A stretch of 64,000 nucleotides of DNA. Origin: Roseomonas sp. (GTDB lineage Bacteria > Pseudomonadota > Alphaproteobacteria > Acetobacterales > Acetobacteraceae). The position numbers and the translations under genes were made by a program. This document shows positions 1-64,000 of the stretch, in pieces. The stretch lies in the NCBI GenBank assembly GCA_020249265.1, contig JADCGA010000019.1, forward strand, positions 156,081-220,080, in the 5' to 3' direction. The notes under the pieces were generated by a model. It was not told the origin of the DNA. It saw nothing but the letters and a program-made list of their open reading frames with translations, and did no database searches. Position 1 is the stretch's first letter. Each line of letters starts with the position of its first letter.

Positions 1-920
1 TCCGCCAGCACGCGCATGGTGGTCATTTCCAGCGCCTTCAACTGCACTTCCACTTCAACCAGGCGCTCGCGGAAGCGCGCATCTTCGATCATCGGGCGTT
101 CACCACCCGGCGCATTCTGCGCAATTAGCTTCAGCCGACGGATGCGGTCTTTCGATGCACCCACGCGCGCCTGGCCGGTGCGTTCATTTGAAAGTAGGAA
201 TTTCGCGCAATCCCAGCCGCGATGTTCGGTGCCGACCAGATTGGCAACCGGCACTTTCACATCATCGAAGAACACCTCATTCACCTCATGCGCGCCATCA
301 ATGGTGATGATGGGGCGCACGGTGATGCCGGGTGTGTTCATATCCACGACAAGGAAGGAAATGCCTTCCTGCTGCTTGGTCGCTTCCGGATTGGTGCGCA
401 CCAGTAGGAAGATCCAATCGGCGTATTGCGCGAGTGTCGTCCAGGTTTTTTGCCCATTGACGATGTAGTGATCCCCTTCGCGCACAGCGCGCGTTTTCAG
501 CGACGCCAAATCAGATCCTGCGCCGGGTTCCGAGAAACCCTGGCAGAACCAAAGATCAAGATTGGCAAGCTTTGGCAGGAAGAATTTCTTCTGTTCTTCG
601 GTGCCGAAGGCAATCAGCACCGGCCCCAACATATTGCAATTGAAGCCAAGCGGAATCGGCGCCGGCGTGCCCTGCAATTCTTCCAACAGAATAAAGCGCT
701 TGATGGCAGACCAATCGCTCTGCCCGCCCCATTCCGCGGGCCAATGTGGCACGCACCAACCTTTAGCATTCAGCTTCTTCTGCCAGTCCAGCTGCATTTG
801 CTTGGTGGGGGTGCGGCCGGCTGCCATGCGTTCCCGCGTATCGGCGGGCAAATTGGCATCAATCCAATCGCGCACTTCCTGGCGGAAGGCGCGTTCCTCA
901 TCCGTGAAGCGTAGATCCAT
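1..920 (-). CDS. acyl-CoA dehydrogenase (3' end runs off window)
   Basis: Reverse-strand translation from ATG at 920: MDLRFTDEERAFRQEVRDWIDANLP...GFSEPGAGSDLASLKT...; acyl-CoA dehydrogenase N-terminal and middle-domain motifs. The plus ORFs here are shadows. Confidence 0.9.
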   Translation of the reverse strand, partial: MDLRFTDEERAFRQEVRDWIDANLPADTRERMAAGRTPTKQMQLDWQKKLNAKGWCVPHWPAEWGGQSDWSAIKRFILLEELQGTPAPIPLGFNCNMLGPVLIAFGTEEQKKFFLPKLANLDLWFCQGFSEPGAGSDLASLKTRAVREGDHYIVNGQKTWTTLAQYADWIFLLVRTNPEATKQQEGISFLVVDMNTPGITVRPIITIDGAHEVNEVFFDDVKVPVANLVGTEHRGWDCAKFLLSNERTGQARVGASKDRIRRLKLIAQNAPGGERPMIEDARFRERLVEVEVQLKALEMTTMRVLA

Positions 921-958
921 CTGTCTTTCTCCTTATTTCTTGCTGCCGACTTGCGGCA

Positions 959-3043
959 TCAGACCTTGGATTTGCCCATGGCCGCGAAGCTTCCGCCCTC
1001 ATCGGCCAGTTTTTCGATCAGCGCCGCGGGGCGCAGGTTCCTATCGCCCGTCGCTTCAGCGTATTGGTTGAGCTTGTCGCGCACCGCTTTCAGGCCAAGC
1101 GTATCCGCCCAGAACATCGGCCCTCCACGCCAGGCCGGCCAGCCAAAGCCATTGGTGAAGATCACATCAATATCAATCGGGCGGGATGAAATGCCTTCTT
1201 CCAGGATGCGCGCGCCTTCATTCACCATCGGCAGCAGCAGGCGTTCCAGGATTTCATCGGCTTCAATCTTGCGCCGACGCACCTGCATCTTTTCCGCGAC
1301 ATCCAGGATGATTCGCTCTACCTCAGGGTCGGGCAGGCGGTTGCGCTTTTCATCATACATGTACCAGCCCTTACTGGTTTTCTGACCGAAGCGCCCGGCG
1401 GCCACCACGGCATCCGCAATTGGCGCGACTGTGCCGCGCGCCTTACGCACCGCCGCACCAATATCAAGCCCGGCAAGGTCACCGGTCGCGAGCGGCCCCA
1501 TGGCCATGCCGTAGCCTTCCATCACGCGGTCAATATCCTGCGGCAGGCAGCCTTCCAGCAGCAGCTTTTCGACCTGCGGCGTGCGCTTGCCGGTCATGCG
1601 ATTGCCGACAAAGCCATCGCAATTGCCTACCAGCACCGGCAGCTTGCCGATCTTCTTACCGAATTCGGTTGCGGTCGCGATCGCAACCGCATTGGTCTTC
1701 GACCCGCGCACATTTTCAAGCAGGCGCATCACATTGGCGGGGCTGAAGAAATGCATGCCCATCACCCATTCGGGGCGTGATGTCGCATTGGCAATCTGAT
1801 CAATATCGAGCGTCGAGGTATTGGAAGCCAATATAATCCCAGGCCGCGCTGCTTTATCCAAGCGCGCGAAGACTTGCTTCTTCACATCCATATTCTCGAA
1901 CACTGCTTCGATTACCAGGTCGGCTTCGCCCACGGCTTTTTCGAAATCGGTGGAACCGCTCAGCAGGGCACGGCGCTTTTCGTATTCAGCTTGGGACAAG
2001 CGCCCGGAAGCGACCGTGCGTTGCCAATTCGCCTCACAACGTTGCAGGCCCTTGGTCAGGGCCTCATCCGTCATTTCAACAATGGTCACGGGCACGCCGA
2101 AATTCGCGGCACTCATGGCGATGCCGCCGCCCATGGTGCCGCCACCGATCACGACAAGCTTGCCGACCGGCAGCACTTGCGTATCGGCAGGCAGGCCGGG
2201 GACGCGCTGCGCTTCACGTTCGCCAAAGAAGATGTGGCGCAAAGCCTTGGATTGCTCGCCCGCCACCAGGCTTGCAAATAAATCGCGTTCTTTTTGTAAG
2301 CCTTCTTCGAAGGGTAGCGTAAAGGAAGCGCGCACCGCTTCCACGCAGCCCTTCGGACTTTCCTGGCCGCGCGCGCGCTTCAGCAAAGCGCCCGCCGCGG
2401 CATCAAACGGCGCCATATCCTGGCCCGCGATCCTGTCCGTGCGGTTGCGCGCCAGGGTGAAGGTCTTGCCAAGATTGGCGCGCGCAAAAGCAACCGCACC
2501 AGCTTCCAGATCGCCATCAATGATCGCATCCACGAAGCCGAGCTTATGCGCCTCAGTCGCCTTAATCGGGTCGCCGGAGACAATGATTTTCAGCGCCGCT
2601 TCCGGGCCGATCAGCCGCGGCAAGCGTTGCGTACCTCCCGCGCCCGGCACAAAGCCGCGCTTCACTTCCGGCAGGCCAAGATTTGCATCCGGAGCCGCCA
2701 CGCGCGCATGGCAGGCAAGCGCCACTTCCAAGCCACCACCCAGCGCCGAGCCATGAATGGCGGCGACCGTGAGGCCTGGGAAGCTTTCAAATTCTTCGAA
2801 GACTTCGGTCAAGGAAGGCGGGATTCGCGGCTTGCCGAATTCGGTCATCTCGGCGCCGGCGCAGAACATGCGCCCGGTGCCGATGATCACCACCGCCTTG
2901 GCGCCAGCGGCGCGCGCCGCCTTCATGCCATCATAAAGCCCGGCGCGAATTTCGGTACGCAGCGTATTCACGGGGGGGTTGGCCAGGCGCAGCACATGCA
3001 CCTCCCCCATCGCCACATGCTGCACGAATTGATTCTCAGCCAA
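959..3043 (-). CDS. 3-hydroxyacyl-CoA dehydrogenase / enoyl-CoA hydratase (FadB/FadJ-like)
   Basis: Crotonase motif (HGSALGGGLEVALACHARVA) followed by NAD-binding VVIGGGTMGGGIAMSAANFG and HFFSPANVM. Start chosen as TTG at 3043 after a GAGGGAGAG-like RBS; the ORF is open further upstream. Confidence 0.9.
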   Translation of the reverse strand: MAENQFVQHVAMGEVHVLRLANPPVNTLRTEIRAGLYDGMKAARAAGAKAVVIIGTGRMFCAGAEMTEFGKPRIPPSLTEVFEEFESFPGLTVAAIHGSALGGGLEVALACHARVAAPDANLGLPEVKRGFVPGAGGTQRLPRLIGPEAALKIIVSGDPIKATEAHKLGFVDAIIDGDLEAGAVAFARANLGKTFTLARNRTDRIAGQDMAPFDAAAGALLKRARGQESPKGCVEAVRASFTLPFEEGLQKERDLFASLVAGEQSKALRHIFFGEREAQRVPGLPADTQVLPVGKLVVIGGGTMGGGIAMSAANFGVPVTIVEMTDEALTKGLQRCEANWQRTVASGRLSQAEYEKRRALLSGSTDFEKAVGEADLVIEAVFENMDVKKQVFARLDKAARPGIILASNTSTLDIDQIANATSRPEWVMGMHFFSPANVMRLLENVRGSKTNAVAIATATEFGKKIGKLPVLVGNCDGFVGNRMTGKRTPQVEKLLLEGCLPQDIDRVMEGYGMAMGPLATGDLAGLDIGAAVRKARGTVAPIADAVVAAGRFGQKTSKGWYMYDEKRNRLPDPEVERIILDVAEKMQVRRRKIEADEILERLLLPMVNEGARILEEGISSRPIDIDVIFTNGFGWPAWRGGPMFWADTLGLKAVRDKLNQYAEATGDRNLRPAALIEKLADEGGSFAAMGKSKV

Positions 3044-3151
3044 AAGCGTCTCTCCCTCATCCAGGCGGGGCCTGGCGCCCCTTTGGGGGTAGTCTCCGGC
3101 ACTCTGCGCCCGAGGGCAAGCACCCGGTTGCGGGAAAGCGCCGGTCATGCT

Positions 3152-3258
3152 GCCTTAGAGCATGCCTGCCACGCCCAAGCGTGGCCGACATACTCTAAAA
3201 ACAATGTTTGGTCGCATTTTCCGAGTCGCCAAGTGAAACCACTTGGCTTGAAAATGCT
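3152..3258 (-). repeat. Composite palindromic intergenic repeat (P1+P2), copy 1
   Basis: Reverse complement gagcattttcaagccaagtggtttcacttggcgactcggaaaatgcgaccaaa matches 39358-39412 and 9023-9078, followed by a second palindrome (tagagtatgtcggccacgc...gcgtggcaggcatgctcta). Confidence 0.85.
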
Positions 3259-3289
3259 CCGGCCATCTAAGGCTCAAGGAGGAAGCGCC

Positions 3290-4072
3290 ATGTCCCTATT
3301 CGATCTGACCGGCAAGGTGGCCGTGGTCACCGGCGGCAGCCGCGGTATTGGCCGCGCCATTTGCGAAAGAATGGCCGAACAAGGCGCCAAGGTGGTGGTT
3401 TCATCCCGCAAAATTGATGCCTGCCAGGAAGTGGTGGATGCCATCAAGGCCAAGGGCGGGCAGGCCATGGCGATTGCCTGCAATATCGGGCGCAAGAATG
3501 AATGTCAGGCGCTGATTGACCAAACCATCGCCGCCTGGGGCCAGGTGGATATCATGGTCTGCAATGCGGCGATCAATCCGCATTTCGGCCCTGCCGTGAC
3601 CATGCCGGATGAGATTTTTGATAAGATCATGGCGTCCAACATCAAATCCAACCTGTGGCTTTCGCATATGACCGCGCCGGGTATGGCGGAACGGGGTGGG
3701 GGTTCCATCATCATCATTTCGTCCATCGGCGGCTTCCGGGGCTCCCCGGTGCTGGGCGCCTATGCCATTTCCAAGGCGGCCGATATGCAATTGGTGCGGA
3801 ACCTCGCCGTGGAATGGGGGCCGAAAAACGTGCGCGCCAATGCCATCGCGCCCGGGCTGGTGCGGACGGATTTCGCCCGCGCGCTGTGGGAAGACCCGGG
3901 CATTTACGCCAAGCGCACCAAGGACACGCCGCTGAAGCGCATTGGGGAACCCGATGAAATCGCGGGCGCGGCAGTGTTTCTGGGCTCCGCCGCCGGGTCC
4001 TTCATGACCGGGCAGACGATTGTGATTGATGGCGGCGTTTTGGCTGGCAGCCCCAGCCGTTCGGATGATTGA
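3290..4072 (+). CDS. SDR-family oxidoreductase
   Basis: MSLFDLTGKVAVVTGGSRGIGRAICERMAEQ...YAISKAA...; GxxxGxG and YxxxK motifs; RBS aaggagg. Confidence 0.92.
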   Translation: MSLFDLTGKVAVVTGGSRGIGRAICERMAEQGAKVVVSSRKIDACQEVVDAIKAKGGQAMAIACNIGRKNECQALIDQTIAAWGQVDIMVCNAAINPHFGPAVTMPDEIFDKIMASNIKSNLWLSHMTAPGMAERGGGSIIIISSIGGFRGSPVLGAYAISKAADMQLVRNLAVEWGPKNVRANAIAPGLVRTDFARALWEDPGIYAKRTKDTPLKRIGEPDEIAGAAVFLGSAAGSFMTGQTIVIDGGVLAGSPSRSDD

Positions 4073-4183
4073 TCGGCGCGCGTTGCATCACTTTGCTTGA
4101 TCCCTATTGAAGGATCACGCCGATCCCGGTTCTACAATCAGCATACGCGCCAAGATGTTTCCGTCTTGGCGCGTAATGGCCTG

Positions 4184-6115
4184 CTACCTCACCCTATTCG
4201 CCACCAGCTGATCCACCACCGCCGGGTCAGCCAGGGTGCTGGTATCGCCAAGCCCATCCACCTCATTTGCCGCGATTTTGCGGAGAATCCGCCGCATGAT
4301 CTTGCCGGAACGGGTTTTCGGCAGGCCCGGCGCCCATTGGATGGCATCGGGTGTGGCGATGGGGCCGATTTCCTTCCGCACCCAGGCGACCAATTCCTTG
4401 CGCAGCACCTCGGAGGGCTCAACACCCGCCATCAGCGTGACATAGGCATAGATGCCCTGGCCCTTGATGTCATGCGGCATGCCAACCACCGCGGCCTCTG
4501 CCACCGCAGGGTTTCCCACCAGCGCGCTTTCAATCTCGGCCGTGCCCATGCGGTGGCCCGCCACGTTGATCACATCATCCACGCGGCCCGTGATCCAGTA
4601 ATAGCCATCGGCATCACGCCGCGCGCCATCGCCGGTGAAATACATGCCCTTGAAGGTGGAAAAATAGGTCTGCACGAAGCGTTCATGGTCACCATAAACC
4701 GTACGCATCTGCCCGGGCCAGCTATCCAGGATCACCAGATTACCCTCGGCCGCCCCTTCCAAAAGCTTCCCTTCACCATCCACCAAAGCCGGCTTCACAC
4801 CGGGCAAGGGAAGCGTGGCGGAACCAGGCTTTTGCGCGACGGCGCCAGGCAAGGGTGAGATCAAAATGCCGCCGGTTTCTGTCTGCCACCAGGTATCCAC
4901 AATCGGGCAGCGTGAATCGCCCACCACGCGATAATACCAAAGCCAGGCTTCGGGATTGATTGGCTCGCCCACGCTGCCAAGGATGCGCAGGCTGGAACGG
5001 TCATGCTTTTGCACCGGCGCTTCGCCATCGCGCATCAGGGCGCGAATCGCGGTGGGTGCGGTGTAGAAGATATTCACCTTGTGCTTTGCCACCACCTGCC
5101 AGAAGCGCCCGGAATCGGGCCAGCTCGGCACGCCTTCAAACATCAGCGTGGTCGCGCCATTCGCGAGCGGACCATAGACAATATAGCTATGCCCGGTCAC
5201 CCAGCCGACATCGGCGGTGCACCAATAGATCTCGCCTTCGCGATAATCGAAAACTTTTTCATGCGTATAAGATGCCCAAACCATATAACCGCCGGTGGTG
5301 TGCAACACACCCTTGGGCTTGCCCGTGCTGCCTGACGTATAAAGGATGAACAGCGGGTCTTCCGCGCCCATTGGCTCGGGCTCGCAAGTTTCGGGCTGGC
5401 CCGCAGTGATCGCATCCCACCAATGATCGCGGCCTGACATCATCTCAACGCTGCCGCCGGTATTGCGCGCGACAATCACGTTCTGGATGGACGAACAACT
5501 CAGCAGCGCCTCATCCGCATTGACTTTGAGCGGCACGCGCCGGCCACCGCGGCGACCTTCATCCGCAGTGATGAGCATGACGCATCTGGAATCCTGAATG
5601 CGCGATGCCAGGCTATCGGGTGAAAAACCGCCAAAGACGATGGAATGAATGGCGCCAACCCGCGCGCAGGCCAGCATGGCAACCGCCGCTTCCACGATCA
5701 TGGGCAGATAAATGCAAACCCGGTCGCCCTTTTTCACGCCAAGCTTCCGCATGGCATTAGCCAGTTTGCAGACGCGCGCATGCAATTCGCGGTAGGTCAC
5801 CTTGGCATCCGCGGCAGGGTCATCCCCTTCCCACAGGATCGCCACCTGATCACCGCGCGTCGCCAAATGCCGATCGAGGCAGGAGACTGAGGCATTCAGC
5901 ACCCCATCCTCAAACCATTTGATCGAAACATTGCCGTTGAAATCGGTGTTCTTGATTTTCGTTGGCGCCTTCATCCAGGTGATGCGCTTGGCTTCATCGC
6001 GCCAGAACGCATCGGGGTCCTTCGCCGCTGCGTCATACATGGCGGCGCGCTGCGCTTCCGTCACACGCGCCTTGGCGACGATTTCGGGTTTCAGCGCGAT
6101 CAATTCATCAGCCAT
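4184..6115 (-). CDS. acs: acetate/propionate--CoA ligase
   Basis: 643-aa translation with [51 protein letters not shown] and C-terminal [11 protein letters not shown]; start at 6115 after gggggagga. Confidence 0.93.
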
Positions 6116-6329
6116 GCCTGGGTCCTCCCCCTGTTTCGGTCTTGATATGGGGGGAATGTGCGTCCGGGCTTTGCGAAACGTCAATCTTTTGGGTGGGCTG
6201 GGGGCGCCCCAAAACGACAAAGCCCGCCCCGGTGAAGGGCGGGCCTTGCGGCTGGTCGGCGGGCGGGACGCATCCACCCGACGGTTCTGCTGCGTTAGCG
6301 GGTGGCACCGCCTGCGGGGGCCGCCGGCG
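5929..6329. repeat. ~400-bp direct repeat, copy A (acs 5' end, leader, hairpin, remnant of small-gene 3' end)
   Basis: Near-identical to 8273-8675 by direct reading. Confidence 0.9.
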
Positions 6330-6570
6330 GTGCCGCCAGCCGGCTGCGGCAGAGTCGGCCCGGGTGCGCTGCGGGCCGGTTAGCTTCGCCGGGGCGGCAC
6401 CCCCCACCGCGGCCCCACCCCCCCACCCTTTGGAGAGGGGTTCCACGCGCCAGCGATTCGTCATTTCCGATGCTGCGACAAGGCCGCGGTAACTTCTGGA
6501 CGGAGGGGGCGCGAACCGTAAGCGTCATCTTTGGACTGCCTTGCGGCGCCGCGCTGTATCGGGCCCTCTC

Positions 6571-7824
6571 TCAACCCCGCCGCGGCACGACCCGGCAGTG
6601 CAGCAAGCCGAGCGGAACCAGTGCGACGATCCCGACCAGTAGCGCTACGGCCAGTGCGGTGGTCGGGCCGAAGCCCTCCAGCCCGGCCGCAAACAGGAAG
6701 GGCGCGCCCGCGCCCAGCACGGTGCGGATTGCCGCAAGCCGGCCGAGCCGCGCGCCGTAGCCGGCCGCGCCGAACAAAGCGAGCGGGACGCTGCCGCGCA
6801 CGATGCTCGAAAGGCCGGCTCCGAGCCCGAACAGCACCGCAAACACCGTGCCCGCCGCCACAGGATCGACCGGCAGCAACAGCACCAGGATCGCGGCCGG
6901 CAGCGCCGCAGCGGAAACCAGCGCAACTGTCAGCGGATGCAGCGCCCGCCAGAACAGTGCATCCACCAGCCGGATCAGCACCTGCGCCGGCCCCATCAGC
7001 ATGGCGACCAGATAGGCGGCAGTGCCGAGCTCGAGCGCCTGCAGCACTGGGACGAGATGGACCGTGACCGCCGCGGTCAACACCCCGCTCAGCGCGAAGC
7101 TTACCGCAACGGCCCAGAAGGCGAGCTGCGCCGCCCTGCCGGCAAGGGGCAGGCCGAATTCCTGCCGCGCCTCGGGCCCGGTGCCGCCAAGGGCCTCTCC
7201 ACGTGGCCGCGCCGAGATCCAGGCATGAAGCGGCAGCGCGACCAGCAGGTGCAGCGCAGCGAAGGCCGCATAGGTGCCGCGCCAGCCAAGCACCTCCACC
7301 AGCCACCCCGTGAGCGGCCAGAAGATCGTTGAGGCAAAGCCCGCGATCAGCGTGAGATGCGTAATGGCCCGCTTGGCCTCCGCGCGCCCGAGGGTGGCGA
7401 GCGTCGCGAAGGCGGCATCGTAGAGCACGGCGACGCCGACTACCTCGATGGCGATGACGCAGGCAGCGAAGGCCCAAAGATTGGGCGCGATCGCCAGGCC
7501 GCCCACCAGAAGCGCCGTGCAAAGGCTGCCGGCGGCCATAATGCGCGGCGCGCCGAAGCGGTCCATCCAGGCGCCGAGCTGCGGCGCGGCGAGCCCTCCG
7601 GCAAGCAACCCTGCCGAGAAAATCGCATAGAGAGAGGTGAGCGAGGTATCGAACTCTGCCGCGACGGCGGGCGCGAGGATGGCATAGGCGTAGTAGAGCG
7701 TGCCGTAGCCAATCACCTGCGTCGCACCGAGCGCGAGGACAACCGGAAGCAGCCGCGACCCGCTGCGCGGCGGCGCGGCCGGAAGGCGCGGGTCGAGGGA
7801 CACGCGCCGCCTCAGCCGCAGCAT
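6571..7824 (-). CDS. MFS transporter
   Basis: Multi-TM translation (IGYGTLYYAYAILAPAVAAEF...GAWMDRFGAPRIMAAGSL...); ATG at 7824 overlaps the stop of the upstream Cys-rich ORF. Confidence 0.82.
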   Translation of the reverse strand: MLRLRRRVSLDPRLPAAPPRSGSRLLPVVLALGATQVIGYGTLYYAYAILAPAVAAEFDTSLTSLYAIFSAGLLAGGLAAPQLGAWMDRFGAPRIMAAGSLCTALLVGGLAIAPNLWAFAACVIAIEVVGVAVLYDAAFATLATLGRAEAKRAITHLTLIAGFASTIFWPLTGWLVEVLGWRGTYAAFAALHLLVALPLHAWISARPRGEALGGTGPEARQEFGLPLAGRAAQLAFWAVAVSFALSGVLTAAVTVHLVPVLQALELGTAAYLVAMLMGPAQVLIRLVDALFWRALHPLTVALVSAAALPAAILVLLLPVDPVAAGTVFAVLFGLGAGLSSIVRGSVPLALFGAAGYGARLGRLAAIRTVLGAGAPFLFAAGLEGFGPTTALAVALLVGIVALVPLGLLHCRVVPRRG

Positions 7825-8408
7825 CCGCAGGCCTCCTGTACTGGCGCCACGGCTGGCCCGTAGCACGGCGCCTCGGCGACGCGTTCCGGCTTCGCGTCGC
7901 AGCAGACGCCCTGCGGCGTCGCCGGCGTACAACAGGAGGCCGCAGCATCGGGCGCGCGATCCGTCGAGCACATACCCGTCTGCGGCGGCACCAACCGGAC
8001 GCGTCGCACCGCCTGCGGGTCGCAGGCGACGAATGCGGCGATCGAACGCACTTGCTCGTGGCCGGTGGACAGGTAATCAGTCATGGTCTGAATGAGGCCA
8101 TTGGGCCGCACACCAACAACCATAGGCGCGCCACCCACCAGCATCACATAGGAAAAGCTGCGTCGCACATTATAAGCTAGGTTGGGGAATAGTGTTTGCG
8201 CAACGGCCATGGGGCCGGCATTGGCCAGCACGAGCGGATAGCCATCCGGGCGTTCGGCTGCAATAACCAAAGCATTGCCATTGAAATCGGTATTCTTGAT
8301 TTTCGTCGGCGCCTTCATCCAGGCAATGCGCGTGACTTCATCGCGCCAGAAGGCATCGGGGTCTTTCGTCGCCGCATCATGCATGGCCACGCGCTGCGTT
8401 TCCGACAC
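7812..8408 (-). pseudogene. Chimeric ORF: truncated acs N-terminus + Bug/TctC-like fragment + Cys-rich C-terminal fragment
   Basis: aa 1-46 match the Acs N-terminus ([33 protein letters not shown]); aa 47-113 resemble Bug binding proteins (ERPDGYPLVLANAGPMAVAQTLFPNLAYN); the tail is SCCTPATPQGVCCDAKPERVAEAPCYGPAVAPVQEACGCCG. Confidence 0.75.
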
Positions 8409-8675
8409 ACGCGCCTTGGCGACGATTTCGAGTTTCCAGCGCGATCAACTCATTAGACATGCCTGGGTCATCCCCCTGTTTCGGTCTTGATATGGGGGGA
8501 ATGTGCGTCCGGGCTTTGCGAAACGTCAATCTTTAGGGTGGGCTGAGGGCGCCCCAAAACGACAAAGCCCGCCCCGGTTAGGGCGGGCCTTGCGGCTGGC
8601 CGGCGGGCGGGACGCATCCACCCGCCGGTTCTGCTGCTAGGTTAGCGGGTGGCGCCGCCTGCGGGGGCCGCCGGC
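8273..8675. repeat. ~400-bp direct repeat, copy B
   Basis: Same orientation as 5929-6329; acs start region degraded, small upstream gene intact here. Confidence 0.9.
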
Positions 8676-8881
8676 GTCACCGCGCGGGTCTGGCCGTTCC
8701 CCTGATGGCCACGCACCTGGCCAGGGGCGGCTTCACCGGGCTTGGCCCCCGCCGGCGCCTGAGCGGCGGGGCGGCTGCCCTGGGCAGGGGCGGTGCTGGC
8801 CGTCCCCTGGGCGAGTGCCGCGCCTGTCAGCGCGAAAGCAAGGCCGGCGGCGAGAAGTGAGGTCTTTGTCAGGTAGCGCAT
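8642..8881 (-). CDS. Small exported Ala/Pro/Gly-rich protein
   Basis: MRYLTKTSLLAAGLAFALTGAALAQ signal peptide, then low-complexity mature region; its 3' end (AAPAGGATR*) recurs in repeat copy A. Confidence 0.55.
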   Translation of the reverse strand: MRYLTKTSLLAAGLAFALTGAALAQGTASTAPAQGSRPAAQAPAGAKPGEAAPGQVRGHQGNGQTRAVTPAAPAGGATR

Positions 8882-9022
8882 CTTGTCCTCCTATGTTTGA
8901 ACTGTGCGCAACGACATATGACCCCGGCGGCAAGGCGGGCTTGCGTCTTGTTCAAGGTATTTTCAGGACTTTTGCGGCGGCGCCATGGCGGGCATGGCGG
9001 GATTGCGGCGGAGGCGCGCCAA

Positions 9023-9126
9023 GAGCATTTTCAAGCCAAGTGGAATCACTTGGCGGCTTGGAAAATGCGATCAAACAAAGGTCTAGAGCGTGTCCCGTGA
9101 ACGAAGGTGAACGGGAAACGCTCTAG
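9023..9126 (+). repeat. Composite palindromic intergenic repeat (P1+P2), copy 2
   Basis: gagcattttcaagccaagtggaatcacttggcggcttggaaaatgcgatcaaa followed by ctagagcgtgtcccgtgaacgaaggtgaacgggaaacgctctag; the terminal CTAG contains the aroC stop codon. Confidence 0.88.
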
Positions 9127-10229
9127 TTGCGAGGCAGGCGCGCCGCTGTTGGTGCTTCCGGATTCTGCGCACGGTGGCGCAGCAAATGATCGGCCAGCAC
9201 CAGCGCCATCATCGCTTCCCCGACAGGTACGGCGCGGATGCCAACGCAGGGGTCGTGCCGACCTTTGGTGATGATGTCCACATCCTGCCCGAAGCGATCC
9301 ACCCCAAGCCGGGGTTCAAGAATCGAACTGGTGGGCTTCACCGCGAAGCGCGCCACAATCGGCTGGCCGGTGCTGATCCCGCCCAAAACGCCGCCGGCGT
9401 GATTGGCTTGGAAGGCGACCAAGCCGCCATCAGCCATCCGCATTTCATCCGCATTCGCCGTGCCGGTCAGCGCGGCTGCGGCGAAGCCATCGCCAATCTC
9501 AACCCCTTTGACGGCATTGATGCCCATCAGCGCGCCGGCCAAATCCGCATCCAGCTTGCCGTAAATGGGGGCACCCAGGCCGGGGGGCACACCTTCGGCC
9601 ACAATTTCGATCACCGCGCCCACTGAATTGCCGGATTTGCGCAGCGCTAAAAGCTGTTCTTCCCAGCGCGCGGCGGCCGCACGGTCTGGGCAGAAGAAAT
9701 CATTTTCCTCCACCGCCGCCCAATCCCAGGCCGCGCGGTCCACCGCATCGCCCCCCATGGCAACCAAGGCACCCCTGATCCGCACACCATCGCCCAGCAC
9801 CTTGCGCGCAATGGCGCCGGCGGCCACGCGCATGGCGGTTTCCCGCGCGCTGGAACGCCCGCCGCCACGATAATCGCGAATGCCGTATTTCAATTCATAC
9901 GCAATATCGGCATGGCCGGGGCGGAAACGATCCTTGATCTCCCCATAATCCTTGCTGCGCTGGTCGGTGTTCTCGATCATCAGCGAAATCGGCGTGCCGG
10001 TGGTCTGGCCTTCAAATACGCCGGAGAGAATCCGCACCTGATCCGCTTCCTGGCGTTGCGTCACGAATTTGGATTGGCCTGGCCGGCGCCGATCCAGGAA
10101 GGGCTGGATATCGGCTTCCGAAAGCATCATGCGCGGGGGCGCGCCATCCACCACGCAGCCAATCGCCGGCCCATGGCTTTCGCCCCAGGTGGTGACGCGG
10201 AAAAGATGGCCGAAACTGTTATGCGACAT
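9123..10229 (-). CDS. aroC: chorismate synthase
   Basis: [29 protein letters not shown]...[30 protein letters not shown]... Confidence 0.97.
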
Positions 10230-10272
10230 GGGAAATGGGTCTATCCCGCCCCCTGCCTTGCGACAAGCGCCC

Positions 10273-10395
10273 CTAGTGGTCCGATCGCCGCTGTCGGTTC
10301 CCGACAGCGGCGTGAATCGGCCCACCAAATATACGGCTAGTGGTGCGCGGGGGCTTTTTGGGCAGGGGATAGGTCAGCATGAATCGCACCACTAG
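10273..10395 (-). repeat. 123-bp CTAG-bounded double-palindrome element, copy 1
   Basis: Reverse complement ctagtggtgcg...cgcaccactag...ggtgggccgattcacgccgctgtcgg-gaa-ccgacagcggcgatcggaccactag; homologous to 31337-31459. Confidence 0.88.
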
Positions 10396-12005
10396 TTTGG
10401 CAGCACCGCCTGCAAGGATGTGCGCACATGCACCGCCGCCGGCCCGGGCGCGGCGAGCGCTTCTGCCAGCTTCGGCATATCCGCATCCGTTTCAATGCGC
10501 GTCACCGGGACACCAAAAGCCGCGCACCAGGCGGCAAAATCTGGGTTTTCCAGGCTGGTGCCACTGACGCGGCCAGGATGGGCGCGTTCCTGATGGATGC
10601 GGATGGAAGCGTAGGAACCATTATCGGAAAGGATTATCTTGAGCGGCACACCGCGCGCCACCGCCACCGCGAATTCTCCGCCGGTCATGAAGGCGCCACC
10701 ATCACCGACCAGTGCAATTACCTGCCGGTTGGGGAAACGCAGCGAAGCCGCCACGCCCGCCGGCACACCAAAGCCCATGGAACCCGCAACCGGCGCCAGC
10801 AAGCGGCGCGGCGAAACCCAGGCAATCTTGCGATAGAAGGGCGCGCCGAAAGTGCCGGCATCCAGCGCAACCATGGCATCGGGTGCCGCGATTTCGCCAA
10901 TCAGCTTCGCGATGCGCGCAAAGGCGACGCCATCATTATGCGTGGTCGCGGCCACCTGAGAATCGGCAGTTTGCAAATCGTGTAGCTTCTTGGCCCAAGC
11001 GCCGCGCGCAGCGGGTGCCACCGCTTTTTCCGCGCCGAGTGCAGCCAGAACCGCGCGCGCATCGGCAGCAACCGCAAGCTCCGCCGGGAAATGCCAACCC
11101 AGGAAGCGCGGTTCCGCACAGATATGCGCAAGGCGCTGCCCCGGCGCGGGCCATGTCCAACCTTGGGTGGTGATATCGGTCAGGCGCGTGCCAAGCGCCA
11201 CCACCAAATCCGCATCGGCAAAAGCGGCGCGCTGCGCATCCGGGTTGCGTAGGCCAAGATCACCAGCGTAAAGCGCGTGATTATTCGGGAATAAATCCTG
11301 CCGGCGGAAGGAAACCGCAACCGGGGTTTGCCAAGTCTCGGCAAAGGCCAGCAGGGCTTCGCGCCCGCCAGGCGTATCAATGGCATGGCCCGCAAGGATA
11401 ATCGGGCGTTCCGCACCGCGCAGCATGGCAGCCAGCCGCGCGACATCCGCCGGCGCGGGTTGCGTGGGCGCGGCGATGGTGGCCGGCGGGATGGGTGCCG
11501 CGCAGGGTTCCGCCAGCACATCTTCCGGCAGGCTGAGCACCACCGGCCCGGGCACGCCCTGCATCGCCATGGCATAGGCGCGCGCGATCAATTCCGGCAC
11601 CTGGTCCGAGCTGGTGGCTTCCCCCACCCATTTCGCGATGCCGCCGAACATGCGGGCATAGTCAATTTCCTGGAAGGCATTACGACGCAAATCGCGCTTT
11701 TCCACCTGCCCGATCAGCAGGATCATCGGCACCGCATCCTGTTCCGCCGTATGCACCGCGATGGAGGCATTGCAGGCGCCCGGACCGCGCGAGACCAAGA
11801 CCACGCCGGGCTTGCCGGTCATTTTACCATCGGCCACCGCCATGAAGCCCGCGCCACCTTCGCTGCGGCACGTCACCAAATCCATGCGCGGATGGGCATG
11901 CAGCGCATCAAGCAGGGCGATATAGCTTTCACCGGGCACGCAAAAGGCGCGGTCAATGCCCTGGTCGACGAGGAATTCAATCAGGGCTTCGGCGGCGGTT
12001 TTCAT
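10392..12005 (-). CDS. Thiamine-pyrophosphate-binding protein, acetolactate synthase large-subunit-like
   Basis: MKTAAEALIEFLVDQGIDRAFCVPGESYIALLDAL...GDGGAFMTGGEFAVAVARGVPLKIILSDN; TPP-enzyme fold. No small subunit adjacent. Confidence 0.88.
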   Translation of the reverse strand: MKTAAEALIEFLVDQGIDRAFCVPGESYIALLDALHAHPRMDLVTCRSEGGAGFMAVADGKMTGKPGVVLVSRGPGACNASIAVHTAEQDAVPMILLIGQVEKRDLRRNAFQEIDYARMFGGIAKWVGEATSSDQVPELIARAYAMAMQGVPGPVVLSLPEDVLAEPCAAPIPPATIAAPTQPAPADVARLAAMLRGAERPIILAGHAIDTPGGREALLAFAETWQTPVAVSFRRQDLFPNNHALYAGDLGLRNPDAQRAAFADADLVVALGTRLTDITTQGWTWPAPGQRLAHICAEPRFLGWHFPAELAVAADARAVLAALGAEKAVAPAARGAWAKKLHDLQTADSQVAATTHNDGVAFARIAKLIGEIAAPDAMVALDAGTFGAPFYRKIAWVSPRRLLAPVAGSMGFGVPAGVAASLRFPNRQVIALVGDGGAFMTGGEFAVAVARGVPLKIILSDNGSYASIRIHQERAHPGRVSGTSLENPDFAAWCAAFGVPVTRIETDADMPKLAEALAAPGPAAVHVRTSLQAVLPN

Positions 12006-12129
12006 GGGTCAATTTCCTTCCTGCCCAAAGGGATAACCCAGCCGCGCCGGATGATCCATGGCGCCCCGGCTGAAAAACTGTATAAGCCGCGTCCCAGGGA
12101 AGCATTCATACCGGGAAGGACAATAGATC

Positions 12130-13110
12130 ATGCAGCTTACGCGTCGCGCCGCCTTGGCGCTTGCACTCGCGACACCCGCCATCACCACCGCCCGCGCTCA
12201 GGGTTCCTGGCGGCCGGAACGGCCAATGCGCGTGATTGTGCCCTTCGCGCCTGGGGGGGCGACGGATGTGGTGGCGCGGCTGGCAGCGGATGCGGCTTCG
12301 CAAATGCTCGGCCAGAATATGGTGATCGAAAATCGCGCCGGCGGTGCGGCAGGCCTGATTGGATCCGAAGCGGCGGCCAAATCCGCGGCGGATGGCTATA
12401 CCATCATGATCCATTCCAACGCGCATGTGATTGCACCCAGCCTGGTGGCGCGCATGCCCTTTGACCCGATTGCGGATTTCGCGCCTGTGGCGCATTTGGG
12501 CCGCATCCCGCAGGTGCTGGTGATCAACCGTGCGATCCCGGCCACCGATATGCAAACCTTGATCACCTGGTTGCGCGCCAATTCAGGCAAGATCAATTTC
12601 GCTTCCGCCGGGATTGGCAGCGCCAATCATCTGACATCGGAAGTCTTCCGCGCCGCGCTGCCGGGCGTTGAGATGCAAATGGTGCAATATCGCGGTGGCG
12701 GCCCCGCCATGGCCGCGGTGATTTCGGGGGAGGCGCATATGGCGGTGGACCCGACCGCTTCCGCCACTTCCCATATCCGCGCCGGCACAGTGCGCCCGAT
12801 TGCCATTTCAGGGTCTCAGCGCGTGGCGAGCCTGCCGGAGATTCCCGCCGCCACCGAAGCCGGCCTGCCCGCTTGGTCAGGTGCCGCCTGGATTGGCGCC
12901 TTCGCACCCGCGCAAACCCCGCGCGGCATTGTGGAATCGCTGAATGTCACCTTCAACGCGGCGATGGAACGCATCAAGCCGCGCTTGGTTGATGTGGGTA
13001 TCGAGATCGAGCCGCAATATGCCTCCATCCCTGCTTTCAGCGCCTATGTGCGGGAAGAATTGGCACGCAGCGCCGCCGTGCTGCGCACCGCAGGCGTGAA
13101 GCCGGAATGA
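12130..13110 (+). CDS. Bug/TctC-family tripartite tricarboxylate transporter substrate-binding protein
   Basis: Signal peptide, RPMRVIVPFAPGGATDVVARL, VENRAGGAAGLIGSEA, PDGYTI-type region. Confidence 0.9.
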   Translation: MQLTRRAALALALATPAITTARAQGSWRPERPMRVIVPFAPGGATDVVARLAADAASQMLGQNMVIENRAGGAAGLIGSEAAAKSAADGYTIMIHSNAHVIAPSLVARMPFDPIADFAPVAHLGRIPQVLVINRAIPATDMQTLITWLRANSGKINFASAGIGSANHLTSEVFRAALPGVEMQMVQYRGGGPAMAAVISGEAHMAVDPTASATSHIRAGTVRPIAISGSQRVASLPEIPAATEAGLPAWSGAAWIGAFAPAQTPRGIVESLNVTFNAAMERIKPRLVDVGIEIEPQYASIPAFSAYVREELARSAAVLRTAGVKPE

Positions 13111-13156
13111 CGCCATTGCGCGGTAGCGCATTTGCCACCCATTAAGCTGCTTGCTG

Positions 13157-13188
13157 CGTCTCCCGCGCAGGGATTTGGGCGGGAGACG
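13157..13188. terminator. Inverted repeat between convergent genes (possible bidirectional terminator)
   Basis: cgtctcccgc-gcagggatttgg-gcgggagacg between the convergent Bug and dctM genes; no strong T-run. Confidence 0.45.
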
Positions 13189-13190
13189 AC

Positions 13191-14510
13191 CTAACGCACC
13201 AGCGCGGTGGACAGGATCGGAAAGAAGGCAATCAATATCAGCGCCAGGCCCATGACCACCACAAAGGGCAGGGCGCCGGCGAAGATGGTTTCAATGCTGA
13301 CCTTCGGATCGGCAAGCGTTGCCTTCACGGTGAAAACCGAAATGCCAAAGGGCGGCGTCAGCAGGCCCATCTCCACCGCAATGATGGTGACAATACCGAA
13401 ATGGATCAGGTCAAACCCCATGGCGGTCGCAATCGGCGCGCCAATCGGCACCATGATGAGCAGGATGGAGGTACTGTCCAGGATCATCCCCATCAGCAGT
13501 ATGACGATCACGAAAGCAAACAGAAAGCCGTAAGGCCCAAGCCCCAGATGTTCCACGAAATCGCCGATGGCATTGGGAACACCCGCCATGGACAGCATGC
13601 GCGAATAAAGCCCTGCCGCGATCAGCAGGAACAGGATGGCCGCCGAAACCAAGCCGGTTTCGCGCAAAACACGCCAGAATTTTGCGGTATCCAAGCGGCG
13701 GCGCACCAGCGCAATCAGCAAGGCGCCCGCCGCACCCACTGCGCCCGCTTCGGTTGGCGTGAAGAAGCCCGTGTAAAGCCCACCCAGGATCAGCACCACA
13801 AGCGCCATGATGGGTAGCGATTTGCCGAGCATTTCCGCCGGACCCATCAGCTTTTCATCGGCTACTGCCGTGGCTGGCGATTGGCTCATGATGCGCTGCG
13901 GCGCGAAGCTCGCATAACACCAGATCATGACGGCAAAGCCGATGGCGATGATGATGCCAGGAATGGCGCCGGCGATAAACATAGAACCAATCGAAACTTC
14001 GGCCAGCACGCCATAGACGATCATCAACAATGATGGCGGGATCAGCATGCCAAGAATGCTGCTGCCGGCGACAGTGCCCGTCGCAAAGCGCATGGAATAA
14101 CCGTGCCGCACCATCTCAGGCACCGCGACCTTGGTGAAGACTGCTGCTGAGGCGATCGAAACGCCCGTTACCGCCGCAAATACCGCATTGGCGCCAACGG
14201 TCGCGATGCCAAGGCCGCCTTTAACACGTTTCAGCAGGTTCTGCGCGACATCAAACGTGTCTTTCCCGACATCGGAAATACTGACCAGCAGCCCCATCAG
14301 CACAAAAAGCGGAATGGTCGCGAATAGGTAATCCTGAATGCCGGAATAGGTCGCCAAGGCTGTAAAGCGAAAGGCAAGGTCAGGATTTTCGCGGATCAGC
14401 CAAACGCCAATGGCACCGGTTGAAATCAGCGTAATGCCGATGGGCAGCCCAATGATGATCAGCGTCACCATGACGCCAATCAGCGCAAAGCCAAGGGCGG
14501 TATCATCCAT
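13191..14510 (-). CDS. TRAP transporter large permease (DctM-like)
   Basis: Multi-TM; GSSILGMLIPPSLLMIVYG, FFTPTEAGAVGA motifs. Confidence 0.93.
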   Translation of the reverse strand: MDDTALGFALIGVMVTLIIIGLPIGITLISTGAIGVWLIRENPDLAFRFTALATYSGIQDYLFATIPLFVLMGLLVSISDVGKDTFDVAQNLLKRVKGGLGIATVGANAVFAAVTGVSIASAAVFTKVAVPEMVRHGYSMRFATGTVAGSSILGMLIPPSLLMIVYGVLAEVSIGSMFIAGAIPGIIIAIGFAVMIWCYASFAPQRIMSQSPATAVADEKLMGPAEMLGKSLPIMALVVLILGGLYTGFFTPTEAGAVGAAGALLIALVRRRLDTAKFWRVLRETGLVSAAILFLLIAAGLYSRMLSMAGVPNAIGDFVEHLGLGPYGFLFAFVIVILLMGMILDSTSILLIMVPIGAPIATAMGFDLIHFGIVTIIAVEMGLLTPPFGISVFTVKATLADPKVSIETIFAGALPFVVVMGLALILIAFFPILSTALVR

Positions 14511-15057
14511 GGCGGGTCAGCATCCCGCGTAGTTCCGCGACAAACACCGCCAGATAGGCAATGCCGCCCGCCACCCCGCCCAGCACAATCAGGCCGCGAA
14601 ACGGCCAGGTCGGCACGGTGAAAAGCCCCTGAACGCCGAAGAACTCGCGAAGGTTGATGGAATTCCACATGCCTGGCCAAGCCGCTTGTGCGATGAAGAA
14701 CATGACCAAGGCGCCAATCAGGAAAAACAGCGCTTCAACCCCGCGCCCAAAGCGCGGCGCCCAAATCAGCACACGCTGGATCAGGAAATCCGCACGCGTC
14801 ATGCGGCGGTGATAGATGGTGGCGCCAATCTGCAGAAAGACAATGCCCACCACCGAATGCGCGGCAATTTCTGCAACACCGGTGATGGGCGCATTCAGGA
14901 AGGATCGGCCAATGACATCGGCACATATCAACAGCATTAGACCAAAGGTCCAGATGGTGCCAATGGCGGCCAAGCCATCAAGCAGCATCTGGACTGGGCC
15001 TGAGCTCTGCGCGGGTGCGGCGCTATCAAGCGCCGCCATATCAATGTCATCAGCCAA
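14503..15057 (-). CDS. TRAP transporter small permease (DctQ-like)
   Basis: 4-TM translation overlapping dctM by a few bases. Confidence 0.88.
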   Translation of the reverse strand: MADDIDMAALDSAAPAQSSGPVQMLLDGLAAIGTIWTFGLMLLICADVIGRSFLNAPITGVAEIAAHSVVGIVFLQIGATIYHRRMTRADFLIQRVLIWAPRFGRGVEALFFLIGALVMFFIAQAAWPGMWNSINLREFFGVQGLFTVPTWPFRGLIVLGGVAGGIAYLAVFVAELRGMLTRHG

Positions 15058-15075
15058 GTTGATGTGCCTTTCTGG

Positions 15076-16146
15076 TCAGGCAGAAACTTCGCGATCCCAA
15101 TTGCGCCCAGGCGTCTGGCCTGCAGCACGAATGGCAGCGAAGTAAGCGTTCAGCACATCCCGCGCCGCGGGGCCAGAGCTATCCACCCAGGTCCGCGCGA
15201 TATTCGGCAGGCCGCGAATCCAGCGCTCACGCTCTGCCGCCGGCAGGGTGCTGATGATGGCGCCCTGGCGCGTCATTTCCGTCTCGGCTGCGGCAATGCG
15301 GGCCGACACATCGCGAATATGCGCCTGCGTGGTGGTCTTGCCTGCCTCCGACATGGCGCGGCGCACGCCTTCCGGCCAACGGTCAAAGCGCTGCTTATTC
15401 GCAGCAATGCCGCCGACATACATCGCACCCACATCGCATTTCGTGATGTAGCGGGCCACTTCATGCACGCGCGTCGGCAGAATACCGACAAAGAAGGAAA
15501 GCGCGCCTTCGGAAACGCCAGTCTGGATATCGGTATAATAGGTGGTGAGGGCACCATCCACCGGCGTCGCACCCGTGCCGGTCAGCCAATTGGCGCTGGT
15601 GCCAGGTGCGGAGATTTTGCGATTACGCAAATCATCCAGGCTGCGCACCGGGAAGTTCGACCAGATGTGATAGGTATCGGTGATGTAGGAGCTCAGCGGC
15701 ACCATATTGAGGCCATTCCAATTGGCGCGGATCGCCGGCACATTCTCATTCATCGCTTCAAAGGTATTCGCCACCAATGCATGATCGCCTGTAGCGAATG
15801 GCGTGAAATAGGTCACGTTCTGCAGCGGCATGGTGCTGCCTTCCCAAAGCGTGCCGACATAGCCGATATCGGTGATGTTATCGCGCACAGCCTCCATCGT
15901 ATCCTGGAAGCGATAGAGCGTACCACCATAGGCTTCACGCCAATTGATACGGTGGGTATTGCCGCCATCGCGCAGCAGCTTGTCTACTTCCGGCTGGAAG
16001 ACATTCTTCATCATTGACACCCAAAAATTCGCGACCGGATGGCTAGAAGCGATGGTGATATTCAGCGCAGTTTGCGCGCGGCTATGGATGGAAAACAAGG
16101 GCAGCGCAGAAGCGCCCAGGACCAGGCTGCGGCGAAAGGTCGTCAT
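15076..16146 (-). CDS. TRAP transporter substrate-binding protein (DctP-like)
   Basis: Signal peptide then TALNITIASSHPVANFWVSMMKNVFQPEVDKLL; adjacent to dctQM. Confidence 0.88.
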   Translation of the reverse strand: MTTFRRSLVLGASALPLFSIHSRAQTALNITIASSHPVANFWVSMMKNVFQPEVDKLLRDGGNTHRINWREAYGGTLYRFQDTMEAVRDNITDIGYVGTLWEGSTMPLQNVTYFTPFATGDHALVANTFEAMNENVPAIRANWNGLNMVPLSSYITDTYHIWSNFPVRSLDDLRNRKISAPGTSANWLTGTGATPVDGALTTYYTDIQTGVSEGALSFFVGILPTRVHEVARYITKCDVGAMYVGGIAANKQRFDRWPEGVRRAMSEAGKTTTQAHIRDVSARIAAAETEMTRQGAIISTLPAAERERWIRGLPNIARTWVDSSGPAARDVLNAYFAAIRAAGQTPGRNWDREVSA

Positions 16147-16193
16147 TTCAATTCTCCCTATTGTGGCGTTTTGTGAACGCTGTTGATGAGCTT

Positions 16194-18590
16194 TCAGGCG
16201 ATAGTGCCAAGCGCGCGCAGGATACGCTCTGGCGTGAAGGGTTGTTCATGCACGCGGGCCTTAATCGGCCTCAGCGCATCATTGATGGCATTCATGATGG
16301 CCGCCGGCGCGCCCGCCGTGCCGGCCTCACCAGCACCCTTGGCACCAAGCAGGGATTCGCGGGTTGGCGTTTCCACATGGCCGACATGGATTTCCGGCAT
16401 CTCCGCCGACATGGGCACAAGATAATCCGCAAGCGTCGTGGTCAGCAGATTGCCTTCGGCATCATAGACGCAATGTTCGTAAAGCGCGCCACCAATGCCC
16501 TGAACAATGCCGCCGCGCACCTGTTCATCTACCAAAAGCGGGTTAATGACGCGACCACAATCTTCAACGCACCAATGTTCCAGAAGCTTCACCATGCCAG
16601 TGGCGGCATCTACTTCAACCCAGCTCGCCTGAATGCCATTGGTGAAGGCGAAGGGGTATTCCTTGGTGATGAAGTGGCGCGTTTGCACCAATTCGCGCTG
16701 CAAATCCTTGGGCAAGGTATCACCCCGGAAATAGACGATGCGTCCCAGTTCAAACAGCGTCATGCGTGGCTTGCCACTGGCCTTATCCGTGATTTCGCCC
16801 ATGGCGATGTCAAGTGTTTCTGGTGACGCTTGCAGCATGGCACCGGCCACTTCCAGGATTTGCTGCTTGAGCGCAATGGCAGATTGCAGCGCCGCTTCCC
16901 CGCCAATGCCCGCTCCCCGGCAAGCCCAGGTACCGCCGCCATAAGGCGTTGTTTGCGTATCGCCCGTAATAATCTTCACGCGATTGACGGGCACGCCAAC
17001 ACCATGCGCCACGATCTGCGCCAGGATTGCCTCGGTCCCCTGCCCCTGTTCGGTGACGCCAGAAGAAGCAACAATTGACCCATCCGGGTCCATGCGCACC
17101 GTGCAGCCATCCTGCGCGGAAATCCGCGCGCCACCGATGCCATACATGAAGGGCGAGGGATTGGTGAGTTCAATGAAGGACGCAAAGCCAATGCCGCGAT
17201 AAACCCCACGCTGCCGTGCTTCCGCCTGATCGGCGCGAATGCGGTCCAACGGCACCATTTCCAGCAACTTGTTCAGCGATGCGTGATGCGAAAGCCCCTC
17301 AAAACGCATCCCCGGCGGTGAGGTATAGGGATAGGCATCATCACGAATAAGGTTGCGCCGCCGCAGTTCCACAGGATCCATATCCAGCGCCTCCGCCGCC
17401 AAATCCATCAGCCCTTCGGTCACTGCGGTTGCAATCGGGTGGCCAACGGCGCGGTATTGGCAAGTGGGTGTTTTATTTTGCAGCACAACTGTGGTGGTGC
17501 AGCGGTAATTCTTGAAATCATAGGGCCCGCCGCAAAGATTGACGACCTGATTACCCTCGATCGCGCTGGTGCGCGGATAGACGGAATAGGGGCCGATCCC
17601 GGTCAAATCATCAATATCAAAGGCCAGCACGCGGCCTTCCGCATCCACCGCAAGCCGTCCCTTGATGCGGTGATCACGGGCATGGATGTCGCTCACGAAG
17701 GATTCGAAACGGTCAGCCACAAATTTCACCGGGCGGCCCATGATGCGCGCCATGGCGGCGACAGCGACCTCATCCGGATAGACATGCACCTTGATGCCAA
17801 AGCTACCGCCGACATCCTTGCAAATCACACGAACATCGCCTTCCTTCATGCGAAGCTGCTTGGCAAAGACACCTTGCATCATATGCGGCGCCTGGGTGGA
17901 ATGATACACGGTCAGTGTTTCATCCGCCGGGTTGTAATCCGCGATGATGGAACGCGCCTCAAGCGTTACACCAGTATGACGCCCGGTGACGAAGCGCGCC
18001 TCCACTACCTTATGCGCCGCCGCAAAAGCAGCGGCTATATCGCCGCTTTCAGCCGTGCGGGTGAAGACAAGATTATCGCCCAATTCCGGATGGATCACGA
18101 CCGCGCCGGGGGCGAGTGCCGTTTCCATATCGGTCTGCGCGGGCAAGGCTTCGAATTCAACATCCAGCGCGGCCACGCCATCTTCGGCCGCGGCGCGAGT
18201 CTCCGCAACCACCGCGACAATCGGCTCCCCCTGCCAGGTGGCGCGGTTGAGCGGCAGCGGATATTGCGGCGCGGATTTCATGCCCTTCAAATGGTCAAGC
18301 GTCGCTACCCAGGGATCGCATATCTTCGCCAGATCATGGCCGGTAAAGACGCGCACTACACCCGGCACCGCCTTGGCGCGTGCCGCATCAATTGCGCTGA
18401 TCTTCGCATGCGCATGGGGGCTGCGCAGGAAGGCGGCGTGCAGCATGCGCGGCAGGGTCACATCATCCGTATAGGTCGCGCGCCCCTGCACCAGCTTCGG
18501 CACATTCGGGCGCGGCACGGACCGCCCGATATAGGAATTGGGCAAATCCTCGCGCGACAGGCCGATGGAAGCGGGCGTGATCTCGTTCAT
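16194..18590 (-). CDS. Xanthine dehydrogenase/CoxL-family molybdopterin-binding subunit
   Basis: 798-aa; YIGRSVPRPNVPKLVQGRATYTDDV...GGSFGIKVHVYPDE...GVTEQGQGTEAIL...GAKGAGEAGT. Confidence 0.92.
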   Translation of the reverse strand: MNEITPASIGLSREDLPNSYIGRSVPRPNVPKLVQGRATYTDDVTLPRMLHAAFLRSPHAHAKISAIDAARAKAVPGVVRVFTGHDLAKICDPWVATLDHLKGMKSAPQYPLPLNRATWQGEPIVAVVAETRAAAEDGVAALDVEFEALPAQTDMETALAPGAVVIHPELGDNLVFTRTAESGDIAAAFAAAHKVVEARFVTGRHTGVTLEARSIIADYNPADETLTVYHSTQAPHMMQGVFAKQLRMKEGDVRVICKDVGGSFGIKVHVYPDEVAVAAMARIMGRPVKFVADRFESFVSDIHARDHRIKGRLAVDAEGRVLAFDIDDLTGIGPYSVYPRTSAIEGNQVVNLCGGPYDFKNYRCTTTVVLQNKTPTCQYRAVGHPIATAVTEGLMDLAAEALDMDPVELRRRNLIRDDAYPYTSPPGMRFEGLSHHASLNKLLEMVPLDRIRADQAEARQRGVYRGIGFASFIELTNPSPFMYGIGGARISAQDGCTVRMDPDGSIVASSGVTEQGQGTEAILAQIVAHGVGVPVNRVKIITGDTQTTPYGGGTWACRGAGIGGEAALQSAIALKQQILEVAGAMLQASPETLDIAMGEITDKASGKPRMTLFELGRIVYFRGDTLPKDLQRELVQTRHFITKEYPFAFTNGIQASWVEVDAATGMVKLLEHWCVEDCGRVINPLLVDEQVRGGIVQGIGGALYEHCVYDAEGNLLTTTLADYLVPMSAEMPEIHVGHVETPTRESLLGAKGAGEAGTAGAPAAIMNAINDALRPIKARVHEQPFTPERILRALGTIA

Positions 18591-19060
18591 GGCGCCGCAC
18601 TCCTGGAACGCAAGGTGTCTTCAACTGCATCCACAATCGCTTGATAGCCAGTGCAGCGGCAGTAATTCCCTGAGAGGTAATCGCGGATTTCGCCGCGTGT
18701 CGGGCTGCCGCCTTCGGCCAGCAATTCCGCCGCGGTCATCACCATGCCCGGCGTGCAAAAGCCGCATTGCGCCGCATTCCGCGCGACAAAAGCCGCCTGC
18801 AAATCCGCGACTTCTCCGCTTTCGGAGATGCCTTCAATCGTCACAACATCCGCTCCATCGAGCGAGGCCGCAAGGATCAGACAGCCACGCATGATCTTGC
18901 CATTGACCCGCAAGGTGCAGGCGCCGCAAACGCCATGCTCGCAGCCGGCATGCGAGCCCGTCAGGCCAAGATCGAGGCGCAGAAAATCAATCAAATGGCG
19001 GCGCGGTTCCACATGGCGCATCACCTTTTCGCCATTCACGGTCAGCGTAATCGGGATCAT
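18587..19060 (-). CDS. (2Fe-2S)-binding subunit (CoxS-like)
   Basis: GSHAGCEHGVCGACTL...AAQCGFCTPGMVM...NYCRCTGYQAIV; 4-bp overlaps with neighbours. Confidence 0.95.
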   Translation of the reverse strand: MIPITLTVNGEKVMRHVEPRRHLIDFLRLDLGLTGSHAGCEHGVCGACTLRVNGKIMRGCLILAASLDGADVVTIEGISESGEVADLQAAFVARNAAQCGFCTPGMVMTAAELLAEGGSPTRGEIRDYLSGNYCRCTGYQAIVDAVEDTLRSRSAAP

Positions 19061-19923
19061 GCGGCTTGTACCTTTTCGCGCAGGAAACCTTGCAAAACGC
19101 GTTCTGTCAGCACGCGCGCCAAATGGCGCTTCATTTCAGGCGGACCATGCAAATCGCGGGGCGGGTCCAGATCATCGGCCAGGGCGGCCTGCGCGGCGCT
19201 GATGCTCGCCCGGTCCAGGCTGCGGCCCTCCAGCGCACGAGACGCTGCTGCGGCCAGCACGGGGATATTGCCGACACCGAAATGCACCAACCGGGGTGCG
19301 ACGACGCGCTCGGCATCCAATGCCAAGGTGGCGACCAGCCCAGCCATGGCATAATCGCCGGAACGGCGCGTGATTTCCTCAATGGCGCCAAGGCGCTTGG
19401 TCAAGGGTATTTCAACCGCGGCAATGATTTCCTGCGGTTCAAGCGCGGTTTGCAGCAGATCAGTGAAGAAGGCCGCTGCCGGAATGCGACGTTCGCCCTT
19501 GGCTGATGCCGTGATGATCGTCGCCCCCAGCGCCACCATGCAGGCCGGCAATTCCGCGGCCGGATCAGCATAGGCAAGGCTGCCGCCCAAGGTGCCGCGA
19601 TTGCGAATGGCCGGATGGGCAATCAAGGGCGCCGCGGCCGTAAGCAAGGGCGCATGCGCCTTTACCAGCGGATCAACACAAAGATCGGCATGGAGCGTCA
19701 GCGCACCCAGGCGCAGCACCTGGCCATTGGTGGAAATGCCGCGCAATTCGTTGATGCCATTGATGTCAATCAGCGTGCCGGGTTCGGAAAGCCGGAAGGC
19801 GAGGGTCGCCAAAAGGGTCTGCCCTCCCGCGATGATCTTGCCCCCATCTCCAAGCGCTGCAAGGGCTGACCAAAGCTCGGCAAGGGTCTTGGCGCGCGCA
19901 TAGCCCATGGACGGCCATTTCAT
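19057..19923 (-). CDS. FAD-binding subunit (CoxM-like)
   Basis: KIIAGGQTLLATLAFRLSEPGTLIDI...AHPAIRNRGTLGGSLAYADPAAE. Confidence 0.94.
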   Translation of the reverse strand: MKWPSMGYARAKTLAELWSALAALGDGGKIIAGGQTLLATLAFRLSEPGTLIDINGINELRGISTNGQVLRLGALTLHADLCVDPLVKAHAPLLTAAAPLIAHPAIRNRGTLGGSLAYADPAAELPACMVALGATIITASAKGERRIPAAAFFTDLLQTALEPQEIIAAVEIPLTKRLGAIEEITRRSGDYAMAGLVATLALDAERVVAPRLVHFGVGNIPVLAAAASRALEGRSLDRASISAAQAALADDLDPPRDLHGPPEMKRHLARVLTERVLQGFLREKVQAA

Positions 19924-20093
19924 GCGGTGTCTCCCTGGATTGAACTGCGGGCTTTGATCATTAGCAGAGGCTGCTTGTCAAGCGAGCCCCTTGCCGGATA
20001 AGGCTCTGAAAAATTCAGTGTTTTCAACTGATCTTTCGCTATCATCCGATCCCGGCGCTGCCCTTCATCCCGGCGATCAGGCAGGGATGCACA

Positions 20094-21224
20094 TCACCTG
20101 CGCAGGATGCCGCCCATCACCACCAGCACCATGACCAACCCACAAAGCCCCGCCATGGCCCAGAAAATCCCCGCCCCCAAAGCGGCATAGCCAGGCCCGC
20201 AGGCCAAGGTCAGCAGCGTCGTCATGGCGCCCACGGCGGCGCCAAGCAGGGTTTGCGCCGTGCCACCCAGGCTGCCGGGCACGCGTTCCTGCAATAGCTT
20301 GATGGCTGCCAGGTGCATGGCGCCGAAAGTCAGCGCATGCAGCGCTTGCGCGACTATCAAGGGTGGCAGGCTTTCACTCACCGCCATGATCGGCCAGCGC
20401 AGCAGGCCCGCCCCGGACGCGAGCAGTATCAACCCGCGCACGCCAAGCCTTTCCACCAAGCCGCGCCCCCACATGAACAGCGCTACCTCCGCCACCACGC
20501 CCCAGGCCCAAAGCAGGCCAATCACCCCGGCGCTGAAGCCCAAAGCCTGCCAATGGATGGACCCGAAGGCGTAATAGGCCGCATGGCTGCCCTGCATCAG
20601 CGCCGCAATCAACATTAGGCGGCGCAGCCAGGGCAGTGCGATAGCGGCGCGAAAGCCGCTTGCGCCGCCGCGCCCAAAGCCCTCGGCCCGAGGCAACAGA
20701 AAGGCCGCTGCCGCGCCAAGGCCAAGCATGGCGGCAATCAGCCAGGCGGCGCTGCCTGCGCCCAGCACGCCCACCAGCGCGCCGGCCAGCACGGCGGCCA
20801 GGATATAGCTTGCGGAACCAGCGGCACGGGCGCGGCCATAATCAAAGCCGGGGGGTTCCCGGGCAGCGCGCAACGCCATCGCGTCAGCAAGCGCGGTGGT
20901 CGGCGCCAGCGCCGCTGCCAGCGCCAGATTGACTAGCAGCAGCGCCCAGAACCCGGCAGCCAGCCCGAAGCCCGCCGCAACAATGGCCGCTACGCTGGTA
21001 CAACAAATCAGCACCAACCGCGGATCACCCAACCAATCCGCAACGCGCCCGCCCAAAGGCCCCGCCAGCAATTTCAGCGCACTGCCGGCGGCCAGCACCG
21101 TGCCAAGATCAGCCGGCGTCAACCCGCGCGCCAGCAAAAGCGGCGGCAGAAAGGGCATCATCACGCCAAAGGCCGCGAATTGCGCGGCGAAGATCAGGGC
21201 GAAGCGGGTGGCGGGATTCATCAC
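20094..21224 (-). CDS. MFS transporter
   Basis: 12-TM-like translation: FALIFAAQFAAFGVMMPFLPPLLLARGLTPADLGTVLA.... Confidence 0.85.
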   Translation of the reverse strand: MMNPATRFALIFAAQFAAFGVMMPFLPPLLLARGLTPADLGTVLAAGSALKLLAGPLGGRVADWLGDPRLVLICCTSVAAIVAAGFGLAAGFWALLLVNLALAAALAPTTALADAMALRAAREPPGFDYGRARAAGSASYILAAVLAGALVGVLGAGSAAWLIAAMLGLGAAAAFLLPRAEGFGRGGASGFRAAIALPWLRRLMLIAALMQGSHAAYYAFGSIHWQALGFSAGVIGLLWAWGVVAEVALFMWGRGLVERLGVRGLILLASGAGLLRWPIMAVSESLPPLIVAQALHALTFGAMHLAAIKLLQERVPGSLGGTAQTLLGAAVGAMTTLLTLACGPGYAALGAGIFWAMAGLCGLVMVLVVMGGILRR

Positions 21225-21274
21225 AGGCCCGCCACCCTGCCCCTTGCCGTCACCATGGACAAGCGCGCCGCGTC

Positions 21275-24139
21275 ATGCCACGGAGAAGCGCGTTTTCTTT
21301 CTTGGACATTGACCCCCGCATGTTCGAACCCAGGGTTCGCGCCATTCTTGGCCCGACCAATACCGGCAAGACCCACCTCGCGATTGAGCGGATGCTCGCC
21401 CATGCCTCGGGCAGTATCGGCTTTCCGCTGCGGCTGCTGGCGCGTGAAAATTATGATCGCATGGTGGCGATGAAGGGCGAACGCTACGTTGCCCTGATCA
21501 CCGGCGAGGAAAAGATTGTCCCGCCCGAGGCGAAGTATTTCGCCTGCACGGTGGAAGCGATGCCGCTGGATCGCCCGGTGGAATTCCTCGCCATTGATGA
21601 AATCCAGCTTTGCGCAGACCCTGATCGCGGGCATGTCTTTACCGATCGGCTGCTCAATGCGCGCGGCATGGTGGAAACCATGTTCCTGGGCGCTGAGACC
21701 ATTGCGCCCTTGCTGCGCCGCTTGACTCCGCGCGCTGAAATCGAAACCCGCGCCCGGCTTTCGCAACTGACTTACGCCGGCCCCGCCAAGCTATCGCGCC
21801 TGCCGGCACGTTCCGCCATTGTCGCCTTCAGCGCGCAGGAAGTTTACGCCATTGCCGAAGCGGTGCGTCGCCGGCGTGGCGGGTGCGCGGTGGTGATGGG
21901 CCGGCTTTCGCCGCGCACCCGCAATGCGCAAGTGGCGCTTTATCAAAACCGGGAAGTGGATTTCCTGGTGGCGACGGATGCGATCGGCATGGGCCTCAAT
22001 ATGGATGTGGACCATGTGGCGCTGACCGCGCTCAACAAGTTTGATGGCCATCAGCCGCGTGCTTTGACCGCGCAGGAAATCGCGCAAATCGCTGGCCGCG
22101 CCGGGCGTGGCATGCGCGATGGCACTTTCGGCACCACGGCGGATGCGCCGACACTGGATGATGACATCATCACCCAGATCGAAACGCATGCGTTTGAACC
22201 GCTGAAGACGCTCGCCTGGCGCAATTCGGACCTGGATTTTTCCTCGGTCGAGACACTGCTCGATAGCCTCGGCGCGTCGGCGCCTTTGCCTGGTCTTGCC
22301 AAGGGCCATGATGCGGTGGACCACATCACGCTTTCCATGCTGGTGCGGGAAGAGGAAATTCGCGGCCTGGCGGATACGGCATCTCGCGTGCGGCTGCTTT
22401 GGGAAGCCTGCCAGGTGCCGGATTTCCGCAAGCTGGCGGATGACAGCCACACAAGGCTTTGCGCGCGCATCTTCACGCATCTGGCGCGGGAGGGCCGGTT
22501 GCCGAGCGATTGGGTGGCCTCATCCCTTGCCCAGCTTGGCATGGCGGAAGGTGATCTTGATACGCTGATGTCGCGGCTTTCGGCCATTCGCGTCTGGGCC
22601 TATGTCGCGGCGCGGGCCGATTGGCTGAATAATGCGGCGGAGCTTCAGGCCGAAGCGCGGCGCGTGGAAGACATGGTCTCAGACGCGCTTCATGAAAGCC
22701 TGACCGCGCGCTTTGTGGACCGCCGCGCGGCGCATCTGATCCGCGCACTCGATGAAAGCGATGAGGAATTGCTTTCCGCCGTCACGCGCCGCGGTGAAGT
22801 GGTGGTGGAAGGCCATCCTGTCGGCCATGTGAAGGGCTTCCTGTTTGAACCCGATGCGGCGACGGTGAAGGAAGAAGAACGCCGCGTGGTGCTGCGCGCC
22901 GCGCGCCGTGCCTTGGGCGCTGAAATTCCGCGCCGCGTTTCCATGCTGGAATCCGCGAAGGATGAGGCGTTTGCGCTGACGCCGCAGCATGGCGTGACCT
23001 GGGCCTATTCCCATGCGCCCAATATGCCGGCGGGGCTTGGCGATATTGCGGAAGTGGCGAAGCTCAAGCCCGGTTCTGAACCCGGCAAGCCGCAGATTGA
23101 AGTGCTGCCCTCAGAATTTCTCGATGGCGCGCAGCGCGAACGTATCCGTGCGCGTCTGGCCACCTGGATCGAAGCGCTGGTGAAGCGCGATCTGGGCGCG
23201 ATTTTCACCGCCGAGGAAAAGGCTTCGGAAGATAATACGCTGCGCGGCCCGGCCTTTCGCCTGCGGGAAGAATTGGGCCTGGCCATGGGTGCCACGGATG
23301 GGGAAATCCGCCCCGATCTGCGCCAGAAGCTGAAGGGTATCGGGATTCGCGCCGGGCGCTATGCGCTTTACGTGCCGGAAGCGCTGAAGCCACGCGCCAT
23401 GGCTTTGCGTGCGCAGCTTTGGTCCCTGCTGCGCGGCATTGAAACGCCGAAGCTGCCCTCGGGTGGCTTGATTGCGGTGGCGCCGCCCGCCGATTGGCCG
23501 CGCGGCTTTGCCGAGACCATGGGCTGGCTGCCCGCCGGCCCCGTGCTGCTGCGCCTGGATGTGGCGGAACGCATCGCCGGCGAATTGGGGCATCTGACGC
23601 GTAAGGCGCCCGCGCTTTTGCCGGGGGACCTCGCCAGTCGCTTGGGCATCAAGGGCGAAAACCTGGGCCCGGTGCTGGAAGCCATGGGTTTCCGGCTGAT
23701 CCCGGCGGAAACCGCAGATGAAAAGCAATTCGGTCCGCCCGCCCCGGCGCGGATCGGTCAGCAGCGCGCGCCCCGCTTCGAGGCGCGCCAGCATGGCCCG
23801 CGCCGCGATGATCGGCGCCCCGAACGGCGCGGCCCCCGCCCGGATCAGCGCCGGCGCGATGACAAGCCGGCCGAAGCCGCTGCGGCTGAGGGCACCACGC
23901 TAGAACAAGCACCGCCCGAACAACAACGTCCGGAACGCAGGCCGGATCAGCGCCCGGATCGCCGCCCGAAGCCCGATGGCGGGCAGCAGCAGCAGCGCCA
24001 GCATTACGGCAATAAGGGCGGCAGTGACCGCCCGCGTGGCCCTCGGCCGCCACGGGAAGATCGTGTGGCGCTCCCCGCCATGCCCCGCCCCGACAGCCCC
24101 TTTGCGGTGCTCGCCGCGTTGAAGCTCAAGAAGGACTGA
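21275..24139 (+). CDS. SUV3-like DEAD/DEAH helicase with low-complexity C-terminal tail
   Basis: AILGPTNTGKTHLAIERML...FLAIDEIQL...VVMGRLSPRTRNAQVALYQN...QIAGRAGRGMRDG; C-terminal ~120 aa rich in R/P/Q/D. Confidence 0.9.
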   Translation: MPRRSAFSFLDIDPRMFEPRVRAILGPTNTGKTHLAIERMLAHASGSIGFPLRLLARENYDRMVAMKGERYVALITGEEKIVPPEAKYFACTVEAMPLDRPVEFLAIDEIQLCADPDRGHVFTDRLLNARGMVETMFLGAETIAPLLRRLTPRAEIETRARLSQLTYAGPAKLSRLPARSAIVAFSAQEVYAIAEAVRRRRGGCAVVMGRLSPRTRNAQVALYQNREVDFLVATDAIGMGLNMDVDHVALTALNKFDGHQPRALTAQEIAQIAGRAGRGMRDGTFGTTADAPTLDDDIITQIETHAFEPLKTLAWRNSDLDFSSVETLLDSLGASAPLPGLAKGHDAVDHITLSMLVREEEIRGLADTASRVRLLWEACQVPDFRKLADDSHTRLCARIFTHLAREGRLPSDWVASSLAQLGMAEGDLDTLMSRLSAIRVWAYVAARADWLNNAAELQAEARRVEDMVSDALHESLTARFVDRRAAHLIRALDESDEELLSAVTRRGEVVVEGHPVGHVKGFLFEPDAATVKEEERRVVLRAARRALGAEIPRRVSMLESAKDEAFALTPQHGVTWAYSHAPNMPAGLGDIAEVAKLKPGSEPGKPQIEVLPSEFLDGAQRERIRARLATWIEALVKRDLGAIFTAEEKASEDNTLRGPAFRLREELGLAMGATDGEIRPDLRQKLKGIGIRAGRYALYVPEALKPRAMALRAQLWSLLRGIETPKLPSGGLIAVAPPADWPRGFAETMGWLPAGPVLLRLDVAERIAGELGHLTRKAPALLPGDLASRLGIKGENLGPVLEAMGFRLIPAETADEKQFGPPAPARIGQQRAPRFEARQHGPRRDDRRPERRGPRPDQRRRDDKPAEAAAAEGTTLEQAPPEQQRPERRPDQRPDRRPKPDGGQQQQRQHYGNKGGSDRPRGPRPPREDRVALPAMPRPDSPFAVLAALKLKKD

Positions 24140-24149
24140 GCGGGGGGCG

Positions 24150-24440
24150 GTGGCGGCGGAGGCTGAAGGGCGGGATTATCAAAGGCTGGATGCCTGGCTC
24201 TGGTGCGCGCGCTTTCGCAAGACGCGGGCGGAATGCGCGCGGCAGGTGGAAAAGGGCGTGGTGCGCATCAATCGCCTGCCGACCGATAAGCCCCATGCCA
24301 AGCTGCGGCCAGGTGATGTGCTGACGCTGGCGGTGGGCCAGGGCGCTGCGGGGCAGATCATCCTCTGGCGGGTGCTGGCCTTGGCAGAGCGGCGCGGCCC
24401 GGCGACCGAGGCGCAGGGGCTTTATGAGGTTCTCTCCTAA
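24150..24440 (+). CDS. RNA-binding S4-domain protein (HslR-like)
   Basis: QRLDAWLWCARFRKTRAECARQVEKGVVRINRLPTDKPHAKLRPGDVL. Confidence 0.88.
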   Translation: MAAEAEGRDYQRLDAWLWCARFRKTRAECARQVEKGVVRINRLPTDKPHAKLRPGDVLTLAVGQGAAGQIILWRVLALAERRGPATEAQGLYEVLS

Positions 24441-24538
24441 GCCGAGATAGTTATATGTCGTGCCACCTTGTCTAATTCCCTGTATGCGGCCATTTTGGGC
24501 GCGGTTTTGGACAGGCTCAGCACCAGGGAATCGCGCCA

Positions 24539-24871
24539 GTGACTTATGTTGTCAGCGAAAATTGCATCAACTGCAAATACATGGATTGCGTGGAAGTCTG
24601 TCCGGTAGACTGCTTCTATGTCGGCGAAAACATGCTGGTGATCCACCCGGATGAATGCATTGATTGCGGCGTCTGCGAACCGGAATGCCCGGCAGAGGCC
24701 ATTCTGCCCGATAGCGACGACAAGGCGACCCCCTGGGTGGAGCTGAACCGGGATTACGCCCAGCAATGGCCCAATATCACCCGCAAGGGCGAAGCGCCGG
24801 CGGATGCCGATGATTGGAAGGACAAGCCGGGCAAGAAGGCGCTGCTCAGCCCCAATCCCGGCAAGCCCTGA
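24539..24871 (+). CDS. fdxA: 7Fe-type ferredoxin
   Basis: GTG start; [29 protein letters not shown]...[16 protein letters not shown]. Confidence 0.95.
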
Positions 24872-25087
24872 GCAATTTTGCCCGTTAAGGGCATGAATAT
24901 CTGACCGGAGCGGTCATGAATTCCGCCCGCATTACCTGCTTGGCGGGTGACCTGAGACGTTTTTTGTGTTAAGAATATATTTCGTTATCTCGGCGTCTGG
25001 TCTGACCCAGGTGTCTGCCGAGGATGATGGTCTGCATTCTCAACCGGATCGCGCTGATCCGGATTCTGCGTTGGGAGTCCCGTTTTC

Positions 25088-26611
25088 ATGACACGCAAGC
25101 CTGTGTCCAAGATTTCTGCTAAAGGCGGCGCCAAGCCGGCCCGGCCCGCGGCGAAGAAGCCCGCCAGCAAGGCGAAATCGGCCGCAAAGCCGGCTGCGAA
25201 GAAATCCTCCGCCAAGGCAAAGGCGACCACGAAGCCCAACAAGAAGGCGGCGCCGAAACCTGTGAAGAAGCCAGTGACCAAAGCGGCGGCAAAGCCTGCG
25301 CCGAAGCCAAGCGCGAAGCCGGCAAGCAAGCCCGCGGCGAAAGCTGTCGCACCTGGCAAAGCCAAGCCTGCCGCCAAAGCCGCGCCCAAATCCGCCCCCA
25401 AAGCAGCAGCCAAACCTGCCGCCAAGCCGGCGGCAAAGGCCGCGCCCAAACCCGCCGCCAAACCAGCAGCGAAGCCCGCTGCCCCCGCCGTGCAGAAGGC
25501 AGTCAGCGCCAAGCCTGCTGTGCCCGCCAAGGTCGAAAAGCCCGCCGCGAAGCCCGTGGCGCCAGTGACCGAGACAGCCGCTAAGCCGCCCGTACCGCCA
25601 AAGCCCGCGAAGCCTGCTGCCTCGGCGGCTGAAGCGCCTGCTCAGGCCGTCGCGCCGGCAGCCGAACCCGCCAAGCCTGCACCCAAGCCCAAGGCAAAGG
25701 CCGCACCCGCAGCCAAGGCAGAACCATCAGCACCACAGGTTAAAGCAAAAGCAGAAACTGTGCCTGCCAAGACTGGCCTTCAGGAAGCGCCGAGCCCTGC
25801 ACCTGCGGCACCGGAAGCCCCAAGCCGGCCCGCGCTTGTGCAAGCGCCTGCCATTGCCATGGTGACCCTGCCTGCCCCGGCGCCAGCGCCACGCCCGGCG
25901 CCGCCGCCCAGTATTTCGCCGCTTTCTCCGCCACCGCCCACCATGCGCCCGAATGTCCAGATGGGAATGCGCCCGCCTGGCGGAGGCCCGCCTCGTCCTG
26001 GAATGCCAATGTCATCTTCTTCGCCCAAACCGCCCCCTGCCCCGAAACAGGAATTCAAGACGGGCGATTACGTCGTCTATCCGACGCATGGTGTGGGCAC
26101 AGTGCAGGGCATCCGCACGGTTGAGGCCGCCGGCTATTCCTTGCAGGTCATTGAAGTGACCTTTGAAGAAAACCGCATGAAGTTGAGCGTGCCGGTGAAC
26201 AAGGCCTCATCTTCGGGCCTGCGCAAGCTCTGCACGACGGAAAGCTTCCAGCCGGCCATGGATACGCTGAAGGGCCGTGCCCGCATCAAGCGCACCATGT
26301 GGTCCCGCCGTGCGCAGGAATATGAGGCGAAGATCAATTCGGGCGATCCGGTGCAAATCGCGGAAGTGGTGCGCGACCTGTTCCGCAACGCGGGCCAGCC
26401 CGACCAATCCTTCAGCGAACGCCAGATCTATGAATTGGCGCTTGACCGCTTGGCCGCCGAAGCAGCGGCGATTGACCGCTGCGACAAGCCGACCGCGATT
26501 GAAAAGCTGATGGTGGTGTTGCGTTCCGGCGCTGCCGGGTCGCGCGAAGCTGCGCCAAAGGAAACCAGCGCGCCAGCCGCTGCCGCTGAGGCGCAATTGC
26601 CGCCGGAATAG
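25088..26611 (+). CDS. CarD-family transcriptional regulator with long N-terminal Lys/Ala/Pro-rich extension
   Basis: aa ~1-319 K/A/P-rich repeats (KPAAKAAPKSAPKAAAKPAAKPAAKAAPK); aa ~320 onward CarD/CdnL domain (FKTGDYVVYPTHGVGTVQGI...FEENRMKLSVPVNKA...RRAQEYEAKINSGD). Confidence 0.9.
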   Translation: MTRKPVSKISAKGGAKPARPAAKKPASKAKSAAKPAAKKSSAKAKATTKPNKKAAPKPVKKPVTKAAAKPAPKPSAKPASKPAAKAVAPGKAKPAAKAAPKSAPKAAAKPAAKPAAKAAPKPAAKPAAKPAAPAVQKAVSAKPAVPAKVEKPAAKPVAPVTETAAKPPVPPKPAKPAASAAEAPAQAVAPAAEPAKPAPKPKAKAAPAAKAEPSAPQVKAKAETVPAKTGLQEAPSPAPAAPEAPSRPALVQAPAIAMVTLPAPAPAPRPAPPPSISPLSPPPPTMRPNVQMGMRPPGGGPPRPGMPMSSSSPKPPPAPKQEFKTGDYVVYPTHGVGTVQGIRTVEAAGYSLQVIEVTFEENRMKLSVPVNKASSSGLRKLCTTESFQPAMDTLKGRARIKRTMWSRRAQEYEAKINSGDPVQIAEVVRDLFRNAGQPDQSFSERQIYELALDRLAAEAAAIDRCDKPTAIEKLMVVLRSGAAGSREAAPKETSAPAAAAEAQLPPE

Positions 26612-26666
26612 ATCGTTTCGTTTAATCACAATCTGATGGCGTGGCCCAGCAAAACGGGTCACGCCG

Positions 26667-27482
26667 TTACAGCATGGCCAAGGGTCGCTTGCGCCGTGGT
26701 GGCGGGAAGGCTTCATCTAGTGCCGCGATATCGTCAGGGCTGAGGGTGATCTCTCGCGCTGCGGCGTTTTCCCGCACATGGGCAAGCTTCGCGGCCTTGG
26801 GGATACTCACCACGCCGGGCTGGCGCAGCGTCCAGGCAATGGCGATTTGCGCGGGGCTTTTGCCGTGCCGCGCCGCGACAGTTGCAAGCGCAGGATTGCG
26901 CAGCATCCGCCCGCCCTGCCCCACCGGCGAATAGGCCATCACCGGCATGGCGCGATCCGCGCAAAAGGGCAGCAGATCAAACTCAGCGCCGCGATGTTCC
27001 AGGCTGTAAAGCACCTGATCCGTCGCGCAATCGGCAAGTGCGGCGCCCAATTCTTCCAGATCATCCTGATCCAGATTGGAAACACCCCAGCGACGGATTT
27101 TGCCGGCTTGGCGCAGCGCTTCAAACCCCGCCACGGTTTCCGCCAGCGGCACGGAACCGCGCCAATGCAGCAGATAGACATCAATGGTTTCAATCCTGAG
27201 CCGCTTCAGGCTGCGTTCACAGGCCGCCACCACACCGCGACGCGACGCATTATGCGGATAAACCTTGGAGACGATGAAAACGCTGTCACGGCGCCCGGCA
27301 ATGGCATCGCCCACCACTTCCTCGGCCCCGCCTTCGCCATACATCTCGGCCGTGTCGATCAAATTCATGCCAAGATCGAGCCCAGCGCGCAGCGCATCGG
27401 CTTCCGCCGCGCGCCGCGTGCGATCTTCACCCATGCCCCAGGTCCCTTGCCCAAGGCGTGGCATGGCAAAGCCGGCTGCCAT
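26667..27482 (-). CDS. aldo/keto reductase
   Basis: MAAGFAMPRLGQGTWGMGE...LIDTAEMYGEGGAEEVVGDAI...VDVYLLHW; ATG overlaps the upstream dctP stop region. Confidence 0.9.
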   Translation of the reverse strand: MAAGFAMPRLGQGTWGMGEDRTRRAAEADALRAGLDLGMNLIDTAEMYGEGGAEEVVGDAIAGRRDSVFIVSKVYPHNASRRGVVAACERSLKRLRIETIDVYLLHWRGSVPLAETVAGFEALRQAGKIRRWGVSNLDQDDLEELGAALADCATDQVLYSLEHRGAEFDLLPFCADRAMPVMAYSPVGQGGRMLRNPALATVAARHGKSPAQIAIAWTLRQPGVVSIPKAAKLAHVRENAAAREITLSPDDIAALDEAFPPPRRKRPLAML

Positions 27483-27483
27483 A

Positions 27484-28533
27484 TCAGGGAATGGTATAAC
27501 CGCGCGCCTTGCCGACGCTGTCATTCCAAACCCGCGCGCAATCCGCCCAAACGCGGTTGCAGCTATCGCGGAAGCTTGGCAGAACCACCGCGGTCACCGC
27601 TTCACGCACGCGGCGTTCATCTTCCGCCGGCGGTGCCACCACCTGCACATTGAATTTACGCGTGGTGCAGGCATCCTGACCCTGGAAGCAGGCGAAGGCC
27701 TCATTGCTCGCGGTACGTGCCAAATCCCACATCTGCTTTTCCAGATCAGCAAAAGCACGCGTGAGTGCGGCCTGCTGTTCCGGGTTGAAGCGCCGCCAGG
27801 CATTCAGGGAAATGAAATGCCCCTGCACACCGGAAGCGAGCGACACCGGCAGGATGGTGCGGATGACTTCGCCCCAATTCGCGGTATAGGCAGAGGTGGC
27901 AGAGGTGATGCCGCATTCCACCGTGCCGCGTTGCAAGGCCTGATAGGTTTCGGAAAGCTGCAAGGTGACGGGTGTTGCGCCAAGCGATTGCAGCAGCGCA
28001 GACATGGTTGGCGTATAGGACCGCACCTTGAGACCACGCAGATCAGCCATGGAAGCAACCGGACGATTGCAGAAGAACATCTGCGCGCCGAAGGGCCACA
28101 GCGTCATCACCTTGGCATTGAAGCGTTCTTGCAGGCGCCGATCAAGCGCTTCCCGCCCGCCCGCGATGGCTTGTTGCGTTTCTTCCAAAGTGGTCGAAAC
28201 GCCCATAAGGTCGAGCGAATCAATAAAGGGCTCATCACGTGCGGTCTGGCCGATCAGCACGCTCATCACATCAAAAGTGCCATTGCGCAGATGGCGCAGC
28301 GCATCCGGCGCGGCCGCACCCACTTGGTCCATTGGGTTGAAGGTGACTGCCAAATTGATGCCCGTGGTCTGACCAAGGCCCGTGAAGAAGGGCCGTTCAA
28401 TGCCTTCGGTGTGGCGAGAATTGGAAGTGAAATGCCCCGCGACGCGAAGTTGGACTGGGCTTTGGGCGAAGGCGGGTGCTGCGGCAAGCATGGCGCCAAA
28501 GGCCGCGCCAAGGAGCGAAAGGGGGGTACGCAT
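27484..28533 (-). CDS. TRAP transporter substrate-binding protein (DctP-like)
   Basis: MRTPLSLLGAAFGAMLAAAPAFAQSPVQLRVAGHFTSNSRHTEGIE...; signal peptide; adjacent to dctQM. Confidence 0.85.
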   Translation of the reverse strand: MRTPLSLLGAAFGAMLAAAPAFAQSPVQLRVAGHFTSNSRHTEGIERPFFTGLGQTTGINLAVTFNPMDQVGAAAPDALRHLRNGTFDVMSVLIGQTARDEPFIDSLDLMGVSTTLEETQQAIAGGREALDRRLQERFNAKVMTLWPFGAQMFFCNRPVASMADLRGLKVRSYTPTMSALLQSLGATPVTLQLSETYQALQRGTVECGITSATSAYTANWGEVIRTILPVSLASGVQGHFISLNAWRRFNPEQQAALTRAFADLEKQMWDLARTASNEAFACFQGQDACTTRKFNVQVVAPPAEDERRVREAVTAVVLPSFRDSCNRVWADCARVWNDSVGKARGYTIP

Positions 28534-28695
28534 CAAACATTCTCCCGAATAAGGTCGGCACAGATTTTGCGAACCCTGCCGCCGTGAGTGACGAGTTTTG
28601 CCAGGTTGCGGTCTCTGTGCAACACGGCGTTCGATTTGCCAAGCAACCGGCGCGCCAAGGCGGGCCGAAGCGTTTTGAATAAGGCCACGCCGCCC

Positions 28696-29298
28696 ATGAC
28701 CCCGATAGACCCGAACCCAGTCAGCCGCTTTTTCGGGCCACCTGCCCGATTTCTCGCCATTCTGTCGGGCTGGTGGCTGATCGCACTCTCCTTCTTGACG
28801 GTGGCGGAAATCCTGCTGCGGAAGTTCTTTTCCTTCTCGCTGCAAGGGGTGGATGAAATCGGTGGCTATACCACCGCCGTTGTCTCGGCCTTTGGTTTTG
28901 CCTCAGCGCTCATGATCAAGGCGCATACGCGCGTCGATTTCCTGCTGGGGCGCATGCCGGCATTCCTCCGCGCCGTGTTGAATACGCTGGCTTATGGGCT
29001 GCTGGCGGCCATGGCGATTTATGGCGCCTGGCGCGGCTGGTCGGTGCTGGAAGAAAGCATCGAATTCCAGGCCCATGCCAATTCGCCGCTGCAAACACCG
29101 CTTTGGTTGCCGCAGGGCGCCTGGATGATTGGGCTTGTGCTGTTTGCGCTTTCCGCCGGCGCCATGGCCGCCCATGCCTTTTGGTTGCTGCTGTCAGACC
29201 GGGCGCGGCTCAATCGATTCTACGGGCCGCTGACGCTGGATGAGGAAATCGAAGCCGAGATGGGCACCATCCTGGAACGCGAAGGCAAGCAGCCATGA
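28696..29298 (+). CDS. TRAP transporter small permease (DctQ-like)
   Basis: 4-TM translation; overlaps dctM by 4 bp. Confidence 0.88.
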   Translation: MTPIDPNPVSRFFGPPARFLAILSGWWLIALSFLTVAEILLRKFFSFSLQGVDEIGGYTTAVVSAFGFASALMIKAHTRVDFLLGRMPAFLRAVLNTLAYGLLAAMAIYGAWRGWSVLEESIEFQAHANSPLQTPLWLPQGAWMIGLVLFALSAGAMAAHAFWLLLSDRARLNRFYGPLTLDEEIEAEMGTILEREGKQP

Positions 29299-30602
29299 TC
29301 GGCATTACCGAAGCCAGCATCGGCTTTCTGCTGCTGATCGCCTTCCTGTTTTTGGGCCTTCATGTGGCGGTGGCGATGTTCCTGATCGCGCTGCTGGGGG
29401 CGGCGCTATATCTTGGGCCGCCCTTGGTCGCCGCCTTTGGCACGCAGCTTTGGGGTGCCATGGAAGATTACGTGCTGCTTTCCATCCCGCTCTATATTCT
29501 GCTGGGTGAAATCCTTGTGCGGTCTGGTTCAACGGATCGGCTTTATCGGTCACTGGCAGATTGGCTGAATTTTCTGCCAGGCGGGCTGTTGCACACCAAT
29601 ATCGGTGCGTCTGCGGTGTTTTCCGCCGTATCCGGTTCTTCTGTTGCCACGGCTGCGACGATTTCAACCGTGGCGCTGCCATCCTTTCGCAAGCGGCGCT
29701 ATGATACGCGCCTGGTGTTGGGTTCTATCGCGGCTGGCGCATCGCTTGGCAATCTGATCCCGCCCGGGATTGCGCTGATTGTCTATGGCGCCATGACCAA
29801 TACATCGGTCGGGCAGCTTTATGCCGCCGCCGTGGTGCCGGGGATTGTGATGACAGTGCTGTTCATGGGCACCATCATCCTGATCGCACTCGTGAAGCCC
29901 GATCTGGTGCGGCAGAAGGAAGTCGCTGATCCATTGCGCGAAAGGCTGAAGCGCCTGGTGGATCTGCTGCCGCCTTTCGTGATTTTCGGCATCATCATGG
30001 GTTCCATCTATACCGGCTGGGCAACGGTGACGGAAAGCGCCGCACTCGCCGTTGTGGTGGCGCTGCCGATTGCGGCGTTTTATGGTCGGCTTTCCATTCG
30101 CATGCTGCATGATTGCTTCGTCGCAACCGCCAATCTGACGGCAATGAGCATGCTGATCCTGGCCGTTGCCTTCTATCTGAACTTCGTCATGGGGTTGCTT
30201 GGCGTCACACCCGCGCTTGGCGCTTTTGCCACCAGTATTGGCGCCAGCCCGCTGGAGTTGATTATCGCGCTCACGATCTTCTATTTGCTGCTGGGCATTT
30301 TCTTTGAAACCCTGCCCATGCTTGTGGGCACTGTGCCGGTGGTCTTCCCGGTGATTGTCGCGGCCGGCATTGATCCTGTCTGGTTCGGCGTTTTCATTGT
30401 ACTGATGTGCGAAATCTCATTGATCTCACCGCCTGTTGGCATGACGCTTTACGTCATTCAGGCGGTGCGCCGGGAAGGCACGATTGCCGAGGTTTTCCAG
30501 GGCACCGTGCCCTTCTTCATCGCCATGGTGGTGATGACGATGCTATTGATTGCCTTCCCGGAAATGGCGCTGTGGCTACCTAGGATCAGCTTCGGGCCAT
30601 AG
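29295..30602 (+). CDS. TRAP transporter large permease (DctM-like)
   Basis: SIAAGASLGNLIPPGIALIVYGAMTNTSVGQLYAAAVVPGI. Confidence 0.93.
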   Translation: MIGITEASIGFLLLIAFLFLGLHVAVAMFLIALLGAALYLGPPLVAAFGTQLWGAMEDYVLLSIPLYILLGEILVRSGSTDRLYRSLADWLNFLPGGLLHTNIGASAVFSAVSGSSVATAATISTVALPSFRKRRYDTRLVLGSIAAGASLGNLIPPGIALIVYGAMTNTSVGQLYAAAVVPGIVMTVLFMGTIILIALVKPDLVRQKEVADPLRERLKRLVDLLPPFVIFGIIMGSIYTGWATVTESAALAVVVALPIAAFYGRLSIRMLHDCFVATANLTAMSMLILAVAFYLNFVMGLLGVTPALGAFATSIGASPLELIIALTIFYLLLGIFFETLPMLVGTVPVVFPVIVAAGIDPVWFGVFIVLMCEISLISPPVGMTLYVIQAVRREGTIAEVFQGTVPFFIAMVVMTMLLIAFPEMALWLPRISFGP

Positions 30603-30683
30603 GGCTTGAAGCAGCCCCGCTGGAAATCGGCAGCGCATCCTGCCATGAAGCGCGCATGAAACGTCACGTGAAAACGCCGGCGC

Positions 30684-31340
30684 ATGCTGATCCTCGCCCT
30701 TGAAGGCGCGCTCGCGGAATGTTCCGCGGCGCTGTTGCGTGATGGTGCCGTGCTGGCCTTGGCCCTGCATGATGCGCCGCGCGGCCACCCCACTGCCCTT
30801 CCCAGCATGGCGCAGCAGGTATTGGCGCAAGCCGGCTTCACGCCTCAGGCGCTGGACGCCATCGCAGTCGGCATTGGGCCAGGCGGCTTCACGGGCCTGC
30901 GCACGGCCATTGCGCTGGCTGAAGGCTTGGCGCAGTCGCTCGGCAAGCCCCTGATTGCGGTAACAACGGGGGAGGCCTTGGCCGCGCAAGTACCGCGAGC
31001 CTTGCCAACGCAAGCGCTTTGGTCCGTGCTGGATCAACGCCAAGGCCGGGTGGTGTTGGAAGTCTTCCCGCCCATGGCCGCGGTGCCGGAAGCACCCGTA
31101 ATCCTGCCGCTGACCGAACTGCCCGATCCTGACGGACCTGTAGTGCTTGTGGGTAATGCGGCTGCGACCGTTCTAAAGCTGCTTCAGGCACGCGGGGTTA
31201 TGGCGGATGCTTATCCCAAAACCTTTCCCTTGGCCGAAGCGGTGGGGCGCGTGGCAGCGCAACGGATTGCGGGCAAGCTCCCCCCGCGCAGTGCCGCCCC
31301 GCTTTACGCCGAACCGCCTGCCACCACGAAGCCGGACTAG
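30684..31340 (+). CDS. tsaB: tRNA threonylcarbamoyladenosine biosynthesis protein TsaB
   Basis: [19 protein letters not shown]...[26 protein letters not shown]. Confidence 0.92.
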
Positions 31341-31459
31341 TGGTGCGATTTATGCCAACCTTTCCTGATCCAAAACTATCCCTACGCACCACTAGCCCTA
31401 TAGTTGGTGGGCCGATTGACGCCGCTGCCCTGAACCGACAGCCGCGACCGGACCACTGG
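31337..31459 (+). repeat. 123-bp CTAG-bounded double-palindrome element, copy 2
   Basis: ctagtggtgcg...cgcaccactag...ggtgggccgattgacgccgctg...cgaccggaccactgg; reverse-complement homologue of 10273-10395; contains the tsaB stop codon. Confidence 0.88.
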
Positions 31460-31464
31460 CGCCC

Positions 31465-31926
31465 ATGACAGCGCTGATCAAAGCCGTTGGCGCGGAGGCG
31501 GCGCCCCTGCTTGCGGAAATCCATGCCGAGGTCTTCACATCTGATGAGGCTTGGGGGCAGGACGCCATCGCCCTGATGCTCGGGCTGCCCGGACATTTCG
31601 GCCTGCTGGCCATCCATGAGGATCAGCCGCTTGGCTTTGCACTCGGCCGGGCGCAGGCGGGGGAGGCTGAAATCCTGACCATCGCGGTTCGGCCAAGGGC
31701 ATGGCGGCTGGGAATTGGGCGCCTTCTGTTGCGCGCGCTGATGACCGAGGCCGCGCGGCGTGGCGCGGCGGAACTCTTTCTTGAGGTTGCAGAATCGAAC
31801 ATGAATGCACACGCGCTCTACAGCTCTGCTGGTGCGCGGAAGGTTGGCCGCCGACCGCGTTATTATGCTGATGGTGCGGCTGCGCTCATCTTGCGGATCG
31901 ACCTTGCTGATACAGCACGAGTTTGA
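31465..31926 (+). CDS. rimI: GNAT acetyltransferase, RimI-like
   Basis: ILTIAVRPRAWRLGIGRLLLRALMTEAARRGAAELFLEVAESNMNAHALYSSAGARKVGRRPRYY; located after tsaB. Confidence 0.85.
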   Translation: MTALIKAVGAEAAPLLAEIHAEVFTSDEAWGQDAIALMLGLPGHFGLLAIHEDQPLGFALGRAQAGEAEILTIAVRPRAWRLGIGRLLLRALMTEAARRGAAELFLEVAESNMNAHALYSSAGARKVGRRPRYYADGAAALILRIDLADTARV

Positions 31927-31953
31927 GTCTCCCCCCCAAGAATCCAGGGAATA

Positions 31954-32199
31954 TCAACCGTGGCGGAGCAGAATAACGGAATCTCCATTTTCAAGATCAC
32001 TAATGCTGAGCACCTCATGCCCCTGTTCCTGAGCTGTCAGCGGTAGGTTGCGGCGCGGTTCAGCCCCACGCAGCCTGATCTCCAGAATCTGCCCGGATTT
32101 CATTTGGTCCAGTGCCAGACGCACAAGAACAAAAGTCATCGGGCAGCTTTCCGATGAAATATCAATGTGGTGATCCGGGTTTGGGAGAGTGGCGTACAT
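31954..32199 (-). CDS. TusA/SirA-like sulfurtransferase-family protein
   Basis: HIDISSESCPMTFVLVRLALDQMKSGQILEIRLRGAEP; TusA-like length and pattern. Confidence 0.75.
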   Translation of the reverse strand: MYATLPNPDHHIDISSESCPMTFVLVRLALDQMKSGQILEIRLRGAEPRRNLPLTAQEQGHEVLSISDLENGDSVILLRHG

Positions 32200-32336
32200 G
32201 GCAATGGCTGCAGCCTAAATCGCAGGTTCTTCTTTTGGGACATGCCAGCCTATCCGACACCCCAGAATGAATGGCTAAGGAACCTCTGATTTAACCTGCC
32301 CCCCTGGGCCTGTCACTGATCTTCTGATTCTGTCGC

Positions 32337-32650
32337 GCATTGGCCATTCAAGTGTTGAGCGTGTCCCCTATGCGGCATGTGAGCTTCCAGGTTGCCCAGA
32401 AAACCGGGAACGCCGGCAACATGCAGGATGCCGCCCAGGGTCTGGCCCCATGTCTCGAAGCTGCCGAGGCTTCGCGCGGCGGTCCCTTCCACTGCTTACC
32501 CAGTCTTGGTAGAGGATCAGGCAGGCCGCCACAAGCCGTGCGCGATTGGCGCGCACCCAGATCATCAGGTCAGGCTGGCGAAAGCCCTCACGCCGCCAGG
32601 GCTGGTCGCTGGGCGCGTCGAGCCGAATGCGCAGGATCAGGCGTAGCATG
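32337..32650 (-). pseudogene. Frameshifted remnant of a mobile-element primase/helicase-like protein C-terminus
   Basis: IRLDAPSDQPWRREGFRQPDLMIWVRANRARLVAACLILYQDW, then another frame SLGSFETWGQTLGGILHVAGVPGFLGNLEAHMP. Family recalled from pattern only. Confidence 0.5.
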
Positions 32651-32756
32651 GCGGAGCCCGTTCAGGCGCAGAATGGACCCTTGTTGACAGCCCCCCAACC
32701 CATTGCGACCGTGCACCAAATAAGCACCGTAGCCGAAGCAGCCACAAGATGGAACT

Positions 32757-33011
32757 TTCTGCACGCGCGCAGCCGTCAATCAGTTTCGGCTGATGCTGCA
32801 TACCGGCGCTTACTGGTTGTTGTGGTTGTTGCGCAGCCTGATGCCGAAGCGATCCTCCTGGTATCTTGCTCAATTCGATGGGTTGCGATTGCGCCTGGTG
32901 AAGATTGCAACGCCGGTGGTCAGCAGGCAAAGCCGCATCCTGCTGCATATGCCAAGCGCTTGTCCCGATCGGTCTATGCTGCGCATGGCGCTTGAGCGTC
33001 TGCCCTCTTGA
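32757..33011 (+). mobile_element. IS1380-family transposase C-terminal remnant
   Basis: AAVNQFRLMLHTGAYWLLWLLRSLMPKRSSWYLAQFDGLRLRLVKIATPVV, characteristic C-terminal region; N-terminal part absent. Confidence 0.7.
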
Positions 33012-33524
33012 CATACGGGGCGGATGCCCCAGCGCAAATCCCAGAAGCCTCAACCGACAAACCCCGCGATACGCAAGACAAAACCAGAACAGGGGGCCGG
33101 GAGAGGAGCCGTGTCAGCAATTTGGCTCAGCAGAGGAGGGAGGAGCAGAATCAACCAGGCGCAGGGGGACACGAATAATGCGCACTACCTTTGAAAGACT
33201 ACACGTTATTGGTGAACATACGGTCCGGAAGACCGCGCGCTCTTCGGTCACACGCGTAAAGGGAGAATCGCCGCTTTCATAAGATGTTATGAATTGCCGC
33301 ATTCTTCGGCATGCGGAAAACAGGATTCATTGAAGAATTTTCATACTTGCCTTCAAGGCTCCTTCACCAAGGCCAAATATGATGCACCTGTCATCCTCCT
33401 GGTTCCGAGGCAGGCAGGTGCGTAGTGATCCCAGTTTGCTGGTGATTGCGCGTTTTCGCATCGGTGCGCGCCCTTGGAACGAGAGTATGGCTTTTGGAAA
33501 CGCGACGGGGACCAGGAGACCCAA

Positions 33525-35324
33525 ATGTTACGAATTCGGCCAATGGCCATTGTCATGAGCCTTGCGCTTGCCGCTGCATCGGGCCTTGCGCTGCTGTCCT
33601 TCCTGATGATGCAGGATGCCTTCAGCGATGCGCGCCGCGCCTATCAGAACCAGCATTTGTCCTATCGCCTGGCCGATGAATTGCGCCAGAGCTCGGACGA
33701 TATCACGCGCAATGCGCGTACCTATGTGGTGACGGGCGATCCGAAATGGGAAGAACAATTCCTGTCGGTGATCGGGATTCGCAATGGTGAAAAGCCGCGC
33801 CCGGTGGATTATCACCGAATCTACTGGGATTTCGTGGCGGCCACTGGCCGCGCGCCGCGCCCGGATGGCGCGCGTATCCCGCTGCAACAGATGATGCGTG
33901 AAGCCGGTTTCTCGGAAGCGGAATTCGCACTTCTGCGTCAGGCGCAGCAGAATTCCGATGCGCTGATCCAGCTTGAAACGGTTGCGATCAACGCCGCCAA
34001 GGGGATTTTCGCTGACGCCGAGGGCAAGTTCACCGTCCGCCGCGCACCCGATTTCGCCATGGCGCGTGATTTGATGCATGGCGCGGATTACCACCGCTTC
34101 AAGGCAGATATTATGGGTCCGATTGACCAATTCTATGTCGCCCTTGAAGAACGCCTGGCCTCCAACATTCGTGCTGCCGAAGATCGGGTTGCCTATTGGC
34201 GTGCCCTCCTTGGTATTGCGGTGGCGATGATTCTCGCGGTTTCCGCTGCTGCCGCCTGGTTGCTGGTGCTGCGCATCTCAAAGCCGCTCGATGAGCTTTC
34301 CGGTTCCATGGACAAGCTTACGAAGGGTGATCTTGGCGTTGACATTCCGCATGCCAGCCGCGTGGATGAAATCGGCGACATGAGCCGCTCCACCACCATC
34401 TTCCGCGATGGCCTGGTGGAAACGGCGAAGCTGCGTGAGGCGGAAGCCAAGCGTGGTGCGGAATTGGGATCCGCACGCCGAGCCGCCATTCAGGAAATCG
34501 CCAATGACCTGGATAAGGCGATTGGTCAATCCGTTACGGCGCTGTCTGACAATTCGGCCAAGCTGGTGGTGGAAGGTGGCAAGGTTGCCAGCACTACGGA
34601 TACCGCGCTTACTCAGGCCCGCACTGCGGCGCATGAAGGCACGGAAGCCAATAACGGCATCCAGAGCGTCTCTGCCGCGGCGGAACAGCTGACTGTTGCA
34701 ATCTCTGAAGTCTCGGCACGGGTGAATGCGGTCGCGCAAACCGCCCGTAGCGCGGCGGATGAGGCGGATCGCGTCACCTCCCTGATTGATGGGCTGAATG
34801 CGGCATCGGTCAGGATCAATGACGTGACCGGGCTGATTGGGTCCATTGCGGCGCAGACCAATCTTCTGGCGCTGAATGCGACCATCGAATCGGCGCGCGC
34901 GGGTGAAGCCGGCAAGGGCTTTGCTGTGGTGGCATCAGAAGTGAAGAACCTGGCCGCGCAATCGGCCAAGGCGACCGAGGGGATTCAGGGCGAAATCAGC
35001 GCCATGCAATCCATCATTTCGGATGTGGTTGAGGTGATCCGCGAAATCGTGGGCCGCATCAGCCAGCTCAATAACGAAAACGGCGCCATTGCCGCGGCGG
35101 TGGAAGAACAATCCGCCACCACGGCGGAAATCGCCTCAAGCCTGCGTTCGGCCGCTTCTTCGGTGGGTTCGCTGGAAGGCTCGATCGGGCGCGTTTCCAC
35201 CATGACCGAGGATACCGGTAAGGCGATTGGCACCATCAACAACGCCACCAAGTCACTTGCTGAGGAGGCGGTGCAGTTGCGCGGCGCCACGCAATCGCTG
35301 ATCCAGCGCTTGCAAGCAGCCTGA
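33525..35324 (+). CDS. methyl-accepting chemotaxis protein
   Basis: Two TM segments, HAMP region, and signalling hairpin [50 protein letters not shown] caggaga. Confidence 0.96.
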
Positions 35325-35337
35325 TTGGCGACATCAA

Positions 35338-35373
35338 AAAAAGCGCGGTCCGAGCTTTCGGGCCGCGTTTTTT
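35338..35373 (+). terminator. Rho-independent terminator after MCP gene
   Basis: gcgcggtccgagctttcgggccgcgtttttt hairpin plus T-run. Confidence 0.8.
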
Positions 35374-35379
35374 ATGGCA

Positions 35380-36216
35380 TCAAACCGTGGAAATATCCGG
35401 CGCGTCGGGGTTCTTCATTCCAACAATATGGTAGCCGCTATCCACATGATGCACTTCGCCCGTGACGCCGGCGGAAAGATCGGACAGCAAATACAAGCCC
35501 GCACCGCCCACTTCCTCAATCGTTACATTGCGCCGGAGCGGTGAATTATACTGGTTCCATTTCAGGATATAGCGAAAATCGCCAATGCCACTCGCGGCCA
35601 GGGTCTTGATGGGGCCGGCGCTGATGGCATTCACGCGAATGCCCGCTTCACCCAAATCGGTCGCCATATAGCGCACGCTGGCTTCCAAGGCAGCCTTGGC
35701 CACACCCATCACATTATAGTGCGGTATCACGCGTTCGGCGCCCAGGTAGGAAAGCGTCAGCTGCGACCCGCCTGGCTTCATCAGCGCGGCGGCACGGCGG
35801 CCTACGGCTACGAAGGAATAGCAGGAAATATCCATCGCCTGCAGAAAGGCATCGCGGGGCGTGTCCAGATAGCGCCCGCGCAGATACTGCTTATCGGCAA
35901 AGCCAATGGCATGCACCAGATAGTCCAGCTTGCCCCAGGCCTTTTCCACTGCGGCAAAGGCGGTATCCATATCGGCATCATCGGCCACATCGCAGGGCAC
36001 CACCAGGCTTGAGCCCAGGCTTTCAGCCAAGGGGCGCACGCGCTTTTCAAGCGCCTCCCCCTGATAGGTGAAGGCAACCTCGCCTCCCTGGGCGGCGATT
36101 GCCTGCGCAATGCCCCAGGCGATGGAACGGTCATTCGCGACGCCCATGATCAGGCCGCGCTTGCCGGCCATCAGGGTGCCCTTGGGGATGCTGGGGGCTG
36201 GATCGGCGTCGTTCAT
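35380..36216 (-). CDS. fabI: enoyl-ACP reductase (NADH)
   Basis: MAGKRGLIMGVANDRSIAWGIAQAIAAQGGEVAFTYQGEALEKRVRPLAE...SYLGAERVIPHYNVMGVAKAALEASVRYMA. Confidence 0.95.
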   Translation of the reverse strand: MNDADPAPSIPKGTLMAGKRGLIMGVANDRSIAWGIAQAIAAQGGEVAFTYQGEALEKRVRPLAESLGSSLVVPCDVADDADMDTAFAAVEKAWGKLDYLVHAIGFADKQYLRGRYLDTPRDAFLQAMDISCYSFVAVGRRAAALMKPGGSQLTLSYLGAERVIPHYNVMGVAKAALEASVRYMATDLGEAGIRVNAISAGPIKTLAASGIGDFRYILKWNQYNSPLRRNVTIEEVGGAGLYLLSDLSAGVTGEVHHVDSGYHIVGMKNPDAPDISTV

Positions 36217-36335
36217 CGGGTGCGGGACCATGCGGCTGATATCGTTGACGTGCCTCTGCCATGCCCCCGCATGCCGGGCAAGGGCCTTGTCCTTTCGCAA
36301 AGCGACCCGATACAGGGCATGACAAGGAGAACCCC

Positions 36336-36932
36336 ATGGACGGCAATGTGACCACCACCGAAGACCCCTTCGCCCTGTTTCAGGATTGGATGGCGGAAGC
36401 CACCAAGGGGGAGATCAATGACCCCAATGCGGTTTGCCTCGCCACCGCCACGCCGGATGGCCGGCCCTCAGCGCGCATGGTGCTGCTGAAGGGCGTGGAT
36501 GCGCGGGGCTTTGTTTTCTACACCAATCTGGATAGCCGCAAGGGCGGTGAATTGGCCGCCAATCCTTTTGCTGCGCTCTGCTTTCACTGGAAAACCCTGC
36601 AACGCAGTATTCGTGTGGAAGGGCAGGTGGAAGCGGTGACCGATGCCGAGGCGGATGCCTATTACGCATCCCGTGCGCGGACGTCGCGGCTCGGGGCCTG
36701 GGCGTCCAAGCAATCTCGCCCGCTGGAAAGCCGCTTCGCTTTGGAAAAGGCGGTGGCCGAATATGGGCTGAAATATGCGGTGGGCGAGATCCCGCGCCCG
36801 CCCTTCTGGTCCGGATTTCGCGTGCTGCCGGCGCGGATTGAATTCTGGCGTGACATGCCCTTCCGGCTCCATGAACGCCGCGTCTTTCACCGTGACGGCG
36901 CGGCTTGGCGGCTTGAGGCGCTTTATCCGTGA
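36336..36932 (+). CDS. pdxH: pyridoxamine 5'-phosphate oxidase
   Basis: [68 protein letters not shown]. Confidence 0.95.
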
Positions 36933-38410
36933 AGCAGCCGGGCCGCATTCCCCCCGCCCAGGCGGAGGTTGCGGCCTTCCTTGCCGGTTTGGCCGGCGCC
37001 GCGCCGATTGAGACCCACATCTCGGCGGTTTTCGTGGGGCGGGATACTGCCTGGAAGATGAAGAAAGCGGTCGCGCTGGGGTTTCTGGATTTCAGCACCT
37101 TGGAAGCGCGGGCACATTTCTGCCAGCGGGAATTGGAACTGAACCAGCCTGCCGCCCCGGGCATTTACCGCGATGTAGTGGCGATCACCCGCGCCCTGGA
37201 TGGAAGCCTACAGCAAGGCGGCGCTGGCGCGGTGGTGGAATGGGTGCTCCGCATGGCGCCGATCCCGGCTGGGGATTTCCTGGATGCGGTGGCGGCGCGT
37301 GGCGCGCTGACGCCAGAACTTCTGGATGGCTTGGGCGATTTGCTTTTCGCATTGCATCAAGCGGCGCCGCGCGTGATGGGGCTGGATGCCCCAGCGGCCA
37401 TGGTGGAAGTGCTTTCCGGCAATCTGCGCGCGGCCCGCGCGGCGGGTCTGCCAGAAGCCGCCATCGCCCCGCTTGCCGCGCAGTTTCAGGCAGCACTTGT
37501 GCGGAGCGCCCCCCTGCTGGCCGCCCGCGCGGCGGAAGGGCGCATCCGCCGCTGCCATGGCGATCTCCATTTGGGAAATCTCTGTCTGTGGCAGGGCAAG
37601 CCCACGCCCTTTGACGCGCTGGAATTCGATGAGGCTTTGGCGCGGATTGATACCGGCTATGATTTGGCCTTTCTGCTGATGGATCTGGACCAACAGGCGG
37701 GGCGCGCTGCGGCGAACCGTGTGCTCAACCGCTATTTGGCGCGCTCAGGCGATTACGGCGTGCTAGGCCTTTTGCCTCTGTGGCTTGGCCTGCGCGCCCT
37801 GGTGCGTGCGCATGTTGCTGCAGCGCGCGGGCGGGATGGGGGGGCGCTGCTCCGCGCCGCCGCTGCCTATCTGGCGCCGCCGCCGCCACGCCTGATCGCG
37901 GTCGGCGGGTTGCAAGGCACGGGCAAATCCACCCTGGCGCGCGGCCTGGCCCCCGCGCTTGGCCCCGCCCCGGGCGCCTTGCTGCTGCGATCTGATGAAC
38001 TCCGCAAGCGTCGCTTTAGCCTGGCGCCGGAAGAGCCTCTGCCGCCCGAGGCCTACACCGAGGCCGTAAGCATCGCCACACATGAAGAATTATTCATGAT
38101 TGCGGAAGCTACGCTGCGCCAGGGCCATGCGGTGGCGCTGGATGCGATGTTTTTGGACGAGCATTATCGGCTGAAGGCTGCCGAGATTGCTGCGCGCGTC
38201 GGCGTGCCATTTCAGGGCTTTTGGCTTGAAGCACCAATGGAAATCTTGAAATCCCGCATCCTCGCGCGGCGCGGCGATGCCTCTGACGCGACCATTGCTG
38301 TGCTGGAACGCGCGGCGCAAGCCGACCCCGGCCCGATTGATTGGGCGCGGCTGGATGCGGCGGGTGGTGTGCTTGCGGCGGCGCGCAAGGCCCTTGGCGT
38401 GGCGGGCTGA
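36929..38410 (+). CDS. Bifunctional aminoglycoside-phosphotransferase-like / AAA ATPase protein
   Basis: N-terminal APH-like [13 protein letters not shown]-terminal P-loop [19 protein letters not shown]; overlaps pdxH by 4 bp. Confidence 0.87.
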
Positions 38411-38480
38411 AATATGCGCTAATCCGACCCATATCTGGGATGTCGTAAAGAAGATCAAAACAACTAGAGGAGGCTTGGCC

Positions 38481-39359
38481 ATGGCCTATCGCCGTCTATT
38501 GTTGCCGCTGACTGGCACCGCTGCGGGTGAATCCGCACTCGGCACCGCGCTGATCGCCGCCCGCATCTGGGGTGCCCATGTGCATTGCCTGCATGTGCGC
38601 GTGGATGCGCGCGATGTCGCGCCGCTTGCTGGGGAAGGGCTTTCCGGCGCGATGATCGAGGAAATGATGGCCGCCACCGAACGCGAAAGCGGCGAACGCG
38701 CCGACCGTGTTAAGTCCCTGTTCCAGAAATTCACCGCCAATCTGGGCGATGTGACGCTGGCCGATAACCCCGATACCGCCGCGAAAACCGAAGGCCCCAC
38801 GCTGTCCTTCGAATCCATGGTGGGGCGTGAGGAAGATATCGTCGCGCAGCAATCGCGCCTTTATGACCTGGCCGTGGTACCGCACCCGGAAGCGGGTGAG
38901 GATGTCTCCAGCAGCGATGCCTTGCACGCCATCCTGTTCGATTCCGGGCGGCCCGTGCTGATTGCACCGCGCACGCCGCCGGCCGTGATCGGCACGCGGA
39001 TATGCGTGGCCTGGAATGGCACGGCGGAAAGCGCGGCAGCGGTCGCGGCAGCTTTGCCCTGGCTGCATCACGCCAAGGCGGTGCAAATTCTCTATGCCGA
39101 TGAATATCAACGGCGCGGGCCGAAGGCGGAAGGCATTCAGGCCTATCTCCGCTGGCATGGCATTGCCGCAGAATTGATGCCCTTCAAGCCGCAAACCCGC
39201 GATGTGGGCGCCGGGCTTTTGGGCGCAGTGCGTGATTTTGGCGCCGATATGCTTTCCATGGGCGCCTATAGCCATTCGCGCCTGCGGCAATTGATTCTGG
39301 GCGGTGTGACGCGCCATGTCCTGGAGAATGCGGAAATTCCCGTGCTGATGTGCAGGTGA
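38481..39359 (+). CDS. universal stress protein (UspA family)
   Basis: MAYRRLLLPLTGTAAGESALGTALIAARIWGAHVHCLHV...DMLSMGAYSHSRLRQLILGGVTRHVLENAEIPVLM. Confidence 0.9.
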   Translation: MAYRRLLLPLTGTAAGESALGTALIAARIWGAHVHCLHVRVDARDVAPLAGEGLSGAMIEEMMAATERESGERADRVKSLFQKFTANLGDVTLADNPDTAAKTEGPTLSFESMVGREEDIVAQQSRLYDLAVVPHPEAGEDVSSSDALHAILFDSGRPVLIAPRTPPAVIGTRICVAWNGTAESAAAVAAALPWLHHAKAVQILYADEYQRRGPKAEGIQAYLRWHGIAAELMPFKPQTRDVGAGLLGAVRDFGADMLSMGAYSHSRLRQLILGGVTRHVLENAEIPVLMCR

Positions 39360-39416
39360 GCATTTTCAAGCCAAGTGGAATCACTTGGCGACTCGGAAAA
39401 TGCGACCAAACAAAGG
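39358..39416 (+). repeat. Palindromic intergenic repeat P1, copy 3
   Basis: gagcattttcaagccaagtggaatcacttggcgactcggaaaatgcgaccaaacaaa; abuts and overlaps the uspA-like stop codon. Confidence 0.85.
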
Positions 39417-39513
39417 TTCGGCGCATATCAGTCTTGCGCGGGCGGTATGGCGCCGCCCGCAGTCTGCCCCCATATAGTGTGGCAAGGCCACAAGCGGCCA
39501 TTCGGAAAAAGCC

Positions 39514-40224
39514 ATGATCGAACTCCGTTCCTTTGAAAGCCTGGGCAAGGCCAATCTTGGTTGGCTCAATGCCAATCACCATTTCTCCTTCGGGCATTAC
39601 CGCGATGCGCAGCGCATGAATTGGGGGCGGCTGCGCGTTTGGAATGATGATGAAATCGCGCCGGGCAAGGGGTTTGACCCGCATCCGCATCGCGATATGG
39701 AAATCATCACCTATGTCCGGCAGGGGGCGATCACCCATAAGGACAGCATGGGTAATGAAGGCCGCACCGAAGCCGGCGATGTGCAGGTGATGAGTGCCGG
39801 CACCGGCGTGGTGCATTCGGAATTCAATTTGGAACCTGGTGTCACCACGCTGTTTCAGATTTGGATCATGCCGGACCGCACCGGCCTGCCGCCTTCCTGG
39901 GGGGCGAAGCAATTCCCCAAGGAAAAGCGCGAGGCGGGGTTTGAGGTTTTGGCATCAGGCCGACTGGCCGATGCGTCATCGGGCGCGCTTGGCATCAATG
40001 TGGATGGCGCGGTGATGGCGGCCACACTCGCCAAGGGGCAAAGCCTGACGCAACCCTTGGCCGAAGGCCGCGCGGCCTATCTGGTGCTGGCGCGTGGTGC
40101 GGCGCAGGTGAATGGCGTGGAAGCGCGCGCCCGCGATGGTCTTGCCATCCGTGCAGAGCCCGCCATTACCATCACCGCCAGCGAAGATGCTGAATTGGTG
40201 ATGGTGGAAGTGGCGGATAGCTGA
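39514..40224 (+). CDS. pirin-family protein
   Basis: HHFSFGHYRDAQRMNWGRLRVWNDDEIAPGKGFDPHPHRDMEIITYVRQGAITHKDSMGNEG; bicupin pirin signature. Confidence 0.93.
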   Translation: MIELRSFESLGKANLGWLNANHHFSFGHYRDAQRMNWGRLRVWNDDEIAPGKGFDPHPHRDMEIITYVRQGAITHKDSMGNEGRTEAGDVQVMSAGTGVVHSEFNLEPGVTTLFQIWIMPDRTGLPPSWGAKQFPKEKREAGFEVLASGRLADASSGALGINVDGAVMAATLAKGQSLTQPLAEGRAAYLVLARGAAQVNGVEARARDGLAIRAEPAITITASEDAELVMVEVADS

Positions 40225-40230
40225 TCCGCA

Positions 40231-40488
40231 TTACCATTTCTTCCAGATCGGCCGATGTGAAAACATCGGCCGATGGTCGGAATGGCGATGGTGCCGATAA
40301 TGCCGCGGCGGTTCCCAGGCCCGGTAACTGTGGCGATAGTGCCGGTGGGCATGGCCGCCATAGGGCGCATAGCCATAGCCGCCATAACCATAGCCATAGG
40401 AAGGGCTGTAATGGCCACCGCTGGCCAGGCAACCGCCCAGCGTCAGCAATAACAGCAGCATGGAAAGCGGTAAGGTGATTAGACGCAT
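40231..40488 (-). CDS. Small His/Tyr/Gly-rich lipoprotein
   Basis: MRLITLPLSMLLLLLTLGGC lipobox followed by GHYSPSYGYGYGGYGYAPYGGHAHRHYRHSYR...HYRHHRHSDHRP. Confidence 0.6.
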   Translation of the reverse strand: MRLITLPLSMLLLLLTLGGCLASGGHYSPSYGYGYGGYGYAPYGGHAHRHYRHSYRAWEPPRHYRHHRHSDHRPMFSHRPIWKKW

Positions 40489-40587
40489 CTGACACCCCCT
40501 TTGATCCATCTGGGATCAAGGGAATGTCACCATGGCTCCATGTCCACCACTGGGCGGAATCAGGGCATTTTCAGGATGAGCGCCTGA

Positions 40588-41004
40588 TCAGCGCCGCAGT
40601 TCCACCGCACATTGCCGCTTGAAATCACGATCATCCAGCATCCAATCCTGGGTGCCGGTGAAGCGCGCCTGTCCATCCGCGCCAAGCTTGCCTTCATAGC
40701 GCGCGCGATAATGAAAGCCGCGCCCGGAAGCACCGCCTTGCAGCAATAGCGTGCCATCGGCGGCGACGCGGCCTTCTCCACGTTCCCAAGCACCCGTCCG
40801 CGCACCAGAGGCGGAGAGCACCGGGCGTTCATATTTCGCCACCGCGCCTTCCACCCGTATCGTGAATGGCGCGGCCAGCGGCGCTTGCGTGATGCCTTCC
40901 ACGGCATCACAAGTCAGCCTTCCTTGCCAAACGCCATTGAAGCCTTGCGCCGCCAGAGGGCTGGCAGCGCACAGCATCGCGGCAAGGAACAGAAAGCGGA
41001 TCAC
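40588..41004 (-). CDS. Hypothetical exported protein
   Basis: GTG start overlapping the ilvD stop (GTGA); signal peptide [20 protein letters not shown]. Confidence 0.6.
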
Positions 41005-42719
41005 TGATCCGCGTAGCAATGGGTCTCAGCCCCGCCACCCGGATGGGTCACGGCGCCCAAATAGGCAGGCCCCACGAGTTGCGCGTATTTCCAGAGCACG
41101 CCGGAATTGTAATCGGTCTCGCGCGGCTTCCATTCGGCGCGGCGCTTGGCCAATTCTTCATCCGACAGCGCCACATCAATGGTGCCCTTGCCGGCATCAA
41201 TGATGATCTTGTCGCCATCGCGCAGCAGCGCAATCGGCCCGCCCACCGCCGCTTCCGGCCCGACATGGCCGATGCAGAAGCCGCGTGTCGCACCCGAAAA
41301 ACGCCCATCGGTGATCAGCGCCACCTTATCCCCCATGCCCTGGCCATAAATCGCCGAGGTGGTGGAGAGCATCTCGCGCATGCCAGGCCCACCCTTCGGG
41401 CCTTCATAGCGCACGATGATCACATCGCCCGGCTTATAGGCGCGCATTTCCACGGCCTTGAAGGCATCTTCTTCGCAATCGAAGCAAAGTGCGGTGCCTT
41501 CGAAGCGTAGCTTTTCCATGCCGGCGATTTTTACAATGGCGCCCTCAGGGGCCAGATTGCCATGCAAGGAGACAACGCCGCCAATCGGGCTGATCGGATC
41601 AGAGCAGGGGCGCACCACATCCTGATCCTTCGGCACGATCACCTCGCGGTGATTTTCGGCAATGGTCTTGCCGGTGACGGTCATGCAATCGCCCTTCACA
41701 TAGCCGCCATCAATCAACGCCTTGATGATGATGGGCACGCCACCAATGCGATGCACATCGGCGGCCACATAACGCCCACCGGGCTTGAGGTCCGCGATAT
41801 GCGGGGTCTTGCGCATGATCTCCGCCACATCCTGCAACGTAAAGCGTATGCCGGCTTCATGCGCCATGGCGGGCAGATGGAGCGCGGCATTCGTCGAACC
41901 ACCCGTCGCGCCCACAATCGCCGCGGCGTTATGCAATGAATCCAGCGTCACGATATCGCGCGGGCGGATATTGCGGCGGATCAGTTCCACCACGGCGCGC
42001 CCCGATTCAATAGCCCAACGGTCGCGGTCTTCATCCGGCGCCGGGGCGCCAGCCGAAAACGGCAGCGCAAGCCCGATCATTTCCGAAACGCAGGCCATGG
42101 TATTGGCGGTGAATTGGCCGCCGCAAGCGCCCGCGCCGGGGCAGGCATGGCGTTCCAGCTCATCCAATTCCTCGTCAGACATGCCGCCCGCGGCATGCTT
42201 GCCCACCGCTTCAAACACATCCAGCACCGTCACGTCCTGGCCATGATGCTTGCCCGGCATGATGGACCCGCCATACATGAAGACAGACGGCACATTCAGC
42301 CGAATCATGGACATCATAACGCCTGGCAGGGATTTGTCGCAGCCGGCAATGCCGACCAGCGCATCATAGCAATGCCCGCGCATGGTCAGTTCAATGGAAT
42401 CCGCGATGGTATCGCGCGACGCGAGTGAGGATTTCATGGATTGATGGCCCATCGCGATGCCATCGGTCACGGTGATGGTAGTGAATTCGCGTGGTGTGGC
42501 GCCGGCTTCCTTCACGCCAATCTTGGCCGCCTGCGCCTGGCGCGACAGGGCGATATTGCAGGGTGCCGCTTCATTCCAGCAGGAAGCGACGCCGACCAAC
42601 GGCTGAGTGATTTCCTCAGTCGTCAGGCCCATCGCGTAGTAATAGGAACGATGCGGCGCACGTTCCGGCCCCATGGTGGTGTGCCGGCTCGGCAGCTTTG
42701 ACTTGTCCCATTTTGTCAT
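41001..42719 (-). CDS. ilvD: dihydroxy-acid dehydratase
   Basis: [21 protein letters not shown]...[28 protein letters not shown]...[17 protein letters not shown]. Confidence 0.97.
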
Positions 42720-42753
42720 CGTGACTTTCCTCCTGAAACAATGGCTAATTCAC

Positions 42754-42942
42754 TTAGCCAATCGCGTATAAAAAACCTACACCGACCGCGAGCCCGATCA
42801 AGGCTGCGATGAATTGCGCCACTGCGCGGCTCAGCGGGGCACCACCCAAATTGAGCCGCGCCAAGCCATTCGTCAGCACCACCGTCACGCCCACAAAAAG
42901 CGTGATGGCGGCGAATAGGTTGAGCGTGCCCCCCTCGAACAC
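42754..42942 (-). CDS. Small membrane protein
   Basis: 62-aa ORF with two hydrophobic segments, adjacent to valS on the same strand. Confidence 0.5.
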   Translation of the reverse strand: MFEGGTLNLFAAITLFVGVTVVLTNGLARLNLGGAPLSRAVAQFIAALIGLAVGVGFLYAIG

Positions 42943-42945
42943 GCG

Positions 42946-45648
42946 CTAATCCGCAATCCGCGCCAAAGCCGCATCAAGCCGCGCGATTTCCGCCTGCCAA
43001 GCGGCCAGCCTTTCGCGGTTTTCTTCCACAATTTCGACTGGCGCGCGGGAGACGAAAGCCTCACTCCCAAGCTTGGCTTCAACCTTTTGCACTTCACCTT
43101 CGATGCGCGTGCGTTCCTTGGCAAGGCGGGCGCGTTCCGCGGCGAAGTCAATTACATCGGCCAAGGGCAGCATCAGCGTGGTTTCATCCAGCACGGCTTG
43201 GACAACGCCCTTGGGCGGTTCGCCGCTCAGGGCGCGGATTTCGCTCGCGCGGCCCATGCGATGAATGGCATCGGCCCAGCGTTCGGCGCGCGCCAGGCTC
43301 TCGGGCCGGGCGCCCGTCATCAGCAGTGGCACGGTGATGGAAGGGGCGACATTCATTTCCGACCGCACGGTGCGGATTTCGGAAATCAGCCGCACCACCC
43401 AATCCAATTCCGCGCGCGCCGCTGCGGCATCGGCAACCGGCATGGCTTCCGGCCAGGCGGTGCGGATCAGGCTGCCCTCAGTGCCATAGCCCATGCGGTG
43501 CCATAGCTCCTCAGTGATGAAGGGCATGACGGGGTGCAGCATGCGCAGGATCACGCCCAGCACATGCGCCGCTGTCGCCTTCACTTCGTCCATATCCGCC
43601 CCATCCGGGCCGTTCAGCACGGGCTTGGCGAATTCCAGGAACCAGTCGCAGAAATCATTCCAGGCGAAGCGATAACAGGCCTTGGCGTAATCATCGAAAC
43701 GGAAGCCTTCCAACGCGGCATTCGCCTCGGCCAGCGCCGTATTGGTTGTATCCAAAATCCAGCGCGACAGTGGAAGCTTGGCAGAGGCGGGATCGAACCC
43801 CGCCACCGGCGCAATGCCGTTCATTTCGCAGAACCGCGCCGCATTCCAGATTTTGGTCGCGAAGGACCGATAGCTTTCCACCCGCTGCCGGCCGAGCTTG
43901 ATATCGCGTCCCGGTGAGGCCAACGCACAAAGCGTGAAGCGCATCGCATCCGCGCCATAGGCGTCCAGCAATTCCAAAGGATCAATGCCGTTGCCGCGCG
44001 ATTTGGACATTTTCTGCCCCTTTTCATCGCGCACCAACCCATGGATGCAAATGGTCTTGAAGGGAACCCGCCCATCCATGAAATGAATACCCATCATCAT
44101 CATCCGGGCGACCCAGAAAAAGATGATATCCGATCCCGTGACCAAAACATCGCCGGGATAGTATTTCGCGAGTTCCGGTGTCTTTTCCGGCCAGCCAATG
44201 GTGGAAAAGGGCCAAAGCGCACTGGAAAACCAGGTATCCAACACATCCTCATCGCGCGTTAGCGCTACATCGCGCCCGAAATGCGCCCGCGCGGCAGCCA
44301 GCGCCTCGGCTTCAGTATGCGCGACGAAAACCTCACCATCCTGCGCATACCAGGCAGGGATTTGATGGCCCCACCAAAGCTGGCGGGAAATGCACCAGGG
44401 CTGGATATCGCGCATCCAGGCAAAGAAGGTGTTTTCGAATTGCTTGGGGGAAAACACGGTCTGGCCAGATTCCACCGCACGGATGGCGGGGGCAGCGAGC
44501 GTCTTGGCATCCACATACCATTGTATCGTCAGGCGCGGTTCAATCGGCACCGCTGAACGCTCACTATGCGGCACCATATGGGTATGGGGTTCGATCTTCT
44601 CGACCAGCTCCAATTCCTCAAGCCGTGCCACAATCGCCTTGCGCGCCGCGAAGCGATCCTGCCCCGTAAGCCCGCGCACAAATTCGTGATCGGCAATGCC
44701 ATCAGCGGCAGCGAAATGCGCGCTGATTTCTTCCAGCATCACACGCCCTTCGGCATCCAGCACGGATGGCATGGGCAGGTCATGGCGCCGCCCAACTTCA
44801 AAATCATTGAAGTCATGCGCCGGCGTAATCTTGACAGCGCCGGAGCCCTTTTCGGGATCGGAATACTCATCCGCCACCACGGGAATGGTGCGGCCCAAAA
44901 GCGGCAGGATCACGCGCTTGCCGATCAAATCCTTGAAGCGCGCATCTTCGGGATGCACCGCAACAGCGGTATCGCCCAGCATGGTCTCTGGCCGCGTTGT
45001 CGCCACCACCAGGAAGCGCCCCGGCGCGCCTTCCACTGGATAGCGCAGATGCCAGAGATTACCCTTCACTTCCTTGCTTTCGACTTCTAGATCGGAAATC
45101 GCGGTCTGAAACTTCGGGTCCCAATTCACCAGGCGTCGGTCGCGATAAATCAGGCCCTGGCGGTGCAGCGTCACGAACACTTCGCGAACTGCGGCTGAAA
45201 GCCCTTCATCCATCGTGAAGCGTTCACGCGGCCAATCGAGCGATGCACCAAGCCGGCGCAATTGCCGCGTAATGGTGCCGCCCGATTCTGCCTTCCATTC
45301 CCACACGCGCTTCAGAAAAGCCTCGCGCCCAATGCTGCGGCGGTCTGGTTGCTTTTGTTCCGCCAATAGGCGTTCCACCACCATTTGCGTCGCAATGCCG
45401 GCATGGTCCGTGCCGGGCTGCCACAGCGCATCGCGCCCCTGCATGCGCCGCCAGCGGATCAGCACATCCTGCAAGGTATTATCCAGCGCATGGCCGATAT
45501 GTAGGCTGCCCGTGACATTGGGCGGCGGAATCATGATGGTGAAGGGGCGGGCTGTGCTTTCCGGGCGGGCGGAAAAAGCGCCTGAAGCCTCCCAGCCTGC
45601 ATAGAGGCGGGGTTCAATCGCGGCGGGGTCGAAAACCTTGTCGAGCAT
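42946..45648 (-). CDS. valS: valyl-tRNA synthetase
   Basis: PPPNVTGSLHIGHALDNTLQDVLIRW...QKMSKSRGNGIDPLELLDAYGADAMRF... Confidence 0.98.
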   Translation of the reverse strand: MLDKVFDPAAIEPRLYAGWEASGAFSARPESTARPFTIMIPPPNVTGSLHIGHALDNTLQDVLIRWRRMQGRDALWQPGTDHAGIATQMVVERLLAEQKQPDRRSIGREAFLKRVWEWKAESGGTITRQLRRLGASLDWPRERFTMDEGLSAAVREVFVTLHRQGLIYRDRRLVNWDPKFQTAISDLEVESKEVKGNLWHLRYPVEGAPGRFLVVATTRPETMLGDTAVAVHPEDARFKDLIGKRVILPLLGRTIPVVADEYSDPEKGSGAVKITPAHDFNDFEVGRRHDLPMPSVLDAEGRVMLEEISAHFAAADGIADHEFVRGLTGQDRFAARKAIVARLEELELVEKIEPHTHMVPHSERSAVPIEPRLTIQWYVDAKTLAAPAIRAVESGQTVFSPKQFENTFFAWMRDIQPWCISRQLWWGHQIPAWYAQDGEVFVAHTEAEALAAARAHFGRDVALTRDEDVLDTWFSSALWPFSTIGWPEKTPELAKYYPGDVLVTGSDIIFFWVARMMMMGIHFMDGRVPFKTICIHGLVRDEKGQKMSKSRGNGIDPLELLDAYGADAMRFTLCALASPGRDIKLGRQRVESYRSFATKIWNAARFCEMNGIAPVAGFDPASAKLPLSRWILDTTNTALAEANAALEGFRFDDYAKACYRFAWNDFCDWFLEFAKPVLNGPDGADMDEVKATAAHVLGVILRMLHPVMPFITEELWHRMGYGTEGSLIRTAWPEAMPVADAAAARAELDWVVRLISEIRTVRSEMNVAPSITVPLLMTGARPESLARAERWADAIHRMGRASEIRALSGEPPKGVVQAVLDETTLMLPLADVIDFAAERARLAKERTRIEGEVQKVEAKLGSEAFVSRAPVEIVEENRERLAAWQAEIARLDAALARIAD

Positions 45649-45821
45649 GGCGCCTCCCTTCCCCGCCCCAGGGCGTTACGTCAAGGGCAGGGCGCATGGA
45701 GTGGGGCATCACGCGCTGAAAACCTTTTGGGTTTGGGATTCGGCGTCTTTTTTGGCGACCAAATGGCGTTGAGGGTCGGGTTCGGCGGCGGGATGAGGAG
45801 CGCCCGTGAAGGCGCCAATCC

Positions 45822-46382
45822 TCAAGGCAAGGCGCGGTTGACGACCCGTTCGATTTCCGCGCGCACCAGACGCTCTACCAAGGGCGGCAAATGGGCATCC
45901 AGCCAATCCTTGAGGATGGGGCGGATTTCTTCGCGCACCACATCTTCAATGCTCGGCCCGCCGCGATAGACCTGAGCCCCCCGCTCGGAGCTCACGGCGC
46001 GCAGCAATGACCCAACCGAGGCTGCGGCTGCGGCTGCGGCGGCCGGGGTAACAAGGCTTGAGGCATCATCCATGCCCATGCGTGGGGGTGATGCGGCCCG
46101 GGTCGGCGGCGTCACGAGCATATCCTGGGTCAATTCAATCGGCTCCGGTCCGGACCGCGCAGCGAGTGGCGCTGGCGCCATCGGCGGGGGTGCCAAGTTG
46201 GGCGCAGCCGTCCTGGGTGGCGGTGGCGCCTCGGTTGCTGGCGCTTCCTGCGCAGCACCACCTGCCCCCTCTGTCGCCTGGCCCGCCGCCTCATCCTCAT
46301 TCAGGATGCGCCGAATGGACGCCAGGATATCATCCATGGATTGATCCTGTCCCCCGGCGGGGGGCGGGGCAGTACTGCTCAT
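45822..46382 (-). CDS. PopZ-like (DUF2497) polar organizing protein
   Basis: SMDDILASIRRILNEDE N-terminus, P/A-rich middle, C-terminal EDVVREEIRPILKDWLDAHLPPLVERLVRAEIERVVNRA. Confidence 0.88.
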   Translation of the reverse strand: MSSTAPPPAGGQDQSMDDILASIRRILNEDEAAGQATEGAGGAAQEAPATEAPPPPRTAAPNLAPPPMAPAPLAARSGPEPIELTQDMLVTPPTRAASPPRMGMDDASSLVTPAAAAAAAASVGSLLRAVSSERGAQVYRGGPSIEDVVREEIRPILKDWLDAHLPPLVERLVRAEIERVVNRALP

Positions 46383-47833
46383 GGTCTTCCTCTCGCAGGC
46401 GCCTGGGGCGCCGTGGCGGTAGTGGCAGCGGCAGGACGCGCCGCGACATCACTATAGTCCCCAGTTCCAACCCAAAGGTTACGAACCGCCTGGTGATAGG
46501 CTTTCGGGTCGTAAAGCTGAACGGGCAGGCCGAGGTCTTGCGCAGTAAGCCGGCCAATGGTGGCCGTCAATGAATAGGAAGCATTGACCAGGGTGGCCAG
46601 GGCCTGCACCAGGCTGACACGGGCATTCAGCAATTCCTGTTCGGCATTCAGCACATCAAGGGTTGTGCGGCTGCCGACAACCGCTTCCCGCTGCACACCA
46701 TCAAGCGCGATTTCCTGGGCGCGGATCTGGGCGCGCACGCTTTCCACCTGGGCGCGGGCAGTGCGCAGCGTTTCCCAGGCTTGCGCCGCCTGCTGGCCGG
46801 CAAGCCTGCGTGCATCTTCCACCAATTGCCGCTGCTGCTGCGCCTGCTGGCGCGCCTGCCGCACCGCGGCGTGTTCGGCACCGCCCTGATAAAGCGGCAC
46901 GGAGAGATTGGCGGTGACTTGAGAGCCCGTTTGTCTTGTACCACGCGTTGTATTGTTATCCAGCCTGAAGGTCTGGCCCTGTACACCGATGGTCGGCAGC
47001 AAGACGCCGAATTGCAGATCAATATTCTCGATCGCCGCGGCTTCATCGAACATGGCGGCGATGACGGTCGGGTTATTGGTGCCGGCCTTTTGCACCGCTT
47101 CCTGGGCGGAACGTACCGGCGGGATAAGCGGCTGCGGCGGAGAAACCCGGTTGGGGGCCATGCCGATCAGGCGCTGGAATACTGCGCGGGACGATTCCCG
47201 ATTGCCATCTGCCTGTTCCAAAGCGGCCCGGGCACCAGCCAGGCGCGATTCCGCCTGCGCGACATCTGTGCGGGTAATTTCACCGACACGGAAGCGTTCA
47301 TTGGTGGCCTGCAACTGCCGCGAGAGGACCTGAACATTGTTCGTGTTGAGGCGCACGACTTCGGTATCGCGGATGACCGCAACATAAGACGCCACGGAAT
47401 CCAGCAATACCTGCTGTTCGGTCGCAATCAGGCGCGAACGCTGGGCGTAGATTTGGTTCTCCGCCCGCCTGGTGCCGGCCACGGTGCGGCCACCGCGATA
47501 GATCGGTTGGGTTACCGCGCCGGTGAGGTTTCCAGTGCTGCGATCAATATCCGTAAAGCGCGAATAGGGGCCTGTTGCGCTATCCACCCGCGATCGCGCC
47601 GTAGCATCCGTATAGCCCCCAGCGGCTGAGAAGGTGACACTGGGCCGCCAGCCAGCCAGGGCCTGGGGTAGATTTTCATCAACCGCGCGAAGCTGCGCCC
47701 GGGCAGCAAGCAATGCCGGGTTATTCGCATAAGCGGCGGCCAGGGCTTCTTGCAGGCTTTGAGCGCCCGCCGGGGCCAAGGGCGTTAGCGCCAGGGCCGC
47801 AGACAGAAACAGCGATGCACGAAAACTTCCCAT
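46379..47833 (-). CDS. TolC-family outer membrane efflux protein
   Basis: Signal peptide, SLQEALAAAYANNPALLAARAQLRAVDE..., repeated coiled-coil/OEP pattern. Confidence 0.92.
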   Translation of the reverse strand: MGSFRASLFLSAALALTPLAPAGAQSLQEALAAAYANNPALLAARAQLRAVDENLPQALAGWRPSVTFSAAGGYTDATARSRVDSATGPYSRFTDIDRSTGNLTGAVTQPIYRGGRTVAGTRRAENQIYAQRSRLIATEQQVLLDSVASYVAVIRDTEVVRLNTNNVQVLSRQLQATNERFRVGEITRTDVAQAESRLAGARAALEQADGNRESSRAVFQRLIGMAPNRVSPPQPLIPPVRSAQEAVQKAGTNNPTVIAAMFDEAAAIENIDLQFGVLLPTIGVQGQTFRLDNNTTRGTRQTGSQVTANLSVPLYQGGAEHAAVRQARQQAQQQRQLVEDARRLAGQQAAQAWETLRTARAQVESVRAQIRAQEIALDGVQREAVVGSRTTLDVLNAEQELLNARVSLVQALATLVNASYSLTATIGRLTAQDLGLPVQLYDPKAYHQAVRNLWVGTGDYSDVAARPAAATTATAPQAPARGRP

Positions 47834-47968
47834 CAAGTGCAACCCCCAAGCCCCGGGCTAGTCTTCAAGGTAACCCCCATCCGGGTTCCCCAATTTGGAG
47901 CCGCTCAAAGGCTATAGCATGCGCGGGCGGTTGCGCCAGCCCAAGAATGAAAACAATCATAATTCGCC

Positions 47969-48634
47969 TTAGAAAGCGAAGCTCGGATTGGGGAGAAAAG
48001 CAGACAGAGACGCCGCATGCGCCTCAAACGCCACGCGCGGCGTGAAGCTGCCGCCAATATGGCGCACCAAAGTGGCCCGTGCCGGCGGCCCGCCCGTGGT
48101 GACCAGCGTCACCAGGCGCCCGCCTTCTGCCAGCAGGGTCTCAATCGGGCGGGGAATGGCCGGCACGCCACCTTCAATCACAATCACATCAAAGGGGCCG
48201 AGCCCGGCAGGCGGATGGGCCGGGTCTTCCTGCATGAGCCGGATAGAGGTTTTCGGCAGGCAGCGCGCCAAGCCGGCCTGCGCCAAGGCAAGCAAGGCGG
48301 GATCATATTCAAGCGCGGTGACATTGGCGCCCATCGCGGCAAGCACCGCCGCCCCGTAACCGCAGCCCGCGCCAAGCACCAGGGTGCGATCCCCACGGCG
48401 CAGCTCGGCAAGCTGAAACAGCCGCGCCATGACCATGGGCTGCAGCAGGAAACGCCCGCCCGGCAGCGGTACATCCGCATCCGCATAGGCGCGCGGGGCG
48501 AGATCGGCCGGCAGAAAGGCTTCCCTGGGCAAATCGCCAAAGGCCGAAAGGATGCGCGGATCCTGCACCTGATTCGGCCGCAACTGCCCATCCACCATGA
48601 ATTGTCTGGCGCGCGCGAAATCCATATTGCCCAT
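47969..48634 (-). CDS. protein-L-isoaspartate O-methyltransferase-like
   Basis: MDFARARQFMVDGQLRPNQVQDPRILSAFGDLPREAFLP...LVLGAGCGYGAAVLAAMGANVTALEYDP. Confidence 0.88.
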   Translation of the reverse strand: MGNMDFARARQFMVDGQLRPNQVQDPRILSAFGDLPREAFLPADLAPRAYADADVPLPGGRFLLQPMVMARLFQLAELRRGDRTLVLGAGCGYGAAVLAAMGANVTALEYDPALLALAQAGLARCLPKTSIRLMQEDPAHPPAGLGPFDVIVIEGGVPAIPRPIETLLAEGGRLVTLVTTGGPPARATLVRHIGGSFTPRVAFEAHAASLSAFLPNPSFAF

Positions 48635-48732
48635 CCTTCAAGCCTTGTTGAACACCTTATAAGTCCTCAGGCGCCGCCCCGCCAAGGAGGCGCTTGACCC
48701 GAAACGGGCGCGGCCCGATAGAGACACCTCGG

Positions 48733-48806
48733 GGTCCGGTGGCCGAGTGGTCAGGCAAGGGTCTGCAAAACCCTCTACAGCGGTTCGATTCCGCTCCGGA
48801 CCTCCA
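48733..48806 (+). tRNA. tRNA-Cys (anticodon GCA)
   Basis: ggtccgg...ccggacc acceptor, anticodon loop ctgcaaa, ggttcgattcc T-arm, encoded CCA. Confidence 0.95.
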
Positions 48807-48878
48807 AAGCGCGCTTAAGCGAAGCCTCAGGGCTTTGACATGAGGCGCGGCGCTGCTATTAGGCGCGCCGGCTCCTGA

Positions 48879-48954
48879 TCCCCGATAGCTCAGCTGGTAG
48901 AGCGCGGGACTGTTAATCCCTAGGTCGTTGGTTCGAGTCCAACTCGGGGAGCCA
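48879..48954 (+). tRNA. tRNA-Asn (anticodon GTT)
   Basis: tccccga...tcgggga acceptor, anticodon loop ctgttaa, ggttcgagtcc T-arm, encoded CCA. Confidence 0.96.
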
Positions 48955-48978
48955 GAGTGCCTTTCAAGGCATGTCACC

Positions 48979-49003
48979 CAAGGGCGCGCGGCGCCTTTTT
49001 TCT
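48979..49003 (+). terminator. Likely terminator after tRNA-Asn
   Basis: aagggcgcgcggcgccttttttc hairpin plus T-run. Confidence 0.65.
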
Positions 49004-49142
49004 TGCCTAAACCCCCGAAAAAAATCATGCAAAGATCGTTCGAGGGCTGAATTGTGCCCGAAGCTGATCAGAAACCATCGTGTTTCATAAGCCCCTGAAC
49101 GGAAAAGCGCACGGCCCGCCCGACCTCCGCGCGATCAATCCA

Positions 49143-50465
49143 TCAATCCGCCAGTATCCATAATAACCACAGCGAAAGGCTCGGGAATACCACCACCAGC
49201 CCAAGACGCAGCACATCCGCCGCCACGAAAGGCGCCACGGCACGGTAGGTGGCGAAGATCGGCACATCCCGCGCAATGGCATTCACCACAAAGACATTCA
49301 GCCCAATCGGCGGTGCCGTCAGGCCGATGCCGCAGACAATCAGCACCAGAATGCCGAACCATACCGCCACATCATCCGGCGCCATGCCGAAATCAAGCGC
49401 GGTAATGATGGGGAAAAATACCGGCAGGGTCAGCAGAATCATCGCCAATTCATCCATCACCGCGCCAAGCAGGATGTAGAAAGCGAGTAGCATGACCAGC
49501 ACCGCATGCGGGGGCAGGCCAAGCCCAGCAATGGTTTGTGCGGCTTGCATCGGCAATTGCGAAAAGGCGAGGAAGGCGTTGAATACCTCGGCGCCCAGCA
49601 GGATCATAAAAATCATCGCCGTGGTTTCGGCGGTGCGGATCAATGCCGTGCCGAATTCCTTGAAGCCGATGCTGCGCCGCGCCAACCCAACCAGAAGCAT
49701 GGCGGTGGCGCCCACAGCCGCGCCTTCGGTCGGTGTGAAAATGCCGCCATAAATGCCGCCCAGCATGACAATCGTGACCAGCGCCGCCGGCCATGCCCCC
49801 GCCAGCGCGCGCCAACGTTCCGCCATGGGGAGTTTTTCACTCGGTGGTGCCAAGCCGGGGTTGCGCCTAACCATGTAAGCGATAACGCAAAGATAGAAGG
49901 CGGCGGCGAGAAAGCCCGGAATCAGCGCGGCCTGAAACAGCTTGACGATATTCTGTTCGGTCGAAATCGCATATACCACCAGGATCACGGAAGGCGGTAT
50001 TAGAATGCCAAGTGTGCCGCCCACGGCAATGGTGCCGGTCGCAAAGCCAAGATCATAACCATAGCGGCGAAATTCCGGCAGCGCCGTGCGGCCAAAAGTT
50101 GCCGTTGTGGCAACGGAAGAACCGCAAATGGCACCAAAGGCCGTGCAGGCGCCAATCGTGCTGGAAGCAAGCCCACCGCGGCGATGCCCGATCCAGGCGC
50201 GGGCGGCACGAAACAAATCGGTCGAAAGCCCGGAAACCTCGGCCAGCGCACCCATCAGAATGAACAGCGGAATGACCGAAAGCGTGTAATTGGCAAAGTT
50301 ATGAAAAGGCGTGGTTTTGATGTAGGACAGGAACGCTTGCAGGCTGGTCAGATGAATATAGCCAAGCGCGCCCACCACCAGCATGGCAAGCCCCACCGGC
50401 ATGCGGAGCGCAATCAACCCCAGCATCGCGACGAAGCCAAGAATGGCAATTTCCATCCCGCTCAT
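49143..50465 (-). CDS. TRAP transporter large permease (DctM-like)
   Basis: MSGMEIAILGFVAMLGLIALRMPVGLAMLVVGALGY...GTLGILIPPSVILVVYA. Confidence 0.93.
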   Translation of the reverse strand: MSGMEIAILGFVAMLGLIALRMPVGLAMLVVGALGYIHLTSLQAFLSYIKTTPFHNFANYTLSVIPLFILMGALAEVSGLSTDLFRAARAWIGHRRGGLASSTIGACTAFGAICGSSVATTATFGRTALPEFRRYGYDLGFATGTIAVGGTLGILIPPSVILVVYAISTEQNIVKLFQAALIPGFLAAAFYLCVIAYMVRRNPGLAPPSEKLPMAERWRALAGAWPAALVTIVMLGGIYGGIFTPTEGAAVGATAMLLVGLARRSIGFKEFGTALIRTAETTAMIFMILLGAEVFNAFLAFSQLPMQAAQTIAGLGLPPHAVLVMLLAFYILLGAVMDELAMILLTLPVFFPIITALDFGMAPDDVAVWFGILVLIVCGIGLTAPPIGLNVFVVNAIARDVPIFATYRAVAPFVAADVLRLGLVVVFPSLSLWLLWILAD

Positions 50466-50983
50466 GCACTGCCCCTGAGCCGCAGGACGGCCGTGGCAAG
50501 CGCGACCAAGGCGGTGAAGCCGGCAAGCCCTGCACAAGCGGCAATGGCGGGGGCGATGGGCAGCAGCAGGACCATGGTGGTAGTGGCACTTTTCGCCGCT
50601 TCCAGCGCACCTGCGCCAAGGCCCCATGCAATCAACGCCATCATGCCGGCAAAGACAACTTCCCAAAGCGCATCAAGCACGGCCTGCATGCGGGGTGGCA
50701 GCCTACTGGTGAAGCTATCCACCATCACATTGCCGCGCTGCGCCTGACACCAGGGCATGAAGGCAAAGACCATGAGCGCCACACCCATTTGCACGAATTC
50801 GAAATCCCCGCGCACGCCGCCAAGCCCAAACGCGCGCAAGGTGACAGAGGTAGTGACCAGCACCGCCAAGCCCATCGCCAAGGCGCCACCAAGCTGCGCG
50901 AGCATGCGCGCCAGCCGATCAAGCAGGCGCACCCCGGTTTCAGATGTTGTCCTATCCAGGGTGCCGCCGGACGTTTCGCTCAC
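50462..50983 (-). CDS. TRAP transporter small permease (DctQ-like)
   Basis: GTG start overlapping the dctP stop; four hydrophobic segments; ATGA overlap with dctM. Confidence 0.87.
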   Translation of the reverse strand: MSETSGGTLDRTTSETGVRLLDRLARMLAQLGGALAMGLAVLVTTSVTLRAFGLGGVRGDFEFVQMGVALMVFAFMPWCQAQRGNVMVDSFTSRLPPRMQAVLDALWEVVFAGMMALIAWGLGAGALEAAKSATTTMVLLLPIAPAIAACAGLAGFTALVALATAVLRLRGSA

Positions 50984-52023
50984 GCGTGTTTCTGGAGTGC
51001 TGCGCGGGCATCCGCGAGCAGGCGTTCTGCCGGCAGGCCGCGTTCTGTTGCCTGCCGCAGCCAGGTATCGGTGACACCTTGCGTTGCAATACGGAAACGC
51101 GCCACCTCCTCCTGCGGGAGGCTTGTGATGGTATTGCCTTGGCGGGCGCGCACGATGGCAAGCGTTGCTTCCGCCGCTGCATCCCAAGCCTCACCGGCCA
51201 TGCTGGCGGCGACCATGCCGGAATTGGCATCCAGAATCTGGCGAAGATCCGCCGGCAGACCATCATAGCGCGCGCGGTTCATCGCAAGCACGAAGGTGGC
51301 GGTGTAAAGCGTGGGCGAGCCCGGGATTTCGGTGTGATAGCGCACCAATTCATGCACACGGATCGCGGGTACCACTTCCCAGGGCACGACCGTACCATCC
51401 AATACGCGCTGCGCGAGGGATTCGGGCACTTGCGGAATGGGCATACCGATCGCCTGCGCGCCCAGGGCGCGTAACGCTTCTCCACAAAGCCGCGTGGGGA
51501 AACGCAGCCGCAAGCCGGCCATATCCTCAAGCCGCGCGACGCGCTTATTGGCATGGATCACGCCATGATCATGCGCCCACCAGCATAGCGGCTTCACTTC
51601 ACGGAATTCCTCGGCCAGATGCTGGTCGCCATATTCCTGTAGCGCGCGAGAATTGGTGACGGCGCGGCGGGAGGCAACGAAGGGCAGTTCAAAGGCTTCA
51701 ATGCGCGGGAAGCGGCCGGGCGTATTGCCGGGCAAGGTCCAGACAATATCCGCAACGCCATCGCGCGCCTGATCAAAAAGCTGCGGTGGCGTGCCGCCAA
51801 GCTGCATGGCGGGAAAAATCTGGATGCGCAGCCGCCCGCCCGAGGCTTGTTCGATGCGCTGCGCCCAAGGGGCAAGGAAGCGCTGCTGCCCATTGGATGC
51901 AGGCGGCAGGAAGTGATGCAGACGAAGCGTGATCTGCGCCTGCGCCTTCAGATCACGAACCACAAGCGGGCTGGCAAGCACGCCGGCACCAAAAGCCATC
52001 ATATGGCGGCGGGACAGGGTCAT
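50980..52023 (-). CDS. TRAP transporter substrate-binding protein (DctP-like)
   Basis: MTLSRRHMMAFGAGVLASPLVVRDLKAQAQITLRLHHFLPPASNGQQRFLAPWAQRIEQASGGRLRIQIFPAMQLGGTPPQLFDQARDGVADIVW. Confidence 0.92.
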   Translation of the reverse strand: MTLSRRHMMAFGAGVLASPLVVRDLKAQAQITLRLHHFLPPASNGQQRFLAPWAQRIEQASGGRLRIQIFPAMQLGGTPPQLFDQARDGVADIVWTLPGNTPGRFPRIEAFELPFVASRRAVTNSRALQEYGDQHLAEEFREVKPLCWWAHDHGVIHANKRVARLEDMAGLRLRFPTRLCGEALRALGAQAIGMPIPQVPESLAQRVLDGTVVPWEVVPAIRVHELVRYHTEIPGSPTLYTATFVLAMNRARYDGLPADLRQILDANSGMVAASMAGEAWDAAAEATLAIVRARQGNTITSLPQEEVARFRIATQGVTDTWLRQATERGLPAERLLADARAALQKHA

Positions 52024-52178
52024 GGGCGCTCCTTGTTGCGTAGCGATCTGGCCCATGGGCGCGATGCCGGCGCATCAACCCAAGGTGCTGATCACATTCT
52101 TATGCTATTTCGGTAGCACCCGGGCCAAGCACCAGCAAGGGAAAACCGGGGATCCGCCCTGCCTGCCCGCTTAGGGTT

Positions 52179-54298
<2,120 letters not shown>

Positions 54299-54304
54299 GC
54301 CGCC

Positions 54305-54937
54305 ATGATCACGCCCGATGCGCTTGGCTATCTGCCCGAGACACCATCCCAAACCGCCGGACCCTTTGTGCATATTGGCCTTATTCCGCGTCAGGCCGGG
54401 TTTGATATTTTTGAAAACACTATCGGCACCATTGCGCTTACGCCCGAGGCCAAAGGGGAACGCATTCGCATCGAAGGGCGGATTTTCGATGGTACAGGTG
54501 CAGCCATTCGCGATGCCTTGGTTGAGATTTGGCAGGCGGATTCCTTTGGTCGCTTCAACCATCCTGCCGATGATGCATCCGGCCCGCGTGATGCGCAGTT
54601 TCGCGGCTGGGGGCGCACGGGCACGGATTTTGAGACCGGCACATGGTCCTTCGCCACCATCAAGCCAGGTCGCGTGGCGCGCCGGCACGGTGAAGGGAGC
54701 CTCGCACCGCATATCCTGGTTTGGATCGTGGCGCGCGGCATCAATCTCGGCCTGCTCACACGGCTCTATTTCGACGATGAAGCCGCGGCCAATGCGGAAG
54801 ACCCGGTGCTCCGCCTTATCGAACAGCCGGAACGGCGCAGGACGCTGATGGCACGCCGCGTTCCTGGCGCGGACAATACCTATGTCTTCGATATCCATTT
54901 GCAGGGCGCGGAGGAGACGGTTTTCTTCGACGTCTGA
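54305..54937 (+). CDS. pcaG: protocatechuate 3,4-dioxygenase alpha subunit
   Basis: LGYLPETPSQTAGPFVHIGLIP...DALVEIWQADSFGRFNHP...FRGWGRTGTDFETGTWSFATIKPG. Confidence 0.95.
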   Translation: MITPDALGYLPETPSQTAGPFVHIGLIPRQAGFDIFENTIGTIALTPEAKGERIRIEGRIFDGTGAAIRDALVEIWQADSFGRFNHPADDASGPRDAQFRGWGRTGTDFETGTWSFATIKPGRVARRHGEGSLAPHILVWIVARGINLGLLTRLYFDDEAAANAEDPVLRLIEQPERRRTLMARRVPGADNTYVFDIHLQGAEETVFFDV

Positions 54938-54961
54938 GGTATAAAAAAAGAGGAGGAGATC

Positions 54962-55939
54962 ATGCTCAATCGTCGGAATCTGGTGACTGGTATGGCCGCT
55001 GCGCCGCTGATGATGCGTGGTGCTGCGGCGCAAGGCGCTGATTGGGTGCCAAGCCGGCCCATTCGCCTGGTGGTGGGCTTCGCCGCTGGCGGGTCCACGG
55101 ATACCACGGGAAGATTGATGGCACAGGCGCTATCGGCTGCCTTGCCGCAACCCGCAGTGGTGGAGAATCGAGTTGGTGCGGCAGGAAACATCGCGACCGA
55201 GCATGTGGCGCGGAGTGCGCCGGATGGGCATACGCTGGTCGTCGCCTCCATGGGATCTCAGGCGGTGAACGCGGCGCTTTATCGCAACCTGCCCTTTGAT
55301 CCGGTGAGGGATTTCACGGCGGTGTCGCTTTTTGTGAAAAGTTCGAACATGCTGGTGGCGCATCCCGCTTTTCCCGCGCGCACGCTGGCCGATCTGGTGG
55401 CGCTGGCACGCGCCAATCCTGGGCGCGTCAATGTCGGCACGGCGGGGGCGGGGTCATCGCAGCATTTTGCCGCCGCCCTGTTCGAGCATTTGGCCAAGGT
55501 GCAATTCACGCATATCAATTATCGCGGCGGCGCGCCGGCCATGACGGATCTGGTGGCCGGGCGCGTGGACATCGTGTTTTCACCCATCGTGGAGACCGTG
55601 CAGCAAATTCGCGCCGATCAGGTACGCGCCCTTGCCATCACGCGGCCACAGCGCGCGCCCGAATTTCCCGATGTGCCCGCAGTAGCGGAGGTAGTGCCGG
55701 GTTATGAATTTTCTTCCTGGCTTGGCGCTTTTGCGCCAGCCGGCACACCTGCGGCAGCAGTGCAGCGCCTGTCACAAGCCCTGGCCGCCGGCTTGCGCGA
55801 CCCGCAGATCCGCGAACGCGTGCTCTCACTCGGCTATGAACCTATCGGCAGCACGCCGGAAGAATTCGCTGCCTTCTTCGCCGCTGAAATGCCGCGTGTG
55901 GCGGAGCTGGTGCGCATTTCCGGCGCCAAGGTAGAATGA
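54962..55939 (+). CDS. Bug/TctC-family substrate-binding protein
   Basis: [30 protein letters not shown]...[30 protein letters not shown]. Confidence 0.92.
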
Positions 55940-55979
55940 GTCACGCCGGACCCGCGCCATGCCAAAGCCCAAACCGCCC

Positions 55980-57293
55980 ATGACCACGCTGGCTTACATG
56001 TCGGGCTTTGGTAATTCGTTCGAGACTGAAGCGCTGCCCGATGCGCTGCCGATCGGGCGCAATTCACCACAGAAATGCAGTTACGGGCTTTATGCCGAAC
56101 AGCTTTCCGGTTCGGCCTTCACCGCGCCGCAGGGCAAGAATGAGCGATCCTGGCTCTATCGTATTCGCCCCTCGGTGAAGCATTCCGGCTTTTATCGGGC
56201 GATTGATCCGGGCCTGATCCGCACCGCCCCTAATGCCGCCGAACGCCAACCGATGCTTGGGCAATATCGCTGGGATCCTGTGCCCATGCCGCGCAAGCGC
56301 CTCAGTTTTGTCGAAGGTCTCACCACCATTACCACGGCGGGGGATTCCGATACGCAAACCGGCATGGCCGCGCATATTGCCTGTATCACTCGATCCATGC
56401 AGTACGAGTATTTCTGCAATGCCGATGGCGAATTGCTGATTGTAGCGCAGCAGGGTCGGCTTCGCTTCTGTACCGAATTTGGCGTGATTGAGATTGAACC
56501 TGGTGAGATTTGCGTCATTCCACGGGGCATCCTTTTTCGCTGCGAAAAACCGGACGGGCCGGCGCGCGCCTATGTCTGCGAAAACTATGGCAGCCCCTTT
56601 ACCCTGCCCAATCGCGGCCCAATCGGCGCCAATTGCCTTGCCAACCCACGTGATTTTCTGACACCCGTTGCCGCCTATGAGGATGAAGACGCACCCTCAA
56701 GACTGTTCGTCAAATGGGGCGGCGATATCTTTGTAACCGAAATCGGCCAATCGCCCTTGGATGTGGTTGCCTGGCATGGGAACTACTATCCCTATAAATA
56801 CGACCTCAGGCGGTATGCCGCGATCGGTTCGATTTCCTTTGATCATCCGGATCCTTCGATCTTCACGGTGCTGACTTCTCCTTCGGCAGAGGAAGGCACT
56901 GCCAGTATTGATTTCGTGATCTTTCCGGATCGCTGGATGGTCGCGGAGAATACCTTCCGCCCGCCCTGGTATCATCGCAATGTCATGAGCGAGTTCATGG
57001 GCCTGATCTTTGGCGTTTATGATGCAAAGCCTGAGGGTTTCGTGCCAGGCGGGTTTTCGTTGCATAATCAGATGCTGCCCCATGGGCCGGATGCGGCGGC
57101 GTTTGAACATGCCTCCAGCACTGAATTGAAGCCGGTGAAGCTGATCGGCACCATGGCCTTCATGTTTGAAACACGCTTCCCGCAACGCGTCACTGCCCAT
57201 GCCGCGAAGCAGCCCGGCTTGCAGAAAAACTATATCGGCTGCTGGGATGGTTTGCAGAAGCGCTTCAACCCCAGGAAGAGGCAGGCTTGGTGA
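55980..57293 (+). CDS. hmgA: homogentisate 1,2-dioxygenase
   Basis: [63 protein letters not shown]. Start could be 55959. Confidence 0.96.
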
Positions 57294-57294
57294 G

Positions 57295-58179
57295 ATGAAT
57301 GTGATGCCATCCAATCGGGATCGGCTTGTGCTACTCGGCACCAAGGGTGGGCCTGCCATTCGCAAGGGCGGGCCTTCGCCAACGGCGCATTTGCTCGAAA
57401 TTGGGGGCCATCCCTATGTGATTGATTGCGGGCTTGGCGTGACGCGCGCCCTGGTGGAAGCGGGTATGCCCTTGCCTGCCTTGCGCAGCATCATCATTAC
57501 GCATCTGCATTCTGATCATGTGCTTGAAATGGGGCCGCTGATTCACACCGCCTGGACTGCCGGCTTGAAGGAGAAAGTCGTGGTGCATGGACCGGTCGGC
57601 ACGCGCGCGGCCTGGCAGGGTTTTCTGACCTCACTTGCCTACGATATCGCGATCCGTATCGAAGATGAAGGCCGGCCCGATCTGGCCGCTATGGTGGAGG
57701 TGCTGGAATATGCCGAAGGCCATGTCTTCACCGATGCACGCGTTACGGTTTCCGCCTTGCGGGTGAAACATCCCCCGGTGACGGAGTGCTTCGCGCTGCG
57801 CTTTGATCATGCGGCGGGTTCGGTGGTTTTCTCGGCTGACACCACGTATTTTGCGCCGCTTGCGGGTTTTGCGTGGGGTGCCGATATTCTGGTGCATGAA
57901 GCGATTTATGAACCAGGCGTGGATCGGCTGGTGGCGCGTGTCGGCAATGGCGCGCGGTTGAAGCAGCATTTGCTGGATAGCCATACGCTTGCGGAGGATG
58001 TCGGGCGCATCGCCGCAGAGGCCGGCATCGGGCTGCTCGCGCTCAATCATCTGGTGCCGGCGGACGATCCGCTGGTGACGGAACAGCATTGGGTGGATGC
58101 GGTGCGCGCCCATTACGCCGGACCCTTGGTGATTGGGCGCGATGGTCTGGCGCTGCCACTTTCAAGCCGCAGCGTATGA
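57295..58179 (+). CDS. MBL-fold metallo-hydrolase
   Basis: LRSIIITHLHSDHVLEMGPLIHTAW...VVFSADTTYFAPLAGFAWGADILVHEAIYE. Confidence 0.88.
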   Translation: MNVMPSNRDRLVLLGTKGGPAIRKGGPSPTAHLLEIGGHPYVIDCGLGVTRALVEAGMPLPALRSIIITHLHSDHVLEMGPLIHTAWTAGLKEKVVVHGPVGTRAAWQGFLTSLAYDIAIRIEDEGRPDLAAMVEVLEYAEGHVFTDARVTVSALRVKHPPVTECFALRFDHAAGSVVFSADTTYFAPLAGFAWGADILVHEAIYEPGVDRLVARVGNGARLKQHLLDSHTLAEDVGRIAAEAGIGLLALNHLVPADDPLVTEQHWVDAVRAHYAGPLVIGRDGLALPLSSRSV

Positions 58180-59738
58180 CGGCTGCCGAGCCCTTTGCGC
58201 GTTTCGCCTATCAACGCCACGCAGATCAGGCGCGGGCCAAGCCCGCATCACACCCTGTGGTGATCATTGGCGCCGGGCCGGTTGGCCTGACGCTTGCCAT
58301 TGATCTCAAGCTGCGCGGTATTGATTGCGTGTTGCTGGATGATCAGGACCGCATCGGGGGGGGATCGCGCGCCATTTGCTTTGCCAAGCGGACGCTGGAG
58401 ATTTGGGATAGGCTTGGCTGTGCCGCGCCCATGCTGGACAAAGGTGTGCGCTGGAATGTCGGCAAGGTCTTTCAGCATGAGGAATTGCTCTACCGTTTTG
58501 ATCTGCAGCCGGAATCTGGTCATAAGATGCCGGCCTTCATCAATTTGCAGCAATACTATGCGGAAAAATTCCTGGTGGATCGCGCGCAGGCGCTGGGTGT
58601 TGATCTGCGTTGGTTGCACCGTGTGATCGGCCTGCAATCGGGCGATCAGGGCGCGTGCATCACGGTTGAAACGCCTGATGGCATCTATTTGCTAGATGCG
58701 CGTTTTGCCATTGCCTGCGATGGCGCGCGTTCGCCCATGCGCGCCATGCTTGGCCTTGAATTCATGGGTGAGCAGTTTGAAGATCAATTTCTGATCGCCG
58801 ATGTACGCATGACAGCCGATTTCCCGGTGGAGCGCTGGTTCTGGTTCGACCCGCCTTTTCATGGCGGCCAGTCCTGCCTTTTGCACAAGCAGCCCGATGA
58901 TGTCTGGCGCATAGACCTGCAACTATCACCAGATGCGGATACGGAACATGAAAGGCGGCCCGAAGTGGTGCGCCCGCGCATTGAACGCATGTTGGGGCAT
59001 GATGAATTCGATTTGGAATGGATTTCCGTCTATCGTTTTCAATGCCGCCGGCTAGAACGCTTTGTGCATGGTGCGGTAATTTTTGCGGGTGATGCGGCAC
59101 ATCAGGTCTCCCCCTTTGGGGCGCGCGGCGCCAATTCCGGCGTGCAGGATGCGGATAATCTCGGCTGGAAGCTTGCCGCAGCTCTGCGGGGCAGGACAGG
59201 GCTGATTGCGAGCTATGATCAGGAACGTTCGCAAGCGGCGGATGAGAATATCCTGAACTCCTCACGTGCCACTGATTTCATCGCGCCCCGCCACAAGGCA
59301 GAGGCACGTTTTCGCAACGCGGCCCTGGCGCTGGCGCGACAGACGGAATTCGGAAAGCGCTTCGTCAATTCCGGCAGACTTTCAACACCAACCGCTTATG
59401 CCGAAAGTCCCTTGTCAAGGATGGACACAACGCCTTGGGCCGCCGGGCCGCCGCCCGGTGCGCCGATCCCAGATGCGCCCTTAGGCAATGGATACCTGAG
59501 TGAAACACTGGGCCAGGGTTTTGCCTTGCTTCATCGGCAGGGCGGTGCTGAGGCCAAGGGGGCTGAGGGGCTCGCCATTATTGAGGTCTTTGACCAGGAC
59601 GAAGCCTTGATTGCGCGTTTTGGCCTCACGTCAGGGGCTGGTTATCTCATTCGTCCGGATCGCCATGTGGCGGCGCGTTTTCATCAGGTGACGCATGCTG
59701 CGGTCACAGCCGCACTCCGCAAGGCCAACGCGGCCTGA
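58176..59738 (+). CDS. FAD-dependent aromatic monooxygenase (MhpA-like hydroxylase)
   Basis: PVVIIGAGPVGLTLAIDLKLRGIDCVLLDDQDRIGGGSRAICFAKRTLEIWDRLGCA...GAVIFAGDAAHQVSPFGARGANSGVQDADNLGWKLA; ATGA overlap with upstream MBL gene. Confidence 0.92.
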   Translation: MTAAEPFARFAYQRHADQARAKPASHPVVIIGAGPVGLTLAIDLKLRGIDCVLLDDQDRIGGGSRAICFAKRTLEIWDRLGCAAPMLDKGVRWNVGKVFQHEELLYRFDLQPESGHKMPAFINLQQYYAEKFLVDRAQALGVDLRWLHRVIGLQSGDQGACITVETPDGIYLLDARFAIACDGARSPMRAMLGLEFMGEQFEDQFLIADVRMTADFPVERWFWFDPPFHGGQSCLLHKQPDDVWRIDLQLSPDADTEHERRPEVVRPRIERMLGHDEFDLEWISVYRFQCRRLERFVHGAVIFAGDAAHQVSPFGARGANSGVQDADNLGWKLAAALRGRTGLIASYDQERSQAADENILNSSRATDFIAPRHKAEARFRNAALALARQTEFGKRFVNSGRLSTPTAYAESPLSRMDTTPWAAGPPPGAPIPDAPLGNGYLSETLGQGFALLHRQGGAEAKGAEGLAIIEVFDQDEALIARFGLTSGAGYLIRPDRHVAARFHQVTHAAVTAALRKANAA

Positions 59739-60019
59739 GGGGGTCAAACCCGAAAAGGCTTTGGGACATCGCGTCTCGGCAAAGCGCCAAGACGGCGATT
59801 GGGACATGAATTTGGTGCTTAACTTTGCCCACCCCGCTGGCAAGATGCTGCGTAGCACGAAGCCTTGGCGCCTTACGGCAAAGGCCAAGGACACCCACCA
59901 TAAGGCTCATCGAAGGGAGGCGGTTGTTGATGAGACCTTCTGAATGGTAACGCTTCCCGCCCGTATATCCAGCAGGACCAAATCGGTGAGTTTGGCACCA
60001 ACTACAGCACCAATCGGCA

Positions 60020-60925
60020 TCACTTCCCCTTTTTCCCTTTGTTGGCGGCCTTACGCGGAAAACGCCTGCGGAAATCTGCGGCCATTTCCTCCAAGGTCAC
60101 GAACCGCACACCAGGATGTTTCAGCATATGGCCGATCAGGCGTTCCAGCATGAGCAGCACTTGCGGCCGGCCTGATACATCCGGATGGATGGTCATGGGC
60201 ACCACGGCGTAATCATATTCGCGGTAGACGAAATCGAAATGATCGCGCCAGATCTGTTCAAGCTGATGTGGTGAGACATAGCCATGGCTATTCGGAAATT
60301 TCTTCACGAACATCATGGGTGGCAGATCATCCAAATACCAGGAAGCCGGGATTTCAACCAGCTCGGTTTCACGTCCACGCGTGAAGGGTTTCATCCATGT
60401 GGAAGCCGGCTTGCTGTAATCAATGGGCGTCCATGCATCGCCAGTGCGCACATAATAAGGTTGTGCATCATGATGCATCAGTGAATGATCATAAGCGATC
60501 CCACGCTCCAGCAGAATTTCGATGGAGGTGGCGGATACCTCCCACCAGGGCGCGACATAGCCAACCGGGCGACGGCCCCAATATTGCTCGATCAGATAGA
60601 TGCATTTGTCGAAAATCGCCTCTTCCTGGCTGCGTGAAAGAGCGAGGGGGTTTTCATGGCTGTAACCATGCAAGCCAATCTCATGGCCAGCCTTGGCGAC
60701 CATCTCCGTTTCTTTCGGGAAAGATTCGATGGTATGTCCTGGGATGAACCAGGATTGCTTCATGCCGAAGCGTTCGAACAGCTTCAGCAGGCGCGGCATA
60801 CCAACTTTGGCGGCGAATACCCCGCGACTGATATCGCCCGGGCTATCCTCGCCCATATAGCTGCCAAGCCAGCCTGCCACGGCATCGCAATGCACGCTGA
60901 AGGCGCAGAGAATTTCCTTTGTCAT
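60020..60925 (-). CDS. polysaccharide deacetylase-family protein
   Basis: [19 protein letters not shown]...[27 protein letters not shown]; NodB-like pattern. Confidence 0.88.
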
Positions 60926-61316
60926 TTCTCCCTCACAATCAGAAATCAGGCTAAACGCAGCAGAGCTGCCTCAATAAGGCACATCGCAAAGATAGCGCCG
61001 CGAATGATAGGGCTTTCCCGCATGGTTCAGCCAGAAAAACGATACCAACGGTTGCAGCTTTTCATACAACTCGCGGCAGCCTGCATTCAGCGCTTCAAGC
61101 CTTTCGCGCGCAGGGGGATGATTGGAAGGCCGGGAACCACAACCATCCATCCCATAATGGCTCTCATGACCATCCATGGTCTCCCGCGTTTGAGTATTTG
61201 ACTGACTTTTCTTGGCTAAAGGCTATGCAAGGGAAATGGCGTCGACAAGGGTATTGATGCGGCGCCAGCATAGGTGACTTTGCCCGAACGCGCCTCGCTT
61301 TGCATGATGCGTATCC

Positions 61317-61399
61317 TGCCCACCGGGGGACTCGAACCCCCACACCCTTGCGAGCTGCGGATTTTAAGTCCGCTGCGTCTACCATTCCGCCAGGCGGGC
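61317..61399 (-). tRNA. tRNA-Leu (anticodon TAA)
   Basis: Reverse strand gcccgcctggcggaatggtagacgcagcggacttaaaatccgcagctcgcaagggtgtgggggttcgagtcccccggtgggca; no encoded CCA. Confidence 0.94.
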
Positions 61400-61451
61400 C
61401 AGACCCAGGCTTACTAGACCTTTTTCGCGCCGGGTTAAATCGCCCCTGACC

Positions 61452-63317
61452 TTACCGCCCTTGGCGCGCGCACCAATCGCGCCAAATGCGCCGCCAGCCG
61501 GCCTCAAGCCCCCGCGCATAGGTGGCTGCGTCACCCAAAGGCCCCAGCGATAGCCGGGCACGGATCGCAGCCAGGCCGTCCGCATCTTGCGCGAAGGCAA
61601 TGGCCTTTTCGATGTACTCCGCCGTATCGGCGGCAATCCAACCCTGCAAGCCGACGGCACTCAGCAGCGTTTCGCCATTGCGGCTGATCATGCCCCCGCG
61701 CCCACGTCGCGTCAGGGTTGGCACGCCGGCATGGATCGCCTCCACCGTGGTGGTGCCGCCCGGAAAGGGGAAGGGGTCCAGCATGAAATCCACCGTCGCA
61801 TAGCGCGCAAAGTAATCGGCACGCGGGCTATGCCCTTCCAGATCAAGCCGCGCGACATCGCCGCCCGCAGCGGCAAAAAGCGCGCGCAGTCGTTGCGCCG
61901 TCGCGGCTTCCCTCAGCACTGCGGTTTTCAGCAACAACCGCGCATCGGGCAGGCGGGCCAGAATGGCGGCCCAGGCGGCCAGTACTTCATCATTGAGTTT
62001 CGCCAGGTTATTGAAACAGCCGAAGGTGACATGCCCCTGGCGCAGCATGGGCGGCGGGCTTGGCGCCACGGCTTCTCGCCCAGGCGTATAGCACAAGTAA
62101 CAGCCCGGCAGCCGGAGCGGCTTTTCGATGTAAAGCGCCTCATCTTCCGGTGGCAGCACCACATCATCGGCGATGATCCAATCCATCGCCGCCACACCAT
62201 TGGTATTGGCATAGCCAATCCAGCTTACCTGCACCGGCGCAGGGCGATATTCCATCACGCCAATGCGGCTGGTTTCCGTATGGCCAGTCAGATCAACCAG
62301 AATATCAATCCCATCGGCGCGGAGTTGCGCGACAATCGCGGCATCATCCAGGCTACCCAGCGAATGCCAGTGATCGAAAAGTCCGCGCAGCCTGGCAGTG
62401 GTGGCATCGGCGCGCTTGCCGACATCATAAGCGGTCAGGTGAAAGCCTGCGCGTTGATGCTGTGCAATCGCCGCTTCCAGAAAATAGCCAACCGGATGCT
62501 GACGAAAATCGCCCGAGAGCATGCCAATGCGCAGCCGCCGATCCGGGTCTGGCGTATTCGCGAAGGGCGCGGGCGCGGGCCGGGCGAAACGCTGGGCATA
62601 GGCGCGATGTGTAGCCGCCACTTCTGCCGCTGTAATGCCCGGCACATAGTTTAAGCCCAGCAGTAGATTCTGCCAGGCAGGGCGGCATCCGGGGTCTTGC
62701 GCAATGGCGCGGCGCTGCACGGCCATGGCCCCGCCAATATCGCCCGCCTGCTGCAAGGCCAGACCATGATTCACCTTGGCATCGGCGCGATCTGGCATTT
62801 CTTCGGCAACACGCGCCAAATGCGGAATTGCGGCGCTGGGCCGGCCTAAACCCATCAGCGTGGTGCCCAATTCGCTTCGCATCAGCGTATCGCCCGGCGA
62901 TGTTTCCAACAGTGCCCGCAGATGAAACATGGCACGATCAGGCCGCCCGGCATCCCGCCAAAGCCCGGCGACAGCACGGTGCAAACCCTCTCCGGCGCCT
63001 GCGGCAAGCGCGGCGGCAACAACTGCCTGCGCCGCATCAGCCTGCGCGGGCAGCAATATTCCCACCAGATTGGCGGCTGCGCGACCATAGGCAGGGCGCT
63101 GGCGGAGCGCTTCACGAAACGCGGCCACAGCGCCCGCGCGGTCACCAGAAAATCGCAAGGTCTGACCCAGGTTGTTGCGAATTTCCGGCGCATCACTTCC
63201 AAGCGCGATGGCACGCTGAAACAGCGGCGCGGCGGCACGGAAATCCCGCGCTTGCAGCCGCGCCATGGCTTCGTTGAGCAGCGCTTCGGCATCTGGTGTG
63301 GCAGCGCTGGTACTCAT
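61452..63317 (-). CDS. TPR-repeat O-GlcNAc-transferase-like glycosyltransferase (SPINDLY/GT41-like)
   Basis: N-terminal TPRs; C-terminal LRIGMLSGDFRQHPVGYF...DILVDLTGHTETSRIGVMEYRPAPVQVSWIGYANTNG...FNNLAKLNDEVLAAWAAIL...PGGTTTVEAIHAGVPTLT. Confidence 0.92.
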   Translation of the reverse strand: MSTSAATPDAEALLNEAMARLQARDFRAAAPLFQRAIALGSDAPEIRNNLGQTLRFSGDRAGAVAAFREALRQRPAYGRAAANLVGILLPAQADAAQAVVAAALAAGAGEGLHRAVAGLWRDAGRPDRAMFHLRALLETSPGDTLMRSELGTTLMGLGRPSAAIPHLARVAEEMPDRADAKVNHGLALQQAGDIGGAMAVQRRAIAQDPGCRPAWQNLLLGLNYVPGITAAEVAATHRAYAQRFARPAPAPFANTPDPDRRLRIGMLSGDFRQHPVGYFLEAAIAQHQRAGFHLTAYDVGKRADATTARLRGLFDHWHSLGSLDDAAIVAQLRADGIDILVDLTGHTETSRIGVMEYRPAPVQVSWIGYANTNGVAAMDWIIADDVVLPPEDEALYIEKPLRLPGCYLCYTPGREAVAPSPPPMLRQGHVTFGCFNNLAKLNDEVLAAWAAILARLPDARLLLKTAVLREAATAQRLRALFAAAGGDVARLDLEGHSPRADYFARYATVDFMLDPFPFPGGTTTVEAIHAGVPTLTRRGRGGMISRNGETLLSAVGLQGWIAADTAEYIEKAIAFAQDADGLAAIRARLSLGPLGDAATYARGLEAGWRRIWRDWCARQGR

Positions 63318-63671
63318 CCCGTAATCGCATAGGCCGGGCGTCGCGGATCAGCCCCTGCGCGCACCAGCCCCGCTTGCGGATCGGACATCACGGCTTCAAC
63401 ACTGCCCGCCAGTCAGGTGATGTCCGGCCATTCCTTGAGGTCATGTCCGCGGCCCGCCAACGCATTCCGCGTTGCGTCTGGAATGCGCGCCTCAACCGCA
63501 AGCCGTCGCGGGAAATAATCAAAGGGCGCGAAGGAAGACGGGAAGGCATAGGATGAAACACGCGGCGCTTCGATCGCTTCCTGAAGTTCCATACCGAAAT
63601 GCAGCACATTCAACATCACCTGCAACATGGCTTGGATTTGTACATCACCGCCCGGCGTGCAGAAAGGGAGC
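63314..63671 (-). pseudogene. gamma-glutamyltransferase C-terminal remnant
   Basis: FCTPGGDVQIQAMLQVMLNVLHFGMELQEAIEAPRVSSYAFPSSFAPFDYFPRRLAVEARI...; in-frame TGA at 63413-63415; 5' part replaced by IS sequence. Confidence 0.82.
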
Positions 63672-63672
63672 C

Positions 63673-64000
63673 GGCTCGGTTAGTTTGAACATTTCCTGGG
63701 CGTTTCCTAAGTGGCTTCCTGCCTCGGTTAGGCCGCCATCGGGATTGATGGCCGCACGTTGAAATAGGCCTCGTCCGGCGTCTGCCCGTCAAGGCTCGAA
63801 TGGGGCCTTCGGGTGTTATGGAAGCCATCGAGGTATCGGCTCAGCGAAGCCCGCGCCTCAGGGACGCTGGTTTAAGCCCGTAGGTAAACCTCCTCGTATT
63901 TGATGGTCCGCCAGAGCCTCTCCACGAACACATTGTCCCGCCACGCCCCTTTGCCATCCATGCTGATCGCGATCTCGTGACTTTTCAGCAGCCCCGTGAA
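63673..64000 (-). mobile_element. IS3-family element, 3' end of orfB transposase (runs off window, premature stop)
   Basis: FTGLLKSHEIAISMDGKGAWRDNVFVERLWRTIKYEEVYLRA*TSVPEARASLSRYLDGFHNTRRPHSSLDGQTPDEAYFN; in-frame TAA at 63872-63874. Confidence 0.88.

What the first reader, a model, noticed from the sequence alone, without database searches (positions are those of the whole stretch)
25088..26611. CarD/CdnL domain fused to a ~319-residue histone-H1-like Lys/Ala/Pro N-terminal tail
The CarD RNAP-binding domain starts near residue 320. The preceding region is built from KPAAK/APKP-like repeats, resembling bacterial H1-like (HctB/AlgP-type) DNA-binding tails, then grades into a P/A-rich linker. 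Usual alphaproteobacterial CdnL proteins are short and lack this. Myxococcus CarD links a CarD domain to a C-terminal HMGA-like basic region, so this would be the mirror-image architecture. It may combine nucleoid binding with RNAP-promoter stabilisation.
Basis: partly seen in the sequence, partly recalled or inferred. Interest (0 to 1): 0.74.

Follow-up and report, generated by a model that had tools for sequence, protein, structure and literature searches.

The report
RNA-polymerase helper with histone-H1-like tail
A bacterial protein that helps RNA polymerase open promoters carries a long, lysine-rich, histone-H1-like tail at its front end, and the same design recurs in about a quarter of the alphaproteobacteria sampled, which suggests that this helper often also holds DNA in a way the textbook version does not.

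Summary
Window 25088-26611 is a 507-aa CdnL (RNAP-binding domain 323-381 and CarD_C 391-472, both far over Pfam cut-offs), the only one in this Acetobacteraceae genome, preceded by a ~320-aa Lys/Ala/Pro tail (net +52, 10 KPAA units against 1.1 in shuffles, Lys every fourth residue). The tail is real coding sequence. Its start is conserved in 15 near relatives, tail dN/dS is 0.24, lysines change least of all common residues, and net charge stays at +47 to +63 while length drifts.

Two corrections. The architecture is not peculiar to this locus: an H1-like N-tail occurs in most Roseomonas-type Acetobacteraceae and in 35 of 146 sampled genomes (27 of 101 families) elsewhere in the class, including low-GC genomes, with several gains or losses. 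The nearest precedent is the C-terminal H1-like tail of Anaeromyxobacter/Vulgatibacter CarD; human H1 tails can replace the HMGA tail of Myxococcus CarD.

Most likely mechanism: ordinary CdnL stabilisation of the open complex, plus a disordered polycationic arm that grips DNA non-specifically near the promoter. DNA binding is inferred, not tested. I found no description of N-tailed CdnLs in the papers held. New variant of a known kind.

The parts
25088..26611 (+). cdnL (carD-like) gene, 507 aa, single copy in the genome (the other RID hit is a 1158-aa frame, Mfd-sized)
25088..25567 (+). basic H1-like segment, residues 1-160, net +42, KPAA-type repeats with Lys every 4 residues; residues 1-65 nearly invariant in near relatives
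25568..25867 (+). variable Ala/Pro-rich, weakly charged linker, residues 161-260
25868..26047 (+). conserved Pro/Met/Gly-rich juxta-domain linker, residues 261-320 (RPAPPPSISPLSPPPPTMRPNxQxGMRPPGGGPPRPGMPM); pN/pS 0.089, predicted disordered
26054..26230 (+). CarD_TRCF_RID domain (RNAP-beta binding), residues 323-381
26258..26503 (+). CarD_C domain (open-complex/DNA wedge), residues 391-472, with the conserved Trp/Arg/Arg/Tyr patch
26537..26608 (+). clade-specific C-terminal extension, about residues 484-507, replacing the usual C-terminal AA/VA of alphaproteobacterial CdnL
   Evidence: degron background PMC5324124
25044..25062 (+). conserved 5'-leader hairpin CCGGATC-GCGCT-GATCCGG with covarying pairs
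25073..25077 (+). Shine-Dalgarno-like GGGAG, 10 nt before the ATG, invariant in 14 near relatives

Best explanation
This is the organism's only CdnL: an RNAP-beta-binding factor that stabilises the open promoter complex, to whose N-terminus an intrinsically disordered, histone-H1-like polycationic arm has been added. [quoted passage not shown] The Lys-rich arm most likely grips the DNA backbone non-specifically, upstream of the promoter or on neighbouring DNA, through a flexible P/A linker. That would raise the local concentration and residence time of CdnL-RNAP on DNA and add affinity to the open complex. Shown here: the domain make-up, that the tail is coding sequence under purifying selection aimed at lysines, and its recurrence. 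Inferred: DNA binding, effect on open complexes, disorder in vivo.
For: Complete CdnL domains and a confident CarD fold, with PDB matches to Thermus, Mycobacterium and Myxococcus CarD/CdnL, including RNAP-bound ones. Residues needed in Caulobacter are kept (V39, P54, W90, R92, R93, Y127, R130 equivalents). Single copy and conserved fdxA-cdnL gene order in 60 of 67 loci with enough upstream DNA, so it is the true orthologue. Tail selection: dN/dS 0.24; Lys changes in 17-19% of comparisons against 45% Ala, 32% Pro, 52% Ser, 68% Thr; net charge +47 to +63. Recurrence in 27 of 101 other families. Known analogues: human H1 or its C-terminal region replaces the HMGA tail of Myxococcus CarD, where a basic, structurally disordered domain suffices (PMC8156234), and KPAA peptides of AlgP bind DNA (PMC9239181).
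Against: No DNA-binding data. An N-terminal FLAG tag impaired Caulobacter CdnL function (PMC5324124), so an N-terminal arm is not obviously neutral for the RID. Related genomes have short or weakly charged tails (Belnapia, Pseudoroseomonas), so the tail is not essential to CdnL function. K/A/P tails also sit on urease gamma and RsfS in this genome, which do not act at promoters. The window clade carries R47S (Mtb numbering) on the RNAP-beta face, although the equivalent R52A was tolerated in Caulobacter.
Confidence: 0.55

Rival explanations
1. Nucleoid or polyanion tether: the arm mainly holds CdnL-RNAP to bulk nucleoid, RNA or polyphosphate (AlgP/PhaF-like, possibly condensate-forming) and does not act at individual promoters.
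For: KPAA-type composition and net +52 closely match AlgP (net +55, 25 KPAA repeats, polyP-granule and DNA association; PMC9239181). Length drifts while charge is kept, as expected for a bulk electrostatic role.
Against: It is fused to a dedicated RNAP/promoter factor as the sole CdnL, and the conserved juxta-domain linker suggests a geometry that matters relative to RNAP. No direct data either way.
Confidence: 0.22
2. Generic low-complexity appendage: a K/A/P tail of a kind this lineage adds to many proteins, kept only by loose compositional constraint (solubility, turnover), with no specific DNA role.
For: The same genome has K/A/P tails on TopA, RsfS and urease gamma. Tail length varies from ~50 to ~390 aa among relatives.
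Against: Lys is conserved far above other residues, the first 65 residues are nearly invariant, and net charge is stable. Tails recur on CdnL in low-GC genomes unlike this one (L203, L217, L225, L227, L229).
Confidence: 0.17
3. Internal initiation gives a short CdnL as the main or a second product; the Met-rich segment at residues 286-308 holds alternative starts.
For: Several in-frame ATGs lie just before the domain (Met at 286, 292, 294, 306, 308), and the segment is conserved (pN/pS 0.089).
Against: pS in that segment (0.36) is no lower than in the core (0.32), so amino acids, not a ribosome site, are constrained. Met 292 is Leu in about half of near relatives. The upstream start and GGGAG are conserved.
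Confidence: 0.05
4. The tail is a spurious in-frame extension in GC-rich DNA.
For: GC-rich genomes do give long open upstream frames (e.g. L194, L195, Arg-rich noise).
Against: dN/dS 0.24, conserved start, K-tail score 164.5 against a 99.9th percentile of 19 in control frames, and low-GC homologues with the same tail type.
Confidence: 0.01

Closest known systems
CdnL / CarD_CdnL_TRCF family (Caulobacter CdnL, Mtb CarD, Thermus CarD, M. xanthus CdnL)
   Same: Both domains, fold, RNAP-beta and wedge residues, single-copy orthologue next to fdxA
   Different: Known members are described as 160-200-aa standalone proteins without a DNA-binding appendage (PMC4374960); here 320 extra N-terminal residues, plus a C-terminal extension replacing the AA/VA end
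Anaeromyxobacter dehalogenans and Vulgatibacter incomptus CarD (CarD domain plus H1-like K/A/P C-tail)
   Same: RNAP-binding CarD domain joined to an H1-like disordered K/A/P tail without AT-hooks (PMC9304148)
   Different: There the tail is C-terminal, the protein is the myxobacterial CarD paralogue encoded with CarG, and CdnL exists separately (in M. xanthus; PMC4374960); here the tail is N-terminal on the only CdnL. I did not search the genome for CarG
M. xanthus CarD (HMGA-like C-tail)
   Same: Modular RNAP-binding plus disordered basic DNA-binding tail; an H1 tail can substitute (PMC8156234)
   Different: AT-hooks and an acidic segment there; no RGRP/GRP motif here; opposite end
AlgP / PhaF KPAA-repeat tails of Pseudomonas
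   Same: KPAA repeats, closely spaced lysines, strong net charge, predicted disorder (PMC9239181)
   Different: C-terminal, on granule-associated or helical proteins, not on an RNAP factor

Membership tests
CdnL (standalone CarD-domain RNAP factor) | CarD_TRCF_RID followed by CarD_C | tested here: met
   both above gathering cut-offs; fold match
CdnL (standalone CarD-domain RNAP factor) | Conserved RNAP-beta contact residues (Cc V39, R52, P54) | tested here: inconclusive
   V39 and P54 kept; R52 is Ser in the whole near clade. R52A did not reduce binding in Caulobacter (PMC5324124)
CdnL (standalone CarD-domain RNAP factor) | C-terminal-domain Trp/Arg patch for the open complex | tested here: met
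   invariant W, RR, Y, R in alignment A1
CdnL (standalone CarD-domain RNAP factor) | 160-200 aa, no DNA-binding appendage | tested here: not met
   507 aa with a 320-aa tail. Size is descriptive; orthology is supported by synteny and single copy, so it is described as an extended CdnL orthologue, not as a typical CdnL
CdnL (standalone CarD-domain RNAP factor) | Binds RNAP-beta and stabilises open complexes | not testable with these tools
   needs biochemistry
Myxobacterial CarD | C-terminal HMGA (AT-hook) or H1-like tail | tested here: not met
   tail is N-terminal, no RGRP/GRP
Myxobacterial CarD | CarG partner gene in the same operon | tested here: not met
   neighbours are fdxA upstream and an aldo/keto reductase on the opposite strand downstream; CarG elsewhere in the genome was not searched
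H1-like KPAA tail (AlgP/PhaF type) | K/A/P-rich, KPAA repeats, strong net positive charge | tested here: met
H1-like KPAA tail (AlgP/PhaF type) | Intrinsic disorder | tested here: inconclusive
   no secondary structure and pLDDT about 40-57 in the tail, but that model used a single sequence and scored low even in the core. The juxta-domain linker is low-confidence in the aligned model
H1-like KPAA tail (AlgP/PhaF type) | Binds DNA | not testable with these tools
   needs gel shift or ChIP

The most novel reading that the evidence does not exclude
Alphaproteobacteria have repeatedly turned their sole CdnL into a CarD-like, DNA-gripping factor by growing an H1-like N-terminal arm, so that RNAP in these lineages carries its own histone-tail-like DNA tether at initiation. 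This would be an unrecognised class of general transcription factors, topologically inverted relative to myxobacterial CarD.
Probability: 0.35. Interest if true: 0.75.

Novelty: new variant of a known kind. Interest (0 to 1): 0.55.

Why it matters
CdnL is described as a small standalone RNAP factor that does not itself carry a DNA-binding tail, with tailed CarD proteins found only in myxobacteria. If the N-tails bind DNA, that division breaks down for roughly a quarter of the alphaproteobacteria sampled. It would also provide repeated natural experiments on what a histone-H1-like tail does for RNA polymerase: tail-plus and tail-minus orthologues exist side by side in one family.

Tried and rejected
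Spurious-frame and internal-start readings: rejected by dN/dS, start conservation and unconstrained synonymous sites. AT-hook/HMGA reading: no GRP motif. Compensating change in the RNAP beta1 lobe for the clade's R47S: none seen where the stretch was readable; it reads [21 protein letters not shown] in near relatives as in outgroups. Rfam match in the 5' leader: none. A first ferredoxin pattern was too strict and found nothing; corrected. The single-sequence model of the full protein was poor throughout and is used only as weak evidence. Garcia-Heras 2009 itself is not held; its results are taken from PMC9304148 and PMC8156234. Literature searches for N-tailed CdnL found none, but only open-licence papers are covered.

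Full report
WHAT IS THERE. The ORF at 25088-26611 (+) encodes 507 aa. Pfam gives CarD_TRCF_RID at residues 323-381 and CarD_C at 391-472, both far over cut-off; phmmer finds M. xanthus CdnL, Mtb CarD and Thermus CarD in the PDB. It is the only CdnL in the genome; the second RID hit lies in a 1158-aa frame, the size of Mfd. Upstream lies fdxA and a Suv3-type helicase; downstream, on the other strand, an aldo/keto reductase. Near relatives identify the host as Acetobacteraceae of the Roseomonas type.

THE TAIL. Residues 1-319 carry net +52 in a gradient: +13, +12, +10, +7 per 40 residues, then about +1 to +3, with +5 in the last block. KPAA occurs 10 times (shuffle mean 1.1, maximum 6 of 2000), and Lys recurs every four residues (autocorrelation 0.50, 0.39, 0.31 at lags 4, 8, 12). 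Codons for Lys, Ala and Pro are mixed, so this is not a fresh DNA repeat. There is no GRP or RGRP AT-hook.

IS IT TRANSLATED AND SELECTED? In 15 near relatives (core 94-100% identical) the start MTRKPVSK is in all rows, and GGGAG before the ATG is invariant in the 14 aligned. Pooled dN/dS is 0.24 in the tail and 0.029 in the core. The last 60 linker residues have pN/pS 0.089 with ordinary synonymous change (pS 0.36, core 0.32), so the amino acids are constrained. Lys is the most conserved common tail residue: it differs in 17-19% of comparisons, against Ala 45%, Pro 32%, Ser 52%, Thr 68%, Val 67%, although Lys codons have more nonsynonymous sites than Ala or Pro codons. Net charge stays at +47 to +63 while length runs from 295 to 343. 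Pairs are not independent and low-complexity stretches may be misaligned, which would inflate dN, so 0.24 is more likely too high than too low.

HOW WIDE IS IT? Among named Acetobacteraceae loci (Neoroseomonas, Siccirubricoccus, Roseicella, Caldovatus, Falsiroseomonas and others) tails of 150-390 aa are the rule, while Belnapia and Pseudoroseomonas have short or weakly charged ones; other, more distant members of the family (core 41-48% identical, L191-L201) have mostly compact proteins. Across the class I fetched CdnL loci for nearly all genomes of an even sample. A start-independent score for Lys-rich segments has a 99.9th percentile of 19 in control frames of the same DNA (one outlier at 82.5); the threshold was 30. 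Outside this family 35 of 146 genomes, in 27 of 101 families, pass, including low-GC genomes where GC-rich noise cannot explain it (L203, L217, L225, L227, L229). Most others begin only a few residues before the domain, often with MAKKK-like starts. On a tree of 215 cores the label needs 39 changes by parsimony, and well-supported branches alone force at least 6: the tail was gained and/or lost repeatedly. The genomes in that sample are unnamed, so the other families cannot be named here.

THE FOLDED PART. AlphaFold2 on a 58-sequence alignment gives a confident CarD core (block means mostly 85-94) and a low-confidence linker. Best PDB matches are Thermus CarD, RNAP-bound Mtb CarD and M. xanthus CdnL. 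Residues needed in Caulobacter are kept, with one exception: the whole near clade carries Ser where nearly all others have Arg or Lys at Mtb R47 / Caulobacter R52, together with V36E and T45K. R52A was tolerated in Caulobacter (PMC5324124), and the RpoB beta1 stretch is unchanged where readable, so the RNAP contact is probably modified, not lost.

MECHANISM. Best supported: a normal CdnL that stabilises open complexes, with an added disordered polycationic arm acting as a non-specific DNA grip. Shown: domains, coding status, selection on Lys, recurrence, gene order. Inferred: DNA binding and its effect. The strongest outside support is that human H1, or its C-terminal region, can replace the HMGA tail of M. 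xanthus CarD (PMC8156234), that A. dehalogenans and V. incomptus CarD naturally carry an H1-like K/A/P C-tail (PMC9304148), and that KPAA peptides of AlgP bind DNA (PMC9239181). Rivals are a bulk nucleoid or polyP tether and a generic appendage. The latter gains weight because K/A/P tails also sit on DNA topoisomerase I, RsfS and urease gamma in this genome.

NOVELTY. What seems undescribed, in the papers I could search, is that many alphaproteobacterial CdnLs carry it at the N-terminus. The Caulobacter study reports alphaproteobacterial CdnL as highly conserved and found that an N-terminal tag impaired function (PMC5324124), which makes long natural N-tails more surprising. New variant of a known kind, interest 0.55.

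Noticed in passing
window 25044-25062 (leader about 25030-25087): Conserved 5'-leader hairpin CCGGATC-GCGCT-GATCCGG before the cdnL start, with AT/GC/GT and TA/TG/CG covariation in 14 near relatives; no Rfam match. Possible autoregulatory leader.
   Followed up: partly
window residues at 26153-26188 (V36E, T45K, R47S in Mtb numbering): The near clade uniformly carries three unusual residues on the RNAP-beta face of the RID, including Ser at the otherwise Arg/Lys R47 position, with no matching change in the readable RpoB beta1 stretches.
   Followed up: partly
window 26537-26608: The usual C-terminal AA/VA of alphaproteobacterial CdnL, linked to proteolysis in Caulobacter, is replaced by an 18-26-aa extension; turnover may differ.
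   Followed up: no
L243:1440-1877 (-), same genome: Urease gamma subunit with a ~45-aa Lys/Ala/Pro C-terminal tail, odd for a metabolic enzyme.
   Followed up: partly
L314:1270-1935 (+) and L312:1462-2982 (-), same genome: RsfS with a ~100-aa K/A/P N-terminal tail, and DNA topoisomerase I with a K/A/P C-terminal tail: H1-like tails are a genome-wide theme here.
   Followed up: partly
L202, and second matches in G018, G064, G069, G095, G099 and G145: Some Acetobacteraceae have a second CarD_C match; the one read in full (L202) has no tail, which would suit within-genome comparison.
   Followed up: no
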